Assembly (NCBI RefSeq): GCF_920984665.1
Contig: NZ_CAKLBP010000011.1
Coordinates: forward strand, 1-64,000
Length of the DNA stretch: 64,000 nucleotides
Direction of reading: 5' to 3'
Origin: Pedobacter sp. Leaf170
Lineage (GTDB): Bacteria; Bacteroidota; Bacteroidia; Sphingobacteriales; Sphingobacteriaceae
The notes under the pieces: generated by a model
Told to the model about the DNA's origin: nothing
The model's database searches: none
The model's input: only the letters and a program-made list of their open reading frames with translations
Shown: positions 1 through 64,000 of the stretch, piece after piece
How the letters are laid out: every line of letters begins with the position of its first letter
How positions within the stretch are numbered: position 1 is the first letter of the stretch
Position numbers and translations under genes: made by a program

Positions 1-126
1 TTAGGTGGTTGGAAAGGTTATTCATCACAGAGGAAGCCTGGTGCAACAACCCTAATACTCGGTCTCCAAAAATTCTATAATATCTATTTAGGATTCGAAA
101 TCCAAAAAGATGTGGGTACACGGTAG
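1..126 (+). CDS. IS4-type transposase, C-terminal end only
   Basis: The first 41 codons in frame 1 run open from the window edge to a TAG at 124-126. They read LGGWKGYSSQRKPGATTLIL and onward, ending KDVGTR. The LGG-(W)KGY-SQR-PG-T-L-GL pattern is the usual C-terminal tail of IS4-family DDE transposases in Bacteroidota. The catalytic residues would lie outside the window, so intactness cannot be judged. The identification is by motif memory only. Confidence 0.6.
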   Translation, partial: LGGWKGYSSQRKPGATTLILGLQKFYNIYLGFEIQKDVGTR

Positions 127-273
127 GTAGTAGCGGGCATCCCGACCCTTCATCGGGATAAAGCGGATAATGGGACTGATGAAGCCAAGAATTACTGCGC
201 ATTCATTTCCAAAAACCTTATTGATATTTAAAACCATTGCTTCATCCTAACGTTTTAATAGAAATTAAAAGTT

Positions 274-513
274 ATGGAAAGTCACAAAGAAAATAATGCT
301 GAAAAATCAAATTTGCCTGATAACTTAGTCCCAAAACATCATAGCAACGCAGATAGCGACAAAAACAAGGTTAAATCTGAGGCTGGAAATTTGGCAAAGG
401 ATTTTGGTAAAGGCGATTTCGGTTCGGAAGAAGCAAGGCAAGATGAAGAAAAAGGCAATAAAGGTGAAGCTGGAAATATGCCCAATACCGTAAATGAAAA
501 AAGTCCCGAATAA
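274..513 (+). CDS. Small hydrophilic protein of unknown function
   Basis: This is a 79-aa protein made almost wholly of Lys, Glu, Asp, Asn, Ser and Gly, with no hydrophobic segment and no cysteine. It contains two similar stretches, KSEAGNLAKDFGKGDFG and KGEAGNMPNTV, and looks intrinsically disordered. I do not recognise the family. The composition resembles small stress-type hydrophilic proteins, which is inference only. Its TAA stop lies in the loop of a strong terminator hairpin, which supports it as a real transcribed gene. It converges on the SulP gene. Confidence 0.55.
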   Translation: MESHKENNAEKSNLPDNLVPKHHSNADSDKNKVKSEAGNLAKDFGKGDFGSEEARQDEEKGNKGEAGNMPNTVNEKSPE

Positions 514-526
514 TACCGGGACTTTT
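499..526. terminator. Bidirectional terminator between the 79-aa gene and the SulP gene
   Basis: A perfect 10-bp stem, AAAAGTCCCG at 499-508 and CGGGACTTTT at 517-526, has an 8-nt loop containing the stop codon of the upstream gene. A T run follows on the + strand and the A run before the stem serves the - strand, so it can end both convergent transcripts. Confidence 0.8.
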
Positions 527-536
527 CTTTACTAAA

Positions 537-2141
537 TTACTTATTTATATCATCGATAATATTGTTAGATAATTTGGGAACGGTATAATGTTTCTGAACG
601 TTTTCAAGCGTAACAATTATGCCTTTTGTATAAGCATTATGCTTATAGTTAAAAATGGTTTCCAATACATCGGGATCTATGTAGCGGGCATTTGTACCAT
701 CAATAATTACATTCGTTTCTTTCGGGATATTGTTTAAAACTACCTGTATGGCTGCTTTATTTAAAAATGAAACTTCTTCTGCAAGTTTTATTCTGATATT
801 CTTCTTATCGCCCTCTTTCGTAATTCTGTAGAAAAAGGGATTACGCATATTTGTACGTAACAAATAAAATATAGATACCAACATACCAATGGCAACACCT
901 TTTAATAAATCGGTAAATAATACTGCTAAAACAGTTACTACAAATGGAATAAATTGGTCCCAACCTTTGTGGTACATGTGTTTAAACAAACTAATCCTGG
1001 TTAATTTATAGCCCGTAACCAATAATATTGCCGCCAGGCAAGATAAAGGGATCATATTTATAACCTGCGGAATAAACAGCAAGGATAGCAATAACCAGCC
1101 ACCATGAAATATGGCCGACATTTTTGTTCTGCCGCCGGCATTAACATTTGCCGAGCTTCTTACAATAACGGATGTCATTGGTAAACCACCTACCATACCG
1201 CTTGTAATATTACCAATACCTTGAGCAATTAATTCTCTGTTTGTTGGAGTTACCCGCTTAATCGGGTCAATTTTATCTACTGCCTCTATACTTAAAAGGG
1301 TTTCTAAGCTGGCAACAACTGCAATGGTTGCAGCAACAATATATACATTTTTGTTTGCCAATTGAGAAAAATCAGGCATAGTAAAAAGACCAAGAAACTC
1401 ATCAAAACCACTAAAAGTTGGAATTTTAACCATTTGATCGGCCCTTAATGGCGTGTTTGTGTTTGCAAAAATTATTGTCCCTACAATGCCAATAATTACC
1501 ACAATTAATGGTGCCGGAACAATTGCCAGCTGCTTGAATTTTGGCCAGACTATTAAAATGGCGATTGATAAACCACTTATTACCACAGCAGCCAGACTAA
1601 AATGCCCTAGCGCAGCTGTTATGGCCGAGAAGGTGTTCTCATGATCTTGCTGAAAAAAGCCTTCATCTCCGCTAAAATCTGTATCTACACCTAAAGCGTG
1701 AGGTAATTGTTTAAGAATTAAAATTAAACCAATAGCCGCTAGCATACCTTCTATTACACTTGAAGGGAAATAATTACCAATAGTGCCAGCCTTAATTATG
1801 CCCAATATAAGTTGGAAAACGCCTGCAAGCACAACAGCTAACAAAAAAGTTGGGTAAGCGCCTAATGATGTTATGGCGCCTAAAACAATAACGGTTAAAC
1901 CAGCTGCTGGTCCGCTTACGCTAAGCTGCGAACCGCTACAGGATGCAACTACAATGCCGCCAATTATACCGGTAATTAGGCCGGCAAATAATGGCGCACC
2001 AGAGGCAAGTGCAATACCTAAACACAGCGGCAAAGCCACCAAAAAAACTACTATACTTGATGGAAGGTCTTTTTTTAAATTCTTTGCAAGAAAATATTTC
2101 CTGATGTCCGTACCTGAAAAGGCCGGGTTAAACTTTTGCAT
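537..2141 (-). CDS. SulP-family inorganic anion transporter
   Basis: This 534-aa membrane protein belongs to the SulP/SLC26 family, which moves sulfate, bicarbonate or other small anions across the inner membrane with H+ or Na+. The N-terminal KKDLPSSIVVFLVALPLCLG stretch, the GPAAGLTVIV segment and about 10-12 hydrophobic helices to about residue 430 fit the family. The last 100 residues are soluble and end in a STAS-like fold (TNVIIDGTNARYIDPDVLE). Bacteroidota versions often sit near carbonic anhydrase, suggesting bicarbonate, but no such gene is adjacent here, so the substrate is unknown. The ATG start is followed directly by a typical MQKFNP N-terminus. Confidence 0.88.
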   Translation of the reverse strand: MQKFNPAFSGTDIRKYFLAKNLKKDLPSSIVVFLVALPLCLGIALASGAPLFAGLITGIIGGIVVASCSGSQLSVSGPAAGLTVIVLGAITSLGAYPTFLLAVVLAGVFQLILGIIKAGTIGNYFPSSVIEGMLAAIGLILILKQLPHALGVDTDFSGDEGFFQQDHENTFSAITAALGHFSLAAVVISGLSIAILIVWPKFKQLAIVPAPLIVVIIGIVGTIIFANTNTPLRADQMVKIPTFSGFDEFLGLFTMPDFSQLANKNVYIVAATIAVVASLETLLSIEAVDKIDPIKRVTPTNRELIAQGIGNITSGMVGGLPMTSVIVRSSANVNAGGRTKMSAIFHGGWLLLSLLFIPQVINMIPLSCLAAILLVTGYKLTRISLFKHMYHKGWDQFIPFVVTVLAVLFTDLLKGVAIGMLVSIFYLLRTNMRNPFFYRITKEGDKKNIRIKLAEEVSFLNKAAIQVVLNNIPKETNVIIDGTNARYIDPDVLETIFNYKHNAYTKGIIVTLENVQKHYTVPKLSNNIIDDINK

Positions 2142-2268
2142 AACAATATAATTATCTAATAAATTTTAACGATTAAATCGTGGTGGGTAATTCAAACACA
2201 TCACTACAAAATATAGCTTCTAATGCGTTGCCAAAGCAATGGTTCAAATAAATTACCCTAAAAATATA

Positions 2269-2613
2269 TTAGATAAAATTGGGAGGAGGCGTTGGTACCG
2301 TTGGATGAAAGGGTTCTACATAACGTTTATAATGCTCTATAAAACTGCTTTTTAAAAAGAAATGACTCGAAGAGAATTCGTAAGATAAGATTGGGTGATT
2401 TAGCTCAACCAGTTTAAAGTCGGTAAATTTGGCGGTTTCTTTAGAGGTATCTTTCCCGCCGGCATGCTCTAACTCTATCTGCATGATTACGGCTTTCATA
2501 ATTTCACGATCGATACACGTATAAAATACCGGCGCACCAGAAATCCCCATCTTCGCTATGAAGATGAGCATAAAAGTTGCGACAATAATATATTTATACT
2601 TCCTTAAAAACAT
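2269..2613 (-). CDS. Membrane-anchored protein of unknown function
   Basis: This is a 114-aa protein. Residues 1-25 (MFLRKYKYIIVATFMLIFIA) form an uncleaved signal anchor or signal peptide; the remainder is soluble, with two Cys-free hydrophobic patches and a proline-rich tail (HPTVPTPPPNFI). I do not recognise a family. It lies upstream of and co-directional with the SulP gene, with a 127-bp gap, so it may share its transcript. The strong N-terminal membrane segment supports it as a gene. Confidence 0.55.
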   Translation of the reverse strand: MFLRKYKYIIVATFMLIFIAKMGISGAPVFYTCIDREIMKAVIMQIELEHAGGKDTSKETAKFTDFKLVELNHPILSYEFSSSHFFLKSSFIEHYKRYVEPFHPTVPTPPPNFI

Positions 2614-2909
2614 TCGATTATTTTCTAATCTTATTTTAATCTCGTTGCTTGCAAAAGTAATCGGATAAATGACTTTTCACTACACAGAGGTGTAAAAAAA
2701 ATGCTTTGCAGACCAAAAATAAGGTCAACAAGCATACAATCAATTAATTACCATTTAATTAAATATACAAATAATGGAAGAAAAATATAGCATTGTTTTT
2801 AATTTCAATTTAATATGCAAATCAAATTGCATTGATTGGCTAATTAACCAGCCGCCGAAACTTGTTTTCCCGATAGTAATTTTTAATTTTAAAATCTATT
2901 GAACCGAAT

Positions 2910-4451
2910 ATGGATAAGAAAATTGCTTTACTTCAGGAAAAGATAAACAAAGCCAACCTTGGCGGCGGACAAGAGAGAATTGATGCGCAACATAAAAAAG
3001 GTAAGTTAACTGCCCGAGAGCGTATTCATTTTTTAATGGATGAAGGTAGTTTTGAAGAAATCGGGATGATGGTAACCCACCGCAGCACGGATTTTGGTAT
3101 GGAGAGAGAGAAATACCTTGGCGATGGCGTTATAACAGGTTACGGAACAATTAACGGCCGTTTAACTTATGTTTTTTCTCAGGATTTTACAGTTTTTGGT
3201 GGCTCACTATCAGAAACACATGCCGAAAAAATTTGCAAATTAATGGATATGGCCATGAAAAATGGTGCGCCATTAATTGGTCTAAATGATAGTGGTGGTG
3301 CACGTATTCAGGAAGGGGTAGTTTCTTTAGGTGGTTATGCCGATATTTTCTACAAAAACGTTCAGGCTTCTGGGGTAATTCCGCAATTATCTGCAATTAT
3401 GGGCCCTTGCGCTGGTGGCGCTGTTTATTCGCCTGCGATTACCGATTTTATTTTAATGGTAGAGCAAACTTCTTACATGTTTGTAACCGGGCCAAATGTA
3501 GTTAAAACCGTAACACATGAAGTAGTTACTTCAGAAGAATTAGGTGGTGCAAATACACATGCCACGAATTCTGGCGTTACGCATTTTGCTTGCGCAAATG
3601 AAATCGAGGCCATAAATCACGTAAAGAAATTGCTGTCGTTCATGCCTCAAAATTGCGAGGAAATTCCAGAGAATTTGCCTTACGAATCAGAAGACGAAAG
3701 CAGACCAGCATTAAATACATTTATGCCTCAAAATGCTACTCAACCTTATGATATTAGAGAAATTATTTCTTCTGTTGCAGATGCAGACACTTTTTTAGAA
3801 GTTCATAAAGATTTTGCCGAAAATATTGTGGTTGGCTTTGCCCGTTTGGCAGGAAGAAGTATTGGTATTGTGGCAAATCAGCCAGCTTATTTAGCTGGTG
3901 TTTTAGATAGTAATTCATCAACCAAAGCGGCTCGTTTTGTTCGCTTTTGCGATTGCTTTAATATTCCACTGTTAGTTTTTGAAGATGTTCCGGGTTTTCT
4001 TCCAGGTACAGATCAAGAGTGGAACGGAATCATCACCAATGGTGCAAAATTATTGTATGCTTTTAGCGAAGCTACTGTTCCACGCATTACGGTTATCACC
4101 AGAAAAGCCTATGGCGGCGCTTATGATGTAATGAATAGCAAACATATTGGTGCCGACATGAATTATGCCTGGCCAAGTGCCGAAATCGCGGTTATGGGTG
4201 CTAAAGGTGCAGCAGAAATTATATTTAAAAAGGAAATATCTTCAGCAGAAAATCCAGAAGAAAAGTGGCTGGAGAAGGAAAAATTGTACTCAGATATTTT
4301 TGCTAATCCTTACAGAGCAGCCGAAAGAGGGTTTATTGATGAGGTTATTGAACCTTCTCAAACCCGTATCAAGTTGATAAAAGCTTTTAAAATGCTGGAA
4401 AATAAAGTAGTAAATAATCCTAGAAAAAAACACGGAAATATACCTTTGTAA
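2910..4451 (+). CDS. Acyl-CoA carboxylase, carboxyltransferase (beta) subunit
   Basis: This 513-aa crotonase-fold carboxyltransferase is of the propionyl/methylcrotonyl-CoA carboxylase beta type. It transfers CO2 from carboxybiotin to an acyl-CoA, most often propionyl-CoA to methylmalonyl-CoA. The length is typical. [11 protein letters not shown] (126-136) and [12 protein letters not shown] (165-176) form the N-terminal acyl-CoA site and oxyanion-hole region; [20 protein letters not shown] lies in the biotin-binding C-terminal half. The biotin carboxylase and biotin carrier subunits are not beside it and must be encoded elsewhere. Propionyl-CoA is the likeliest substrate, by family frequency. 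Confidence 0.93.
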
Positions 4452-4452
4452 G

Positions 4453-4672
4453 GATGGAAAATGTAAAGATGGAAGATGGGGAATGGAAGATGTAGAATGG
4501 ATGAGGGAAGATGGGTGATGAAGTTGTGGTTACTCACATTTTCCATTTCTCATTTTACATCGTACATCCCACACGCTACATTTTCCATTTCACATTTTAC
4601 ATCTTCCATTTCACATAATACATCGTCCATCCCACACGCTATATTTTCCAAATCTCATTTTACATCCTACAT
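4453..4672. repeat. Low-complexity, imperfect inverted repeat of GGAAGATG / CATTTTCCAT words
   Basis: The 229-bp gap between the carboxylase and MFS genes is built from repeats. The left part (4453-4520) is purine-rich, with variants of GGAAAATGTAAAGATGGAAG. The right part (4541-4672) is the complementary kind, repeating CATTTTCCATTTCACATTTT and ACATC(G/T)TCCAT. The block CCCACACGCTA(C/T)ATTTTCCA occurs twice, at about 4569 and 4632. The RNA could fold into a long imperfect hairpin. I see no gene in it. Confidence 0.8.
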
Positions 4673-4680
4673 AAAAACAC

Positions 4681-5838
4681 ATGTTAAAACGTATAGATAT
4701 TCTTCTGATGGCCTTTTGCACCGGCTTAATCGTTGCAAACATTTATTATTGCCAACCATTAGTTATTTTAATTGCAAAAGATTTTAATTTAACAGAAAGT
4801 TATGCCGGAAGAATTACCTATTTAACACAAATCGGCTATGCTTTGGGCTTATTTCTTTTGGTGCCCTTGGGCGATATGTTTGAGCGTAAAAAGCAGATTC
4901 TAGTTATCACCGGAATGGCAATTGTAGCCCTTTTATCGGCTGCCTTAGCTAAAAGTTTTTTCTTGCTCGAGGTAGCCAGTGTTTTTATTGGGGCTTGTTC
5001 TATTGTACCGCAATTGATTTTACCACTCGCTGCAAATTTAAGCACAGATGAAAACAGAGGTGCAAATATTGGAGCTATAATGAGCGGCTTGCTTGTTGGT
5101 ATTCTTGCATCAAGAGCGGTTAGCGGAAGCATTGGTTTTTGGCTTGGCTGGAGAGCCATGTATTACATTGCCGCAGCAATTTGTGCATTGCTCATCTTAC
5201 TAATGGCAAAACGATTTCCAAAAAGCATTCCATCATTTAAAGGAAATTACAAAGAGTTAATGGGCTCTATGTTTAGCTATATCAAACATCAGCCGGTTCT
5301 TCGAGAAACATCAATTATAAATTTTCTGGCTTTTGCCATAATAAGCGCATTTTGGACCACTATGGTCTTATTTCTTGCTAACCCACCTTTTAATTTTCAG
5401 ACTTTGCAAATCGGTTTATTCGGTATTGCGGGTGCGGCAGGTGCCTTGGCGGCTCCTTTGGTTGGCAAATTAAGCGATGGAAGTAATCCACGAAAAAACT
5501 TAATGATTGGTTTCATTTTGCAAATTGTGAGCATTGCATTATTTTACTTCACCAAGAGTCATTTATATTTATTCGTGATTGGCATTGTTTTAATAGATAT
5601 TGGTCAGCAGGCTATACATGTAACCAACCAAACCAGAATTTACACGTTAATTCCCGAAGCCAGAAACAGGCTGAATACGATTTTTATGTCGGTGAGTTTT
5701 ATTGGTGCAAGTTGTGGTTCAGCTTTAGGCTTGTACCTATGGGATAAAGGTGGATGGAATTTATTTTGCTATGGTATGGCTGCAATCATTTTACTAAATA
5801 TTTTAATTTATAAATACTACGGTAAAAAGAAATATTAA
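4681..5838 (+). CDS. MFS transporter
   Basis: This 385-aa major facilitator protein has about 12 hydrophobic helices. The loop 2-3 motif appears as VPLGDMFERKKQILV, the usual MFS motif A (G-D-x-x-x-R-K). Early residues NIYYCQPLVILIAKDF are characteristic of a Bacteroidota/proteobacterial drug-efflux subgroup often annotated as MFS transporter without known substrate. The GNAT gene starts 1 base after its stop, so the two are probably one transcript. Function is probably efflux of a small molecule; the substrate cannot be read from sequence. Confidence 0.88.
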   Translation: MLKRIDILLMAFCTGLIVANIYYCQPLVILIAKDFNLTESYAGRITYLTQIGYALGLFLLVPLGDMFERKKQILVITGMAIVALLSAALAKSFFLLEVASVFIGACSIVPQLILPLAANLSTDENRGANIGAIMSGLLVGILASRAVSGSIGFWLGWRAMYYIAAAICALLILLMAKRFPKSIPSFKGNYKELMGSMFSYIKHQPVLRETSIINFLAFAIISAFWTTMVLFLANPPFNFQTLQIGLFGIAGAAGALAAPLVGKLSDGSNPRKNLMIGFILQIVSIALFYFTKSHLYLFVIGIVLIDIGQQAIHVTNQTRIYTLIPEARNRLNTIFMSVSFIGASCGSALGLYLWDKGGWNLFCYGMAAIILLNILIYKYYGKKKY

Positions 5839-5839
5839 A

Positions 5840-6256
5840 TTGGAAACACTAATTCAGGTAGAACAAATCTTCCCTTCATTAACCTGGCGGATAAGACATG
5901 AAAGCATGTATCCGGATGCTCCATTTGATTTAGTAAAACTGAAAGACGATTTCGATGGTTTGCATTTTGGATTATACGCAGAACATAAGCTAACTGGTGT
6001 AGTTTCTCTATTTAATGAAAGTGATGTTTACCAATTTCGCAAGCTCGCCATACTTCCTGATGCACAAAAACGTGGATACGGCACAATTTTATTAAACTAT
6101 TTGATAGATTTTTGTAAAATTCAAAATGCTTCGAAGCTTTGGTGTAATGCTCGTGTAAACGCTACCGAATTTTATTCTAAATTTGGATTCCTTGAAACCA
6201 ATAATCGATTTTCTAAAAATGGAAATGATTACGTTATCATGGAAATGAATTTTTAG
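5840..6256 (+). CDS. GNAT-family N-acetyltransferase
   Basis: This 138-aa acetyltransferase shows the GNAT acetyl-CoA motif A as FRKLAILPDAQKRGYGTILL, with the R/Q-x-x-G-x-G/A loop QKRGYG. Near the C-terminus, ATEFYSKFGFLETNNRF matches the usual Y-x-K-x-GF motif B. It starts with TTG at 5840, one base beyond the MFS stop; a downstream ATG at about 5908 would cut off beta-strand 1, so TTG is preferred. Coupling with an exporter suggests they may act on the same small molecule, which is inference. Confidence 0.85.
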   Translation: METLIQVEQIFPSLTWRIRHESMYPDAPFDLVKLKDDFDGLHFGLYAEHKLTGVVSLFNESDVYQFRKLAILPDAQKRGYGTILLNYLIDFCKIQNASKLWCNARVNATEFYSKFGFLETNNRFSKNGNDYVIMEMNF

Positions 6257-6366
6257 ATAGTAGATTTACTATTTTAAAAATTAGATTAAAATAAATAAAA
6301 ATTAGGCTTAGGAATTAGTTTGGTGCATGCTAACCTAAAATCGTAAATCTAAAATCATAAATAAAT

Positions 6367-7482
6367 ATGGCTAAGAAAAAAGAAGACGACAAAAAAAAGC
6401 ACGTAACTGTAGTGACCAAAAAATCACTTCAGTTTTTAGAAGCGTATATTAATAACCCTGCACCTACTGGTTACGAGTGGGAGGGACAAAAATTATGGTT
6501 AGATTACTTAAAACCATATATAGATGAGCATTTCATCGATAATTACGGAACTGCAGTTGGTGTTATTAATCCGAAGGCAAATTATAAAGTTGTTATTGAA
6601 GCGCATGCAGATGAAATTTCATGGTATGTAAATTATATTACCAATGATGGTTTAATTTATGTAATTCGCAACGGTGGTTCAGACCATCAGATTGCACCTT
6701 CAAAACGCGTAAACATCCACACAGAAAAAGGATTGGTAAAAGCAGTTTTTGGCTGGCCTGCAATTCATACTCGCCATGGCGAAAAAGAACAAGCTCCAGA
6801 GCTTAAAAACATTTTCCTGGATTGTGGTTGTACCTCTAAAGAAGAAGTAGAGAAATTAGGCATCCATGTGGGTTGCGTAATTACTTATGAAGATGAGTTT
6901 ATGATTTTAAACGACCGTTATTATGTTGGTCGGGCTTTAGATAACCGTGTTGGTGGTTTTATGATTGCCGAAGTTGCAAGGTTGTTAAAAGAAAACAAGA
7001 AAAAACTTCCGTTCGGTTTGTATATAGTAAATTCTGTACAAGAAGAAATTGGTTTACGCGGTGCCGAAATGATTGCCCAACGCATTAAACCAAATGTTGC
7101 TATTGTAACTGATGTTACACATGATACAACCACACCAATGATTAACAAAAATACGCAAGGCGATTTATCATCTGGTAAAGGTCCGGTAGTTTCTTATGCA
7201 CCAGCCGTTCAAACCAACTTAAATAAGTTGCTAATTAAAACTGCAGAGAAAAACGAAATTCCGTTTCAACGCCAGGCTTCATCACGCTCAACAGGAACCG
7301 ATACCGATGCTTTTGCATATTCAAATGGCGGTGTTCCTTCGGCTTTAATTTCTTTGCCTTTACGTTACATGCACACTACTGTAGAAATGGTTCACAAAGA
7401 AGATGTTGATAACGTTATCAGTTTAATTTACGAAAGCTTATTAAACATTAAAGACGGTCAGGATTTTAGGGAATTTAAATAG
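6367..7482 (+). CDS. M42-family metallo-aminopeptidase
   Basis: This 371-aa cytosolic zinc or cobalt aminopeptidase is of the M42 (FrvX/DAP, tetrahedral) family. The metal ligands can be read in order: His80 (EAHADEI), Asp192 (GRALDNRVGG), the Glu226-Glu227 base/ligand pair (VQEEIGLRGA), Asp249 (VTDVTHD) and His336 (PLRYMHTTVE). Length and spacing are normal. A lysine-rich N-terminal extension (MAKKKEDDKKKH) precedes the domain. It stands alone and ends in a strong terminator. Confidence 0.92.
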   Translation: MAKKKEDDKKKHVTVVTKKSLQFLEAYINNPAPTGYEWEGQKLWLDYLKPYIDEHFIDNYGTAVGVINPKANYKVVIEAHADEISWYVNYITNDGLIYVIRNGGSDHQIAPSKRVNIHTEKGLVKAVFGWPAIHTRHGEKEQAPELKNIFLDCGCTSKEEVEKLGIHVGCVITYEDEFMILNDRYYVGRALDNRVGGFMIAEVARLLKENKKKLPFGLYIVNSVQEEIGLRGAEMIAQRIKPNVAIVTDVTHDTTTPMINKNTQGDLSSGKGPVVSYAPAVQTNLNKLLIKTAEKNEIPFQRQASSRSTGTDTDAFAYSNGGVPSALISLPLRYMHTTVEMVHKEDVDNVISLIYESLLNIKDGQDFREFK

Positions 7483-7509
7483 ATTTTTCCCATATTCTAT
7501 TTTTATAAG

Positions 7510-7540
7510 GGCTTGAAGTTAATTCTTCAAGCCTTTTTTT
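7510..7540 (+). terminator. Rho-independent terminator after the M42 peptidase
   Basis: A perfect 9-bp stem, GGCTTGAAG (7510-7518) and CTTCAAGCC (7525-7533), with a 6-nt loop is followed at once by seven T residues, 28 bp after the stop codon. Confidence 0.9.
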
Positions 7541-7579
7541 ATAACTTATTTTACCAAACAAATAAATTTTTAAAAGATT

Positions 7580-7996
7580 ATGGCTCAAAATAAAACAACA
7601 GAAAACGATGATAGTGTAACAGCGTTTCTTAACAAAGTTGAAGATGAAAATAAACGCAATGATGCTTTCGAATTGGTAAAAATATTTGAAGAATTATCAT
7701 CCTTTAAAGCAAAAATGTGGGGCACCGCAATAATTGGCTTTGGTAATTATCATTATAAATATGAAAGTGGCAGAGAAGGCGATGCGCCTATTGTAGCTTT
7801 CTCACCAAGAAAAGATGCATTTGCGCTATACCTTTCATCAGAATTTCCAGCCCGTGAAGAATTATTATCTCAATTTGGTAAACACAAAACCGGCAAAGCT
7901 TGCATTTACGTTAAAAAACTGAGCGATGTTAATATAGACATTTTAAAAAAGATGATTTCAAATTCACTAATAGAGGATGGAGATAGACGCTGCTAA
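7580..7996 (+). CDS. DUF1801 (YdhG-like) domain protein
   Basis: This 138-aa protein has the DUF1801/YdhG core: KMWGTAIIGFGNYHYKYESG, then PIVAFSPRKDAFALYLS, and ACIYVKKLSDVNIDILKKMI at the end. These small alpha/beta proteins are common and of unknown biochemical role; some are proposed to bind iron or small ligands. It is flanked by a terminator upstream and 106 bp before the S9 peptidase, so it is probably monocistronic. Confidence 0.82.
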   Translation: MAQNKTTENDDSVTAFLNKVEDENKRNDAFELVKIFEELSSFKAKMWGTAIIGFGNYHYKYESGREGDAPIVAFSPRKDAFALYLSSEFPAREELLSQFGKHKTGKACIYVKKLSDVNIDILKKMISNSLIEDGDRRC

Positions 7997-8102
7997 AGCA
8001 ATATAACTATTTAACACTTGTAAATTAGCGGTTACGCATCAATAGCTTATTTTTTTAATTTGCATATTTGGTTTTCAATCGGAAAACTAACTAACCCTAA
8101 TT

Positions 8103-10520
8103 ATGATAAAAAAAATACACCTCTATTTTTTAATAGCAGGCGCCTGTGTTTCTCTAAATACTGCCGCGCAGGATGCAGTGAGCTACCAAACACCGCCTAA
8201 AGAAATCGCCGATTTATTACTTGCAAAGCCAACACCTGGTGTAAGTATTGATGATAAAGCAGAATGGATTTTGTTTAGCGAAAGAAATTCTTATCCTTCG
8301 GTAGAAGAATTGGCAATGCCAGAATATCGCATTGCTGGTATGCGTTTAAACCCTAACAATTACGCTCCTAGTCGCCAGAATTATATTAACAACTTCTCTG
8401 TTAAAAATATAAAAACGGATAAAACCTTCCCGATTACTGGTTTACCAACACCATTATATGCCGGTAACATCAGCTGGAACCCGGCTCAAAACAAAATTGC
8501 TTTTACCAACACTACTCAAAAAGGCGTTGATTTATACATTATTGATTTAGCTACAAAAAAAGCGACAAAAACTAATAAAGCATTCTTAAATACTGTTTTG
8601 GGCAGTGGCTTAACCTGGTTAAACGATAATACCATTGTTTACAGAGCCGTTACCAAACCTGCAAGTGCTGCACCAGTAAAACCTTTAATGCCAAAAGGAC
8701 CAACCGTTCAGCAAAATTTAGGTAAAGCAGCACCAAGCCCAACTTATCAGGATTTAATTAAATCTCCGTATGATGAGCAACTTTTCGGATTTTATGGCAC
8801 TTCGCAATTGGTAAAAAATACTGGCGGAGTTGAAACGCCGATTGGTAAACCTGCAATTTATGGTTCGGTAAGTTTATCTCCGGATAAAACTTATATGTTG
8901 GTAGAAACCATTCGTAAACCATTTTCTTATTTGGTTACTGCGGGAGGTTTTCCATCAACCATGACGATTACCGATTTAAACGGAAAAGCAATTAAAGTTT
9001 TAGCAGAACTTCCATCTGCAGAAGGTACGCCCTCAGGTTACGATAATACGCAAAATGTACCTCGCGGTTTTAGCTGGAGAGATGATGAGCCTGCAACCAT
9101 TATCTGGGCAAAACCATTAGATAGCGGATTAATTAAGAAAAATGTTCCTTTTCACGATGCTGTTTATGCTTTAAGTGCGCCATTTACCGGAACAGAAAAA
9201 GAGCTTTTTAAAACTGAAACTCGTTATCGTGGTGTACAATGGGGTAATGCAAATCTAGCTTTAGTTATGGAAGGTTTACGTAGTAAGCAAACCAATAAAG
9301 TAAGCATTTACAATCCATCAACAGGAAAAATTGAAGAGCTTTATACTCGTAATCAAACCGATGCTTATGGCAATCCCGGTACTCCGGTTACGACTAAAAA
9401 CAAATACGGCCGTTCGATAATTCATTTGGTAGATAATGGCACCAAATTATTAATGAATAATGTTGTCGGCTCATCAGAAAAAGGAGATTTACCTTTCCTG
9501 GCGAAGTTTGATTTAGCTACAAAAAAGAATGAAATTATCTGGCGAAGTGCAGAAGGAACTTATGAATTTGTAAGTGATGTTATTGATGCGGATAAACTTA
9601 TTTTATTAACCCGTAAGGAAAGTCAGAAATTAGTACCAAATTATTACATTAAAAATTTAGTATTACGCATAGCGGATAGACCGGTTACAGCGTTCGGAAA
9701 TCCTTATCCTTCTTTAGATGGAATTTCGAAAGAAAAAATATCTTACAAACGTGCAGATGGAGTTGATTTAACTGGTGATTTATATTTGCCAAAAGGTTAT
9801 AACAAAGAAAAAGACGGACCACTCCCAGCCGTAATTTGGGCTTACCCACGTGAGTTTAATTCTGCAACTGATGCAGCGCAAATTCGCGGTTCTAAAGATA
9901 GGTTCACAACAATTTCTTGGGGTTCGCCAATTTATTGGGTAACCCGTGGCTATGCCGTTTTAGATAATGCAGAAATGCCGATTGTTGCTAAAGATGGCAA
10001 AAAACCTAACGATACTTTTGTTGACCAATTAAGTTTAAATGCTGAAGCTGCAATTAATAAATTATCTGATTTAGGCGTTGGTGATAGAAAACGTATGGCT
10101 GTTGGTGGACATAGCTACGGTGCATTTATGACTGCCAATTTATTAGCACACACCAATTTATTTGCTGCAGGAATTGCAAGAAGTGGCGCTTACAACCGTA
10201 CTTTAACACCGTTTGGTTTCCAAAATGAGGACAGAACTTATTGGCAAGCACCTCAAATGTATTACGAAATGAGTCCGTTTAGCTATGCAGATAAAATTAA
10301 AACTCCACTATTATTAATTCATGGTGATTCGGATGATAACACCGGAACTTATCCAATCAATAGTGAGCGTTTATTTGCAGCGATTAAAGGTTTAGGCGGA
10401 ACAGTAAGATTTGTATTTATGCCTTTCGAAGCTCACGGATATCGTGGTAAAGAAAATATTCTTCACGTACTTTGGGAGCAAGACCAATGGCTTGAAAAAT
10501 ATGTGAAAAACAAAAAATAA
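8103..10520 (+). CDS. Exported S9-family prolyl oligopeptidase-type peptidase
   Basis: This is an 805-aa serine peptidase. Residues 1-22 (MIKKIHLYFLIAGACVSLNT) are a signal peptide with probable cleavage after TAAQ. An N-terminal beta-propeller-like region to about residue 540 precedes the alpha/beta hydrolase domain. The nucleophile is Ser671 in GGHSYGAF; an acidic residue in HGDSDDNTGT (about 740-749) and His near 777 (FEAHGYRG) complete the triad. Such proteins cleave short peptides after Pro/Ala or related residues in the periplasm. It is monocistronic, with its own terminator. Confidence 0.9.
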   Translation: MIKKIHLYFLIAGACVSLNTAAQDAVSYQTPPKEIADLLLAKPTPGVSIDDKAEWILFSERNSYPSVEELAMPEYRIAGMRLNPNNYAPSRQNYINNFSVKNIKTDKTFPITGLPTPLYAGNISWNPAQNKIAFTNTTQKGVDLYIIDLATKKATKTNKAFLNTVLGSGLTWLNDNTIVYRAVTKPASAAPVKPLMPKGPTVQQNLGKAAPSPTYQDLIKSPYDEQLFGFYGTSQLVKNTGGVETPIGKPAIYGSVSLSPDKTYMLVETIRKPFSYLVTAGGFPSTMTITDLNGKAIKVLAELPSAEGTPSGYDNTQNVPRGFSWRDDEPATIIWAKPLDSGLIKKNVPFHDAVYALSAPFTGTEKELFKTETRYRGVQWGNANLALVMEGLRSKQTNKVSIYNPSTGKIEELYTRNQTDAYGNPGTPVTTKNKYGRSIIHLVDNGTKLLMNNVVGSSEKGDLPFLAKFDLATKKNEIIWRSAEGTYEFVSDVIDADKLILLTRKESQKLVPNYYIKNLVLRIADRPVTAFGNPYPSLDGISKEKISYKRADGVDLTGDLYLPKGYNKEKDGPLPAVIWAYPREFNSATDAAQIRGSKDRFTTISWGSPIYWVTRGYAVLDNAEMPIVAKDGKKPNDTFVDQLSLNAEAAINKLSDLGVGDRKRMAVGGHSYGAFMTANLLAHTNLFAAGIARSGAYNRTLTPFGFQNEDRTYWQAPQMYYEMSPFSYADKIKTPLLLIHGDSDDNTGTYPINSERLFAAIKGLGGTVRFVFMPFEAHGYRGKENILHVLWEQDQWLEKYVKNKK

Positions 10521-10538
10521 AAATAAATTATGTTTTGT

Positions 10539-10571
10539 AAATGCCCCGAAAAAATCGGGGCATTTATTTTT
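10539..10571 (+). terminator. Terminator after the S9 peptidase
   Basis: An 11-bp perfect stem, AAATGCCCCGA (10539-10549) and TCGGGGCATTT (10555-10565), has a 5-nt A loop and is followed by an A/T-rich ATTTTTT tail, 19 bp after the stop. Confidence 0.88.
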
Positions 10572-10648
10572 TAAGGTGTTAGCTATACTTACCGGGATTA
10601 ACTATTTTTACATTCCTATTTACACACAAAATATCGCTTCCCATTATT

Positions 10649-11527
10649 ATGGCTTACATAGATTACTATAAAGTTCTTGAGATTCAAAAAAATGCCAGTG
10701 CAGACGAAATAAAAAAAGCTTACCGTAAGTTAGCCAGGAAATATCATCCTGATGTTAATGGCGATAATGAAGAAGCAAAGAAGAAGTTTCAGCAAATTAA
10801 CGAAGCAAACGAAGTTTTAAGCGACCCGGATAAAAGGAAAAAGTATGATCAGTATGGTCAGAATTGGCAACAAGCCGATGCTTTTGGAGGGCAGCAACAA
10901 CGACAATCACAAGGTCGTGGCAGAGGCGGTTTTTCTGGCTTTGGTGGCGAAGATTTTTCAGATTTCTTTTCTTCGATGTTTGGCGGCGGTGGCTCGAGAA
11001 GTAGCTCACGTTCTCCATTTAAAGGGCAAGATTATACTTCAGATTTAAATATAAATTTGATTGATGCTTACACCACGCACAAGCAAACTTTAACGATAAA
11101 TGGCAAACAGGTTCGTATTACCATCCCGGCAGGTGTAGAAAATGGGCAAAAGATAAAATTGCCTGGTTATGGTGCACCCGGACCAAATCATGGTCCGGCG
11201 GGAGATTTAATCATATCTTTTAATATCACCGAGCACCCTAAATTTAAACGTAAAGGAAATGATATCTATGTTGACGAGCAGATAGATTTATACACTGCAA
11301 TACTAGGTGGCGAAAAAATTGTTGAAACTTTGAGTGGTAAGGTAAAACTTAACATCCCGGCAGGTACACAGCCAGATACAAATTTGCGCCTAAAAGGCAA
11401 AGGCTTCCCAATTTATAAAAAGGATAATCAATTTGGCGATTTATATATTAAATGGCAGATAAAAATCCCAAAAAATTTAAATGCTGAGCAAAGAGAATTG
11501 TTTGAAAAATTAGCAAAAATTCAATAA
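10649..11527 (+). CDS. Class B J-domain co-chaperone (DnaJ/CbpA-like)
   Basis: This is a 292-aa Hsp40. The J domain (residues 1-70, [20 protein letters not shown]) carries the HPD motif in KYHPDVNGD, which stimulates DnaK ATPase. A Gly/Phe/Ser-rich linker (about 75-125) follows, then two C-terminal beta domains ([21 protein letters not shown] and [21 protein letters not shown]). The Cys4 zinc fingers of class A DnaJ are absent, so this is a CbpA/DjlA-like class B protein. The dnaK in the window lies 4 kb away on the other strand and is not co-transcribed. Confidence 0.92.
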
Positions 11528-11643
11528 GATATTTCTAAAATTAATCATTAATTATCGTTTTAGACGGCTTAAGATTTACTGCAAATAAAAAAACATTATT
11601 TTAATATTAGTTTACTAAATTGGTGCTTTAGAAATTTATTATA

Positions 11644-13218
11644 ATGAGTGATTCTTCATCAAAATTTATTGAAAAAATAAAAGCATCTTACGCTCCGCAA
11701 GGCTCTTATATTTACCTTGGAGCAGGAATGTTAGACGGACAAGTTTACGGCGAAGCAGAAGTTAATTTATCATTAAAAATGATGAATAGACACGGCTTAA
11801 TTGCCGGCGCAACCGGAACAGGTAAAACCAGAACCTTACAATTACTTGCAGAACAGCTTTCTGATGCCGGTGTTCCGGTTTTTATGCTTGATGTTAAAGG
11901 CGATTTATCTGGCTTAAATCAAGCCGGAAGTGTAAATCCTAAAATTGAAGAAAGGGCAAAACAATTAAATAAACCATTTTCACCTACAGGTTTTCCAATA
12001 GAAGTTTACTCACTTTCAGGAAAACTCGGTGCGCAAATGCGTGCTACAGTCTTAGAATTTGGCCCTACTCTATTATCAAAAGTATTAGATTTAAACGACA
12101 CCCAAAGTGGTGTAATGGCTGTAATTTTTAAATATGCCGACGATAATAAAATGCCTGTTATCGACTTAAATGATTTAAAAAAATTACTTTCCTACTTATC
12201 TGATGGTCCGGGAGCAAAAGAAATAAAAGAAAGCTACGGTAGCATTTCAACAGCAACATCGGGTACAATTTTAAGGAAAATTGTGGCTATCGAGCAGCAA
12301 GGTTTGGCGGGCATGTTTGGCGAAAAATCATTTGATGCAGATGATTTATTTGAACGTGTAGACGGTAAGGGTGTGATAAGTCTTTTAAACATTGCCGATG
12401 TTCAAAATCAACCAGTTCTATATTCTACCTTTCTGTTGAGTTTATTGGCAGAATTATTTAATACTTTGCCAGAAGTTGGCGATTTAGATAAACCGAAACT
12501 GGTATTCTTTTTCGATGAAGCACATTTACTTTTCAATAATTCGTCGAAAACGTTTTTAGAGCAAATTGAAACTATTATTCGCTTAATACGCTCAAAAGGT
12601 GTAGGCGTATTTTTCTGTACGCAGGCACCTACTGACATTCCGGAAAGTGTTTTGGGCCAATTGGGTAATCGTGTACAACATGCTTTAAGAGCTTTTACAC
12701 CAAACGATGTTGACGCATTGAAAAAAACGGTTAATACCTATCCAAAATCTGATTTTTATCAAATAGATAAAGTGCTTACTTCTTTGGGTACTGGTCAAGC
12801 TTTAGTAACGGTATTGAACGAAAAAGGTATTCCTACTGAAGTTTCGGCTACAATGCTTACTCCGCCAAGAGCGGTTATGGGGCCATTAACTTCTGCAGAT
12901 TACGATAAATTGATAAATGCAAGCCAAATTTACGGCAAGTATAAAGATGCTATTGATCCGGAAAGTGCTTACGATATTTTAACCAAAAGAATTAATGAGC
13001 AAATAGCTGCCGATGAACAAATTAAACAAGAGGCAGAAGAAAAGAAACAGGAAGAGATTGATAGCAAACCAAAACCAGGTGAAAAAAGCATCATCGAAAA
13101 AGTTATGGGCGCTACAATTACACGCCAAATAGGTAAAGAAATTGTTCGCGGCTTGTTCGGAATGCTTACAGGTAAGAAAACACGTACCAGAAGTGGGGGT
13201 GGTTTGTTTGGATTTTAA
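11644..13218 (+). CDS. HerA-like ATPase (DUF853 family)
   Basis: This 524-aa FtsK/HerA-superfamily ATPase is of the DUF853 (YjgR) type. The Walker A is GATGTGKTRTLQ (about residue 58), Walker B is KLVFFFDEAHLLF (about 285), and an arginine-finger/sensor stretch follows (FFCTQAPTDIPESVLGQLGN). The C-terminal 50 residues are a charged coiled coil plus a basic tail (GKKTRTRSGGGLFGF). Family members are presumed hexameric DNA- or protein-translocating ATPases; the cellular role is not settled. The next gene starts 11 bp downstream. Confidence 0.9.
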   Translation: MSDSSSKFIEKIKASYAPQGSYIYLGAGMLDGQVYGEAEVNLSLKMMNRHGLIAGATGTGKTRTLQLLAEQLSDAGVPVFMLDVKGDLSGLNQAGSVNPKIEERAKQLNKPFSPTGFPIEVYSLSGKLGAQMRATVLEFGPTLLSKVLDLNDTQSGVMAVIFKYADDNKMPVIDLNDLKKLLSYLSDGPGAKEIKESYGSISTATSGTILRKIVAIEQQGLAGMFGEKSFDADDLFERVDGKGVISLLNIADVQNQPVLYSTFLLSLLAELFNTLPEVGDLDKPKLVFFFDEAHLLFNNSSKTFLEQIETIIRLIRSKGVGVFFCTQAPTDIPESVLGQLGNRVQHALRAFTPNDVDALKKTVNTYPKSDFYQIDKVLTSLGTGQALVTVLNEKGIPTEVSATMLTPPRAVMGPLTSADYDKLINASQIYGKYKDAIDPESAYDILTKRINEQIAADEQIKQEAEEKKQEEIDSKPKPGEKSIIEKVMGATITRQIGKEIVRGLFGMLTGKKTRTRSGGGLFGF

Positions 13219-13229
13219 TATTTTATTTA

Positions 13230-13886
13230 ATGAAAAACTTACTTTTTCTACTTATTTTTCTTTCAAGCGGAGTAATGGCTCAATACGAAATTCTTCCATT
13301 TGGTGATGTTATCAGGACACCGATAAAAGAAAAGAAATATACAGATGTTGAGGGCACGCCCTATTTGATTGATAAATGGTCGAAAGGTAAGGTTACCTTA
13401 ATTATTGGTAAGCATTATCAGTATGATTCATTAAAATACAACTTAATGGATGATAAGCTAATCTTTGTTGATGCCGGAAAGATGATGTACTTCGCAGAGC
13501 CTGTTGCAAAATTTGAACTTATGGATTCAAAGAGCGGAAACTATTTAAAATATAAAAATGGCTTGCCTGCTATTGATGCACTTTCGAATACTTCATATTT
13601 TCAGATTATTAATGATAACAAAGTTGGGCTTTATAAAAGAATTAATAAATCGATAACAGAATCCAAACAATACGGTTCTGCTGTGGTTATTAAAACATTT
13701 CATACAACTTCAAGCTATTATTCACTTAAAAATGGAATTTTTAGTAAAATTGTACCCAATAAGAAATCAATTTTAGCTTTATTTGATGATAAAGAAAATC
13801 ACTTTGATGAATATTTAAGAAATCAGAAGGTTGATTTTAAAAATGATACAGACTTAGATAAAATTTTTACATACTTAAATAAATAA
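13230..13886 (+). CDS. Exported protein of unknown function
   Basis: This 218-aa protein has a clear signal peptide (MKNLLFLLIFLSSGVMAQ, cleavage after MAQ or AMAQ-like). The mature part is rich in beta-prone Tyr/Lys/Ile segments, with no cysteine and no motif I recognise. It begins 11 bp after the HerA-like gene and is probably in its operon, though the link is only positional. Confidence 0.7.
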   Translation: MKNLLFLLIFLSSGVMAQYEILPFGDVIRTPIKEKKYTDVEGTPYLIDKWSKGKVTLIIGKHYQYDSLKYNLMDDKLIFVDAGKMMYFAEPVAKFELMDSKSGNYLKYKNGLPAIDALSNTSYFQIINDNKVGLYKRINKSITESKQYGSAVVIKTFHTTSSYYSLKNGIFSKIVPNKKSILALFDDKENHFDEYLRNQKVDFKNDTDLDKIFTYLNK

Positions 13887-13931
13887 AACGCCCTAGCTAA
13901 TCGAAATATAATTAGCACAATTAGTTAAAAT

Positions 13932-14831
13932 ATGAAACCTACCTTATTAATATTAGCTGCCGGGATGGCCAGTCGCTACGGAAGCATGAAGCAAATAGAT
14001 GGCTTTGGCCCAAATGGAGAAACCATCATCGATTATTCAATTTATGATGCAATTAAAGCCGGATTTGGCAAAGTTGTATTCATCATTAAAGAAGAATTTG
14101 TAGAGAACTTTAAATCGATTTTTGAACCAAAACTAAATGGAAAAATTGAAACAGATTACGTTTTTCAAAATTTCGATTTAAAACAATTTGGTATTGAAGA
14201 AGAAATTTACAGAGAAAAGCCTTGGGGAACTGCTCACGCAATTTTATCTGCCAGAAAAGTAGTTAAAGAGCCTTTTTGTGTTATTAATGCTGATGATTAC
14301 TACGGTTTTGATGCATTTAAAAAGATGGTTGATTTCTTAACTGACGAAGCATCTGACAGCAATTTCTCAATTATTGGTTACGAAGTTGGTAAAACACTTT
14401 CAGAATTTGGTGCAGTATCTCGCGGTGTTTGTAAAGTTGATGGTTCTGGTAATTTGGAAGAAATTATCGAACGTACTAAAGTATATCCAAAAGATGGAAA
14501 AATCTATTATGAAGAAGATGGTGAAGAATTTCCATTAGCTTTCGATACCCCTGTATCGATGAATTTCTGGGGCTTTACACCTGCTGTATTCAAAATTACC
14601 GAGAAATTATTTGTAGAATTTGCAATGGCAAATAAAGATAAGCCAAAGGCTGAATTCTTTATCCCTTTAATTGGCGAGAACTTAGTTAAAACTGGTGAAG
14701 CAACATTTAAAGTTGTTCCAACATCAAACAAATGGTTTGGCGTAACTTACAAAGAGGATAAACCTTACGTTCAGGATAGCATTGACCAATTAGTTAAGAA
14801 TGGTACATATCCAGAAAAACTTTGGAATTAA
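13932..14831 (+). CDS. Sugar-phosphate nucleotidyltransferase
   Basis: This is a 299-aa GT-A-fold nucleotidyltransferase. The N-terminal LILAAGMASRYGSMKQIDGF is the NTP-binding loop (L-x-A-G-x-G/A-(T/S)R-x(n)-K), and FCVINADDYYGFDAF supplies the metal-binding Asp. It activates a sugar phosphate with an NTP for polysaccharide or nucleotide-sugar synthesis; the substrate is unassigned. The GxGxR loop is slightly altered (AAGMASRYGS) but typical of this Bacteroidota subgroup. It ends in a perfect terminator. Confidence 0.87.
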   Translation: MKPTLLILAAGMASRYGSMKQIDGFGPNGETIIDYSIYDAIKAGFGKVVFIIKEEFVENFKSIFEPKLNGKIETDYVFQNFDLKQFGIEEEIYREKPWGTAHAILSARKVVKEPFCVINADDYYGFDAFKKMVDFLTDEASDSNFSIIGYEVGKTLSEFGAVSRGVCKVDGSGNLEEIIERTKVYPKDGKIYYEEDGEEFPLAFDTPVSMNFWGFTPAVFKITEKLFVEFAMANKDKPKAEFFIPLIGENLVKTGEATFKVVPTSNKWFGVTYKEDKPYVQDSIDQLVKNGTYPEKLWN

Positions 14832-14855
14832 GATAAATCGATTCTTTAAATTATA

Positions 14856-14891
14856 AAAAGGGTTCAGTTAAAAATAACTGAACCCTTTTTT
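14856..14891 (+). terminator. Terminator after the nucleotidyltransferase
   Basis: A 15-bp perfect stem (AAAAGGGTTCAGTTA at 14856-14870, TAACTGAACCCTTTT at 14875-14889) has a 4-nt loop and runs on into T residues. Confidence 0.92.
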
Positions 14892-14940
14892 ATGCATTGT
14901 AAGTTTCCCAAAAGCCACAGTTTGCTAATCATAAACCTGA

Positions 14941-15206
14941 CAGCAGGGGAAATCCTTTTGGTATAAACCTAGAAGGTTTTAAACGGCGAAGCCCTCAATG
15001 AGGCAATTAGAGTATAATAAACTACTCGAATTAAACCTTATAGGTTTGCAAAAGATTGCAGCGAATGGCGGGGCTGCTGTTACCGAAAAGTACCGAAGCT
15101 TTCATTTTCAGTTAAATGGAAGTCGTGATTACGAGGCACGAAGCAAATTTTATGTGATTATGCTAAACTTTGAGCTATGAGATTGCTTCTTTCCTCGCAA
15201 TGACGA
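14941..15206. repeat. Composite of dispersed intergenic repeats (no gene)
   Basis: This gap holds two repeat types seen elsewhere in the window. At 15033-15073, AAACCTTATAGGTTTG is followed by a block with AGCGAATGGCGGG, matching 34576-34616. At 15129-15206, a degenerate pair of arms GATTACGAGGCACGAAGCAA and AGATTGCTTCTTTCCTCGCA is of the GTCATTGCGAGGCACGAAGC family. A 60-codon open frame (14998-15180) runs through these repeats and is judged non-coding. Confidence 0.75.
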
Positions 15207-15214
15207 GCCTATAA

Positions 15215-15249
15215 AAAAAGCGTTCTGAACTTAATCAGAAACGCTTTTT
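15215..15249 (-). terminator. dnaK terminator
   Basis: The stem joins 15215-15228 (AAAAAGCGTTCTGA) with 15235-15249 (TCAGAAACGCTTTTT), with one bulged A. On the - strand it is followed by a T run. It lies 40 bp past the dnaK stop codon. Confidence 0.85.
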
Positions 15250-15289
15250 CTTGTTTCAAATCTTCGGTTTTCCAACCTCCAACTAAAAA

Positions 15290-17194
15290 CTATTTCTCTT
15301 CTTTTACTTCTTCAAAATCAACATCAGTAACATTATCGCCGCCACCTTGAGGCTGACCATCAGCTTGTGGTTGCTCAGCACCTTGAGGCTGACCGCCATC
15401 TTTGTACATTTCTTCTGAAGCTGCATTCCATGCATTTTGCAATTCAGCCTGAGCTGCATCGATATCTGCAAAGTTACGTGAAGCGTGAGCTGCTTTTAAT
15501 TTCTCTAAACCAGCTTCGATTGGTGCTTTTTTATCAGCAGATAATTTTTCACCAAACTCTTTTAATTGTTTCTCAGTTGAGAAGATTAAAGCATCAGCAC
15601 CATTGATTTTCTCAATTTCTTCTTTTGCTTTTGCATCAGCTTCTGCGTTAGCTTCAGCTTCTTGCTTCATTTTCTGAATTTCTTCGTCAGTTAAACCCGA
15701 TGAAGCTTCGATACGGATTTTTTGCTCTTTGCCAGTAGCTTTATCTTTTGCACTTACGTGTAAAATACCGTTCGCATCAATATCAAAAGAAACTTCTACC
15801 TGAGGCACACCACGTGGTGCTGGTGGAATACCATCTAAAATGAAACGACCAATTGTACGGTTTTGATTAGCCATTGGGCGCTCACCTTGTAAAATATGAA
15901 TCTCTACAGATGGCTGATTATCAGCTGCTGTTGAGAAGGTTTCAGATTTTTTAGTAGGGATAGTTGTGTTAGACTCGATTAATTTAGTCATTACACCACC
16001 CATAGTTTCGATACCTAATGATAAAGGCGTAACGTCTAGTAACAATACATCTTTTACATCACCAGTTAAAACACCACCTTGAATAGCTGCACCAATTGCA
16101 ACAACCTCATCAGGGTTTACACCTTTACTTGGCTCTTTACCGAAGAAAGCTTTAACAGCATCCTGAATTGCAGGAATACGAGTTGAACCACCTACTAAGA
16201 TAATTTCGTCGATATCGCTTGTGCTTAAACCAGCATTTTTTAATGCAGATTTACATGGGTCGATAGTACGTTTAATTAAGCTATCAGCTAATTGCTCAAA
16301 TTTAGCACGACTTAAAGTACGCACCAAGTGTTTAGGGCCGCTAGCATCAGCAGTAATGTATGGTAAGTTAATTTCAGTAGAAGTTGTGCTCGATAACTCG
16401 ATTTTAGCTTTCTCTGCAGCTTCTTTTAAACGTTGTAAAGCCATTGGGTCTTTAGAAAGATCCATGCTGTTTTCGCTTTTAAACTCATCTGTTAACCAAT
16501 CGATAATTACGTGGTCAAAATCATCACCACCTAAGTGTGTATCACCATCAGTAGATTTTACTTCGAAAACGCCATCACCTAATTCTAAAACAGAAACGTC
16601 ATGTGTACCACCACCGCAGTCAAACACAACAATTTTCATGTCTTTGTGCGCTTTATCTAAACCATAAGCTAAAGCAGCTGCAGTTGGCTCGTTAATGATA
16701 CGTTTTACAGATAAACCTGCAATTTCACCAGCTTCCTTAGTAGCCTGACGTTGTGCATCGTTAAAATAAGCTGGTACTGTAATAACCGCTTCAGTTACTT
16801 CTTGTCCTAAGAAATCTTCTGCAGTTTTTTTCATTTTCTGCAAAATCATTGCAGAAATTTCTTGTGGAGTATATTTTCTATCGTCGATTTCAACACGTGG
16901 CGTGTTGTTATCGCCTTTAATTACTTTATAAGGTACACGTCCAGCTTCTTTTGCACTTTCGTCGTAGCTGTTACCCATAAAGCGTTTAACCGAATAAATC
17001 GTTTTTGTTGGGTTAGTTATAGCCTGACGTTTAGCCGGCTCGCCAACCTTACGTTCACCGTTTTCTGCAAAAGCAACAATAGACGGTGTAGTACGTTTAC
17101 CCTCACTGTTCGCAATAACTACAGGCTCATTGCCCTCCATTACCGAAACACAAGAGTTTGTTGTTCCTAAGTCTATTCCAATAATTTTTCCCAT
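15290..17194 (-). CDS. dnaK: Molecular chaperone DnaK (Hsp70)
   Basis: This 634-aa Hsp70 folds and disaggregates cytosolic proteins in an ATP cycle with J-proteins and GrpE. N-terminal [20 protein letters not shown] is the phosphate-1 loop; [19 protein letters not shown] and [17 protein letters not shown] are the phosphate-2 and adenosine motifs; [17 protein letters not shown] is the interdomain linker and start of the substrate domain. The acidic Gln/Gly-rich tail ends [12 protein letters not shown]-initiated extension of 21 codons exists, but the ATG at 17194 gives the family N-terminus and the extension overlaps a promoter-like element, so 17194 is the start. Confidence 0.98.
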
Positions 17195-17239
17195 TGTATT
17201 TTGTATTTTCTCTTTTTTAATAATAATTCTACAGCTTAT

Positions 17240-17257
17240 AAACAATGGTTGTGCCAA
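17240..17257 (-). promoter_or_regulatory. Possible dnaK promoter, sigma54-like TGGCAC-N5-TTG
   Basis: On the - strand, TTGGCACAACCATTGTTT lies 46-63 bases before the dnaK ATG. It fits the -24/-12 consensus (TGGCAC-N5-TTGC) with 10 bases between GG and GT, differing only in GT for GC. No TAnnTTTG box of the housekeeping type is as well placed. This is sequence resemblance only; the genome must also encode RpoN for this to matter. Confidence 0.4.
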
Positions 17258-18107
17258 TCGGCATTTGGCAGAGAATACAGCTAAAAGACTGATAAAATGT
17301 AAAAATTATTCTTATTTGGTACTGACAGCATGACAGAAAGAACCTTATCCGACTATTGACCACCTTCCCCCCAGAGAAAGGCAGCATAAGCCCAGCCAAA
17401 CTGCAAGGCCTCCCTTTCTGCCAGGGTTAGGTGGGGATTTTGAAAATGAAAGTTACATGCTCTTCGGGAACAGCAGTCCCGCTGTCCGCTTTACTTCGTT
17501 ACACTCCGTGTTCGCTGCCATCGGGTTTATAAATTAAGTTTGTAGCTTTTGGCTTCTCAGTTGCCGTCATTGCGAGGCACGAAGCAATCTCAAAAAAAAT
17601 TATTAGGAATTTGTACTCGCGAGATGTGATTGAAAAGAGCAGTTCGTAGTTTTCAAAGCTAAACCTATTACATTAATCAAATTTATCTATTCAATATCAA
17701 GAAACTATATTTTTTTATAAGATCTCCATCAAGGCGAAATAATTATAAATCACAAACTTTCAAAGTTGCGAGGACCGGCACCAGAAGATTTGGAAGTAAA
17801 GGCCAATAAATCTTTATTGAAGTTCCTTTGATATAACCACTGAAATAAGAAAGCCTACGCGTGTTGTACAAACTTTCAAACTGCAAAAACCCCTAACATG
17901 TCTTAGGATTATGCTTAAAGATTTATTGAGGATTTACAACAAAGCTTCGCAAGCCTTGATTTTTTGCTACTCTTTTTTCAAGAGAAAAGCAAAAGCCTCC
18001 CGATGATAATCGGGACAAGTAGTCTGGCTAAAATAAAACAAACCATTTAAACCAGTAGTAATAAATAATTTAAATTAATTGTATCTTCAATCTCAAAACC
18101 AAACAAA
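17258..18107. other. 850-bp gene-free stretch with repeat fragments
   Basis: I see no credible gene. The stretch contains one arm of the GTCATTGCGAGGCACGAAGC repeat (17570-17592), a TCCCGAT/ATCGGGA hairpin (17998-18015) and a T/A-rich hairpin CTCTTTTTTCAAGAGAAAAG near 17970. An inverted pair AATAAATCTTTA (about 17809) and TAAAGATTTATT (about 17926), accompanied by two copies of CAAACTTTCAAA (about 17753 and 17869), could be the remains of a small non-autonomous element. Confidence 0.6.
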
Positions 18108-18470
18108 ATGCAAATAGTAGCACAGATAATAGTCGGCTTAGTAGCCGCAATTCACATCTACATTTTATGGCTCGAAATGTTCGCATGGACAACCAAAGCA
18201 CCTAAAGTTTTCAAAACCTTACCAAAAGAATTATTTGCACCAACCAAAACAATTGCAGCAAACCAAGGCTTATATAATGGCTTCTTAGCCGCAGGCTTAA
18301 TCTGGTCGTTACTAATTGAGGATCATCATTGGAGATTTTATATAGCCATTTTCTTTTTAACCTGCATAATCATCGCCGGCATTTATGGCGCTGCAACCGC
18401 AAGTAAGAAAATTCTTTTTGTACAAACTGTACCGGCATTAATTGCATTAATACTATTGCACCTGAAATAA
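18108..18470 (+). CDS. DUF1304 membrane protein
   Basis: This is a 120-aa protein with four hydrophobic helices. The family pattern is visible: a helix ending HIYILWLEMFAWTT, then FAPTKTIAANQGLYNGFLAA (the conserved NQGLYN), and an Ala/Gly-rich third helix (IIIAGIYGAATASK). DUF1304 proteins are small inner-membrane proteins of unknown function. It stands alone 109 bp before the M28 peptidase. Confidence 0.88.
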   Translation: MQIVAQIIVGLVAAIHIYILWLEMFAWTTKAPKVFKTLPKELFAPTKTIAANQGLYNGFLAAGLIWSLLIEDHHWRFYIAIFFLTCIIIAGIYGAATASKKILFVQTVPALIALILLHLK

Positions 18471-18578
18471 TTACACCGCTACATTTTTATTAAACCATTA
18501 TATCAATTCAAAAAAAATGAAGTTGAATGGGAACGCATTGACTTAAAAATCTGCTATCTTTCGCTTTTATTCCTTTGC

Positions 18579-20279
18579 ATGAAAACGAAAATCTTTATTG
18601 CCCTAACATTAATTGGTTTTAGCAGCTTTGCTCAAAATACATCAACAAACTTTAACCTTACCCGTAAAGGTTTCAATGAGAAAAACGCTTTTGAAACCAC
18701 GTCATTTGTAGAGAAATATTTTAGAGTTCCGGGGAATACAGGTTTTAACGCAAGCATAAAATACGTGGAAGATATTTTGAAAAAAGCGGGTTATGTAGAG
18801 CAAAAACAGAGTGAAATGGAAGCGCCTCTAAGCTATCGTATTGAAAAAAGGGCAATGAAGAATAAAACCTGGGAACCTGTAGATGCCAATATTAATATCA
18901 TTGGAGAAACTGAACCTTTAATTACATTCCGTACAAACCGGAATATGATTCCCATAAACTGTATCTCAACACCAATGGAAGGTGTAACCGCCGATGTTGT
19001 TTACATAAGCGATACTAAACCATCAGAAATAGAAAAATTAGATTTAAGGGGTAAGATTGTTTTTTCAGAAAGCCATCCATCAAGATTATTAGCAATTGCA
19101 GCTAAAGCCGGGGCAGTTGGTGTTTTAGGATATGCTATGCCTGCTTACACAAAACCTGAAATCCACCAAACTTCCATTCAGTTTGGAAGCATGAAGGCAA
19201 ATAGCGAAGTGTGGACATTACTTTTATCTTACAAGGCAAAAGAAAAATTAAAAGCCAGTTGTTTAAAAGGCTTAACCAAGCTTAAAGTAAATATCGAAAC
19301 CAAAATTTATCAGTCAGAAGAATTAACAATAATTGCAAACCTTAAAGGAAGTGAAATGCCAGCTGAACGTTTTGTCTTTAGTGCCCACGTTCAAGAACCT
19401 GGCGCTAATGACAATGCAAGTGGCGTGGGTACATTAGCTGAAATGGCTCGTTTGACTGCCGAACTTTATAAAGCAAAAAAAATAACGCCAAAACGTACCT
19501 TAACATTTTTATGGGGCGATGAAATTACATCAACCAGAAGATATATTGTTGAAGATACAACCCGTGCCAAAGGCATACTTTGGGGCATGAGTTTGGATAT
19601 GGTTGGCGAAGACACCAAAAAAACCGGAGGTTCCTTCTTAATCGAAAAAATGCCTGACCCATCAGCAATATGGACACGTGGAACCGACAAACATACCGAA
19701 TGGGGTGCTGGAGATGTTAAGGAGAAAGACCTATTTCCTCATTATTTTAACGATTTCATTTTCAACATTTGTAAAGAACAAGGCAAATTTGCAAATTGGA
19801 CGGTTAATTACAACCCTTTTGAAGGCGGAAGTGACCATACTCCATTTCTGCAAAATAAAATTCCGGGTTTATTGATGTGGCACTTTACCGATGTTTTTTA
19901 CCATACTGATAATGACAGGATTGATAAAGTTTCATCCACAGAGATGAAAAATGTTGGTATAAGCGCTTTAACTGCGGCATTAACACTAATTTCTGCTGAT
20001 GAAAGTACCGCATCAGAAACCGTAAACCAAATTAAAAATGATGGGTTAATTCGTTTAAAAACGGAATTTGATCTCAGCAAAAAAGCAATTACTGAAGGAA
20101 AATCTGCAGTAGATGAAAAACACATCATCGAAACCTGGAGCAAATGGTATGTAGATGCACTGGCTACGGTAAGCAGAATGCCTGTAAAACCTGAAACTAC
20201 CAGAGTTGGCTCGGCAATTAAAGTAGCTACTTTAGAAATTGAAAAGCAAACCAGTATCTATTTAAACGAACTGAAATAG
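18579..20279 (+). CDS. Exported M28-family metallopeptidase with PA domain
   Basis: This 566-aa protein has a signal peptide (MKTKIFIALTLIGFSSFAQ). Residues about 130-230 resemble a protease-associated insert (TPMEGVTADVVYISDT, LRGKIVFSESHPSR, AAKAGAVGVLGYA). The M28 zinc site begins with HVQEPGANDNASGVGTLAEM (about 265-284), continues with TFLWGDEIT and the DMVGED segment, and closes with a C-terminal GGSDHTPFLQNKIPG. M28 enzymes are di-zinc aminopeptidases acting on exported peptides. The carotenoid desaturase gene begins 6 bp after the stop, so the two may be co-transcribed although unrelated in function. Confidence 0.88.
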   Translation: MKTKIFIALTLIGFSSFAQNTSTNFNLTRKGFNEKNAFETTSFVEKYFRVPGNTGFNASIKYVEDILKKAGYVEQKQSEMEAPLSYRIEKRAMKNKTWEPVDANINIIGETEPLITFRTNRNMIPINCISTPMEGVTADVVYISDTKPSEIEKLDLRGKIVFSESHPSRLLAIAAKAGAVGVLGYAMPAYTKPEIHQTSIQFGSMKANSEVWTLLLSYKAKEKLKASCLKGLTKLKVNIETKIYQSEELTIIANLKGSEMPAERFVFSAHVQEPGANDNASGVGTLAEMARLTAELYKAKKITPKRTLTFLWGDEITSTRRYIVEDTTRAKGILWGMSLDMVGEDTKKTGGSFLIEKMPDPSAIWTRGTDKHTEWGAGDVKEKDLFPHYFNDFIFNICKEQGKFANWTVNYNPFEGGSDHTPFLQNKIPGLLMWHFTDVFYHTDNDRIDKVSSTEMKNVGISALTAALTLISADESTASETVNQIKNDGLIRLKTEFDLSKKAITEGKSAVDEKHIIETWSKWYVDALATVSRMPVKPETTRVGSAIKVATLEIEKQTSIYLNELK

Positions 20280-20285
20280 TAAAGA

Positions 20286-21752
20286 ATGCCCAAAGCAATT
20301 ATTATTGGTGCCGGCGTAGCCGGAATAGCAAGTGCAATTCGATTGGCTGCAAAAGGTTACAGCGTACAGGTTTTTGAAGCAAATTCATATCCCGGAGGAA
20401 AGCTAACTGAAGTTAGTACCGATGGTTTCAGGTTTGATGCTGGCCCAAGTTTGTTTACCATGCCACAATATGTTGATGAACTTTTTACGTTGGCTGGCAA
20501 AAACCCAAAAAACTATTTTGAATATGAAAAGCTTGATGAAATTTGCAGATATTTTTACGAAGATGGCTTACAATTAAACGCTTCTGCAGACATCAACAAA
20601 TTTGCGAAAGAGGTTGAGCAAAAAACCAATGCAAAGGCATCTGAAATAAAATCTTTTCTTAAAAAAAGTGACACGATTTACCATGTTACACACAAAGTTT
20701 TCTTGGAAAGAAGTTTACATAAACTGAAAAGTTATCTGCACTGGGATACAGTTAAAAGCATTTTTTCGTTTGGAAAAATTGATGCTTTCAGAACTCAGCA
20801 TAAAGCAAACCTACATGCTTTTAGTGATGAGCGAATTACCCAGTTATTTAACCGGTATGCTACTTATAATGGCTCAAACCCTTACCATGCGCCTGCAACT
20901 TTAAATATTATTCCGCATTTCGAATATCATTTTGGGGCTTATTTCCCAAAACAGGGTATGCATAGCATTATCCTATCACTTGTAAATTTGGCTAAAGATT
21001 TAGGTGTTGAATTTCTGTACAACCAAAAGGTTAATGAAATAAATTATGTCAGTGGTAAAGTTAGTGGCATAACATCCGACAATAAGTTTTTTAATGCTGA
21101 AATTGTAGTATCAAATTTAGATATCTGGTTTACCTATAAAAATCTACTAAAAAACATTACTCAACCTAAAAAATTACTAACTCAACAAAGAAGCAGTTCC
21201 GCGTTGATTTTTTACTGGGGAATTAAAAATATTTACCCCGAATTGGGCTTACACAATATCTTATTTTCAGAAAACTACAAAGCAGAATTTGATGCTATCT
21301 GGAAGGATAAGAAAATATATTCAGACCCAACAATCTACATCAACATTACATCAAAACATTTAGAAACTGATGCGCCAAAAGGTTGTGAAAACTGGTTTGT
21401 AATGATAAACGTACCAGCGAATGATGGTCAGGATTGGGATAATTTAATTAGGGCGGCAAAACAAAATATCTTACAGAAACTCAATAGAATATTAAAGAAA
21501 GATGTTTCGAAAGATATTATTAGTGAAACCATTCTTGACCCGAGAAGCATTGAGTTTAAAACAGGTTCTTACCAGGGTTCGCTTTATGGCAACAGCTCAA
21601 ATAATCAGTTCGCTGCTTTTCTGCGTCACTCAAATTTTAGTAATAAGCTGAAAAATCTTTATTTCTGCGGGGGTAGCGTACATCCAGGCGGCGGGATTCC
21701 GCTGGCCTTACTTTCGGCAAAAATAATTGATGATAATATAAAGAAAGCTTAA
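20286..21752 (+). CDS. CrtI/CrtD-type carotenoid desaturase
   Basis: This is a 488-aa FAD-dependent oxidoreductase. The N-terminus AIIIGAGVAGIASAIRLAAK is the dinucleotide-binding motif, followed by GYSVQVFEANSYPGGK and FRFDAGPSLFTMP, both typical of phytoene-desaturase-like enzymes. The C-terminus carries the family GG(S)VHPGGGIPLALLSAK motif. In Bacteroidota a separate paralogue of this type serves as hydroxycarotenoid 3,4-desaturase (CrtD) in flexixanthin/saproxanthin-like pigment synthesis. No other crt gene is adjacent, so CrtI versus CrtD is not decided. Its stop overlaps that of aroK by 4 bp, tail to tail. Confidence 0.85.
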   Translation: MPKAIIIGAGVAGIASAIRLAAKGYSVQVFEANSYPGGKLTEVSTDGFRFDAGPSLFTMPQYVDELFTLAGKNPKNYFEYEKLDEICRYFYEDGLQLNASADINKFAKEVEQKTNAKASEIKSFLKKSDTIYHVTHKVFLERSLHKLKSYLHWDTVKSIFSFGKIDAFRTQHKANLHAFSDERITQLFNRYATYNGSNPYHAPATLNIIPHFEYHFGAYFPKQGMHSIILSLVNLAKDLGVEFLYNQKVNEINYVSGKVSGITSDNKFFNAEIVVSNLDIWFTYKNLLKNITQPKKLLTQQRSSSALIFYWGIKNIYPELGLHNILFSENYKAEFDAIWKDKKIYSDPTIYINITSKHLETDAPKGCENWFVMINVPANDGQDWDNLIRAAKQNILQKLNRILKKDVSKDIISETILDPRSIEFKTGSYQGSLYGNSSNNQFAAFLRHSNFSNKLKNLYFCGGSVHPGGGIPLALLSAKIIDDNIKKA

Positions 21753-22252
21753 ATTTTATCTGAAATTGTTTCTTCCAGTTTCTCTCCATCTAAATCAAAA
21801 GCATCAACTATAAGCTTGGCTTTAGTGTAAAATGGATCGCGTTCCTGTAACTTCTCCCCAATAAAAACGAAAAGTTCCTCGTCGTTTAAATCTTTTATCA
21901 ATGGCCTTTTCTGGCGGTTATGTAATCTTGAAACCAAAGCCGCCGGTGTCATTTGCAGATAAATGGTTAAACCGCGATTATTCATCCAATCCATATTATC
22001 AAAAAAGCAAGGCAAACCGCCACCAGTAGCAACTACACAAGTTTCTGGATATGGATAAGATTTTAGCATCTCACTTTCATAAGTTCTAAATCCGCTTTCT
22101 CCAAAAGCTTCAAAATATTCGGCAATGGTTTTGCCGCTTTGGCTCACAATTTCTGCATCCAAATCTATTACCAGGCAATTTAAACGATGCGCAAGTTGCT
22201 TTGCTTTGGTACTTTTGCCGCAACCCATATAGCCCACTAAAAAAATTATCAT
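21749..22252 (-). CDS. aroK: Shikimate kinase
   Basis: This 167-aa P-loop kinase phosphorylates shikimate at O-3 in the chorismate pathway. Walker A is GYMGCGKST (7-15); the shikimate-binding Asp is in VIDLDAEI, Arg in ESGFRTYE, and the Gly triplet in ATGGGLP. The LID region carries RQKRPLIKD. The ATG overlaps the stop of the upstream DinB gene (ATGA type, 22249-22252), indicating translational coupling. Confidence 0.95.
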   Translation of the reverse strand: MIIFLVGYMGCGKSTKAKQLAHRLNCLVIDLDAEIVSQSGKTIAEYFEAFGESGFRTYESEMLKSYPYPETCVVATGGGLPCFFDNMDWMNNRGLTIYLQMTPAALVSRLHNRQKRPLIKDLNDEELFVFIGEKLQERDPFYTKAKLIVDAFDLDGEKLEETISDKI

Positions 22253-22692
22253 AAAAGGTTTTTGCGTTTAAAATAAATATAATCTGTTACCGGAGGTGTA
22301 ATCCCCTCCTTTTTTAACATCGAAACAATCTGCCCACGATGGTAAGTGGAGTGATTTAACATTTGCATAAACATTTCTGCAACTTTGTTTTTGTATTCAT
22401 TACCCCGAGAATCGTGATAGGTAATCGCAGTATCTAAATCCTGCTTAGCTAAACTTTCTTTTATTAACCGAAAGTTTTCAGTTGAAATGCTAGCAAAAGT
22501 TTCTTTAGGATGTACTTGCCAAATCTCATACTGCAATGGCGAAGCTTCTATGCGACTAACCCAAATGTGTTGTGCATTCAAAACGTGACTGAACAGGCGT
22601 TCCGCCTCAGGCATATCTTTATTTGTTGCGCTAAATACAGTCAAAATTTCCCTATCTGCAAGTTCCGTATAACGAATAAATTCTTCAATCAT
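22249..22692 (-). CDS. DinB-family protein (putative metal-dependent four-helix enzyme)
   Basis: The protein has 147 residues from the ATG at 22692, which lies one base after the permease stop; an ATG ten codons upstream would overlap the permease. DinB/YfiT fold proteins are four-helix bundles with a three-His metal site. Here candidate ligands are His in VLNAQHIWVSRIEA, and His in MLNHSTYHRGQIVSMLKKEG, the hallmark H-x-x-x-H-R-G-Q motif. Many act as thiol-dependent transferases; the substrate is unknown. It forms a tight run with aroK. Confidence 0.87.
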   Translation of the reverse strand: MIEEFIRYTELADREILTVFSATNKDMPEAERLFSHVLNAQHIWVSRIEASPLQYEIWQVHPKETFASISTENFRLIKESLAKQDLDTAITYHDSRGNEYKNKVAEMFMQMLNHSTYHRGQIVSMLKKEGITPPVTDYIYFKRKNLL

Positions 22693-22693
22693 C

Positions 22694-23749
22694 TTAAACC
22701 AATTTAACTCGTGGATCAACATAGGCGTATAAAATATCTACCAAAATATTAATCACTACAAAAACAAAAGCAATAAATAATATTGAACCCATAACAACCG
22801 GAAAATCAGACATTTCCAATGCGCTTACCGTTGTTCTGCCTAAACCGTTGTATCCAAAAATATATTCTACAAAGAAAGAGCCGGCAAGTAAAGATGCAAA
22901 CCAACCTGAAATTGCCGTTATTACAGGGTTCATGGCATTTTTAAGCGCATGCTTATAAATTATGGCATTTCTGCCAAGCCCTTTCGCTCTGGCTGTGCGA
23001 ATGTAATCCTGAGCCAAAACATCAATCATTGCACTTCTGGTAAGCTGAACAATAATTGCCAAGGGCCTTAATCCTAAAGTAACCATGGGTAACCATAGGT
23101 TTCTTAGCGTTAAAATTTCACCATTAAAAGGATCGTAACTATATAAACTGCCACTCATTTTTAGTCCGGTGTAGTTGCTTAGCACAAAACCAAAAAGCCA
23201 GGCAATTATAATTCCCGCAAAAAATGAAGGTGCAGAAATACCTAAAATTGCGAATGCATTTGCCGATTTATCTATCCACGAATCTTTATACACTGCTGAT
23301 AAAACCCCTAAAAAAACACCGATTAAAGTAGCAAAAATCATTGCCGTTAGCGCCAAAATAAATGTGTTCGGAACAGTTTCAGAAAGTATATCGGTTACAT
23401 CTCGTTTAGTTTGATACGAACTTCTCAGGTAAGGCCATTTTACAACTAATGCCTTTTTATTAAAATTTATAAGCTTTTTATAATGATACTTGTTTTGAGT
23501 AATGGTATCATTATCTAAAAAGCTTATTGGCGATAAATCATTTACATACAGAAGAAATTGAACCGGTTTTGAACGGTCTAAACCAAATTCTTTTCTAACC
23601 GCTTCTAGTGATTGAACATCAGCCCTTTGACCCATCGTCATACGGGCCGGGTCGCCTGGTAAAATATTAAACAACACAAAAACTACCAATACAACACCCG
23701 CCATAACCAGCAAGCCATAAAGTAGTTTTTTTAGGGCGTATGCGAACAT
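22694..23749 (-). CDS. ABC transporter permease, DppB/OppB type
   Basis: This 351-aa inner-membrane permease is of the peptide/nickel ABC family. The N-terminus has the conserved first helix and loop (FNILPGDPARMTMGQRA), and the cytoplasmic EAA loop reads ARAKGLGRNAIIYKHALKN. The C-terminal GYNGLGRTTVSALEMSDFPV is typical of DppB. It has an insert of about 50 residues after the first helix compared with compact OppB. The second permease, ATPases and binding protein are not adjacent, which is usual in Bacteroidota. Confidence 0.92.
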   Translation of the reverse strand: MFAYALKKLLYGLLVMAGVVLVVFVLFNILPGDPARMTMGQRADVQSLEAVRKEFGLDRSKPVQFLLYVNDLSPISFLDNDTITQNKYHYKKLINFNKKALVVKWPYLRSSYQTKRDVTDILSETVPNTFILALTAMIFATLIGVFLGVLSAVYKDSWIDKSANAFAILGISAPSFFAGIIIAWLFGFVLSNYTGLKMSGSLYSYDPFNGEILTLRNLWLPMVTLGLRPLAIIVQLTRSAMIDVLAQDYIRTARAKGLGRNAIIYKHALKNAMNPVITAISGWFASLLAGSFFVEYIFGYNGLGRTTVSALEMSDFPVVMGSILFIAFVFVVINILVDILYAYVDPRVKLV

Positions 23750-24901
23750 TTATTTGCTGAAATATTTATTACTCAAATCATCGAAGCTGGGCATATTGTG
23801 AAAATGCCATTTATTTACAATCACACCATTTTTAAGTAAAATAATTCCAGGATTTGCCCTCACCATACTTTTTAGTGGAACAGCGTCAGCGTAAAAAACT
23901 TCTGAAAAAAGATTGTTTTTTTTGATAAATACCTCAGCATCTCGAGCAGCATTTGAAGTTAACAGAACACTGCGAATATTGTACTGTTGCGTAGCATTTA
24001 AAGCCAATGCATTTAAACTTCCAATTGCTTTAATATTTGCATCGTTTAAATTGTAAGCCACAAAAACCAGGCTGTAGTAAGGATTTTCAATTAACTCTTT
24101 AGTATAGTCCGTTCCCGATGCATCGGTTATAATTAAATCCTTTATTTTGGGCTCGAAACCTTTTTTGATAAGCTCTTTAGTAGGTTCGCCAACAATTTCC
24201 CAGTTATTATCCTTCCAAATTTCGGTTTTCAAATATTCCTTATCGCTCATATCCTTTTCAGCCTTAGTTTTTTTATTTTTAAGGTGATACATGATTTGAA
24301 ACTCATCGGGCTGTTCTCCTTCGGGAATAACCATTAAAGATGGAATATGGGCGCCAACTTTGTAAGGCAGAAAATCGATAATTGGTAGAAAATTATAGGT
24401 AAATAAACCAAATAAGAAAGACGCCAAAACAACAGCAATTGTGATGTTACGCTGCATTTTCTCTTTGCTAAAGATTGGCTTGATATCGTCCTTTTTAAAA
24501 AAGATGTAAAGTATAAATATCAACAGGATAATATCTTTACTAAAAGATTGCCAAGGTGTTAGCGGAATAGCATCGCCGAAGCAACCGCAACTTGTAACCA
24601 CTTTAAATGCAGCAGAAACAAAGGTGAGCAGTGTAAAAAATGCGATGAGTAATAACAATCCCCAGGATACCTTTTTGCCCCAAAAACCTAATAAAAGCAA
24701 TACGCCAAGAACAATTTCTAAGGTGCAAATTAAAATGGCTATACCTGTTGCTATCGGACTTAAAAAACTGATGTGGAAAACGTCAAAGTATTCCTGCAGT
24801 TTATAACCAAAACCAAGCGGATCGTTTGCCTTTATCAATCCTGAAAAGATAAATAATACACCAACGAAAATTCTGGAAATGGTTAAAAACGTGTTCTTCA
24901 T
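23750..24901 (-). CDS. BT_3928-type DoxX/MauE membrane protein
   Basis: This 383-aa protein is of the Bacteroidota BT_3928 family. The N-terminal half has four helices of the DoxX/MauE fold, beginning ISRIFVGVLFIFSGLIKAND, with a paired-cysteine motif TSCGCFGDAIPLTPWQSFSK at about 105-124 that suggests thiol redox work. A fifth helix (about 150-170) precedes a large soluble, probably periplasmic domain that looks thioredoxin-like but lacks an evident CxxC. It abuts the DUF1599 gene (1-base overlap), an arrangement conserved in the phylum. Confidence 0.85.
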   Translation of the reverse strand: MKNTFLTISRIFVGVLFIFSGLIKANDPLGFGYKLQEYFDVFHISFLSPIATGIAILICTLEIVLGVLLLLGFWGKKVSWGLLLLIAFFTLLTFVSAAFKVVTSCGCFGDAIPLTPWQSFSKDIILLIFILYIFFKKDDIKPIFSKEKMQRNITIAVVLASFLFGLFTYNFLPIIDFLPYKVGAHIPSLMVIPEGEQPDEFQIMYHLKNKKTKAEKDMSDKEYLKTEIWKDNNWEIVGEPTKELIKKGFEPKIKDLIITDASGTDYTKELIENPYYSLVFVAYNLNDANIKAIGSLNALALNATQQYNIRSVLLTSNAARDAEVFIKKNNLFSEVFYADAVPLKSMVRANPGIILLKNGVIVNKWHFHNMPSFDDLSNKYFSK

Positions 24902-25446
24902 TATTTTACACCTAATTTTATTAAAGCAAAAACTGAGTAATTTAGCATATCCTGATAGTTTGCATTTACCCCTTCAGACACTTGTGTTTGCCCTTCGTTA
25001 TCTTCAATCTGTTTAACTCTAAATATTTTTTGCAAAATCAAATCAGTTAAAGAACTAATGCGCATATCTCTCCAGGCTTCACCATAATCGTGGTTTTTAG
25101 CAAACATAAGTTCCTTAGTTTCATTAACTTTTTCATCAAAAAGCACCTGTATTTCTTTAACGGGAATTTCCAAAGGGTCATTTTCGTTAAAGTTTAATTG
25201 CATCATAGCGATAACGCAATAATTTATAATCCCGATGTATTCTGGCGTTATGCCCTCGCCAACTTTACTAACTTTTTTTTCTTCTAAAGTCCTGATGCGT
25301 TGCGCTTTAATAAAAATCTGATCGGTAATTGAGCTTAACCTCAAGATTCGCCAGGCCGTACCATAATCGGTTGTTTTTTTTAAGAATAAAGATCTGCAAA
25401 CTGCAATTACGTCATCAAATTCAGAAGCGGTATTTGTTCGTGCCAA
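24901..25446 (-). CDS. DUF1599 domain protein
   Basis: This 181-aa protein is built from two similar halves. Each contains a D-Y-G-x-A-W-R pattern: TDYGTAWRILRLSSITDQI at about 38-56 and HDYGEAWRDMRISSLTDLI at about 125-143. This duplicated motif defines DUF1599. The family is restricted mainly to Bacteroidota and has no assigned function; an all-helical nucleotide-pyrophosphatase-like fold has been suggested, which I cannot confirm. It is divergent from folP, with about 100 bp between. Confidence 0.88.
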   Translation of the reverse strand: MARTNTASEFDDVIAVCRSLFLKKTTDYGTAWRILRLSSITDQIFIKAQRIRTLEEKKVSKVGEGITPEYIGIINYCVIAMMQLNFNENDPLEIPVKEIQVLFDEKVNETKELMFAKNHDYGEAWRDMRISSLTDLILQKIFRVKQIEDNEGQTQVSEGVNANYQDMLNYSVFALIKLGVK

Positions 25447-25544
25447 AGCCAGTATTTATTTAGTTTTAATGTATTTTTGTATCGAAAAAACGAAAGCTAA
25501 AGATACATTTTTAAAGCGAAACCCAAATCCCGAAAGGGTTTAAT

Positions 25545-26396
25545 ATGGCAGAAAAAAACTTTTTTAAACCTAGGCAAAGTCTTAATATTAAAGGTAAGAT
25601 ATTCGATTTGAGTACACCAAAGGTGATGGGAATTTTGAATATAACACCAGATTCATTTTACACCAAAAGCAGAACAAACACCGTTGATGATGCAATCAGA
25701 AAAGCTGAACAGTTTTTAAATGAAGGTGCAAGTTTTATTGATATTGGTGGTTATTCTTCCAGACCTGGTGCAATAGATATTTCTACTGATGAAGAGCTTT
25801 TTAGGTTAATACCGATTGTGGAAGCTTTAAATAAACATTTGCCCGAAGCCACAATCTCTATTGATACTTTTAGAGCCAAGGTTGCTAACGAAACCATTTT
25901 AGCAGGTGCGCATTTAATTAATGATATTTCTGCCGGAGATATGGATGAAGAAATGTTTAGCACAATTGCCCGCCTGCAGGTTCCATACGTATTTATGCAC
26001 ATGCAAGGAACGCCTCAAAATATGCAACACAATCCTCAATATGAAAATGTTACCTTAGATATAATCGATTATTTTGCCGAAAAAGTAGCGCAATTAAGAG
26101 CATTGCATGTAAATGATATCATCCTCGACCCTGGCTTTGGATTTGGCAAAACGATAGAACATAATTATCAACTCTTAAGTCGGTTAGAAAACTTCAAAAT
26201 TTTTAATCTCCCGGTTTTAGTTGGTTTCTCCAGAAAGGGAATGATTCACAAAGTATTAGGCACTTCTGCCAGCGAAGCCTTAAATGGAACAACTGTTTTA
26301 AACACAATAGCATTACAAAAAGGTGCAAAAATTTTAAGAGTTCACGATGTTAAGGAAGCCGTAGAGTGCATTAAATTGGTTAATTGTTTGGAGTAG
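25545..26396 (+). CDS. folP: Dihydropteroate synthase
   Basis: This 283-aa TIM-barrel enzyme joins p-aminobenzoate to 6-hydroxymethyl-7,8-dihydropterin diphosphate in folate synthesis and is the sulfonamide target. The family motifs run in order: VMGILNITPDSF, DIGGYSSRPGA, SIDTFRAKVA, INDISAGD, ILDPGFGFGK, VGFSRKGMI and a C-terminal RVHDVKEA. It has the usual length. It is followed by a REP-like hairpin and then cdaA, a gene order I know from other Bacteroidota. Confidence 0.96.
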   Translation: MAEKNFFKPRQSLNIKGKIFDLSTPKVMGILNITPDSFYTKSRTNTVDDAIRKAEQFLNEGASFIDIGGYSSRPGAIDISTDEELFRLIPIVEALNKHLPEATISIDTFRAKVANETILAGAHLINDISAGDMDEEMFSTIARLQVPYVFMHMQGTPQNMQHNPQYENVTLDIIDYFAEKVAQLRALHVNDIILDPGFGFGKTIEHNYQLLSRLENFKIFNLPVLVGFSRKGMIHKVLGTSASEALNGTTVLNTIALQKGAKILRVHDVKEAVECIKLVNCLE

Positions 26397-26414
26397 TTAT
26401 CTGAATCTCCTCCT

Positions 26415-26468
26415 CATTGCGAGGCAAGAAGCAATCTTTCTATTTAGATTGCTTCGTGCCTCGCAATG
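26415..26468. repeat. REP-like hairpin of the CATTGCGAGGCACGAAGC family
   Basis: Arms 26415-26437 and 26446-26468 form a 23-bp stem with one mismatch and an 8-nt loop. It sits 18 bp after the folP stop, so it could stabilise or end the folP transcript, but it lacks a T tract. Confidence 0.85.
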
Positions 26469-26612
26469 ACGTTACGTGTCAAATATTACTGATGATAAAA
26501 TCTAGGGTTCAATCAAGAACTTAATAATACGACAATTAAAACAGTTAACCTAAACCATACAATTTAATCATTTAACAAAAAGAAACGTCCAACATTTACT
26601 ATCTTGCCGTAG

Positions 26613-27404
26613 ATGAAAAGTTTTGATTTCGATTTCCTTAAAATATCACCCACTGATGTAGTAGACGTTGTGCTTGTTGCACTGTTAATCTATTATGTAT
26701 ACACGCTTATTCGTAATACCCTTGCTGTTAATTTACTGGTTGGAATGTTTGTAATAACCGTTTTCTACTGGATAGTAAAAGGTTTACACATGGAGTTGCT
26801 TACCGCCATAATTGAAAAATTTATGAGTGTGGGCATTATTGCGCTAATCGTAATTTTTCATCCCGAAATAAGAAGATTTTTGTTACTTATTGGTAAAAAT
26901 GCCTTCCTTCAAAAAAATAAGGCTTGGTGGGGCTATTTATTTGGTAGAAAAGAAATTGAACGCAACAATCTAACCCGTATAAAACCCATCATCGACGCCT
27001 GCAAAACCATGAAAAAAACACGAACGGGTGCTTTAATTGTATTTGTTAAGTTTTATGATGAACAGTTTTTTGCAAATAGTTGTGAAGTTGTTGAGGCCAA
27101 AATATCTAAGCGATTATTAGAAAGTATTTTCCAGAAAAACAGTCCTTTACATGATGGTGCTGTGGTTATTTCTGAGAATAAGATAAAAAGTGCAAGTTGC
27201 ATTTTGCCTTTAACTGATAACGATCAGCTTCCATCTCAATTTGGTTTGAGGCATAGAGCCGGAATTGGTGTTTCTGAAACAACTGATGCAGTTGCTGTGA
27301 TTATATCAGAAGAAACGGGGGAAATTTCATACGCTAAACAAGGTAGAGTTAGGATGAATGTTTCATTCGGCGAACTAGAGAAATTACTAAATAAGGATTT
27401 TTAG
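26613..27404 (+). CDS. cdaA: Membrane diadenylate cyclase
   Basis: This 263-aa enzyme makes cyclic di-AMP from two ATP. Three N-terminal helices (about 10-95) anchor it, and the DAC domain follows. The catalytic DGAVVI motif is in PLHDGAVVISENKIKSA, and the RHRAGIG motif is in FGLRHRAGIGVSE. The length and the three-helix CdaA layout match the family. It is probably constitutive; in Bacteroidota cdaA commonly follows folP, as it does here. Confidence 0.96.
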   Translation: MKSFDFDFLKISPTDVVDVVLVALLIYYVYTLIRNTLAVNLLVGMFVITVFYWIVKGLHMELLTAIIEKFMSVGIIALIVIFHPEIRRFLLLIGKNAFLQKNKAWWGYLFGRKEIERNNLTRIKPIIDACKTMKKTRTGALIVFVKFYDEQFFANSCEVVEAKISKRLLESIFQKNSPLHDGAVVISENKIKSASCILPLTDNDQLPSQFGLRHRAGIGVSETTDAVAVIISEETGEISYAKQGRVRMNVSFGELEKLLNKDF

Positions 27405-27490
27405 AAATCACAGATTTAAGAAAATAAAAAAAGGATTACACAGATATAGTTACCAAAACCTGTGCAATCTCTTCAATAATTTTATCTGTA

Positions 27491-27901
27491 TTAACAGTAT
27501 TGCTCAAAAGCACCAATAAGGTTATCAGCAATCATTTGTGCTGGTCTGCCTTCAATTTGATGGCGCTCAATCATGTGTACTAACTTACCATCTTTAAATA
27601 ATGCCATTGCCGGTGAAGATGGCGGATAAGGCATCATATAATTTCTAGCCTGATCTACTGCTTCTCTTTCCATTCCTGCAAAAACAGTAACCAATTTATC
27701 AGGATGTTTTTCATGCGCTGCTGCTACTTTCGCTGCCGGGCGAGCATTTGCTGCTGCACAACCACAAACAGAATTTACAACAACTAAAACAGTTCCTTCA
27801 CCTTTAATAGCTGCATCAACTTCTTGTGCATTTTTTAATTCTTCAAAACCAACGTTGGTTAATTCCTTACGCATTGGCTCAACTAAATATTCTGGATACA
27901 T
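27491..27901 (-). CDS. BrxA/BrxB-family bacilliredoxin
   Basis: This 136-aa thioredoxin-fold protein of the YphP/YqiW family carries the CGC motif in VNSVCGCAAANARPAAKVAA (the family CxC active site). It is complete, ending LIGAFEQYC. Family members remove bacillithiol from S-bacillithiolated proteins or act as disulfide isomerases; many Bacteroidota make bacillithiol, so that role is plausible here. The protein is monocistronic. Confidence 0.93.
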   Translation of the reverse strand: MYPEYLVEPMRKELTNVGFEELKNAQEVDAAIKGEGTVLVVVNSVCGCAAANARPAAKVAAAHEKHPDKLVTVFAGMEREAVDQARNYMMPYPPSSPAMALFKDGKLVHMIERHQIEGRPAQMIADNLIGAFEQYC

Positions 27902-27944
27902 TTATCTTATGTTTTGATTTACAATATAATGTACAAAAATAACA

Positions 27945-27972
27945 AAATCGAATGGCATGCACCATTCGATTT
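27945..27972 (-). terminator. Terminator for the DUF4190/DUF2752/YkvA transcript
   Basis: The stem AAATCGAATGG (27945-27955) and CCATTCGATTT (27962-27972) is perfect over 11 bp with the 6-nt loop CATGCA. On the - strand it is followed by a T-rich stretch (TTGTTATTTTTG). It lies 32 bp beyond the stop at 28004. Confidence 0.8.
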
Positions 27973-28003
27973 ATATTTTTAAGGTAAAATTAAAAAGCTG
28001 CAA

Positions 28004-28462
28004 TTATTGTAAGCCTTTTAAGATTTCCTGCATTTTCTGTGGGTCGTTCATCATTCCAAAACCAAAAATAACAATGATTGCGATGTAATAAAGCAATGAA
28101 ATGATATTTAGCACTAAGCCTACAATGGCACAAATTCTACCGGCTTTTAAGTTTTTGAAAGAGCTTTCTGTATACGTTGATGGGTTTAATTCATATAATG
28201 CTTTATCTTTTTTGCTTAGCACTAATGCAATTATCGCAGGAATTAAACCCAGGATACCGTAACAGCAACAGAATGCAATTGATAATATCCCTAAAACCAG
28301 AACTATGGTTGCATTTGGTAAATTTTGATAACCCATTCCTCCGCCAAACTGACCAAATGGTGGCTGCTGTTGAAACGGTGGAGGCGTTACTGGTGGTGTA
28401 TTAATAGGTTGAAAAGATTGATTCTCTGGTTGGTTTTCCGGTTGATTTTGTTCTTCAGACAT
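28004..28462 (-). CDS. CCC-motif (DUF4190-like) membrane protein
   Basis: This is a 152-aa protein. Residues 1-50 form a Gln/Pro/Asn-rich tail (NQPENQPENQSFQPINTPPV), and two hydrophobic helices follow. The first holds the cysteine triplet in LSIAFCCCYGILGLIPAI, then a loop with SKKDKALYELNP and a second helix LVLNIISLLYYIAIIVIFGF. NCBI-style naming for this Bacteroidota family is CCC motif membrane protein. Function is unknown; it lies beside a DUF2752 protein, a pairing seen repeatedly in the phylum. Confidence 0.85.
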   Translation of the reverse strand: MSEEQNQPENQPENQSFQPINTPPVTPPPFQQQPPFGQFGGGMGYQNLPNATIVLVLGILSIAFCCCYGILGLIPAIIALVLSKKDKALYELNPSTYTESSFKNLKAGRICAIVGLVLNIISLLYYIAIIVIFGFGMMNDPQKMQEILKGLQ

Positions 28463-28469
28463 AGTATAG

Positions 28470-28802
28470 TTAACTTATGAGTTGATGGTTGTATATTTTG
28501 TAAATGTAATTGATTACAACAATTACTGCAATAGCAATAAATGTACTTTTGATAATCAAAGCACCGAATTTAAAATCGAATTTTAGATGGAATATGGTGT
28601 AAAAACCCAAAAAAACCATTAAGATGGTTGGAGGATATAACCTGAAAGATTCGATAAAATCACCCTGTAACAGCGCCATTCCCGAACGTTGCAAGCCACA
28701 ACCCGGACAATCGAAACCAAACTGAGCTTTAAAAGGGCATGTGAATAAATGATGATTTAACCAGTTGAAAAAACCATTATGTTGCTGAGCCATTGAGTTC
28801 AT
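28470..28802 (-). CDS. DUF2752 membrane protein
   Basis: This 110-aa protein has two or three helices. The family signature C-P-x-C-G is present as FDCPGCGLQRSGMALLQGDF, with an earlier Cys in LFTCPFKAQ. DUF2752 proteins are small membrane proteins of unknown role. Translation may start at 28802 or 28793 (MNSMAQQ); both starts overlap the end of the YkvA gene (28777), implying coupling. It is 7 bp upstream of the CCC-motif gene. Confidence 0.87.
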   Translation of the reverse strand: MNSMAQQHNGFFNWLNHHLFTCPFKAQFGFDCPGCGLQRSGMALLQGDFIESFRLYPPTILMVFLGFYTIFHLKFDFKFGALIIKSTFIAIAVIVVINYIYKIYNHQLIS

Positions 28803-29205
28803 TTAGGTCTAACTGTTTATCTTTCCAGGCCCTATATTTTTCTAAATCCTTTAAAACTTGCTTATAAACCAGGTTCAAAATAAATACATCATCTATGAAA
28901 CCTAAAACCGGTATAAAATCGGGTATAATATCAATAGGAGATAAAAAATAAAGAATACCGCCCAATATTGAAATGATTGACCTTTTTGGAATTTCAGTAT
29001 AATGGCCATTAACATAATCTTTAGCAATCGCGAAAAGTAAGAGCAATTTACTCCACACGCCTTCCAAATCACCTTTATTGGTAACTGCTTTTCCTAATGC
29101 ATCGTTTATGGTTTGTTTAGCCTTGCTTTTATTGTTTAATAAAACACTTGCCTTATTTTCCGATTTTTTAAAAAAATCTAATATCTTTTTTCTGTCTAAT
29201 TTCAT
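28777..29205 (-). CDS. YkvA/DUF1232 family protein
   Basis: This 142-aa protein has the DUF1232 core YFLSPIDIIPDFIPVLGFID at about residues 88-107, a short membrane-associated helix pair. The N-terminal 80 residues are basic and soluble. YkvA-like proteins are widespread, with unknown function. It is first gene of a three-gene run with the DUF2752 and CCC-motif genes. Confidence 0.88.
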   Translation of the reverse strand: MKLDRKKILDFFKKSENKASVLLNNKSKAKQTINDALGKAVTNKGDLEGVWSKLLLLFAIAKDYVNGHYTEIPKRSIISILGGILYFLSPIDIIPDFIPVLGFIDDVFILNLVYKQVLKDLEKYRAWKDKQLDLNELNGSAT

Positions 29206-29249
29206 GGAGGTTATTTCAATGTAAAATGTAAAACGAAAAAAGTATAATT

Positions 29250-30767
29250 TTATTGAGATTTCATCATTTCCAGAATATCATCCACATACTTTCTTTCATT
29301 TGCAAGACGAGGAACCTTATGCTGACCGCCCAGTTTATTCTTCGCTTTTAACCAATTATAAAAAGTATTCGACGCTGCATTATGCACTTTCGGACGGCAG
29401 AGCGCCAAATCCTTAAATCGCTTTGCATCATAATCAGAGTTTATTTCACGTAAGGTATTATCCATTACATCGATAAACTTTTCTAAATCATCTGGTTGCT
29501 TATCAAATTCTATAATCCACTCATGTCCACCAGCCTTTTCGCCTTCAAAATAAATTGGCCCGGCGGTGTAATCTTTAATTTCAGCGCCTGTTACAGCACA
29601 AGCTTTAGTTAAGGCCTGTTCTGCATTATCAATAATCACCTCCTCACCAAATGCGTTTATAAAATGTTTTGTTCGCCCTGTTATTTTAATACGATAAGGT
29701 TCCAGTGATGTAAACTGAACCGTATCTCCTATCATATAACGCCACAAACCGCCGTTTGTAGAAATTACAATAGCATAATTTTTATGTAACTCAACATCGC
29801 CCAACAAAAGTGCGGTCGGATTTTCTTCTCCAATATTTTCCATCGGGATAAATTCATAGAAAATACCATAATCCAACATCAAAAGCATTTCCTCCGAATT
29901 ATCCTGATCCTGAATTCCGAAAAAACCTTCAGAAGCATTGTAGGTTTCCAGATAATACATATCCGGAGATGGAATAAGCTGCTTAAATTGCTCGCGGTAC
30001 GGACCAAAATTTACCGCTCCGTGAACGTATAGTTCTAAATTTGGCCAAACTTCAAGCAAGTGTTTTTTACCCGTAAGTTCCAACACCTTTTTAGCTAACA
30101 CGATTGTCCAGGTTGGCACACCAGAAATGCTGGTTACGTTCTCGTGGATGGTGGCTTCTGCCATTCTATCCATCTTCACTTCGTAATTATCCATCAAGGC
30201 GATAGACATATCCGGCGTACGATAAAACTCAGCCCAAATAGGTAAATTCTTAATCAGCACAGCTGATAAATCACCATAAAAGCAGTCTTCGTTTAATTGG
30301 TTAACCTGATGACTTCCACCCAAAACCAAACCTTTACCAGTAAACATTTGGTTATCGGGGCGATTATTGCAGTAAATAGACAGCATGTCTTTACCGCCTT
30401 TAAAATGGCATTCTTCCAAACTTTCTTCAGATACTGGAATGAATTTACTTCTATCACTAGTTGTACCAGATGATTTTGCAAACCATTTAATATCAGATGG
30501 CCATAAAATATTTTGCTCACCATTAAGCATCCGCTCGATGTAAGGCTTTAAAGTATCATAATTTTGAACAGGAACCCGCTCTTGAAATTGCTGAGGTGTT
30601 AAAATTGATTTGTAATCATAAAGCTTGCCCCATTCTGTATTTTCAGCGCTATCAATTAAGGTATGAAACCATTCTTGTTGCACATCATGCGGATATTTCA
30701 TAAAAAGCTCAATCTGGTGGATTCGCTTTTTCATTAACCAAGTAAAAATAGAATTTACTATTGCCAT
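29250..30767 (-). CDS. GH3 auxin-responsive-promoter family protein (adenylate-forming enzyme)
   Basis: This 505-aa member of the GH3 family belongs to the ANL adenylating superfamily. In plants GH3 enzymes couple amino acids to jasmonate or auxin; the bacterial substrate is unknown. The ATP phosphate loop reads FAKSSGTTSDRSKFIPVSEE (about 108-127), YNASEGFFGIQ supplies the A5-type motif, and ITGRTKHFINAFGEEVI the hinge region. The protein is full length. It is 10 bp downstream of lptB, in the recJ-lptB-GH3 leftward run common in Bacteroidota. Confidence 0.92.
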   Translation of the reverse strand: MAIVNSIFTWLMKKRIHQIELFMKYPHDVQQEWFHTLIDSAENTEWGKLYDYKSILTPQQFQERVPVQNYDTLKPYIERMLNGEQNILWPSDIKWFAKSSGTTSDRSKFIPVSEESLEECHFKGGKDMLSIYCNNRPDNQMFTGKGLVLGGSHQVNQLNEDCFYGDLSAVLIKNLPIWAEFYRTPDMSIALMDNYEVKMDRMAEATIHENVTSISGVPTWTIVLAKKVLELTGKKHLLEVWPNLELYVHGAVNFGPYREQFKQLIPSPDMYYLETYNASEGFFGIQDQDNSEEMLLMLDYGIFYEFIPMENIGEENPTALLLGDVELHKNYAIVISTNGGLWRYMIGDTVQFTSLEPYRIKITGRTKHFINAFGEEVIIDNAEQALTKACAVTGAEIKDYTAGPIYFEGEKAGGHEWIIEFDKQPDDLEKFIDVMDNTLREINSDYDAKRFKDLALCRPKVHNAASNTFYNWLKAKNKLGGQHKVPRLANERKYVDDILEMMKSQ

Positions 30768-30776
30768 GAGCTTTTC

Positions 30777-31517
30777 TTAAACATCAAAATTCTTACGTTT
30801 TAAAACAAAGTTAGAACCTAAATAAACCTTTCTAACCATTTCATTTTCGGCCAAAACCTCAGGTACACCCTGCTCTAAAATCTTACCTTCAAAAAGCAAA
30901 TAAGCCCTATCGGTAATCGAAAGCGTTTCCTGAACATTATGGTCGGTAATTAGAATACCAATATTTTTATGTTTTAGTTTTGCAACTATCGATTGAATTT
31001 CTTCAACCGCAATCGGATCTACGCCCGCAAATGGTTCATCAAGTAAAATAAAACTTGGGTTTGCAGCCAGAGCTCTCGCAATTTCGGTCCTTCTACGCTC
31101 GCCACCAGATAATAAATCGCCTCTGTTTTTGCGTACTTTATGCAAACTGAATTCATTAATTAATTCTTCCAGTTTATCTTTCTGCTCTTCCTTGCTAAGT
31201 TTAGTCATTTCAAGTATAGAAAGGATATTATCTTCAACAGTTAGCTTTCTAAAAACTGATGCTTCCTGGGCTAAATAACCAATACCTTTTTGCGCCCGGC
31301 GATACATTGCATCTTCTGTAATGTCCTCATCTTCAAGAAAAATCCTACCTTCATTGGGCTTTATTAAACCAACAATCATGTAGAATGATGTTGTTTTCCC
31401 TGCCCCGTTTGGCCCAAGTAAACCAACAATTTCACCCTGACTAACGTTAAATGAAACATCATTAACAACAGTTCGCTGTTTATATTTTTTAACAAGATGC
31501 TCAGCTCTTAATATCAT
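30777..31517 (-). CDS. lptB: LPS export ABC transporter ATP-binding protein LptB
   Basis: This 246-aa cytoplasmic ATPase drives LptFG to lift LPS from the inner membrane. It carries Walker [14 protein letters not shown], the Q loop, the signature [17 protein letters not shown], and Walker [21 protein letters not shown]. The DEPFAGVDP form and the [20 protein letters not shown] stretch are typical of LptB, distinguishing it from other ABC ATPases. Other lpt genes are not in the window. Confidence 0.95.
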
Positions 31518-31649
31518 TATTTATTTAAATTTTTGATTTACGACTACCATAAATCCAAATCAACATGTTCAAATTATGTCATTCTGAATTTATTTCAGAA
31601 TTTATTTAGCAATACAGGAAAAAAGAGTTTGTTCTTTTATCCTTGCTTC

Positions 31650-33353
31650 TTATTCTATTGTCTTAATGCCTTTAATATTTAACTGCAAACGCTTTTTATC
31701 ACGCCACACATTTTCTTCTAAAGTATAGCAAACCGAGAACGGAACATTTGGTTGTAAAAGTTTCTCAAATTCTGCTAAACCAAAAGCAATGCCTTCAAAA
31801 ATACTCGAATTTTGTTGTTTTATATTAATTTTTAAGTGATTTGCCCCAACAACAGTTGGATACTGAGCAAGGTAAACATTATGTGTTACAAAAATTGGCG
31901 CCATATTTTCTGGCCCGAACGGACCCATTTGTGCTAAAACGCGATAGAATTTCCCATCAATTTGAGCAAGCTCAATTTCTGCATCAATTTTTATCATGGG
32001 CGTTAAAAGCTCATCGGTTATGGATGCAGATACAATTTCTTCAAATTTATCAGCCAATGCTGCAACATTGCTTTCTTGCATAGTTAAGCCTGCGGCAAAC
32101 TTATGGCCGCCATATTGATCTAATAAATCTGAACAACCACTCAAAGCTTCGTACAAATCAAAACCAACCACCGAACGGCAAGAACCTGCAACATGACCGT
32201 TTGATTTTGTAAGTACAATTGTTGGTCGGTAATATTTTTCGGTTAACCGGGATGCTACGATACCAATAACGCCTTTGTGCCAATTTTCGTTAAAAACAAC
32301 AGTAGTTTTGCGATTAATTAAGATTTCACTATCGCCAATCAAAGCTAAAGCTTCGCGGGTAATATCCTGGTCGTAAGTTTTACGTTCGGTATTTTTTAAA
32401 TTAATTGATTCGCTCTGCTCTAAAGAATTGCCATCAGCCTGGCACAGCAACATCGCTACGGCATGTTTTGCATGGTCTATTCTGCCCGCAGCATTTATCC
32501 GCGGACCTAATGTAAAAACCACATCAGTTATGGTATAATTTTCGGTTTTGCCAGAAACCTCCATCAAAGCCCTCAAACCTTCGCAAGGGTTTGAGTTTAG
32601 TTTCTGTAAACCATAATAAGCTAAAATTCTGTTTTCACCAACCACAGGAACAATATCGGCGGCAATGCTTACCATAACCAAATCCAGGTATTGCAAATAG
32701 GTTTCCTGTGGCAGTTCATACTGCTGAGCATAAGCCTGAGCGAGTTTAAAGCCGATTCCACAGCCAGCAAGTTCTTTAAATGGATATTCGCAATCACTTC
32801 TTTTCGGGTCTAAAACCGCTAAAGCTTTTGGTAATTCATCGCCTGGTAAATGGTGGTCGCAAATGATGAAATCAATACCTAAGTCATTTGCATAATCAAT
32901 CTTATCAATTGATTTTATACCGCAATCTAAAGCAATAATTAGAGTAAAACCCTTTTCTTTAGCGTAATCAATTCCTGCTGTAGAAATACCATAACCTTCG
33001 AGGTATCTATCTGGTATGTAATATTCTATGTTGGAGGTTAATTGAGAGAAAAAGCTATAAGCGAGCGCTACAGAAGTGGTACCATCAACATCATAATCGC
33101 CATAAATTAAAATCTTCTCCTGATTATCAATGGCAACTTCAATTCTGGCCACAGCAACATCCATATCCTTCATTAAAAAAGGATTATGAAGGTGATTTAA
33201 ATTTGGCCTGAAAAAATCTTTTGCTTCATCAAAACTGCAAATATTCCTTTGCACTAATATTTGCGCAAGTGAACGGTCTATATTTAATTCTTCAGCTATT
33301 TTATTAACAGTATCATCATTACAATCTGATGCTTTTACCCATCTTTTTTCCAT
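31650..33353 (-). CDS. recJ: Single-stranded-DNA-specific exonuclease RecJ
   Basis: This 567-aa 5'-3' ssDNA exonuclease acts in recombination and mismatch repair. The DHH phosphoesterase motifs are ILIYGDYDVDGTTSVAL, IIALDCGIKS, FIICDHHLPGDELP and, in DHHA1, GPRINAAGRIDHAKHAVA; GHVAGSCRSVVGFDLYEAL and GGHKFAAGLTM follow. The C-terminal OB-like domain ends LQLNIKGIKTIE. Length is normal for the family. A 130-bp gap with a TCATTCTGAATTTATTTCAG dispersed repeat (about 31578-31597) separates it from lptB. Confidence 0.95.
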   Translation of the reverse strand: MEKRWVKASDCNDDTVNKIAEELNIDRSLAQILVQRNICSFDEAKDFFRPNLNHLHNPFLMKDMDVAVARIEVAIDNQEKILIYGDYDVDGTTSVALAYSFFSQLTSNIEYYIPDRYLEGYGISTAGIDYAKEKGFTLIIALDCGIKSIDKIDYANDLGIDFIICDHHLPGDELPKALAVLDPKRSDCEYPFKELAGCGIGFKLAQAYAQQYELPQETYLQYLDLVMVSIAADIVPVVGENRILAYYGLQKLNSNPCEGLRALMEVSGKTENYTITDVVFTLGPRINAAGRIDHAKHAVAMLLCQADGNSLEQSESINLKNTERKTYDQDITREALALIGDSEILINRKTTVVFNENWHKGVIGIVASRLTEKYYRPTIVLTKSNGHVAGSCRSVVGFDLYEALSGCSDLLDQYGGHKFAAGLTMQESNVAALADKFEEIVSASITDELLTPMIKIDAEIELAQIDGKFYRVLAQMGPFGPENMAPIFVTHNVYLAQYPTVVGANHLKINIKQQNSSIFEGIAFGLAEFEKLLQPNVPFSVCYTLEENVWRDKKRLQLNIKGIKTIE

Positions 33354-33465
33354 TTATTCTTTCTCCGAACAGTAAATATACATTTTAATTGAATACTTAA
33401 ACACAATGCCAAAACGAATGAAGAAATAGATTGTTAACTTTACAGCACATTAAAACTAATATATT

Positions 33466-34230
33466 TTGCAAGTTCATACCTTATTTGAAGGCACCTACTC
33501 TGTAGATGCTACGAAAAAATTTATTCCTTTTGATTCTGCTATTCATAATTTTAGAGATAGACCAGCATCTTTATTTATTAATGTACAGCCATTTTTGGTT
33601 GAGCTAAAAAACGACTTGATTTTATTTGATACCGGATTGGGTTTTAGTGATGACCATGGTGAATTAATTTTGCATAAAAATATTCGCAATGCAGGTTTCG
33701 ACCCAACAGATGTAACTAAGGTTTTAATGTCGCACTTACATTATGATCATTCTGGTGGTATGATTCATAAAATTGGTGATAAAGCACAACTTAGCTTTCC
33801 GGATGCAGAATACGTGATTAATCGTGGCGAATGGGAAACTGCTTTTAGCAGCACATCATCCTCTTATCATACCGACATTTTTGAGGTTGTTCAAAGAAAT
33901 GCGCAATTAAAATTTATTGAGGGTGATGGCAGCTTAGATGAAACAATTGCTTTTGAATTTACGGGTGCGCATTGTCCGAATCATCAGGTTTTTTTATTAA
34001 CTGAAGGTAACCAGAAAGTATTTTTTGGCGGTGATGTTTTGCCAGAGCCGGGCGAATTAATTAAAAATTTTATTGCCAAATATGATTTCGATGGCCGCAG
34101 GGCGATGGAATTGCGCAAAGAATTTGGCAAAAGAGCAGCAGCAGAAAACTGGGAGTGTTTATTTTACCATAGCAAAGACCAAGCTACCGGTTTTGTTGAT
34201 GAAGTTGAGGGTGGATTTAAGATAAGGTAG
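33466..34230 (+). CDS. Metallo-beta-lactamase-fold hydrolase
   Basis: This 254-aa MBL-fold protein shows the zinc site SHLHYDHSGGM at about residues 88-98 (HxHxDH), a further His in TGAHCPNHQVFLL, and Asp in FFGGDVLPEP. It probably hydrolyses a lactone, thioester or phosphodiester; the substrate is not evident. The start is TTG at 33466 (MQVHTLFEGTYSVD); no ATG gives the first strand, which all family members have. It is divergent from recJ. Confidence 0.85.
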   Translation: MQVHTLFEGTYSVDATKKFIPFDSAIHNFRDRPASLFINVQPFLVELKNDLILFDTGLGFSDDHGELILHKNIRNAGFDPTDVTKVLMSHLHYDHSGGMIHKIGDKAQLSFPDAEYVINRGEWETAFSSTSSSYHTDIFEVVQRNAQLKFIEGDGSLDETIAFEFTGAHCPNHQVFLLTEGNQKVFFGGDVLPEPGELIKNFIAKYDFDGRRAMELRKEFGKRAAAENWECLFYHSKDQATGFVDEVEGGFKIR

Positions 34231-34777
34231 TGGAAAGTTGAAAGTGAAAAGTTGAAAGTGATAAATTCAAAGTGAAAAGTTGAAAGTATAAAGTTCGTAG
34301 TTGACTATTGAAATTTAAATATTCATGAATTATTTACAAATATCCGTTGGCTAAGGCCAACGGCTAGGTAAATGCAGGTGCAAAATAAATTTGAAAGCCT
34401 AAGGCTAACCAGATAGTTTCATGATTTCATTGCCGTCAGTTTCAACTGACGGAAGAATGATAAGCAACCAAGGCTTCAGCACATTCTGCAATTTGCATCC
34501 TTTGTTTCTTGCAGTTCTGTAAGTGTTTAAACCCGATAGCAGCGAAAATACTTTTTCAAACCTATAAGTTTTTCAAAACCTTATAGGTTTGAAAAAGATT
34601 GTAGCGAATAGCGGGAACAAACATTAAAATTAACTACAAAACTGCTTTCCAAAATATTATAGAAAACATATTATATCGAGGTTTTTATATGCGCATGATG
34701 ATTGCTTCATACCTGGCGCCGACAAAAAAAAGCGCCCAATAAATTGAGCGCTTTATATTTTTCCGAGACCTAGAGAA
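34231..34777. other. 547-bp gene-free stretch with several repeat types
   Basis: No gene is seen. At 34234-34305, GAAAAGTTGAAAGT-like words repeat four times. Hairpins follow: CCGTTGGCTAAGGCCAACGG (about 34344), CCGTCAGTTTCAACTGACGG (about 34434), and CCTATAAG/CTTATAGG-type arms at 34561-34588 leading into the AGATTGTAGCGAATAGCGGG block (34576-34616). That block also occurs at 15033-15073 and, reversed, at 40392-40423. The yceI terminator closes the stretch. Confidence 0.7.
34729..34754 (-). terminator. yceI-type gene terminator
   Basis: Arms 34729-34739 (AAAGCGCCCAA) and 34744-34754 (TTGAGCGCTTT) pair with one mismatch around a 4-nt loop. On the - strand the stem runs into seven T residues, 24 bp after the stop at 34778. 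Confidence 0.88.
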
Positions 34778-35350
34778 TTATTTTTTAGCTACTAATTTAA
34801 CAGCTAACTCGAAATTATCATCGATTGCTTTGTCGCCAATGCTATCGAAGAAAGATTTTGAACCGTAACGGATGTCATATTTAGTTCTATCAACAACGAT
34901 TTTACCAGCTAAAGCAGATACTGTACCATCAGCATTAACAGAGATAGTTGCAGGGAAAGTTACCGGTTTAGTGATGCCTTTGATTGTTAAGTTACCTGTT
35001 ACATTTGTACCAGCAACTTTAGTAATTACGAATGTTGAAGTTGGGAATTTAGCTACTCCGAAAAAATCATCAGCTTTTAAGTGGCCTTCTAATTTAGCGC
35101 TACCATCAGCATCTTTTATAGAGTTCATATCGATAGTGAAAGTTCCACCAGTTACTTTTTTACCATCAACGTTTAACGTTCCTGATTGTAAAGCGATAGT
35201 TCCGTTGTGAGAACCTGTAACTTTTTTCCCAACCCAGGTAATGGTTGATTTTGCTGCATCTACAGTGTAAGTTACTGGTTTAATAGTTGTAAAAGCTGAT
35301 AATGACACAACTGCAACTAATAAAAAGATTGAAGAGATTTTTAATTTCAT
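34778..35350 (-). CDS. YceI-family lipocalin-like exported protein
   Basis: This 190-aa protein has a signal peptide (MKLKISSIFLLVAVVSLSAF). The mature part is the YceI eight-stranded barrel: TYTVDAAKSTITWVGKKV, then GTFTIDMNSIKDADG, GHLKADDFFGVAKFPTSTF, and GNLTIKGITKPVTFP. YceI proteins bind isoprenoid-like lipids in the periplasm. A longer start at 35392 exists, but a good -7 box at 35375-35382 places transcription start inside it, so ATG 35350 is chosen. Confidence 0.92.
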   Translation of the reverse strand: MKLKISSIFLLVAVVSLSAFTTIKPVTYTVDAAKSTITWVGKKVTGSHNGTIALQSGTLNVDGKKVTGGTFTIDMNSIKDADGSAKLEGHLKADDFFGVAKFPTSTFVITKVAGTNVTGNLTIKGITKPVTFPATISVNADGTVSALAGKIVVDRTKYDIRYGSKSFFDSIGDKAIDDNFELAVKLVAKK

Positions 35351-35374
35351 TTTCTGGTTTTTTAAAATTTGATA

Positions 35375-35382
35375 CAAAGATA
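35375..35382 (-). promoter_or_regulatory. -7 promoter box of the yceI-type gene
   Basis: TATCTTTG on the - strand matches the Bacteroidota -7 consensus TAnnTTTG exactly and lies 25 bases before the chosen ATG. No clear TTTG -33 box is seen at the expected spacing. Confidence 0.5.
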
Positions 35383-35688
35383 TACTTAACATTGCTTGGT
35401 TGCTATTGATGTATGTTAAGTTTTTTAAAATTATATGATTTATTTAAAATCATTCTATTGACTGAAAAATATTGTGGAGGTTTAATTTGACGGCTTAAAA
35501 ATGATTAGGAAAAGCAAATGCAGCAGCGTTGTTTAATGTTAGTCGGGCTTTCCATTAAATTCCCGATGAAAAATCGGGAGATATCATTTCAATCCCGTTT
35601 AGGTGGGCAATGCGGTGCTTCTATTTAGGATTTCAAAATGTCCAACCAATATTTCATTATATTAGTAAGCAAATAAATAAAAGAAATA
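35383..35688. other. 306-bp gap before the VOC gene
   Basis: No gene is seen. A TCCCGAT/ATCGGGA hairpin lies at 35561-35579. The rest is AT-rich sequence with no other structure I can name. Confidence 0.6.
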
Positions 35689-36048
35689 ATGAATCACAAT
35701 GCAAAATCAATCCGCCAGTTTATTGGCGCTAAAGATTTCGAGATATCCAGGAACTTCTACCGCGATTTAGGTTTTGAAGAAGTAACTTTAGGTAACCAAA
35801 TGTCGGTTTTTAAGAGCGGCAATATGGCTTTTTATTTACAAAATGCCTACGTTAAAGATTGGATTGAAAATACCATGGTATTTATGGAAGTTGACGACAT
35901 TAACCGCTTTCACGATGATTTGTCTGCTTTAGATTTAGATAAAAAATATAATGTTAAACCTTCACCCATCAAACATGAAGATTGGGGCAGCGAATGTTTC
36001 TTGCTAGACCCAGCCGGAAACTTATGGCATTTTGGAGTGTTTATTTAA
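35689..36048 (+). CDS. VOC-family (glyoxalase/bleomycin-resistance-like) protein
   Basis: This 119-aa single-domain vicinal-oxygen-chelate protein has paired beta-alpha-beta-beta-beta units: RQFIGAKDFEISRNFYRDLG and, near the end, WGSECFLLDPAGNLWHFGVF. The His/Glu metal ligands are only partly evident. Role could be metal-dependent catalysis or ligand binding; unassigned. It stands alone before the 247-bp tandem array. Confidence 0.85.
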   Translation: MNHNAKSIRQFIGAKDFEISRNFYRDLGFEEVTLGNQMSVFKSGNMAFYLQNAYVKDWIENTMVFMEVDDINRFHDDLSALDLDKKYNVKPSPIKHEDWGSECFLLDPAGNLWHFGVFI

Positions 36049-36060
36049 ATAGTTTCTGTT

Positions 36061-37206
36061 TTGCGCCTGAATTGAGGTGCAAAAAAAATCTGCAGGCTTT
36101 ATGAAAATGAATTCAAAAACTTACAGATGATTTATTTGTTTCATGAAGACACGAACCAAGGCTTAATTATCTAAAATGAGATTGCTTCGTTGGCTGAAAA
36201 AGCCTTCTCGCAATGACGAGTAGGAAAGTCAAAATCGTCATTTCGACTGGAGCGCAGCGTAATGGAGAAATCTTTGAACATAGGTTGTCAGTACAAAGAT
36301 TTCTCGGCTGCGCCTGAATTGAGAGGCAAAAAAAATCTGCAGGTTTATGAAAATGAATTCTAAAACTTGCAGATGATTTATTTGCTTCGTAGAAACACGA
36401 ACCAAGGATTAATTATCTAAAATGAGATTGCTTCGTCGGCTGAAAAAGCCTTCTCGCAATGACGAGTAGGAAAGTCAAAATCGTCATTTCGACTGGAGCG
36501 CAGCGTAATGGAGAAATCTTTGAACATAGGTTATTAGTACAAAAATTTCTCGGCTGCACCTGAAATGCCGAACAAAAAAATCTGCAAGCTTTAAAAAAAA
36601 TGAATTCAAAAACTTGCAGATGATTTATTTGCTTCGTGGAGACACGAACCAAGGGTTAATTATCTAGAATGAGATTGCTTCGTCGGCTGAAAAAGCCTTC
36701 TCGCAATGACGGGCAAAAAAGTCAAAATCGTCATTTCGACTGGAGCGCAGCGTAATGGAGAAATCTTTGAACATAGGTTATTAGTACAAAAATTTCTCAG
36801 CTGAACCTGAAATGCCGAACAAAAAAAAATCTGCAAGCTTTATGAAAATGAATTCTAAAACTTGCAGATGATTTATTTGTTTCGTGAAGACAAGAACCAA
36901 GGCTTAATTATCTAAAATGAGATTGCTTCGTTGGCTGAAAAAGCCTCCTCGCAATGACGAGTAGGAAAGTCAAAATCGTCATTTCGACTGGAGCGCAGCG
37001 TAATGGAGAAATCTTTGAACATAGGTTATCAGTACAAAGATTTCTCGGTTGCGCCTGAAATGAGGGGCAAAAAAAATCTGCAAGCTTTATGAAAATGAAT
37101 TCAAAAACTTGCAGATGATTTATTTGCTTTGTAGAAACACGAACCAAGGCTTAATTATTTAAAAAGAGATTGCTTCGTCGGCTGAAAAAGCCTTCTCGCA
37201 ATGACG
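36061..37206. repeat. Tandem array, about 4.6 copies of a 246-248-bp unit
   Basis: The word GAGATTGCTTCGT begins units at 36178, 36424, 36671, 36919 and 37166 (spacing 246, 247, 248, 247). Each unit holds a GAGATTGCTTCGTCGGCTGA hairpin arm with CTTCTCGCAATGACG, the block GTCATTTCGACTGGAGCGCA, a second hairpin built on AAAGATTTCTC, and a pair of AATCTGCA/TGCAGATGA arms. Units differ by scattered substitutions. Two 79-codon frames on the - strand inside it are repeat artefacts. Confidence 0.95.
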
Positions 37207-37254
37207 GATTGGTGTTGGGTTCAGCGATGGAAAGGAAAACCTTAAATCTTTTAC

Positions 37255-37315
37255 CTTCTACCCTATACCCTAAACCCTGCACCTTAAACCCTATACCTTC
37301 TACCCTAAACCCTAA
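37255..37315. repeat. CCCTAAA/CCCTATA simple repeat at the end of gcvP
   Basis: About nine imperfect heptamers of the form CCCTAAA, CCCTATA, CCTTCTA or CCTTAAA follow one another, touching the gcvP stop (TTA at 37312). It resembles eukaryotic telomere repeats but is a short intergenic simple repeat, probably arisen by slippage. Confidence 0.85.
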
Positions 37316-40188
37316 GGCACTATTTCCTCTAAATAACTCTCAACCGGTGGACAAGCACAAATTAATGACCTGTCGCCATGGCTATCATTTACACGTCCAA
37401 CCGATGGCCAAAACTTACGCTCTAACACATAAGGTAGCGGGAATGCAGCAGTTTGACGGCTATAAGCATGTTCCCATTCGTTAGCGGTAATTACCGAAAC
37501 GGTATGCGGTGCATTTTTTAAAGGATTATCTATTTTATCGAAAGTTAGGTTTTCAACCTGATCAATTTCTTTTTTAATAGCAATTAAAGCATCACAGAAA
37601 CGGTCTAACTCATGTTTAGGCTCAGATTCTGTAGGCTCAACCATTAACGTACCTGCAACCGGGAATGAAACCGTTGGCGCATGGAAACCATAATCCATTA
37701 AACGTTTTGCAATATCGGTAACTTCAATTCCAAATGCTTTGAAAGAACGGCAATCTAAAATCATCTCGTGTGCACAACGACCTTGAGCACCTGAATATAG
37801 TACCGGATAATGTTGTTCTAAACGAGCTTTCATATAATTTGCATTCAAAATAGCATATTTTGTAGCATTGGTTAATCCTTCAGCGCCCATCATAGCGATG
37901 TATGCATGAGAAATAATCAAGATTGAAGCCGAACCCCAAGGTGCAGAAGAAACCGCAGAAATTGATTTTCCTTTGTCGATATCTACCACAGCGTGGCCAG
38001 GAAGATATGGAACCAAGTGCTTTGCAACACCAATCGGACCCATACCAGGACCACCACCACCGTGAGGAATACAGAAAGTTTTGTGCAAGTTTAAGTGGCA
38101 AACATCAGCACCGATATTAGCCGGACTTGTTAAACCAACCTGAGCATTCATATTTGCACCATCCATGTAAACTTGTCCGCCGTTAGCATGTATAGTTTCA
38201 CAAATTTCGATAATGCTTTCTTCAAATACACCATGCGTTGATGGATAAGTAACCATCAAACATGATAAATTGTCTTTATGTAATTCTGCTTTCGCTTTTA
38301 AATCTTCAACATCTATATTACCATTTTCTAAAGATTTAACAACAACAATTTTCATATCGGCCATTGCCGCAGAAGCAGGGTTTGTACCATGAGCAGATGC
38401 AGGAATTAAAGCTACGTTACGATGGAAATCTCCCCTATCCTGATGGTAAGCACGAATAACCATTAAACCAGCATACTCGCCCTGAGCACCAGCATTTGGC
38501 TGTAAACTCATTGCTGCAAAGCCTGTAATTTCACTTAACCATTTATCCAATTCATTAAAAACAGAATAATAACCTAAAACCTGGTCGGCGGGCGCAAACG
38601 GATGTACGCGACCAAAATGAGACCAGGTAACCGGAATCATTTCTGCCGTTGCGTTTAATTTCATTGTACAGCTTCCCAATGCAATCATCGAGTGGCAAAG
38701 CGATAAATCTTTAGCCTCTAGTGATTTGATGTAACGCAACATTTCATGTTCTGAATGGTGCGAGTTAAAAATTGGGTGTGTTAAATATTCAGAAGTACGC
38801 TGTAAAGCCGAAGGAATAACTGTAGTAACATTTTCTACAACTTCAACCTGGTCTGCCGCTACCGCTTTTACTTTAGCAAAGATTTTAGCGATTAAAGCTA
38901 CATCTTCAAAGGTTGTGGTTTCATCAATTGAAATGGTTGCAACATTCCCAACATAATTTAAGTTGATTTCGTTATCTAAACATCCAGAGTGAATACCGCC
39001 TTTTAAATCGCCTAAATCGAAACGAATCGTATCAAAATAAGCAGAATTTAATTGCTCGTAACCTAAGCTTTTTAATGTTGAGGCCAAGCTTATTGCCAAA
39101 CCATGTGTACGTTCTGCAATGGCTTTTAAACCTTTCGGACCGTGATAAGCTGCATAAAACCCAGCCATAATAGCCAATAAAGCTTGTGCCGTACAAATGT
39201 TTGAAGTTGCTTTATCTCTACGAATGTGTTGCTCGCGGGTTTGCAAAGCCATACGTAAAGCGTAATCACCGTGGCTATCGATGGTTACACCAATAATACG
39301 GCCAGGGATTGAACGCTTATATTCATCTTTAGTTGCAAAAAATGCTGCGTGAGGACCACCGAATCCCATAGGAATACCGAAACGTTGTGTTGTACCAACC
39401 ACAATATCTGCACCCCATTCGCCTGGAGGCGATAATAAGGTTAAGCTTAAAATATCTGCAGCAACTGTTAATTTAATGTTTTGGTTGTGCAGTTCTGAAG
39501 CAAAGTTTTTGTAATCGAAAACCTCACCATTACCAGCAGGATATTGAACAATTGCACCGAAAAAATCTTCTGTAGCAACGAAATCCAAATGGCTACCAAT
39601 AACCAGTTCAATTCCGTATGGATTTGCACGGGTTTTTAAAATATCTATCGTTTGCGGAAAAACCAATTCAGATACAAAATATTTCTTTGCAGCTTGATTT
39701 TTACGCGTACTGTATTGCATAAACATTGCTTCTGCCGCAGCTGTACCTTCATCTAAAAGAGATGCGTTGGCAATTTCCATTCCGGTTAAATCGATAACCA
39801 TAGTTTGAAAATTTAACAAAGCCTGTAAACGGCCTTGAGCAATTTCAGCCTGGTAAGGTGTGTATTGGGTGTACCATCCCGGATTTTCAAAAACGTTACG
39901 CAAAATTACGCCTGGCGTAATCGTATCATAATAACCTTGACCAATAAAGCTTTTGAAAACCTTATTTAACAACGAAGTTTGTTTTAAAGCACCAAGATAT
40001 TCAGTTTCTGATTTTGCAGCAGGCAAATTTAAAGGTTGTTTTAACCTAATTGCACCTGGCACAGTTTGTTCAATCAGCTCATCAATAGAATTTACCCCAA
40101 CAGCTTGCAGCATTTCTGCTGTATCTGCCTCATTCGGCGCAATATGACGGTTTTGAAAATCTTCCTTGTAATGGATATTTAAGCTCAT
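37312..40188 (-). CDS. gcvP: Glycine dehydrogenase (decarboxylating), P-protein
   Basis: This 958-aa PLP enzyme of the glycine cleavage system decarboxylates glycine and passes aminomethyl to the H-protein lipoate. It is the fused homodimeric form (P1 and P2 in one chain). The PLP lysine is near residue 700 in [40 protein letters not shown] and [17 protein letters not shown] are further family blocks. No gcvT or gcvH is adjacent. I looked upstream for a glycine riboswitch and saw none; a TACCTTTG -7 box lies 25-32 bases before the ATG. Confidence 0.97.
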
Positions 40189-40212
40189 GCGTTATGAATA
40201 ATAATTTGCGTG

Positions 40213-40220
40213 CAAAGGTA
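40213..40220 (-). promoter_or_regulatory. -7 promoter box of gcvP
   Basis: TACCTTTG on the - strand fits TAnnTTTG exactly and lies 25 bases upstream of the gcvP ATG. The -33 region has no clear TTTG. Confidence 0.5.
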
Positions 40221-40870
40221 ACGAAAAGGGCGTTGTATTTTGCTATATATAAGTGTAAAAAAGGTGTCTTATTTACGATTAAAAGCTACAAAAATAGTAG
40301 ATTATAAACTTATTGACACACTCAAACGTTTGTGTGCTTTATTGCTAAAAATTTAAATTATTTGGAAAGCGCTGCTTGTGTAAAAATTTAAGTTTGTTCC
40401 CGCCATTTGCTACAATCTTTTTGTTAATTTTTGTCAGTTAATTTAAAGTTTCTACAAACAAAAAGTATTTCCGCGGCTGTTGGGTTTAGTAAAATAAACC
40501 TGTGCTAAAAATGTCAGTTTAAACCCATTCAAAGTTTTATATCTTTGAAATATTAAACCTACATGAATTATGGGTCTTAATTTTATTAATAAACATGAAC
40601 GTTTGACTAAGCCAAAGCATAAAATCTTCGTTCTACTTATTACCGGCCTAACATCCCGTACGTACGGGATTGGGGAAGCACAGTCAAAGCCAACTCACTG
40701 ACTTTAAAACAAAAATTTTCAGCTGGCGTTTTTTGTTTCTTTTTGACGTCAAAAAGAAAAAAGCCCGTCCGGTCAGGACAAAACAACATGCTTAATTGAT
40801 ATTAGAATACAGTTTTAATACTACAAACGATTTTTTACACCCATAACTCACGTTAATCATTTAAGATTAC
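40221..40870. other. 650-bp gap with palindromes and a possible decayed gene start
   Basis: Visible structure: the reversed AGCGAATGGCGGG-type block at 40392-40423; an 18-bp perfect palindrome ATCCCGTACGTACGGGAT at 40653-40670; and a 24-bp perfect palindrome at 40736-40759 centred on GACGTC with arms TTTCTTTTT and AAAAAGAAA. A + strand -7 box TATCTTTG lies at 40540-40547, 22 bp before a short frame (40570-40701). Confidence 0.6.
40570..40701 (+). pseudogene. Possible remnant of a gene start (43 codons)
   Basis: ATG at 40570 opens a 43-codon frame beginning MGLNFINKHERLTKPKHKIF followed by VLLITGLTS, a basic region then a hydrophobic stretch, like the N-terminus of an exported protein. A TAnnTTTG box sits 22 bp upstream. 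The frame then runs straight into a palindromic repeat (40653-40670) and stops. It may be the start of a lost gene cut by repeat insertion; chance is also possible. Confidence 0.25.
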
Positions 40871-41713
40871 ATGCCAAACTCAAAAAATAATGTTGCTCTT
40901 TTAGTTCACGCCTGCGATCGTTATGAATTTTTATACAAAGGTTTCGACTATTCATTTTCTAAGAACTGGGATTTTAAAATTCCTTGCAACTATTATTTTG
41001 CTACGGAAATAAAAGATGCAGAAGTTAATGGCTTTACCAATATCAAATCTGGCAAAGGCGAATGGGCAGATAGACTTGCTAATTTACTCAAAAATATTGA
41101 TGAGGATTATGTGCTCTATTTTCAGGAAGACATGTGGTTAAGTAAACCGGTAAATCCTAAATTCTTTACTGAATTATTCAAGTTAGCTACTATAAATAAC
41201 TGGAAACAAGTAAAACTTCATAGTTCTGATGTTTATGTAACAAAAGAAACTGATAATTTTATTGAAGGATTTAATATTGCAGAGGTAGATAATAAGGCGT
41301 CAAATTTTTTAATGTCTCACCAAATTACCCTTTGGAAAAAAGATTTTCTATTGGCTCAACTTCACAAAAGAGAACATCCCTGGCGAAACGAAAGAAAAGG
41401 AACAAAACGTTTAAAAAAGCTTAACCCATTAATCCAGCATATAGATTATTTTGCAGAAAACGGAGCTGATGAAATTAACATAAATAAAAAACCGATAAAG
41501 CGAAGTGAATATTATGCCGTTTCTTTCAACAGCACCTTGAATTTCAATGCAGTTCGTTTTATCGAAGAGCTAAAATCTGGCAACAAATCAGAACAAGATT
41601 ATGCGGCAGAACTGCAAAATCATTACGATAATGATTTAACCCATGACGGAAAACCAAAAGCAAAAAAAGTAGATTTATTTAAAAGATTTAAAACCTGGTT
41701 TTTGAATAAGTAA
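40871..41713 (+). CDS. Putative glycosyltransferase-like protein
   Basis: This 280-aa soluble protein opens NVALLVHACDRYEFLYKGFD, resembling the first strand of GT-A glycosyltransferases. DEDYVLYFQEDMWLSKPVN at about 77-95 has the acidic cluster (E-D) where GT-A enzymes keep their DxD metal motif. The C-terminus is lysine-rich (KPKAKKVDLFKRFKTWFLNK) and could be membrane-associating. I cannot name donor or acceptor. No cell-wall gene is adjacent. Confidence 0.55.
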   Translation: MPNSKNNVALLVHACDRYEFLYKGFDYSFSKNWDFKIPCNYYFATEIKDAEVNGFTNIKSGKGEWADRLANLLKNIDEDYVLYFQEDMWLSKPVNPKFFTELFKLATINNWKQVKLHSSDVYVTKETDNFIEGFNIAEVDNKASNFLMSHQITLWKKDFLLAQLHKREHPWRNERKGTKRLKKLNPLIQHIDYFAENGADEININKKPIKRSEYYAVSFNSTLNFNAVRFIEELKSGNKSEQDYAAELQNHYDNDLTHDGKPKAKKVDLFKRFKTWFLNK

Positions 41714-41717
41714 AAGT

Positions 41718-42281
41718 TTACTTCTGCACTTTCCAACCTTCATCCTTACTTAACTTCAATCTATAAGTTTTGGTTATGAAGTCGCTGTTTTCATTTGCGT
41801 TTTTATCAAAAGGAGCAAAAACTGTATTTACCTTTTTTAATGAAACAGTAACTTTGGCTGTACTTGAATTTACCTGAGAGAAATCAACTGGTTTTTCATC
41901 TGAAAGAACGTATTCCACAACTTTAACCGTAGCCTTATCATCATCTTGCTTTAAAACCAATGGACTTGCTTTTTCGGTTAACGTCACTCGATAAAGGAAA
42001 CTGCTATCTTTCGATAAAAATTTTTTGTTCGCTTCTTTTAAGTTTAATGTTACCATTCCGGTACCTTCTAAAGTTTTGTATTTAGCTAAATCTTGTTTAT
42101 CACTTTTGCTGCTAAATTTAATTTCTCCAAAATTAAACCGTGTTGTTTTGTATTCCGGGTTAGCAGTCAAGTAGTCTGTAATTACACTACCCGCTTCTTC
42201 CTGATTAATGGTGGTTTTGGTTTTACATCCGGCGAAGCCGATAATAAGAAAAGATAATATATAAAGGATATGTTTTTTCAT
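41718..42281 (-). CDS. Lipoprotein of unknown function
   Basis: This 187-aa protein has a lipoprotein signal with lipobox FAGC (MKKHILYILSFLIIGFAGC; acylated Cys19). The mature part is beta-rich and Lys/Thr-rich with no recognised domain. It converges tail to tail with the glycosyltransferase-like gene, 4 bp apart. Confidence 0.75.
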   Translation of the reverse strand: MKKHILYILSFLIIGFAGCKTKTTINQEEAGSVITDYLTANPEYKTTRFNFGEIKFSSKSDKQDLAKYKTLEGTGMVTLNLKEANKKFLSKDSSFLYRVTLTEKASPLVLKQDDDKATVKVVEYVLSDEKPVDFSQVNSSTAKVTVSLKKVNTVFAPFDKNANENSDFITKTYRLKLSKDEGWKVQK

Positions 42282-42319
42282 GTTTTTGAATTTGCTTTTT
42301 AAAGGTATTTATTTTTAGG

Positions 42320-42532
42320 TTAACCGCAAAGAACGCTAAGTTTTTCGCAAAGAAAAAGAAGAGTTTAGGCTACATATTTTACCGCAGAGTGAACAGAGGC
42401 TTTACCGAATTCACAAATCTTGAATACTTAACTCAGTGTTCTCTGTGTTTTTCTTAGTGTGCTTTGTGGTTAAAAATTCAACACCCAGCTTTGTGTTCTT
42501 TGCGCACTTATCTATGCGAACTTTGCGGTTAA
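42320..42532. repeat. 213-bp element with 12-bp inverted ends
   Basis: TTAACCGCAAAG at 42320-42331 and CTTTGCGGTTAA at 42521-42532 are exact inverted ends. Inside are further matching words (GCAAAGAACGC and GTTCTTTGCGC; GAGTGAACAGAGG and CAGTGTTCTCTGTG), so the whole can fold on itself as a long imperfect hairpin. It carries no coding frame. This type of accgcaaagaacgc element is one I associate with Bacteroidota intergenic regions; a MITE origin is inference. Confidence 0.75.
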
Positions 42533-42540
42533 TTATTAAA

Positions 42541-43434
42541 CTAAGCAGGCCGTCTCAAATACTTCAAATTTGGAATTACCATTGCCGATAATATTACGAA
42601 AACGCCAACCCACCGCAAAAAAGAAACCTGCTCTTGTAACACAAAGCCAGCCATCATTACTGCTACGGGCAATTCTGCGGCACTTAAAATTGAGCTTAAA
42701 GCCGTACCAATTCTTGGAACACCTTCTGCATAAAATAATGGAGGGATAACGGTTCCGAAAACAGCTATAATCAAACCCCATTTCAATAAACTACCGCTTA
42801 AAGCGCCATTGAATAAAAATGTGGGCGGAAAAATGATAAAAATTAAAATGCAGGCGCCCGTAATCATTAAAGCACTTTTCTTTAGTGGAGGATATTCATT
42901 TCCAATTTTTCCACTCAGCATTAAGAAACCAGCATAGCAAACCGCCGCTAACAACCCAAAGCCAATTCCGGTTAAGCTTAAACTTTTAATACTCGTTTCT
43001 ACCATACCGCTTGCTAATACTGTTCCGCCTAAAACCAGTAGAATTGCTATAAACTGTAATCCTGAAGGTTTCTTTTTAAAGATTAAGAATTCGAGTAAAA
43101 TACTCATCCAAATAAACTGCATTAATAAAATAATGGCCACAGAGTTTGGAACAAGCTTAACGCATTGGTAGTAGAAAACACTAACAAGACCGGTACAAGT
43201 TCCAGCCAAAACCATTTGCCACCAAGGCGTTTTAGTCTCAATTGCTTTTGCTTTATATTTCCGGGTTTTGGTTTGAAAGAAAAAGAGTGTCCATAAAATA
43301 ACGGCACCAAAAAAAGCCTGGGCGCCGGTTACATCGCCTAATGTGTAGCCTTCATGGTAAGCAAGTTTTACAAAAGTTGACAGGATGCCAAAACTACAGG
43401 CACCAAAAAAGACAAGGATAATTCCTTTTAACAT
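42541..43434 (-). CDS. EamA/DMT-family transporter
   Basis: This 297-aa protein has ten hydrophobic helices in two EamA halves, each with its own Gly/Pro-rich pattern (FFGACSFGILSTFVKLAYHE in the first, GLLAAVCYAGFLMLSGKIGN in the second). DMT proteins export or import amino acids, sugars or drugs. The substrate is unassigned. It is separated from pdxJ by a perfect REP-like hairpin. Confidence 0.9.
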   Translation of the reverse strand: MLKGIILVFFGACSFGILSTFVKLAYHEGYTLGDVTGAQAFFGAVILWTLFFFQTKTRKYKAKAIETKTPWWQMVLAGTCTGLVSVFYYQCVKLVPNSVAIILLMQFIWMSILLEFLIFKKKPSGLQFIAILLVLGGTVLASGMVETSIKSLSLTGIGFGLLAAVCYAGFLMLSGKIGNEYPPLKKSALMITGACILIFIIFPPTFLFNGALSGSLLKWGLIIAVFGTVIPPLFYAEGVPRIGTALSSILSAAELPVAVMMAGFVLQEQVSFLRWVGVFVILSAMVIPNLKYLRRPA

Positions 43435-43449
43435 GATATTTTTTAATTA

Positions 43450-43510
43450 CGTCATTGCGAGGCACGAAGCAATCTTATCTTAAAAGGTTGCTTCGTGCCT
43501 CGCAATGACG
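43450..43510. repeat. Perfect REP-like hairpin between EamA and pdxJ
   Basis: Arms 43450-43472 (CGTCATTGCGAGGCACGAAG + CAA) and 43488-43510 are exact reverse complements over 23 bp around a 15-nt loop. It is the cleanest copy of this repeat in the window. It lies 20 bp beyond the pdxJ stop and 15 bp before the EamA start. Confidence 0.92.
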
Positions 43511-43530
43511 ACTTTATTATTTGCAGCTTA

Positions 43531-44247
43531 TTACGCTAACTGTTGTAAATATTTTTGAATTGTTGTTTCCAAACCCAAATATAGCGCATCGCTAATCAGC
43601 GCATGGCCAATAGAAACCTCTAACAAACCAGGAATACTTTGGGCAAAGTAATGTAGGTTATGCAAATCCAAATCATGCCCTGCATTGATACCTAAACCCA
43701 AATGGTTGGCATATTTTGCCGCTGCGATGTAATTTACCACAGCTTTTTCTCTATCTGCGAAATAATTTTGAGCATAAGCCTCGGTGTATAATTCAATTCT
43801 GTCTGTTCCGGTTTCAGCAGCACCTTCAATCATTTCTACAACGGGGTCGACAAATATTGAAACGCGAATGCCTTCTTTCTGAAAAACAGCAACCATTTCT
43901 TTAAGATAATCTTTATGTTTTAGGGTGTCCCAACCATGGTTTGAAGTTATCTGACCTTCGGCATCTGGCACCAAAGTAACCTGAACAGGTTTATTGGCTA
44001 AAACCAAATCGACAAATTTATCTTCACGGCAGTTACCCTCGATATTAAATTCTGTTGAAATAACGGCTTTCAAATCATAAACATCCTGATAACGAATATG
44101 GCGTTCATCTGGACGCGGGTGTACAGTAATACCTTGCGCACCAAAACGCTCACAATCTAATGCAACTTTAACTAAATCAGGATTGTTGCCGCCACGACTG
44201 TTGCGTAAAGTAGCAATTTTGTTGATATTAACCGATAACTTTGTCAT
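43531..44247 (-). CDS. pdxJ: Pyridoxine 5'-phosphate synthase
   Basis: This 238-aa TIM-barrel enzyme closes 1-deoxyxylulose 5-phosphate and aminoacetone phosphate into pyridoxine 5'-phosphate (vitamin B6, DXP-dependent route). Family motifs: [17 protein letters not shown] at the N-terminus, [13 protein letters not shown] for the phosphate site, [13 protein letters not shown], and [10 protein letters not shown] near the C-terminus. It is full length and divergent from the GT39 gene with an 84-bp intergenic region holding promoters for both. Confidence 0.96.
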
Positions 44248-44251
44248 GCCG

Positions 44252-44299
44252 TAAAGATAAGGCTTTGCCTTTGTTTATCTCAAAGCTTAAATAAATTTG
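44252..44299. promoter_or_regulatory. Divergent promoters of pdxJ and the GT39 gene
   Basis: For the GT39 gene (+): TTTG at 44270-44273 and TAAATTTG at 44292-44299, 18 bp apart, fit the Bacteroidota -33/-7 pattern. For pdxJ (-): TTTG at 44284-44281 and TATCTTTA at 44259-44252, 21 bp apart, match with one deviation. The pdxJ -7 box is so close to the ATG (44247) that its mRNA would be nearly leaderless. Confidence 0.5.
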
Positions 44300-44331
44300 A
44301 CTTTTTTTTGCTCATATTTGTTCAAATCGTC

Positions 44332-45972
44332 ATGAATTTAAAGGATACAACATTATATAAAATTTTAATTGCAGCACTCGTAATTGTTAGCAGTTTTGCT
44401 CTTTTTAGTGGGGTTATGGAGCCAGATGGAGCACTTTATGCTTCGATGGCAAAAAACATAATTATTTATAAAGACTGGCTTAACCTATACGGCCGAGGAG
44501 CAGATTGGTTAGATAAGCCACATTTAACTTTTTGGATAGCAGCTGCTTCATTTAAACTTTTTGGCATCTCTGCATTCGCTTATAAATTACCTAACTTTTT
44601 ATTCGGGTTGCTTGGCGTTTGGTATTTATATAAGCTGGCAAAAGATATTTATGATGAGAAAACGGGACTAATTAGCGCTTTAATTTTTCTGAGCGCCCTG
44701 CATATTGGCACATCAACTTTTGATGTAAGGGCAGAGATTTACATCACCACGTTTACACTGGCATCCATTTATCATTATTATAAAGCGCAACATTATTCTT
44801 TCTGGCATGTCGTAGCAGGTTCGTTTTTTGCAGCTTGCGCAATACTAATAAAAGGAATTTTTGTATTGATTCCCGTTTTTGCCGGCTTCATCATTTATTG
44901 GTTATTTACAAAACAGTATAAACAACTGTGGCAACCAAAATGGTGGATAGCAATTGTTTTAATCTTTGTATTCATTACGCCAGAATTATACTCCCTTTAT
45001 ACACAGTTCGATTTACATCCTGAGAAAGTTGTTTTTAACAGAACCGGCGTATCAGGTTTAAAATTTTTCTTTTGGGATAGCCAATTCGGGAGATTTTTTA
45101 ACAACGGACCAATTAAAGGTAAAGGAGATATTTCTTTCTTTTTACACACAACTCTTTGGGCATTTTTACCTTGGTCGGTATTGCTTTATGCAGCAGTTGT
45201 AAATTTATTTAAAAAGAAAAACCGGGATAATCTGGCACCAGAAAGTATTATTATTTGGGCAAGTGCGGCAGTAACTTTTTTAATTTTTTCATTGTCGAAG
45301 TTCCAATTACCACACTATATTTTAATTGTTTTTCCTCAGTTTGCCATTATAACGGCTTTGTATTTGCAGAAGCTTGAAATAAAAGGTTTAAAGGGATTTC
45401 TGATTGTACAGAATGTTATTTATGCATTGGTTATCATATTACTTTCTGCGCTAGCATATTATTTCGGCTTTAATAATTATGTAATAGCAATAATCATGAT
45501 AGCCATTATTTTTATTGTGGCTTTTATCATTTTTAAAGGATTTAAAGTAGAAACCATCATTGGCAGAAGTGTATTCCTTTTTATCGGTTTGATGGCATAT
45601 TTATTTGTTTTCTTCTATCCTGCCCTTTTAAAATACCAATCTGGCAGTGAGGCCGGAACATGGTTAAAGAAAAATTACCCAACCGCTAAACCTGCAGTTT
45701 TAAATTATATAGATGCTTTTTCATTTGATTTTTATGCCCCAGGCGAAGTAAAATATTTGCGGAATTATGAAGATTTAAATCAATATAAGAACACGAAAGA
45801 TTTAGTTTTATACGTTTCAGAAGTTGAGCTTCCTAAATTAAAAGCATCCTATAATGTTCAAGTTTTAAATTCTTTTGAATACTTTCATATTTCTAAATTA
45901 ACGCCAAAATTCCTAAACAAAAACTCAAGAAACCGGGTGCTGGAGCACTTTTATTTGGTTAAAGTAAATTAG
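44332..45972 (+). CDS. GT39/ArnT-like GT-C glycosyltransferase
   Basis: This 546-aa integral membrane protein is of the PMT_2 (ArnT/dolichyl-phosphate-mannose transferase-like) family. The first loop has the catalytic acidic residues in GVMEPDGALYASMAKNI (E-P-D). About 12 helices are followed by a 90-residue soluble tail. Such enzymes transfer sugars from a polyprenyl-phosphate to lipid A or glycans in the periplasm. The ATG at 44332 (MNLKDTT) is preferred over an upstream TTG. The GtrA gene follows after 1 base, a natural partner. Confidence 0.88.
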   Translation: MNLKDTTLYKILIAALVIVSSFALFSGVMEPDGALYASMAKNIIIYKDWLNLYGRGADWLDKPHLTFWIAAASFKLFGISAFAYKLPNFLFGLLGVWYLYKLAKDIYDEKTGLISALIFLSALHIGTSTFDVRAEIYITTFTLASIYHYYKAQHYSFWHVVAGSFFAACAILIKGIFVLIPVFAGFIIYWLFTKQYKQLWQPKWWIAIVLIFVFITPELYSLYTQFDLHPEKVVFNRTGVSGLKFFFWDSQFGRFFNNGPIKGKGDISFFLHTTLWAFLPWSVLLYAAVVNLFKKKNRDNLAPESIIIWASAAVTFLIFSLSKFQLPHYILIVFPQFAIITALYLQKLEIKGLKGFLIVQNVIYALVIILLSALAYYFGFNNYVIAIIMIAIIFIVAFIIFKGFKVETIIGRSVFLFIGLMAYLFVFFYPALLKYQSGSEAGTWLKKNYPTAKPAVLNYIDAFSFDFYAPGEVKYLRNYEDLNQYKNTKDLVLYVSEVELPKLKASYNVQVLNSFEYFHISKLTPKFLNKNSRNRVLEHFYLVKVN

Positions 45973-45973
45973 A

Positions 45974-46354
45974 ATGGATTTAATCTTTCGCATCGTAAAG
46001 TTCGGTTTAACAGGTCTTTTAGGCATGGCGATAGATTTTGGCGCAACATGGTTGTGTAAGGAGAAACTAAAAATCAATAAATATATTGCCAATGCAGTTG
46101 GTTTTAGTTTGGCCGTAACAAATAATTATTTAATTAATAGAATTTGGACTTTCCAAAGCACAAACACACATTGGGGAACAGAATTTTTTAAATTCCTTGC
46201 CGTAAGCTTATTTGGATTAGTCTTAAATACCGTTATTATTTACTTTTTTCACCAGCGTAAAAACGGCATTAACTTTTACTTAGCTAAGTTTTTTGCAATA
46301 GTTCTGGTATTTATATGGAATTTTTTAGCAAACATGCTGTTCACTTTTAAGTAA
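45974..46354 (+). CDS. GtrA-family membrane protein
   Basis: This 126-aa protein has four helices, with the GtrA signature FGLTGLLGMAIDFGATWLCK at the N-terminus and AVTNNYLINRIWTFQ between helices 2 and 3. GtrA proteins are thought to flip polyprenyl-phosphate-sugars across the inner membrane, which suits the upstream GT-C enzyme that needs such donors. The two are evidently one operon. Confidence 0.92.
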   Translation: MDLIFRIVKFGLTGLLGMAIDFGATWLCKEKLKINKYIANAVGFSLAVTNNYLINRIWTFQSTNTHWGTEFFKFLAVSLFGLVLNTVIIYFFHQRKNGINFYLAKFFAIVLVFIWNFLANMLFTFK

Positions 46355-46469
46355 CATTTTTCCCAACATAATAGAACACCACAAGCCAAATCAAGCCTTT
46401 AATCAGGAAAAATAGAAAGCCTATTAGGCCAACCCTTTTAAACCATAACTTCAATTTCTCTTTATTCAT
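46347..46469 (-). CDS. 40-aa single-helix membrane protein
   Basis: This short gene reads MNKEKLKLWFKRVGLIGFLF and then FLIKGLIWLVVFYYVGKNVT, ending TAA at 46347. The basic amphipathic start followed by one Trp/Phe-rich helix is a pattern I recall from very short Bacteroidota open frames lying in similar places. Its end overlaps the gtrA stop by 8 bp, convergently. No frameshift or stop disturbs 40 codons in an AT-rich region. Function is unknown; translation is unproven. Confidence 0.55.
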   Translation of the reverse strand: MNKEKLKLWFKRVGLIGFLFFLIKGLIWLVVFYYVGKNVT

Positions 46470-46559
46470 GGTGATGATTGTAAAGATAAATGATTTAGAG
46501 TAGATTAGAAATATTTTAAATAAGGATTAATGGGCGTTTAGTGTAATGCTAAATAAAAT

Positions 46560-46913
46560 TTATAATGATTTTTTAATTGGCAGTATTGTAATTTCTTTTG
46601 CTTTAAAACGGTTTTTTACAATCTCTCCGCTCACTTCTGCTTTGCTAACAGCATTACAAAAGCCATGTTCACCGTGTGCATCGCCGAAATCATCAATGTT
46701 TTTACCATCAACAAAGTAAGGTTTACCATCAATCCGGATTGCTAAATCGCAGCTTTTACCTTTCCCGCCTTGTGGGCTGGCAAGCATTTTGAATTGACAT
46801 TCGCCGCAGGCGATATCTACAACTTGTTTTGTGATTACTTTTTTAGGAGATGTTTGAGTATTTGCGTTTAAACTAATTGCGCTAATAAATAAGGCGAGGG
46901 GCAAGCTTTTCAT
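46560..46913 (-). CDS. DUF6370-like exported protein
   Basis: This 117-aa protein has a signal peptide (MKSLPLALFISAISLNANTQ). The mature domain has a compact cysteine pattern: DIACGECQFKM, GKSCDLAIRIDGKPYFVDG and HGFCNAVSKAEVSGEIV. This matches my memory of the family annotated DUF6370 in Bacteroidota, of unknown function; the CxxC and conserved His/Asp (DDFGDAHGEHG) suggest a metal or redox site. It stands alone. Confidence 0.7.
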   Translation of the reverse strand: MKSLPLALFISAISLNANTQTSPKKVITKQVVDIACGECQFKMLASPQGGKGKSCDLAIRIDGKPYFVDGKNIDDFGDAHGEHGFCNAVSKAEVSGEIVKNRFKAKEITILPIKKSL

Positions 46914-47258
46914 GTTGATTTTTTTTCAAATGTAGGTTTTAGCCGGCAAAAGAATTACTGTATTTTGTAAAATAAACCTGATGGAAACAAACACGGATCC
47001 CGATATTTCATCGGGAGAAGTAAAGTGTACAGCAGGGCTGAAATTGCCGAAGTATTACTGAACGTACCTTTTCAAAATATTCTTTTTTTTGCCACGGAAA
47101 CACAGAAAACACGGAAGTTATTGTCCTTCGACAAGCTCAGGATGACAGGAAGATAAAAAAGGGATATGCAATTTGCACATCCCTTTTGACAACTCATAAA
47201 TGAGATTGCTTCCCCTAACAGTCGGGGCAAGCCGTTCCTCGCAATGACGAGGAAGCGA
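46914..47258. other. 345-bp gap with repeat fragments before ahcY end
   Basis: No gene. It holds a TCCCGAT/ATCGGGA hairpin (46998-47016), a CCTTCGACAAGCTCAGGATG dispersed repeat (47125-47144), the ahcY terminator, and a modified copy of the GATTGCTTC...CTCGCAATGACGAG hairpin (47201-47252) in which a smaller CCCC/GGGG stem (47213-47228) has replaced part of an arm. Confidence 0.7.
47157..47187 (-). terminator. ahcY terminator
   Basis: Arms AAAAGGGATATGC (47157-47169) and GCACATCCCTTTT (47175-47187) pair with one mismatch around a 5-nt loop; on the - strand a run of six or more T follows. It lies 70 bp past the ahcY stop, beyond a repeat copy. Confidence 0.82.
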
Positions 47259-48575
47259 TTAATAACGATATTCGTCTGATTTAAACGGACCTTCTACCGG
47301 AACGCCGATATAATCAGCCTGGTGTTGATCTAAAACGTCTAATTCTACGCCTATTTTTTCTAAATGTAAACGAGCAACTTTCTCGTCTAAATACTTTGGT
47401 AAAACGTAAACTTTATTTTCGTATTTACCTGGGTTAGTCCAAAGTTCTAATTGCGCTAAAGTTTGGTTAGTAAATGAAGCACTCATTACAAAACTTGGGT
47501 GGCCGGTTGCACAACCTAAGTTTACTAAACGACCTTCGGCCAACAAGATGATATCTTTACCTTCGATAGTATATTTATCTACCTGAGGTTTGATTTCTAC
47601 TTTGGTTGAACCGTATTTTTCGTTTAACCAGGCAACATCGATTTCGTTATCGAAGTGACCGATGTTACAAACGATAGCTTTATCTTTCATGGTTAAGAAA
47701 TGCTCGCCACGAACGATATCACGGTTACCAGTTGTGGTTACAATAATGTCTGCTTCTTTAACGGCAGTAGCGAATTTTTTAACTTCGTAACCTTCCATTG
47801 CAGCTTGTAAAGCACAAATTGGGTCGATTTCAGTAACAATAACACGCACGCCTTGCGAGCTTAAAGATTCTGCTGAACCTTTACCCACATCGCCATAACC
47901 ACAAACAACAGCAACTTTACCAGCCATCATTACGTCAGTTGCACGACGAATCGCATCAACTAATGATTCGCGACAACCGTATTTATTATCGAATTTAGAT
48001 TTAGTTACAGAATCGTTAACGTTAATTGCAGGTAAGTGCAATGTTCCGTTTTTCATTCTTTCGTATAAACGGTGTACACCGGTTGTAGTTTCTTCTGATA
48101 AACCTTTGATTGCAGCAATTAGCTCAGGGTATTTATCAAAAACCATATTGGTTAAATCGCCACCATCATCTAAAATCATGTTTAATGGTTGCTGATCAGG
48201 ACCAAAGTGTAAAGTTTGCTCAATACACCAGTCAAATTCTTCTTCGTTTAAGCCTTTCCAAGCGTAAACCTGAATTCCTGCAGCAGCAATTGCAGCAGCA
48301 GCGTGATCTTGTGTTGAGAAAATGTTACATGATGACCAGGTAACTTCTGCGCCTAAAGCCACTAAAGTTTCAATTAATACAGCCGTTTGGATAGTCATGT
48401 GCAGACAGCCTGCAATACGAGCACCCTTTAATGGTTGCGTTGGACCGAATTCTTTACGTAAACTCATTAAACCTGGCATTTCTGCTTCGGCTAATTCGAT
48501 TTCTTTACGGCCCCATTCTGCCAGTGAAATGTCCTTAACTTTGTAAGGAAGGTATGTTGTCTCTACTGATGACAT
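47259..48575 (-). CDS. ahcY: Adenosylhomocysteinase (SAH hydrolase)
   Basis: This 438-aa NAD-dependent enzyme splits S-adenosylhomocysteine to adenosine and homocysteine in the methyl cycle. The substrate-domain motifs are [20 protein letters not shown] and [16 protein letters not shown]; the NAD Rossmann motif is [16 protein letters not shown]; the C-terminal end [11 protein letters not shown] is the family KPxxYRY equivalent. A complete promoter is seen upstream. I found no SAH-riboswitch-like fold in the leader. Confidence 0.97.
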
Positions 48576-48682
48576 ATTATTTTTATTTAAATTGTTGCTA
48601 ATTAATTAGTTACGTTAAGACAAAAAAGGCTCTTGCCCACTATTTGCCCACTTTCTAAAAACTTTATCTGTTTTGAGTGCCC

Positions 48683-48714
48683 CAAAATTACGCAATAGTT
48701 TAACCAATTTCAAA
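48683..48714 (-). promoter_or_regulatory. ahcY promoter
   Basis: On the - strand, TTTG (48714-48711) and TAATTTTG (48690-48683) are 20 bp apart, an exact fit to the Bacteroidota -33/-7 consensus. This predicts a leader of about 100 nt containing TTTGCCCACT/CTTGCCCACT direct repeats (plus-strand words near 48635-48657 complement). Confidence 0.6.
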
Positions 48715-48820
48715 AGCTTGAGAATTAATTAACTCAATCATTATTTTAAGATGAATATACATACATTCGATGAGTTCTGTTACCATCTAAAAACTTATAT
48801 TTCGATTCAACATTAGAAAA

Positions 48821-49300
48821 TTAAGGTATTTTTAAAATTACGATTCCATCAGTACCTCTCTCAAAAACAGCATTATTACATGCATCGGATTTTGACATAC
48901 TTAAAACTCGACGTCCCCTTTTCATAATTGTTGAAAAGTCGACTAGTGATCGATCCACTATACAGTACTGTTCTATGTGCTTTCGATTGATGAATAACAA
49001 AATACTCTTACTCTCATCTAAGGTTAGTTCAGGCATTTTCTTTTCAAATATCGCAGAATTATCAAACCCAGCGTTTCTCAATTGTATCTCACTCGCATAT
49101 GGCTCAATCACATAAACAGAGTCCCATGAGAATTTAACAAAATCACATAAGTTTAGATTTATAGGTTTTGGTGAAGTGCCCATTAATTGAATAGTTTTTT
49201 TTAATTGCGGTGTCAAATCAAATTGCACAACTTGTTTATCTTCTTTGCAACTACTTAGAAACAAAATTATTGAGCAAATTAACAATAGTATTGTTTTCAT
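48821..49300 (-). CDS. Small lipoprotein, possible partner of the upstream lipoprotein
   Basis: This 159-aa protein has a lipobox LSSC (MKTILLLICSIILFLSSC, acylated Cys18). The mature domain is unrecognised and has two further Cys (NLCDFVKFSWD, DACNNAVFERG, EQYCIVD). It lies 4 bp after the 410-aa lipoprotein gene, so the two are co-transcribed. By position it could be a cognate inhibitor or accessory subunit of that protein, which is inference. Confidence 0.65.
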   Translation of the reverse strand: MKTILLLICSIILFLSSCKEDKQVVQFDLTPQLKKTIQLMGTSPKPINLNLCDFVKFSWDSVYVIEPYASEIQLRNAGFDNSAIFEKKMPELTLDESKSILLFINRKHIEQYCIVDRSLVDFSTIMKRGRRVLSMSKSDACNNAVFERGTDGIVILKIP

Positions 49301-49304
49301 AAAT

Positions 49305-50537
49305 TTACATATTAGTTGGGCATAACTGTCCGTATAAAATATATTTTAAATTTCCATTAACTAATAACGAGTTAGCTATGTTAGCATATATGCTCCAATA
49401 TCCAGGTTGATTGATATTCACTGGCTGGTGAGCACTTCTTCCAATAGCATTATTGTATAAATCCATTTGCTTGGCTAGCGCAGAGTTATTACCTCCATCC
49501 TCGTGAGCTGTGCCCAAGCTTTCTGCCAATGCCAGACCTAATGCGTCAACATTAAGCATACTAAAATATGCATGTCTGAAAGCATCAGCTTTGCTATCGG
49601 TCATAGGCTCACCGGCAAATCTAGTTTGAGTTTCATCAAGAGCATTCTTCGCATTTGCCAAATAACTAAGCTGGTTAGTCCGAGTCATGGAGTTGTAAAT
49701 TCCGAGTTCACGGCTCGACATACGAGATTTATAATCTTCCTCAAAAGCTTTCATTTCGTTTGTATCACGAGAATCGACGTTTTGGTATCTAGTCCCCGCA
49801 TGATAAGTCCCGTCATCATTGGCAATCCACCAAACCTCTGTCGCCATCACATCTGAGCAATGACTTCCTACAAATACTGTCGAAGTGTTTTGGTATACAC
49901 CATTTGTGTACCAATCAGTAGTCAGAAATAAATCCATGCAAACCGTAACCTTTAGCTTGACCAAATCTTTACTGTTCAATGCCTGCAACTTGTCATTAAA
50001 TTTTCTTGTAAAGCTATTTTCATCCTGCCTTTCCAAAACGAATCTATTCGAGTAAACGTTAGCTGATCGACGTTTTATATTTTCTTTATCTGTTATCTCT
50101 AGAAAACTAAGTTCATACAACTCTTTTGGGTTCATTCTATTACTGGACTTTGCTTTGTCTATTGGGACTGTGACAACTTTTGACTCGAAATGATTACCAT
50201 CATATTTTATAACTAAGTTATACTGAGTTTGGCCATTATCGATGTTTGACAAGTTAGTATTCACTAAAGTCGTTATTATTGTTGCGTCACCCGATTTATC
50301 GACCTTTACTAAATCCCAGTCTGGTTTAAAAATTAATTGATTGGTTGTTCCAGTTGAAGATTTTATTCTGGAATCTAAATTTTTTTGTTGAGCTTCATAC
50401 CATTGTCTCGAATTTTCGACCAATTGTTTATTTCCTTCAATACTTACAGATTCTTTTTTACACCCGATGAGAAATGATAGACTAAGCGAAAGGACGCAGA
50501 TTAATACTCTGCCAGTTGATAGAGATTTTTTATACAT
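49305..50537 (-). CDS. Lipoprotein with C-terminal DUF6973-like domain
   Basis: This 410-aa protein has a lipobox IGCK (LSLSLSFLIGCKKES). Residues about 30-240 are beta-rich with no family I recognise. The C-terminal part has DSKADAFRHAYFSMLNVD followed by GTAHEDGGNNSALAKQMDLY and NNAIGR. This AFRHA...AHE...MDLxNNxxGR pattern is what I recall as the DUF6973 family of Bacteroidota surface proteins and polymorphic-toxin-like ends. The spaced His/Glu/Asp could bind metal. Activity is unknown. Confidence 0.6.
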   Translation of the reverse strand: MYKKSLSTGRVLICVLSLSLSFLIGCKKESVSIEGNKQLVENSRQWYEAQQKNLDSRIKSSTGTTNQLIFKPDWDLVKVDKSGDATIITTLVNTNLSNIDNGQTQYNLVIKYDGNHFESKVVTVPIDKAKSSNRMNPKELYELSFLEITDKENIKRRSANVYSNRFVLERQDENSFTRKFNDKLQALNSKDLVKLKVTVCMDLFLTTDWYTNGVYQNTSTVFVGSHCSDVMATEVWWIANDDGTYHAGTRYQNVDSRDTNEMKAFEEDYKSRMSSRELGIYNSMTRTNQLSYLANAKNALDETQTRFAGEPMTDSKADAFRHAYFSMLNVDALGLALAESLGTAHEDGGNNSALAKQMDLYNNAIGRSAHQPVNINQPGYWSIYANIANSLLVNGNLKYILYGQLCPTNM

Positions 50538-50786
50538 AATGAGAGTTAAATTAGTTTATGTTCCAAAGTTAAATTTGTTATTGGCTAAACGTCCAACTCT
50601 GATGTTAATTTACATCAAACCTGTATGTAGGTAGCACCAAAGCTGAGTCGAAGTATATTTTCGAATTTATTTTACACGAAACGCCGTTAATTCAGGATCT
50701 ATTTTAACAAAAGGACACATTCAACTGAAAAACTTCACCAACTGTCAGTACTCATCCGGGTGGTGTTGTGGGATAATTGCACCAAG

Positions 50787-52046
50787 TTGTCAGCATTTGT
50801 CAGCATACGCACGCATTGAGATAGTGGATAATTCGAAATAGTGTTAGCAAATGTTAGCATCAAACCACAACATTTAACAACAACCTTGCGCAAGGAAAAG
50901 GCAAAGAAATGTTAACAAAAGCGTTCTACACGCACGTATAGAGATATACGATAATTGCTTTAAGCTTAATTTTACGCGCACACGAATTGACCGTAGAAAA
51001 ATCTTCTATTCATTCTAAGTGGTGTTTTTTGCCTGTATTTTGCCTGTTAACATGAGGTTTTATGAGGTTTTGCAAGATGGTGATAGCAAGAAATAGCACT
51101 CAAATAATTACTGAATTTTAAATTTAACTCACGTTTTCTCACGTTTTTGATTTATCAATGTCAAGTTTTGTACGGTTTTGTTCGGTTCAAAACTCAAAAC
51201 ATCTCAGGTTTTCTCAGGTTTTGATACTTAATCGCAGCGTGTAAAACGAAAGTAGTGTGAAGTTTTGTGAAGTTTTGCTGCCAGGTAAGCACGCTATCAA
51301 TAAGAGGTTTATTCGAAACATGTTAAGTTTTGTTAAGTTTTCGCTTGGATTGAATTTCAACATTTTTCAACATGTACTGCCTTTGTGAGCTAAGTAGTAA
51401 TTCTCACGTTGCACCTCTGATATTCTGGCTTGAATGTCTAGTTTTGTGAGGTTCCTACTACTTGCTTGAATGTCAACATTTGTCAACATTGAACTGTTCA
51501 GACCAAAGCCGGAATTCCGGCTTAGCTTCTGATATCTGGTTTAAATACTAACATTTACTAACATTCATTATGTTACCAGTAAAAGACAGATTTCTACCTT
51601 AGCATTCAAAAGGGATTTCAATGATAGGTTATAAATATCGGTTTCAACCTTAACAAAAGTTAACAACCTACTCAAGGCGATTGCTACTCTGGTCCAATTT
51701 CCGTTCGTGTCTTATCGTATTTAGAATACTGGCTTGAATGTTGGGTTTTGTAGGGTTTTTCTCAAAAAGGTGAGGTTTTGTGAGGTTCTTCAATTTCCGA
51801 TTTTATGTTAGGTTTTGTAAGGTTCTTCTATACACGAGATGACCGTATTAAAATCTTTGATTGCACAAGAAACATCGACATGGTTATCCTTACATGCGCG
51901 AATTGACTATGAAAAAATCTTTAATGATATTACAGAGGGCAATACTGAGAAACTCTATAATAATAAGTGACCGTGTCAAAACCTTCAACACCCCTTTTTT
52001 ATGTGTTGGATTGTGTGGGATTTTCGCCTGTTTCTCGCCTGTTAAG
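50787..52046. repeat. Array of about twenty different 10/11-bp tandem doublets
   Basis: Exact 10-mer doublets: TTGTCAGCAT (50787), ATGAGGTTTT (51052), CTCACGTTTT (51128), CTCAGGTTTT (51203), GTGAAGTTTT (51257), TGTTAAGTTT (51321), TGTCAACATT (51471), TACTAACATT (51546). With one or a few mismatches: 50842 (TGTTAGCA), 51355 (TTTCAACAT), 51436, 51650 (TTAACAA), 51740 (GTTGGGTTTT/GTAGGGTTTT), 51770 (GTGAGGTTTT), 51807, 52003 (GTGTTGGATT/GTGTGGGATT); a triplet at 51160-51189. Two have period 11: TTTTGCCTGT (51027) and CGCCTGTT (52025). Several follow the leader TGGCTTGAATG or a variant (51426, 51463, 51731). The common shape is NTNANNTTTT. Confidence 0.9.
50804..51007 (+). repeat. Compound motifs, group 1: Y-R tract plus TGACCGT-like block
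   Basis: Three units. 50804-50816 is an alternating pyrimidine-purine tract (CATACGCACGCAT) followed by GAGATAGTGGATAATT. 50927-50940 (TACACGCACGTATA) is followed by GAGATATACGATAATT. 50973-50984 (TACGCGCACACG) is followed by AATTGACCGTAGAAAAATCT. The first two share GAGATA-N3-GATAATT; the third is the TGACCGT-N3-AAAATCTT type found again downstream. Confidence 0.75.
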
Positions 52047-52080
52047 TAATTATTTTCCCTCGCGTGACTGACTCCGAAAA
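51829..52080 (+). repeat. Compound motifs, group 2
   Basis: Four units: TATACACG (51829) before ATGACCGTATTAAAATCTTT; TACATGCGCG (51891) before TTGACTATGAAAAAATCTTT; GTGACCGTGTCAAAACCTTC (51967) without a clear alternating tract; and CGCGTG (52061) before ACTGACTCCGAAAACTC. Each block begins with an NTG that would read M-T-V-x-K-S or similar, so short translated leaders are possible, but the doublets next to them break any longer frame. Confidence 0.75.
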
Positions 52081-52151
52081 CTCAATTATTTTATTCTTAA
52101 TAATTTTACGAAAACATCAAAACCTTCTCAATTAAATACAGTTATTGAAAC

Positions 52152-52391
52152 ATGAAAAACATGATAAGCATACTAAAGGAATCAGCTTTGGAGAAGGATA
52201 TATTCGATGTTATTGAGGTTGGTCCGCACGAGCTAAATATAATTTTGAATGACGATGCCGATGTAAAGGGCATTGTTAAGAAGGTTAATGAAATTGATTC
52301 TCAATTCTGGCATACCAGAGAACCAATAAAACTGAATTATTTGTACCAATATGGAAGCGGCGCAGAGTTGTACACCAAGGAATCTGTTTAA
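52152..52391 (+). CDS. 79-aa protein of unknown function upstream of the LOV kinase
   Basis: This small acidic protein begins MKNMISILKESALEKDIFDV and ends YGSGAELYTKESV; it has mixed alpha/beta character and no recognised motif. Its start follows the array directly (about 70 bp after the last compound motif), and the LOV kinase begins 117 bp downstream, so it may be part of the same light-response module. Confidence 0.5.
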   Translation: MKNMISILKESALEKDIFDVIEVGPHELNIILNDDADVKGIVKKVNEIDSQFWHTREPIKLNYLYQYGSGAELYTKESV

Positions 52392-52508
52392 AACCTTGAG
52401 TTTTGCAATAATAATACAAGGAATAACTGCGTATAATTTCTTTTTCATATTTTGCAAGCAGTAAATTGAAGTCAATTTATATCGAATAAAAAACTTAACT
52501 TTTTGTAA

Positions 52509-54044
52509 GTGAATAAATTTCTAAAAGGAAAATTTGATTTTTCCGGAACATCAATAAACGACAACTTCGAGCTGTTAACTAAAGCTTTGGACGCCTCCAT
52601 ATCAGGTATAATAATTACAGATAACTTGCAGGAAGATAATCCAATTGTTTATTGTAACACTGCATTTGAGACCATAACAGGTTATTCAAGAAATGAAATT
52701 ATTGGTCACAATTGTCGCTTTTTGCAAGCGCAGGATAGAAGTCAAAAGGAACGTGAGATTCTAGCCAAATGTGTCAAAGAAGGCAAAGAATGCAGAGTTG
52801 ATATCCGCAATTACAGAAAAAATGGTGATTTATTTTATAATGAACTATTTATGTCGCCTGTGAAAGATGTAGATGGAAATGTAACACACTTCATAGGTGT
52901 GCAAAATGATGTTACCACTAGAAAAAATGCTGAGCATGATTTACGTCAGCAAAAGTCTTTAATGGAAAAGAAAATAGAGGAACGTACAGCAGATTTGAGG
53001 GATAGCGAATCTTTTCTTTCCAGCATCATCGAGACGGTTAGAGAGGGATTACTTGTTTTAGATCCAAATTTCAATGTTATCAGCGCAAATTATCATTTTT
53101 TAAAGACATTTAAAGTTAGTGCTGAAGAAACTGTCGGAAAAGAACTTTACAAGCTAGGAAATAGCCAATGGGATATCCCGCAGCTTAGGGAACTACTAAT
53201 TAAAATACTACCGACTAACAACCCTGTAGTAGATTTTGAAGTGGAACACGATTTTCCACACATTGGGCGAAAATTGATGCTACTGAATGCGTATAGAATT
53301 GAGCTTGAGGGGCAGTATAAAGACCAAATACTCTTGGCTATTGAAGATATAACAGAACGTAAGGATATAGAGAGAAGAAAAGATGATTTTTTGTCAATTG
53401 CAAGCCATGAACTCAAAACTCCACTAACTACCATAAAGGGGTTTATTCAGGTGCTTCAGAAATCTGTACCTGAGCAGGCAAATGATAAATATCAATCTGT
53501 TCTGGACAAAGTTGCCGTTTATGTTGATAGACTCAACAATCTCATTTCAGAACTATTGGATGTATCAAGGATACAAACTGGCAATATCGAATTACACAAA
53601 GCTCCTTTTAACTTTGATAAACTTATTACAGAGGCGGTTGAGGCAATTCAGGCAACTGCTCACGGTCATAAAATCATATTAAAGGGGTCAACCAATGCAG
53701 AAGTTATTGGTGATGAATCTCACATCATTCAGGTTATAAATAACCTTCTTTCAAACGCTATTAAATATGCTCCGGATTCAAAAATCATTGAAGTTAATAT
53801 TGCCAACATCAGTGAATATGTAAAAGTATCGGTAAAAGATTATGGTGTAGGAATTAATTCAGAAGACACAAAAAAAGTTTTCGAGCGTTTTTACAGGGGA
53901 AATGAAGTGCAAAAGAAATTCCCTGGAATGGGAATTGGACTATACATATGTGACCAAATTATCAAAAACCACCAGGGTACACTCTGGGTTGAAAGTGAAA
54001 AAGGACAAGGTTCTGTTTTCAGTTTCACGTTACCAAAAAATTAG
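52509..54044 (+). CDS. LOV-domain (blue-light) sensor histidine kinase
   Basis: This is a 511-aa soluble kinase starting at GTG. Residues about 25-140 are a LOV domain: GHNCRFLQ at 66-73 holds the flavin-adduct cysteine Cys69, and the FMN-contacting Asn101 (RNYRKNG), Asn111 (YNELFMSPV) and Gln132 (FIGVQNDVT) are all present, so it should be photoactive. A coiled coil (138-165), a second PAS (about 167-285) and a HisKA domain follow, with His300 in IASHELKTPLTTIKG. The HATPase has INNLLSNAIKYAP, VKDYGVGI, FERFYRG and GMGIGLYIC. No membrane helix. The receiver gene follows 9 bp later, a LovK-LovR-like pair. Confidence 0.93.
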   Translation: MNKFLKGKFDFSGTSINDNFELLTKALDASISGIIITDNLQEDNPIVYCNTAFETITGYSRNEIIGHNCRFLQAQDRSQKEREILAKCVKEGKECRVDIRNYRKNGDLFYNELFMSPVKDVDGNVTHFIGVQNDVTTRKNAEHDLRQQKSLMEKKIEERTADLRDSESFLSSIIETVREGLLVLDPNFNVISANYHFLKTFKVSAEETVGKELYKLGNSQWDIPQLRELLIKILPTNNPVVDFEVEHDFPHIGRKLMLLNAYRIELEGQYKDQILLAIEDITERKDIERRKDDFLSIASHELKTPLTTIKGFIQVLQKSVPEQANDKYQSVLDKVAVYVDRLNNLISELLDVSRIQTGNIELHKAPFNFDKLITEAVEAIQATAHGHKIILKGSTNAEVIGDESHIIQVINNLLSNAIKYAPDSKIIEVNIANISEYVKVSVKDYGVGINSEDTKKVFERFYRGNEVQKKFPGMGIGLYICDQIIKNHQGTLWVESEKGQGSVFSFTLPKN

Positions 54045-54053
54045 AACTGTAAT

Positions 54054-54416
54054 ATGAAAGAGAAGAAGATAATAATTTGCGATGACGACCCAGGAATCAT
54101 AGACTTGCTGGAAATTATTTTAGAAGATACAGGACACAATATAATAGCAGAAATGAACAGCATAAATATCCCATCGCTTATCGATAAGGAGATACCAGAC
54201 CTGTTAATCCTTGATTTGTGGATGCCAGTCGTTTCGGGAGATCAACTCCTCAAAATGATCCGTAAACATCCAAAGCTAAGCGGCATTCCGGTTATAATTA
54301 TATCAGCGAGTAGAGATGGTGAAGAAATTGCTAACCAAGCAGGTGCATCGACTTTTCTATCTAAACCTTTTGATATCGATAAACTAATAGCGACAGTTGA
54401 AGCACATTTAAATTAA
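54054..54416 (+). CDS. Single-domain response regulator
   Basis: This 120-aa receiver has the acidic pocket Asp10-Asp12 (ICDDDPG), phosphoacceptor Asp54 (LILDLWMPV), the switch residue in IIISASRDGEE and Lys104 (LSKPFD). There is no output domain, so it acts by protein contact or as a phosphate sink, like Caulobacter LovR or CheY. It is the certain partner of the LOV kinase by operon position. Confidence 0.92.
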   Translation: MKEKKIIICDDDPGIIDLLEIILEDTGHNIIAEMNSINIPSLIDKEIPDLLILDLWMPVVSGDQLLKMIRKHPKLSGIPVIIISASRDGEEIANQAGASTFLSKPFDIDKLIATVEAHLN

Positions 54417-54479
54417 AGTCAAAAATTCATCTCTGCGGGCAAGGCTGTGAGTGGAAGTTAGTATCTAAGCAGAGTTAGA

Positions 54480-54630
54480 ACATGTGTAATGACCGTGAAA
54501 AAATCTTCACGCACGCGTAGTGACCTCCGAAAAATCATTGCAAGACCGCAGCAAGGTTGCGCCTCATGGAGAGTTGACTATCCTTCTATGACCGTCAAAA
54601 AATCTCGCTTGCCTCGCGCGCGCGCGCGTA
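54480..54630 (+). repeat. Compound motifs, group 3, beyond the LOV module
   Basis: Units: ACATGTGTA (54480) then ATGACCGTGAAAAAATCTTC (54489); CACGCACGCGTA (54508) then GTGACCTCCGAAAAATCATT (54520); ATGACCGTCAAAAAATCTCG (54589) followed by (CG)7 at 54615-54628, an extreme alternating tract in an AT-rich genome. No 10-bp doublets are seen here. With groups 1 and 2 these flank the 2.3-kb LOV module on both sides. A 61-codon frame across them (54489-54674) is judged an artefact. Confidence 0.75.
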
Positions 54631-54652
54631 TCGTTTTGAAAAGTCTGAATAT

Positions 54653-55294
54653 TTATAATCCCTCTGGCTTGTAACTGTAGTCAAGCTCTAACTTTTCGGA
54701 TCTTGGAATAACGATTACCTCAAAGCCTTCATAAAAAATCATCCTCAAGATACAATTTGAATGGCCATCAACCTTGCCATCGAAAAACTGATACTTGAAA
54801 ACAGATTGATTTGCGCCTTCAAAGATGTGCCACACAGGGATATCTTTATAATTTGGAAGCCTCTCATGGATATCGGCTTTTCCATCATCAAAAAGAAAAT
54901 TATAATAAAATGGTGTGGGATAAGATTGCCAGCGTTTTTTATATTCCTTAAAATATACTGCATGAGAAATTTTTATGATCACATCATCAACACGCTTTCT
55001 ATCGTGAAAGAAACTACTATCTATTTGCTTGCTGAAAGTTTTTAAGAACAGCTTAGGACTATGAAGGTATCCACTGCGCACCGATCCTCGCCAGTGTGTT
55101 AGAGCAATACTGTTGTTTCCTGAGCATGATACAATAATACCTCGGACATACTCATCATCTTTTGAAGTTTCATTATTATGGATGGCGCATGATGGCACGG
55201 TTATTAAATCCTTCCGATATCCTTTTGGGAAAAAACATTTTGCCGGGGCATGCTCAACACTTGTAGCAGGCTCATCGCACATGTAGCATTTCAT
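54653..55294 (-). CDS. HNH-like/zinc-binding protein
   Basis: This 213-aa protein opens MKCYMCDEPATSVEHAPAKC, followed by FFPKGYRK and a later VPSCAIHNNETSKDDEYVRG. The CxxC...EH...C...C-x-x-H-N layout is that of HNH-type zinc endonuclease folds, with the H-N pair as the catalytic segment. The remaining 150 residues are unrecognised. Proteins of this kind are common in defence and mobile loci. It is separate from the integrase run by 34 bp of the next gene's gap and could share its transcript. Confidence 0.55.
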   Translation of the reverse strand: MKCYMCDEPATSVEHAPAKCFFPKGYRKDLITVPSCAIHNNETSKDDEYVRGIIVSCSGNNSIALTHWRGSVRSGYLHSPKLFLKTFSKQIDSSFFHDRKRVDDVIIKISHAVYFKEYKKRWQSYPTPFYYNFLFDDGKADIHERLPNYKDIPVWHIFEGANQSVFKYQFFDGKVDGHSNCILRMIFYEGFEVIVIPRSEKLELDYSYKPEGL

Positions 55295-55328
55295 CGATAA
55301 GTGATTTAACTCAATTTATAAAGTTAGC

Positions 55329-55751
55329 TTAAAACAGATCCTCCAACTTTATAGCAATCTCTGTAAACGACAAATAGAAAAATTGATTCTGTAGCTGGTG
55401 CACAAAGTAAATAGCCGGAAGGCGCTCATTGTTAATGTAAAGATGATAAGTATCCTGATCATTTTCATCAGTGTAAACAGCAAGGTGGTAATCGTTACCA
55501 TTTACATTTACGCCTTTATCTAAGCCGATTCGTTCTGCAAAACCAGATTTTATTTGGATTGGTTTAAACTCATGGTTACCTGGTGCATCCGAATAAACCA
55601 CGCCATTACCATTGTGAGTATATTGAACCGCTCCAAAGCTGTCTTCGTGCACCTCAGATACTTTAGCCATGAAAACATAGTTATCACCCCAACTATCTAT
55701 ATTTTGGCTTACTAGCCAATTACCAGGCCTCAACTCATTTAGCTTTAACAT
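55329..55751 (-). CDS. Protein of unknown function, mobile-element type
   Basis: This 140-aa soluble protein begins MLKLNELRPGNWLVSQNIDS. The opening resembles the ELRIGNxV start common to a family of small proteins in Bacteroidota prophages and integrative elements; the rest (beta-rich, YHLYINNERLPAIYFVHQLQ) is not recognised. Its place beside the integrase fits that origin. Confidence 0.6.
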   Translation of the reverse strand: MLKLNELRPGNWLVSQNIDSWGDNYVFMAKVSEVHEDSFGAVQYTHNGNGVVYSDAPGNHEFKPIQIKSGFAERIGLDKGVNVNGNDYHLAVYTDENDQDTYHLYINNERLPAIYFVHQLQNQFFYLSFTEIAIKLEDLF

Positions 55752-55765
55752 TTCGCTAATTTAAT

Positions 55766-55903
55766 TTATTTCATGATTAATTTATCCTTTGGCACCGGTA
55801 ATGTGTGTGATTTTTGGATACATGGCTGCGGGTTCTCTTTTTCGCAGGATGTTAATAATATGGTGATCAGGAGTAGTGCAGGTAAAATGTATGTTGTTTT
55901 CAT
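55766..55903 (-). CDS. 45-aa lipoprotein next to the integrase
   Basis: The frame reads MKTTYILPALLLITILLTSC and continues EKENPQPCIQKSHTLPVPKD, ending at a TAA (55766). The signal and lipobox LTSC (Cys20) are unmistakable. The mature part would be only 25-26 residues. It starts 2 bp after the integrase stop. Very short proline-containing lipoproteins resemble phage outer spanins in size, but there is no inner-spanin gene with it, so this is only a thought. Confidence 0.65.
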   Translation of the reverse strand: MKTTYILPALLLITILLTSCEKENPQPCIQKSHTLPVPKDKLIMK

Positions 55904-55905
55904 TG

Positions 55906-57033
55906 TTAGTGTTTTAAAAGGTTAAATACTTGGTTTGCGTAACCATCCATTATGATATCGTCCTTAACTTCGGTTATGTACGCCTCATGTATTGCCAGTG
56001 TGGCGTGACCGATCAGGTCTTTGGTAATTGTGGTATTTTGTATTGTTTGGTTAGCCAGGACCGCGAAGCTATGCCGGGCAATATGGCTGGTTAGGTTTTT
56101 ATCAATCCCCACTTGCTTTGCAATACGCTTTAGTCTCGATGTGATTATGGCCACTGCACGATTTGCAGCTTTATGTTTTGCGAAAGGATCTGCTGACTCC
56201 TTCACTTTCAATAAGCTGAAAATATAACCATCGCGGCTTTTACCTCGCCACCTGTCAATAATAATTTGCAGCTCAGGTATGATGGCACTGCTATGCTGCT
56301 TGCCTGTTTTAGATTCAACATAAGTTATCCTTGCTTCTTTAACATTATCAGCAGTGAGCCGCAGCAAATCTCCAATTCGTAGGCCCCGCAGATACACACA
56401 CGCCATAAACATATCTCTTACCTCTGCAAGCTTTGGAGGCAAATCAGCTTCCATGAGCAACCGCAGCTCATTAACATTAAGCTTGGCTTTAATCGATTGC
56501 TCCCGCTTGAAATTAATATCAATTAGCGGATTTTCTTTGACAAGCTTAGCTTTGATTGCTTTACGGAACAAAGTGCTTAAAACAGTCATTTTTGCCTTAA
56601 TCGTATTTGCACAGTTTTTAAGATCGTTCCGGAGATATGCAGCAAACTTGTAAATAAAGCTTTCATCAATATCCTCAAAATCTACATCCTTTTTAAAAGC
56701 TATGATCTGATTTAATAATGCTTGATTTATATGATATCTCCCTACCTGTTGCCTTAGCCTGTAGTTTTCGTTTTCCATTTCAAAAAAGCTGCGGAAAGTG
56801 TAGATTTTCTCAAGACCATAATTCTTAAGCGCATTCTCAATCAGGTTGTTTATCCTGGGGGCCTGCAGGTGCCTTGGCGAAACTCTCAGTTTGCTAATTA
56901 ACCAATCCTCTGTTTTACACCTGGCAATCACTTTACGAATGGCCTTGCCTTTCTTAACAACCTGCAGCATGATGGGGTGTGTTCCATCGCTGTAAGTTTT
57001 GTGTTTATAAAGTATGATTTTAGGGTATGGCAT
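55906..57033 (-). CDS. Tyrosine recombinase (integrase)
   Basis: This 375-aa site-specific integrase is of the Bacteroidota phage/ICE type. The N-terminal 80 residues include the arm-binding MPYPKIILYKHKTYSDGTHP segment; about 85-170 form the SAM-like core-binding domain. Catalytic residues: Arg in LRGLRIGDLLRLT, Lys in SKTGKQHS, the H-x-x-R box in SHIARHSF, His in LIGHATLAIHEAY, and nucleophile Tyr352. It is full length and apparently active. No tRNA gene or obvious attachment site is adjacent. Confidence 0.93.
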   Translation of the reverse strand: MPYPKIILYKHKTYSDGTHPIMLQVVKKGKAIRKVIARCKTEDWLISKLRVSPRHLQAPRINNLIENALKNYGLEKIYTFRSFFEMENENYRLRQQVGRYHINQALLNQIIAFKKDVDFEDIDESFIYKFAAYLRNDLKNCANTIKAKMTVLSTLFRKAIKAKLVKENPLIDINFKREQSIKAKLNVNELRLLMEADLPPKLAEVRDMFMACVYLRGLRIGDLLRLTADNVKEARITYVESKTGKQHSSAIIPELQIIIDRWRGKSRDGYIFSLLKVKESADPFAKHKAANRAVAIITSRLKRIAKQVGIDKNLTSHIARHSFAVLANQTIQNTTITKDLIGHATLAIHEAYITEVKDDIIMDGYANQVFNLLKH

Positions 57034-57034
57034 G

Positions 57035-57319
57035 TTAGTTTACTTCGTTATTGAATATTGCTACAATTAGTTCGTGCTGCTCTTTAAGCGCTTGCTTAAG
57101 TTCTCGCTGGTGTTGGCGCCATTTAATTTGCGTTATGCCTTTTGTGTCTCTATTAGCAATCGCACAATTAACCCGGCATGCAACCCTTGCAAGATCAAGA
57201 GCCAAATCTTTGTAGGAGGACATTCCTTGCTCCTCGGGCATTTTCTCAATCATTTCAAGATTACCGGCAAGGACTTTCAATTCGCCTTTCATATAGTTGA
57301 GTATTTCTTTAGTTCCCAT
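57035..57319 (-). CDS. Small helical protein of the integrase operon
   Basis: This is a 94-aa, strongly helical, charged protein (MGTKEILNYMKGELKVLAGN, later KQALKEQHELIVAIFNNEVN) with two cysteines in VACRVNCAIAN. It ends 2 bp before the integrase start and overlaps the upstream lipoprotein gene by 11 bp. No family recognised. Confidence 0.6.
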   Translation of the reverse strand: MGTKEILNYMKGELKVLAGNLEMIEKMPEEQGMSSYKDLALDLARVACRVNCAIANRDTKGITQIKWRQHQRELKQALKEQHELIVAIFNNEVN

Positions 57320-57506
57320 TATGGCCTCCTTTCACTACTATAATATTTGGTATCTGTGGATTTTTATCAATTGGTTTAGGAAGCTTAATATGCTGCGGTT
57401 CCGGTTTACATTCAATCTTTTTGCAGGAAGTGAAATAAACAGCAGCAAATACAAGGATGAAGAATTTCGTGAGGCTTCTAATCAAAATGGTTTTAAAGCG
57501 AGCCAT
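57309..57506 (-). CDS. Small lipoprotein, 65 aa
   Basis: From ATG 57506 it reads MARFKTILIRSLTKFFILVF, with lipobox FTSC (AAVYFTSCKK). The mature part is proline- and lysine-rich (ECKPEPQHIKLPKPIDKNPQ) and ends VVKGGHNGN. A longer frame to 57590 exists, but it places the signal in mid-protein. Like the 45-aa gene, it is spanin-sized; the function is unknown. Confidence 0.6.
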   Translation of the reverse strand: MARFKTILIRSLTKFFILVFAAVYFTSCKKIECKPEPQHIKLPKPIDKNPQIPNIIVVKGGHNGN

Positions 57507-57559
57507 CCTCCTGTATTTTGAGAATGGCCAGTGAGTAGAAATTATTGGAAGCTTAACCA

Positions 57560-57967
57560 TTATAAACCCCTCCTTTCTAATGCAACACATTGAGCCTCTA
57601 CATCCGCAGCATATGCCGCAGCGAAATTAACCCACTCGCCAAAGTTGCCCCGTACAAACACCTTGCCTTCAGGTATATGGTTATCCTGATAGGTAGCGTA
57701 ACTTTCAAAGTTCCCCTGCTCATCATATTCACCTGATTGAATTGAGAACTTATAGATTTGTACCCAGTGAGCTGCAAGGATATTACAATACTCTTTCAAT
57801 ATCATGCAGGCATTTTCCTCATAATCGCTCCAAGTTGAGTACCTGGGCACGTTTAACTCTATTACGGATGTCGTTCCGTCAATATGATATAGAGTTGCTC
57901 TGATGGGCTTGGTTTGGGTTTTATCCTCAAACCTGCCATTAAGCTGAACATTAGTTATGTTAACCAT
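57560..57967 (-). CDS. Element protein of unknown function, 135 aa
   Basis: This soluble protein opens MVNITNVQLNGRFEDKTQTK and ends YAADVEAQCVALERRGL, with aromatic-rich middle (NILAAHWVQIYKFSIQSGEY). It overlaps the upstream 186-aa gene by 8 bp, hence coupled. No family recognised; typical of small early genes of Bacteroidota phage-like elements. Confidence 0.55.
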   Translation of the reverse strand: MVNITNVQLNGRFEDKTQTKPIRATLYHIDGTTSVIELNVPRYSTWSDYEENACMILKEYCNILAAHWVQIYKFSIQSGEYDEQGNFESYATYQDNHIPEGKVFVRGNFGEWVNFAAAYAADVEAQCVALERRGL

Positions 57968-58520
57968 TTACAGCCTCCTTTCCTGCGTAAATCACAACCT
58001 CTTTAACATCCGTTACCACTTGATTAAGCTTTGCTGAATAATTATCTAAGCCTACTAAGCCATTAGCTATAACTTTTTGGATATCTGCTTCTGACTTACT
58101 TCTTATAGTTTGATACTCAACATGGATAAATTCGACTTCATTAGCATTATAGATGCTGCGGTCCGGCCAAAGTCCTGCGGCTTCCACAATCCAACCTGTA
58201 TTAAGGTTTGGTTGGTCGCCATCACCCGCAGGCATTGGCGTTAACCATGCTTTAGGTTCTTTCGCTTCCTTAGGCATGCTTGCTAATTGCTTTTTGGTAT
58301 AGCGAGATAAATCGCGGTGGTGCACATGGAAGCGGGTTGTTCCTCTATCTTCAAAGAATTTTTTCCAACCTGGGTAATAGTGTGGTAGTTTAGCTGTGAC
58401 TTTGCAACCCCAATGGTCACATTTGACATTTTCCTCCCCCGGCAATAGGCATCTATGGTCTACGCCTTCAAATCTATTATCATTGGTAGTTGCTGCGGTT
58501 GCTTTGGTTGTATTTTTCAT
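57960..58520 (-). CDS. Element protein of unknown function, 186 aa, Cys/His-rich N-terminus
   Basis: Residues about 20-70 carry HRCLLPGEENVKCDHWGCKV and FHVHHRDLSRYTKK, a Cys/His cluster that might bind zinc. The C-terminal part (VIANGLVGLDNYSAKLNQVV) looks like a helical pair with apolipoprotein-like periodicity. The N-terminal 15 residues are Thr/Ala-rich and probably disordered. I cannot name a family. Confidence 0.5.
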   Translation of the reverse strand: MKNTTKATAATTNDNRFEGVDHRCLLPGEENVKCDHWGCKVTAKLPHYYPGWKKFFEDRGTTRFHVHHRDLSRYTKKQLASMPKEAKEPKAWLTPMPAGDGDQPNLNTGWIVEAAGLWPDRSIYNANEVEFIHVEYQTIRSKSEADIQKVIANGLVGLDNYSAKLNQVVTDVKEVVIYAGKEAVNG

Positions 58521-58544
58521 GTTGTGTTAGTTTGAGGTTCTTGG

Positions 58545-58781
58545 TTAGCTTATCATTCCACCAGTTGAAAGGGTGGCGATGACTAAATATTGTTTATTTT
58601 CAATGGTAGTGGTTAATAACTCGCCATCGTTCATGCAGGTATAGTGGTCTTTACTTTCGAAAGGCACGCAGCAAACAGATTTGCTATCGCTTAAAGGTTT
58701 AACTCTTAATTCCTCTCTCTCAAGTGCAATACCGTATAGGCATTGCACTGGTCTCGCTAAAGATTTAATTTGCTTTTTCAT
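58545..58781 (-). CDS. Element protein of unknown function, 78 aa
   Basis: The ATG at 58781 (MKKQIKSLARPVQCLYGIAL) is preferred to an upstream one at 58823 that overlaps the neighbouring gene. The protein has three cysteines (VCCVPFESKDHYTC) and a beta-rich C-terminus (TTTIENKQYLVIATLSTGGM). It is unrecognised. It is part of the same leftward run. Confidence 0.5.
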   Translation of the reverse strand: MKKQIKSLARPVQCLYGIALEREELRVKPLSDSKSVCCVPFESKDHYTCMNDGELLTTTIENKQYLVIATLSTGGMIS

Positions 58782-58792
58782 GATATATCTGG

Positions 58793-59089
58793 TTAATAGA
58801 TTAAGTTTTCGATTTTGAAGCATCTGAAACCACCTTGCTCAAGGTCATAGTATGCAAGTGTTTTGTTGGTGCTAGGCTTCCCTTTATACTCATAGTTCAC
58901 ATGAGGTGATTGTAATGTGCCTACTGCAGTTCTAATGCTACCATCAACTTTGCGATATGAGAACTCAACTACACCTTTCATCATGGCGAACTTTAATTTT
59001 ATCAATTCCCATGCGTGTTTTAATGCCTCTGCAAATGTTCCGAAGTTTGAGGCAATCTGCCATGCTGTTTTAAATACTAATGATTTCAT
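58793..59089 (-). CDS. DUF2693-type SH3-barrel-like protein
   Basis: This 98-aa protein has a helical first half (FAEALKHAWELIKLKFAMM) and a short barrel with VVEFSYRKVDGSIRTAVGTL, the pattern of the family named DUF2693 or SH3 beta-barrel fold-containing protein, common in Bacteroidota phages and integrative elements. It is the first gene of the leftward run and begins 20 bp below the proposed control region. Confidence 0.75.
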   Translation of the reverse strand: MKSLVFKTAWQIASNFGTFAEALKHAWELIKLKFAMMKGVVEFSYRKVDGSIRTAVGTLQSPHVNYEYKGKPSTNKTLAYYDLEQGGFRCFKIENLIY

Positions 59090-59108
59090 AATGTTAACTG
59101 CTTTTTGT

Positions 59109-59182
59109 ATGTAACAAATATATCTTACATAATCGATATTAATGTCATATTATTGTCATTATGAAACAAATGTATCTTACTT
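59109..59182. promoter_or_regulatory. Divergent control region with two repeated dyad sites
   Basis: Site 1 (59109-59130) has arms ATGTAA and TTACAT separated by 10 bp. Site 2 (59161-59182) repeats it with 18 of 22 matching positions or so; the shared core AACAAATRTATCTTAC is 52 bp apart in the two. On the - strand each site contains a -7-like box (TATATTTG in 59115-59122, TACATTTG in 59167-59174), so a protein bound there would block leftward transcription. On the + strand TATATTTG at 59197-59204 may serve the rightward genes. TGTCAT occurs twice between the sites (59143, 59154). The XRE protein is the natural candidate to bind. Confidence 0.6.
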
Positions 59183-59208
59183 AGAATATGCACCGTATAT
59201 TTGCACCC

Positions 59209-59448
59209 ATGAAAGAAGACGATTTCAAACAGATCATGGCAAGGCCAGAGATAAACGCTACAGGTATAGCAAATAAAATGTATGAGGGAATCGCAAACCC
59301 GCGAGTTCGCTTACACAATAAGATCAATAATGCAAAGTCAGGAAACGGGCATGCCCGCCTTACAGATGACGACTTATCAAAAGCCTGGGAAGTGTTGAAG
59401 GATTTAGCGGATGATATTTATAGTAGGGAGCCAGAAGAAAATGTATAA
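59209..59448 (+). CDS. Small protein of unknown function, first rightward gene
   Basis: From ATG 59209 it has 79 residues (MKEDDFKQIMARPEINATGI), helical and charged, ending LADDIYSREPEENV. An ATG at 59188 would add MHRIFAP but overlaps the + strand -7 box (59197-59204). If that box is used, the transcript would be nearly leaderless. It precedes XRE by 30 bp. Its last 31 bases are repeated after the XRE gene. No family recognised. Confidence 0.55.
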   Translation: MKEDDFKQIMARPEINATGIANKMYEGIANPRVRLHNKINNAKSGNGHARLTDDDLSKAWEVLKDLADDIYSREPEENV

Positions 59449-59917
59449 GCACTATTACCACACACTTAATACAAAATAATGAGTAAGCATGATTTAGCAC
59501 TAGCAGCGAGATTAAAGCAATTTAGGAAGTTGTTTGTGGACAACCATATGGACATAGCTGCTCCTCTATTAGAAATATCTAGAGGTAAGCTCGGTAATAT
59601 GGAATCTGGAGAGACTGCCGTTGATGTAAAAGTGATAAATTTACTTCAAAAGAAGTATGGTCTAAACAGAGATTGGTTGATGGATGGCAAAGGTAATATG
59701 CGGTCAAACGATACCAGAAAAAAGACCGGATTAATGGGAACCATTGAAATGGGCGACAGGATTGATAAACTCACGACAGAAATGCTAATTCTTACCAAGA
59801 ATCTTAATAATGCCTGGCAAATTATTGAGCGCCATGAAAAGGAGATTGACAGACAAGTAAAAGAAATTGAAAAGCTCAAAGATGGGAGCAGATGATATTT
59901 ATAGCAGGGAGCCTGAG
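59407..59917 (+). repeat. 30-bp direct repeats flanking the XRE gene
   Basis: The block GCGGATGATATTTATAGTAG + GGAGCCAGAAG (59407-59437) recurs with few changes at 59888-59917 (GCAGATGATATTTATAGCAG + GGAGCCTGAG). In the frame of the 79-aa gene both read DDIYSREPE; the second copy has its own TAA (about 59925). So the second copy is an orphan C-terminus of the first gene. Confidence 0.85.
59479..59895 (+). CDS. XRE-family transcriptional regulator
   Basis: This 138-aa protein has an N-terminal helix-turn-helix (about 8-70: MDIAAPLLEISRGKLGNMES, then the family ending YGLNRDWLMDGKGNM) and a C-terminal coiled coil (about 88-136, IDKLTTEMLILTKNLNNAWQ and ERHEKEIDRQVKEIEKLKDG). There is no peptidase domain, so it is not a LexA-cleavable CI. 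It probably represses the leftward element genes through the repeated dyads at 59109-59182. Confidence 0.85.
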   Translation: MSKHDLALAARLKQFRKLFVDNHMDIAAPLLEISRGKLGNMESGETAVDVKVINLLQKKYGLNRDWLMDGKGNMRSNDTRKKTGLMGTIEMGDRIDKLTTEMLILTKNLNNAWQIIERHEKEIDRQVKEIEKLKDGSR

Positions 59918-59932
59918 GGGGAATAATATATC

Positions 59933-61012
59933 ATGAATAGACTCGTAATTGTAGGAAACGGTTTTGACCTCGCTCATGGACTTAAAACGAGCTATTGCGA
60001 TTTCCTCACCAATTATCTCATTAGTGTAATCGATTCATTTAACACCAAATTCTATCATGGCGATGAGTTGATTGAGATAAAAAATACATATCATGGAACT
60101 AGAGAATTCAACACAGAATGGGACAAAAGCAAAGTTTTCGAGATATTAAAAGAATTACAGAGCAATCAATATACCAGTGTAGTGTTTAAATCAAGTCTAT
60201 TGAAGGATAGCTTGCAAAAAGCTCATAATTTAAAATGGGTTGATTTAGAAAATGATTATTATGAGGAATTATTAAGGCTGTTGCAAACTAAACCTGCAAA
60301 TGTCGATTTAATTCAGAAGCTGAATATTCAGTTTGATTTTCTTAAAAAAAAATTGGAGAATTATTTAACCAGTCAAATCGTTGATCTCCAACCGAGTGAA
60401 GAGATTCAAAGACTATTTCATGGTCCGATCAGAACAAGGAGTATGAATGAACCCCAAATGAATCTTCCAAATAACATTATGTTTTTGAATTTTAATTATA
60501 CAAAAACATTAAACAACTACGAAACTTACGAATATCCGGGATTGACCCATAGAAGAGGTTATGCTACTAATATATCCATTAATCAAATCCATGGAGAATT
60601 GAAATCAAAAGAGAATCCTATAATCTTTGGTTTTGGTGACGAATATGACGAGGAGTATGTCAAGTTTGAAAGCCTGAAAACCAATACGGTATTTCAGCAC
60701 ATAAAATCATTCGCATATTTTCAAACTACTAATTACACAAGGTTAATGAGTTTCCTAGATATGGATTCGTTTGAGGTATACATTGTTGGACATTCGTGTG
60801 GGTTATCAGACAGAACAATGTTCAGAGAAGTTTTTGGACACAAGAATTGTGGGCTTATTTGGAATTTTTATTATCAAAGGCCTGATGGAACTGATGATTT
60901 TTTAGACAAGAATTATGAACTCGCTCGCCATTTTACAAATAAGGGAGTGATGCGAAAAAAAATAGTTGCTAAACCGTTTACCTCGCCTTTCCCGCAATTT
61001 CTACTAAAGTAA
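59933..61012 (+). CDS. AbiH-family abortive-infection protein
   Basis: This is a 359-aa protein with the AbiH start MNRLVIVGNGFDLAHGLKTS and, later, NIMFLNFNYTKTLNNYE, NQIHGELKSKENPIIFGFGD and VEVYIVGHSCG-like IVGHSCGLSDRTMFREVF, all hallmarks of the family first described as a lactococcal phage-resistance protein. The mode of action is not established; the N-terminus looks like a nucleotide-binding strand-loop. As cargo directly after the regulator genes it suggests a phage-defence role for the element. Confidence 0.9.
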   Translation: MNRLVIVGNGFDLAHGLKTSYCDFLTNYLISVIDSFNTKFYHGDELIEIKNTYHGTREFNTEWDKSKVFEILKELQSNQYTSVVFKSSLLKDSLQKAHNLKWVDLENDYYEELLRLLQTKPANVDLIQKLNIQFDFLKKKLENYLTSQIVDLQPSEEIQRLFHGPIRTRSMNEPQMNLPNNIMFLNFNYTKTLNNYETYEYPGLTHRRGYATNISINQIHGELKSKENPIIFGFGDEYDEEYVKFESLKTNTVFQHIKSFAYFQTTNYTRLMSFLDMDSFEVYIVGHSCGLSDRTMFREVFGHKNCGLIWNFYYQRPDGTDDFLDKNYELARHFTNKGVMRKKIVAKPFTSPFPQFLLK

Positions 61013-61390
61013 TTTTTGATACATTCAAAAACTAACAATATTACACATTCCTAGGTATGTCAATTGCCTTAACCCATTCATCTTTGTGACACCTGTCGTA
61101 ACTTTTAGCTGCGGTTATTTCTTCACTAATCCCGAATTACAGGTCCGTTAATAGTGTTAATATAACCCGCAGCAATTCAAATAATATTATTAAATTGTAA
61201 TATCAAATCACTCAACCATTGATATTGCCGTTTTTGGGAGAGACTTATTGCCCGGATTAGTGATATGACTATAATATATTTAAAGCCCAAAGACGATTAC
61301 TTTATCATGGAAGAAGCGACCTAAATATTCTATTAGATAAAACCTATGTTTAATATCAGGACTTTAGAGTGATTTGATTAATTCTTTTTA
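61013..61390. other. 378-bp gap: probable left flank of the IS110 element
   Basis: No gene. TCACTAATCC (61123-61132) and GGATTAGTGA (61254-61263) are exact inverted repeats 121 bp apart. IS110 elements carry a long non-coding 5' region encoding their bridge RNA; this position and size fit, but I cannot identify the loops or the element ends. Confidence 0.45.
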
Positions 61391-62443
61391 ATGGAAACAA
61401 AGCAAATCGGTAAAATCAGATATTTTGTAGGCATTGATGTATCCAAGCTTACATTTAACTATTGCTTAAGATACGGCGGCAATAATGTGCTGAATGGAAA
61501 GGCCGGCAATAATGTTGAGTCAATCAAGGAATTTATTGCTACTTTAAAAGAGATTCCAGAATTCAAGTTAGGTCAGGCAATCTTCGGCTTGGAAGTTACT
61601 GGGGTTTATGGACTAACATTAATGAATACCCTTTCTAAAATGAGGGCAAAGGTAGTAGTTGAGCCTGCAATTAAAATTAAAAATTCATTGGGAATTGTCA
61701 GAGGCAAGAACGATAAACTTGATGCTGCACGAATTACGAGATATCTAATTAAAAATCTTCAAGAGTTGAAACTATGGACACCTCGGAGATTAATTATTGA
61801 CGAATTAGATAGTCTTTCAACTATGCGTGACCGAATAGTCAAGGTTAACTCAATGTTAAATGTTCCCCTGGATGAAGATGAAGGATTTATAAATAAGCAA
61901 ATATCTGATAATAACAGAAAATTATGTGCGCCAACAATCTCAAATTGCCAGCAATTGATGTTGGATATTGATGCACGTATTTTCACCACCTGGAAAAATG
62001 ACGAGCGATGCAATAGATTGATGCAAATCATGCTATCAGTTAAAGGGATTGGCTCTGTAACGGCTTTAGCTATTCTAATCCAAACGAATGAATTTAAAAG
62101 TATAACTACAGCCAGGCAATTTGCCTCTTATTGCGGTGTCGCTCCCTTTGAATACAATTCAGGAACCAGTGTTAAGAGAATATCTCGCGTTTCAAGTATG
62201 GCTAATAAATATGTTAAGTCTTTACTGCATAATTGCGTGCGCTCATGTATTGGCTTTGATCCCGAAATAAAAGCTTACTACAAGAGACGAGTTGAAGTAG
62301 ACAAGAAAAATAAAATGACAGTCATGAATGCCATCAAGTTTAAACTCTTATGCCGAGTGTTTGCTTGCGTTCGGACTGATAGGATGTATGAGGAAGGGTA
62401 TGTGTCGAAGGGGCTAGGGGAAGTAGAAGCTCAACTCGTCTAG
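61391..62443 (+). CDS. IS110-family transposase
   Basis: This 350-aa protein carries the DEDD RuvC-like domain: Asp16 (FVGIDVSK), Glu68 (FGLEVTGVYG), Asp108 and Asp111 (GKNDKLDAARI). The C-terminal transposase_20 domain has SVKGIGSVTALAILIQTNEF, ARQFASYCGVAPFEYNSGTS (with the catalytic serine) and MANKYVKSLLHNCV. Complete and apparently active. It lies between the AbiH and RES genes, so it may have separated a formerly continuous defence cargo. Confidence 0.93.
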   Translation: METKQIGKIRYFVGIDVSKLTFNYCLRYGGNNVLNGKAGNNVESIKEFIATLKEIPEFKLGQAIFGLEVTGVYGLTLMNTLSKMRAKVVVEPAIKIKNSLGIVRGKNDKLDAARITRYLIKNLQELKLWTPRRLIIDELDSLSTMRDRIVKVNSMLNVPLDEDEGFINKQISDNNRKLCAPTISNCQQLMLDIDARIFTTWKNDERCNRLMQIMLSVKGIGSVTALAILIQTNEFKSITTARQFASYCGVAPFEYNSGTSVKRISRVSSMANKYVKSLLHNCVRSCIGFDPEIKAYYKRRVEVDKKNKMTVMNAIKFKLLCRVFACVRTDRMYEEGYVSKGLGEVEAQLV

Positions 62444-62474
62444 TTGTAGTTAGAACTAAACAATACTAAATTTT

Positions 62475-63290
62475 ATGATTGAAGAAATATTTCCCCCGTA
62501 TTTGCATAACCCAGAGCAAGTTCAAGCCGCTTTTGATTTGCTTGATGCAAGGTGTTCAGATGAAGATGTCAAACAATTATATTTCGCATTTGAGAAGTAT
62601 TTAGGTATCAAGCCTAAGGATGGCTATCCAATCACTAGAGCATTTACTACAGGTCAATTTGTTCGAGCAAGGTTGAATGATGGGAATTTTTTAGCTGCTA
62701 AAAGTGTAAATGAAATAGGGGTAAATCTTAATAAAATTAGTCAAGGGAGGGCAAATCCCGATAGTATACCGATTTTTTACAGTGCGAATCGAAGACTAAC
62801 CGCGATGCGTGAGATATTGCAGCATCAACAAAGTGGCGTATATGAAATGACTATTGGTATTTGGTTCAACCCGGTTGAACTATGTATGGTTAATCTTGTT
62901 GATAATTCGGATGAAGATTTTAAAGATTTGTCATTTGTTCATAGCAACCCTAATCTGTACGTAAAAGATTGGCCGGATGGACCACGTCAATCGGCTATCC
63001 TACTCAATGACTATTTTAGAAAAAAGATGAAAGCAAAACAAGCACCAGGATTGTTTAACATAACGAATGTTCTGTCTGTTATATGCTATTCCCTCCATGA
63101 TGTTGATGGTATCGGGTATGGCGCAGTCTCCGATAGTTTCAGGGGCTATAATATGGCTATCAAAAATTATCAAAGATTGACGTGTAAGGAAGTTGAGAGG
63201 TGGAAAATTCAAAAGTTCGATGATGATAATTATAGCGAACAATTACTCTGTACCGGTAAAATCAGTGCTGAGGGTACAATCACTTGGTAA
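62475..63290 (+). CDS. RES-domain protein (NAD-consuming toxin fold)
   Basis: The protein has 271 residues. The RES core is at about 55-180: RAFTTGQFVRARLNDGNFLA, then SQGRANPDSIPIFYSANRRL, TAMREILQ. The family Arg (64 or 66), Tyr102 and Glu113 are all in place. RES enzymes (MbcT/ParT-like) degrade or transfer ADP-ribose from NAD. Classic RES toxins are about 150-200 aa and paired with a Xre/MbcA antitoxin; this one is longer, with an N-terminal helical region (1-50) and a C-terminal 80-residue part, and no antitoxin gene directly precedes it, the IS110 gene being there instead. Confidence 0.75.
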   Translation: MIEEIFPPYLHNPEQVQAAFDLLDARCSDEDVKQLYFAFEKYLGIKPKDGYPITRAFTTGQFVRARLNDGNFLAAKSVNEIGVNLNKISQGRANPDSIPIFYSANRRLTAMREILQHQQSGVYEMTIGIWFNPVELCMVNLVDNSDEDFKDLSFVHSNPNLYVKDWPDGPRQSAILLNDYFRKKMKAKQAPGLFNITNVLSVICYSLHDVDGIGYGAVSDSFRGYNMAIKNYQRLTCKEVERWKIQKFDDDNYSEQLLCTGKISAEGTITW

Positions 63291-63310
63291 TATTGTGGTT
63301 AAGAATTAAA

Positions 63311-63335
63311 AAGCCCTCACAATTTGCAAGGGCTT
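63311..63335. terminator. Terminator between RES gene and last gene
   Basis: AAGCCCT (63311-63317) pairs with AGGGCTT (63329-63335), loop 11 nt. On the - strand it is followed by TTTTTAATTC, so it mainly ends the leftward gene at 63387; on the + strand it lies 20 bp after the RES stop. Confidence 0.65.
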
Positions 63336-63386
63336 AAGTATGATAATTGAACTATAGGTTTTATGCGGAGGCATGATCATAGTCAA

Positions 63387-64000
63387 TCATAGTGGCGCAT
63401 CATTTTCTACTTTTACGGTAGGCTTGTTTCTTCTAAAGAAACCAATAATGCCAAATAAAATCATAGAGATGCCGACCGCATACCAAATTGATATCAGATC
63501 AATCAAAGAGGCGAAGAAAGAAAGGCTTGCAAATATTAGTAGTATCGGACTAACAACATCAATTGTTAAAACCGATTTTTTTACAAAATTGGATAATAAT
63601 AGCCTCAAGTTTGTAAGAAAAACAAGTGACAGAATTAAATAATTGGTTTTACCCCAAAAGCCAATAATATTAAATCTGCTTAAATCAAAAAACAATAGGA
63701 TAATGGAAGATGTGAAGGCTAGAATAAAAAAAATATTTAATGAATATAAATAGAACTGGTCAAATGCTTGAGGCCTTTCTTTTTTGTAAACATAAAAAAA
63801 ATTCAAATTTACTATCGTGTTATTTGGTATGCAAAAAGCCGCACCAGGAATAGTCCTCTCTCTAACCTCAATGGTCTGGCCATTATCGTCTTTGACCTTA
63901 ATTAGTGCTCTAGCTTCAGTTAAAAACAAATTCTCAAGATTGTTTCCTTCTTTAGAAATAGTATATTGGGAGACTATACCTTTGTATAACACTGTCTCTA
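63387..64000 (-). CDS. Membrane protein of unknown function, probably cut by the window edge
   Basis: The frame is open to the right edge; a GTG at 63992 is the only start inside. The first 80 residues are soluble (KVKDDNGQTIEVRERTIPGA), followed by four hydrophobic helices (FYLYSLNIFFILAFTSSIIL; YLILSLVFLTNLRLLLSNF; SPILLIFASLSFFASLIDLI; YAVGISMILFGIIGFFRRNK) and a short cytoplasmic tail. The N-terminal part resembles Bacteroidota DUF3592-like proteins in outline only. Function unassigned. Confidence 0.55.
   Translation of the reverse strand, partial: ETVLYKGIVSQYTISKEGNNLENLFLTEARALIKVKDDNGQTIEVRERTIPGAAFCIPNNTIVNLNFFYVYKKERPQAFDQFYLYSLNIFFILAFTSSIILLFFDLSRFNIIGFWGKTNYLILSLVFLTNLRLLLSNFVKKSVLTIDVVSPILLIFASLSFFASLIDLISIWYAVGISMILFGIIGFFRRNKPTVKVENDAPL

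Follow-up and report, generated by a model that had tools for sequence, protein, structure and literature searches.

The array of short repeats and its genomic surroundings

Positions 50787-52046 of the window (by which we mean the whole 64-kb stretch of DNA analysed) contain no open reading frame of 90 aa or more, the largest encoding 62 aa (51861-52049), and the description of the stretch as gene-free in an earlier, sequence-only reading therefore holds. Around 25 short elements in all occupy this stretch. Elements of the first kind, termed class A here, carry the consensus TGTNANNTTT twice at a distance of 10 bp; the array contains 16 of them, 15 in the same orientation, and the same criterion returns seven in the remaining 62.3 kb of the window. 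The second kind, class B (TGACCGTNNNAAAATC or CGCGTGACTGAC..GAAAACTC), lies between 50988 and 52083 and again at 54490-54604, with four exact matches to TGACCGTNNNAAAATC, at 50988, 51840, 54490 and 54589. The elements and neighbouring genes, with the closest small-terminase (terS) sites for those elements that have one, are as follows.

50787-50806, plus strand: class-A doublet TTGTCAGCAT x2, period 10, exact pair
50842-50860, plus strand: class-A doublet TGTTAGCAAA/TGTTAGCAT; 18/21 to the G122 terS site (L225; codons R-L-L-A-N-V-S-I), core exact, matched stretch 50839-50859; reversed-array control 13
50988-51005, plus strand: class-B element TGACCGTAGAAAAATCTT, motif match
51023-51047, plus strand: period-11 doublet TTTTGCCTGTA, tandem pair
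51052-51071, plus strand: class-A doublet ATGAGGTTTT x2, tandem pair
51128-51147, plus strand: class-A doublet CTCACGTTTT x2, tandem pair
51159-51187, plus strand: class-A near doublet (TGTCAAGTTTTGTACGGTTTTGTTCGGTT), tandem pair
51202-51222, plus strand: class-A doublet TCTCAGGTTT x2; 21/21 to the G166 terS site (L227; codons E-N-L-R-K-P-E-I on the opposite strand); reversed-array control 14
51256-51276, plus strand: class-A doublet TGTGAAGTTT x2, tandem pair
51321-51341, plus strand: class-A doublet TGTTAAGTTT x2, tandem pair
51355-51373, plus strand: class-A doublet TTTCAACATT; 18/21 to the G075 terS site (L228; codons R-L-L-K-N-V-E-I on the opposite strand), core exact; reversed-array control 15
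51435-51455, plus strand: class-A near doublet TGTCTAGTTTTGTGAGGTT; 19/21 to a viral terS site (L230)
51471-51490, plus strand: class-A doublet TGTCAACATT x2, tandem pair
51546-51565, plus strand: class-A doublet TACTAACATT x2, tandem pair
51647-51665, minus strand: class-A element in the minority orientation (TGTTAACTTTTGTTAAGGT), by the consensus criterion
51739-51759, plus strand: class-A near doublet TGTTGGGTTTTGTAGGGTTT, tandem pair and consensus criterion
51769-51789, plus strand: class-A doublet GGTGAGGTTTTGTGAGGTT, by the consensus criterion
51806-51826, plus strand: class-A imperfect doublet; 20/21 to the equally imperfect G026 terS site (L226; codons E-N-L-T-K-P-N-I on the opposite strand); reversed-array control 16
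51840-51985, plus strand: three class-B elements (51840, 51904, 51968), motif matches
52002-52022, plus strand: class-A near doublet TGTTGGATTGTGTGGGATT, tandem pair and consensus criterion
52021-52045, plus strand: period-11 doublet TCGCCTGTTTC, tandem pair
52058-52083, plus strand: class-B element CCTCGCGTGACTGACTCCGAAAACTC; 24/26 to the G015 terS gene (phrog_309; codons E-F-S-V-S-V-T-R, right after the helix-turn-helix; BLAST 35 bp, 89%); shuffled maximum 17
52509-54416, plus strand: PAS histidine kinase and receiver-domain protein, between the two element blocks; may belong to the element or be an insertion
54490-54604, plus strand: second class-B block, three elements, motif matches
55906-57033, minus strand: tyrosine integrase (Phage_int_SAM_5 and Phage_integrase, with Arm-DNA-bind_5 just below cut-off), from the domain scan
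59479-61012, plus strand: phage-type repressor and AbiH abortive-infection gene, from the domain scan

The sequence-only reading had reported tandem doublets with a period of mostly 10 bp and, in two cases, 11 bp, and we find these at counts far above those in 1000 dinucleotide-preserving shuffles of 50787-52046. Exact period-10 pairs (9/9 bases) number nine, against a mean of 0.01 and a maximum of 1 in the shuffles, and dinucleotide composition consequently does not reproduce the doublets; 14 pairs are found at 9/10 bases (0.05 in shuffles), 17 at 8/10 bases (0.49), and two at period 11 and 9/9 bases (0.01), while periods 6-9 and 12-21 yield no 9/9 pair in the array stretch. All nine of the exact period-10 pairs present in the whole window fall between 50787 and 52046. 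The feature is larger than the sequence-only reading had it, since the class-B elements at 54490-54604 lie beyond the coordinates given there.

The array is a single occurrence in its 4.47-Mb genome: the array pattern has five exact matches, all of them within the array, and with up to one mismatch it has 31, eight in the array and 23 elsewhere (the reversed pattern gives 24). No similar array was detected in the other 143 genomes of the genus by a pattern that detects two close class-A doublets only. Satellite DNA, iterons and CRISPR arrays all share one repeat across the array, and the present stretch resembles them in containing many short repeats in a gene-free region. However, no single repeat runs throughout it; each pair is a different word, and agreement is confined to the two halves of each.

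A phage-type integrase and a repressor, as expected of a phage satellite, are both present in the window. Among 20 window ORFs scanned between 45.9 and 63.3 kb there is no primase or helicase, no exact repeat of at least 14 bp that might represent an att repeat is shared by the 47-56 kb and 57-75 kb segments of the contig, no tRNA is found in the window or in the 11 kb beyond it, and a scan for RNA families gave one match, below the gathering score of that family. Further along the contig, which ends at 75,194, a tape-measure gene occupies about 67.7-72 kb (L339:3691-7980), and a 302-aa protein beside it carries a weak ‘terminase large subunit’ label. Given tail genes on the same contig and no primase-helicase in the scanned ORFs, the carrier may be a prophage as well as a satellite. 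Relatives of the integrase occur in all 145 genus genomes searched; a search of IMG/VR gave none, and 29 phage records yield relatives at less than 60% identity only.

Recombination half-sites, one of three functions that the sequence-only reading had offered for the doublets, are not supported, nor are arm or core sites of the integrase: 14-16 kb stretches with three of its closest relatives in the genus (L340, L342 and L343) contain no such array, and the matches that we find are to terS genes. The L342 stretch contains no tandem pair at all. In L340 and in L343 a single period-11 pair lies where the integrase gene begins (L340 2006, L343 7804; GTGTAAG words), and these pairs are possible arm or core sites; L343 has one further period-10 pair about 7 kb from the integrase. 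Elsewhere in the window, a 247-bp unit is repeated in tandem 4.6 times (91% matches) at 36080-37206, and tracts with periods that are multiples of 7 lie at 4453-4666 and 37239-37315.

Correspondence with small-terminase genes

Small-terminase genes of the Terminase_2 type were found in just four of the 144 genus genomes searched, and the genome from which the window derives has none. In each of these four genes (4/4), the site just after the helix-turn-helix codons matches a different one of the 16 class-A elements, with a mean of 19.25/21 versus 14.5 for the reversed array and 13.25 for the shuffled array (for individual sites, single reversed-array controls of 13-16 and shuffle means of 12.9-13.6). 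Against six other arrays the same four sites reach 16.0-17.75. In the second terS family, with three genes in the genus, G015 matches at 24/26 and G059 at 20/26 (control 18), while G068 gives no match. Five elements of the array, four of class A and one of class B, therefore correspond to terS genes of the genus. For the remaining 12 class-A elements no source was found in the 144 genus genomes, and some of these reach 19/21 to terS sites of more distant phages. Searches of IMG/VR with one period-11 word and one class-B word gave one and five matches, respectively, none of them in a readable terS frame. For the family of Lentilactobacillus, host to another array, terS sites score 16.16 to the Lentilactobacillus array and 16.52 to the present one, and since this test failed, host matching rests on the four sites here.

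Two alternative sources of such elements can be weighed at this point. That all five traced elements derive from terS, with a phage-type integrase nearby, would be expected if the array were a collection of remnants of numerous degraded terS genes or prophage termini, accumulated through successive insertions into the same locus. However, the matches cover about 18-35 bp, with flanks that are unrelated by eye and both halves intact, and similar arrays, again with a predominant orientation, are present in unrelated genomes, such that we consider this origin highly improbable. OmpR/PhoB-type transcription factors likewise recognise direct repeats spaced by 10-11 bp, and an array of their operators would be similar in spacing and shape; yet the words here differ by site and match the terS genes of single phages, and the array is unique in its genome, which leaves an operator array scarcely credible.

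The repeat within terS genes was characterised on a wider set of sequences. The pattern GTNAGGTTTTGTNAGGTTTT has at least 120 matches in IMG/VR, and 74 of the 80 loci fetched encode N-L-T-K-P in frame on the other strand within an open frame, mostly preceded by E; the four loci scanned are Pfam Terminase_2 (terminase small subunit). Among the other six, the contig end cuts the gene in L092, where the flank is terS-like, and L087, L090, L094, L121 and L143 have no such frame. Of 54 distinct genes, 39 have the same letter at the wobble position of the Leu codon and, ten bases further, at the first position of a codon (AA 12, CC 9, GG 14, TT 4), where about 15 are expected from column counts.

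For further comparisons, terS genes were chosen without reference to DNA, either by protein patterns (the best 80 of 544 viral loci) or by the Pfam profile, the latter set drawn from the family of the host (28 of 399 genomes, up to 30 loci). Across 59 distinct viral genes, half-sites compared at period 10 have a mean identity of 0.68, versus 0.17-0.35 at periods 6-9 and 11-15, and the corresponding values are 0.61 versus at most 0.39 elsewhere in 26 genes of the host family, and 0.81 versus at most 0.42 elsewhere in 31 matches from the Lentilactobacillus family. Under a null in which the same proteins are encoded by codons drawn from the flanks, agreement exceeds expectation both in viral genes (6.81/10 observed, 4.07 expected, z 17.8) and in 25 family genes (6.12/10 observed, 4.16 expected, z 7.5), one of the 26 having been dropped for a short window and identical protein windows having been merged. 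Re-dealing the second halves among genes gives 5.34 for the viral set (z 10.1) and 4.82 for the family set (z 5.0), both below the observed values. Thinning, which controls sequence relatedness only in part, leaves 18 viral genes at 70% protein identity (5.50, versus 3.33 with synonymous codons and 3.94 re-dealt), 13 family genes at 70% (5.31, versus 3.74 and 3.97) and, at 60%, 15 genes in all (4.53, versus 3.01, z 5.3, and 3.67, z 2.6). The single wobble test is weak in the family set (12/25), whereas the whole-site tests are not, and a narrower protein expression, since superseded by the profile search, recovered 9 of 80 genes with no wobble signal (2/9). The repeat is lacking in five Terminase_2 genes of the neighbouring genus g37 (PKI type; 1-3/10) and in two short or broken Terminase_2 genes of g27 (3/10).

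These analyses show that the terS site is conserved as DNA, beyond protein and codon constraint. A process that copies a 10-nt word once, another of the functions put forward in the sequence-only reading, is consequently not needed, because the halves within terS genes are kept alike at the DNA level and the element at 51806 mirrors an equally imperfect terS pair.

Conservation of this sort marks a cis-acting site but not its reader, and the terS repeat could instead serve another role, for example as a regulatory site or as the target of another nuclease, with the array copies serving that role too. Such a role would agree with the SF6 DNA-binding domain, which in one study bound pac DNA in vitro without sequence preference (PMC4737164), a result that also counts against a reading of the sites as packaging sites. 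Against it, two accounts place pac of P22 inside the terS gene (PMC9611059) and have pac of SPP1 overlap the sequence of gene 1 that encodes the DNA-binding domain, with gp1 binding pacL and pacR and gp2 cutting in pacC between them (PMC6316719). The TerS of SF6, a relative of SPP1, matches the TerS profile used here at 1.2e-38, and in the SPP1-like phage 049ML001 there is no clear doublet, the best period-10 pair in or near the gene reaching 7/10. Among bIL310, bIL311 and bIL312 of Lactococcus lactis, which we take to be known satellites, bIL311 and bIL312 show no array; the small element bIL310 has a terS gene of its own with a doublet inside it, plus two other pairs, which is a further point against a role other than terminase binding. 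We regard such a role as very unlikely.

Similar arrays in other genomes and their carriers

The pattern of two close doublets returned 13 stretches in IMG/VR, part of which are simple tandem runs or single pairs, and 59 stretches in a set of 84,980 species, each represented by a single genome. Of the 59, 19 hold at least four distinct doublets, and after exclusion of L345, L359, L369, L375 and L399 as near-identical tandem runs, 14 are arrays of at least four non-identical doublets. These derive from Lentilactobacillus kribbianus, Anaerococcus senegalensis, Fructobacillus tropaeoli (two contigs) and Lactococcus raffinolactis, from Larkinella sp. C7, L. rosea and Acinetobacter bouvetii, and from MAGs of Erysipelotrichaceae, Cytophagales, Runella, Bacteroidales, Bacilli and Patescibacteria. 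The arrays thus extend over Bacteroidota, Bacillota, Acinetobacter and one Patescibacteria MAG. In Larkinella C7 the layout is like that of the present array, with class-A doublets followed by GC-rich class-B elements, one of which is nearly the same class-B word as that at 52058.

Across 20 array regions, the density of tandem pairs within arrays is 5.97 per kb at period 10 and 1.46 at period 11, and does not exceed 0.25 at any other period (the regions having been chosen through period 10 and the array limits set through periods 10 and 11), and outside the arrays of the same regions it is 0.04-0.11 per kb. The weak arrays L416-L418, L422 and L423, with two or three doublets, are included in the counts of orientation, period and covariation. 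The claim that the two halves of a pair vary together is confirmed in this array and the 20 others, where 240 of 291 cells at three variable positions agree versus 132.4 expected with re-dealt second halves, the elements having been picked by conserved positions only and the 20 loci and their limits pre-chosen for containing doublets. In orientation, 112 elements of the 20 arrays follow the majority and 10 the minority, as compared to 15 and 1 here, although the search pattern itself forces about two same-orientation elements per array in most arrays.

Genes near the arrays were characterised from 39 chosen ORFs and 10 further ones, and absences mean little because the scans covered chosen ORFs. 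Tyrosine integrases lie near L405, L411, L412 and L417, and genes for Prim-Pol, D5 and VapE-type primase-helicases near L404, L412, L416, L417 and L421, such that L412 and L417 have both, the combination expected of satellites. Among scanned ORFs, primase-helicase alone was found at L404, L406, L416 and L421, and integrase alone at L405 and L411; a DNA primase and a head-scaffolding protein are encoded near L406, DnaB near L414, and a small terminase, a tape-measure gene and DnaB at the locus of the L. rosea array. Neither integrase nor primase-helicase appeared in the one or two ORFs scanned at each of L408, L409, L410, L413 and L415, and no integrase among 10 more ORFs (two beside the L. rosea array, eight in the outer flanks L469 and L470). 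The phrog_2 large terminase was detected in 0 of 6 viral array records, phrog_2 being one family and the records possibly fragments.

Several features of these loci were noted in passing. ORFs of L201 and L143 were read as integrases by eye. A tape-measure (tail) gene occurs near several arrays (L406, L407, L414 and on the present contig), and carriers of this kind may be satellites that supply a tail ruler of their own; in L414 a small terminase is followed by two proteins of about 240 aa and then by a 1769-aa tape measure, and none of the intervening ORFs is large enough to encode a large terminase. The array of the Patescibacteria MAG (L415, 7914-10358) adjoins a C5 methylase and a BpuJI-like restriction enzyme, an association that could be a binning error.

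A proposed library of packaging sites for many helper phages

We propose that the stretch is a library of pac-like sites from many phages, borne on an integrative element that is packaged by many helpers and is either a phage satellite or derived from a prophage and satellite-like in behaviour, a reading to which we assign a probability of roughly 0.68. On this proposal, each doublet would be a copy of the short stretch following the helix-turn-helix codons in the small-terminase gene of one phage, and this would be where the packaging machinery of the phage recognises its own genome, as a pac site comparable to pacR of SPP1. The subunits of small terminases contain helix-turn-helix domains and assemble into rings. 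Two equal half-sites at a spacing of 10 bp, one helical turn, would sit on one face of the DNA, and could be read side by side by two neighbouring domains of the ring. When a matching phage grows in the cell, its terminase would start packaging at the matching element, and the carrier would leave in particles of that phage. The halves of one site would be alike because one protein reads both, words would differ between sites because the terminase of each phage reads its own, and the shared orientation may be explained by headful packaging, which runs one way from pac. The sequence data themselves show the correspondence of five elements with terS genes of the genus, the conservation of the terS repeat as DNA, the recurrence of such arrays and their shared orientation; we infer a phage source for the untraced elements, binding by terminase, packaging, and a satellite lifestyle of the copy in the window. 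Judged from sequence comparison, the array suggests that mobile DNA may be able to ride in the particles of many phages.

The first of the three functions suggested in the sequence-only reading, binding sites one helical turn apart for proteins of differing specificities, fits best and is partly supported, since the traced sites match terS genes of different phages and small terminases have the ring structure described above.

The same terS matches could arise if the array were a decoy that sequesters or diverts the small terminases of infecting phages and thereby keeps those phages from being packaged, as a defence of the carrier or its host, the carrier itself being unpackaged. Defence-type genes near some arrays, including AbiH here, a Cap4 nuclease at L414 and the restriction-modification pair at L415, are in keeping with this. 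However, a sponge would work with elements in any direction, whereas 112 of 122 elements have the majority orientation (with about two per array forced by the pattern), and one or few copies per word would seem too few to titrate a protein that meets many phage genomes. We therefore consider a decoy unlikely.

Several known systems share features with the proposed packaging library. The pac sites of SPP1 and SF6 are alike in having a Terminase_2 terminase, direct repeats and a pac that overlaps the codons of the terS DNA-binding domain (PMC6316719, PMC4737164). They differ in that each is a single site belonging to one phage and built of three box types (pacL, pacC and pacR), whereas about 25 putative sites, drawn from many phages and unaccompanied by the genes, make up the present array. 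Packaging of satellites relies on pac or cos systems, and islands may carry a TerS specific for the island pac site (PMC10803314, PMC8125051); satellites are further described as carrying an integrase, regulators and replication functions without virion genes (PMC13376191, PMC10803314). Phage-inducible chromosomal islands and satellites accordingly resemble the loci with an integrase, primase-helicase or repressor beside the array, but are not known to have more than one packaging site or one TerS. In generalized transduction, host or plasmid DNA resembling pac starts packaging at pseudo-pac sites, which are single pac homologues met at low frequency rather than an ordered array of different words (PMC8494744).

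Among the matches listed for open-licence PubMed Central literature, by title and start of abstract, there is no array of packaging sites from several phages. As far as we have seen, a packaging array for many helpers has not been described before, whereas satellites that pirate packaging by means of one site or one TerS are known. Whether polyvalent packaging libraries are a widespread, previously unrecognised part of mobile elements, in at least three bacterial phyla, that collects and renews the words of helper phages is a broader proposition, for and against which we see about equal odds. If true, one element could be carried by dozens of unrelated helper phages, arrays would be readable records of the phages of a host, and together they would form a code book linking every small terminase to the DNA word that it reads. 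The way in which small terminases locate the genome of their own phage is debated and unsettled (PMC9611059), and a 10-bp tandem site in which the word varies by phage and the halves are alike would offer a direct way to read the recognition code. Should packaging indeed start at the arrays, one element could spread via many phages, which would also alter our understanding of satellite helper range, and helper phages would be predictable from sequence.

A third recurrent motif, resembling TTTTAGGGNCTCCGAAATNTC or GTGTCCGATATGTCCG, was seen by eye in L201, L143, L215, L404 and L407, taking the form ACACGATANNGCGC in L201 and L143, and perhaps represents sites of further terminase families.
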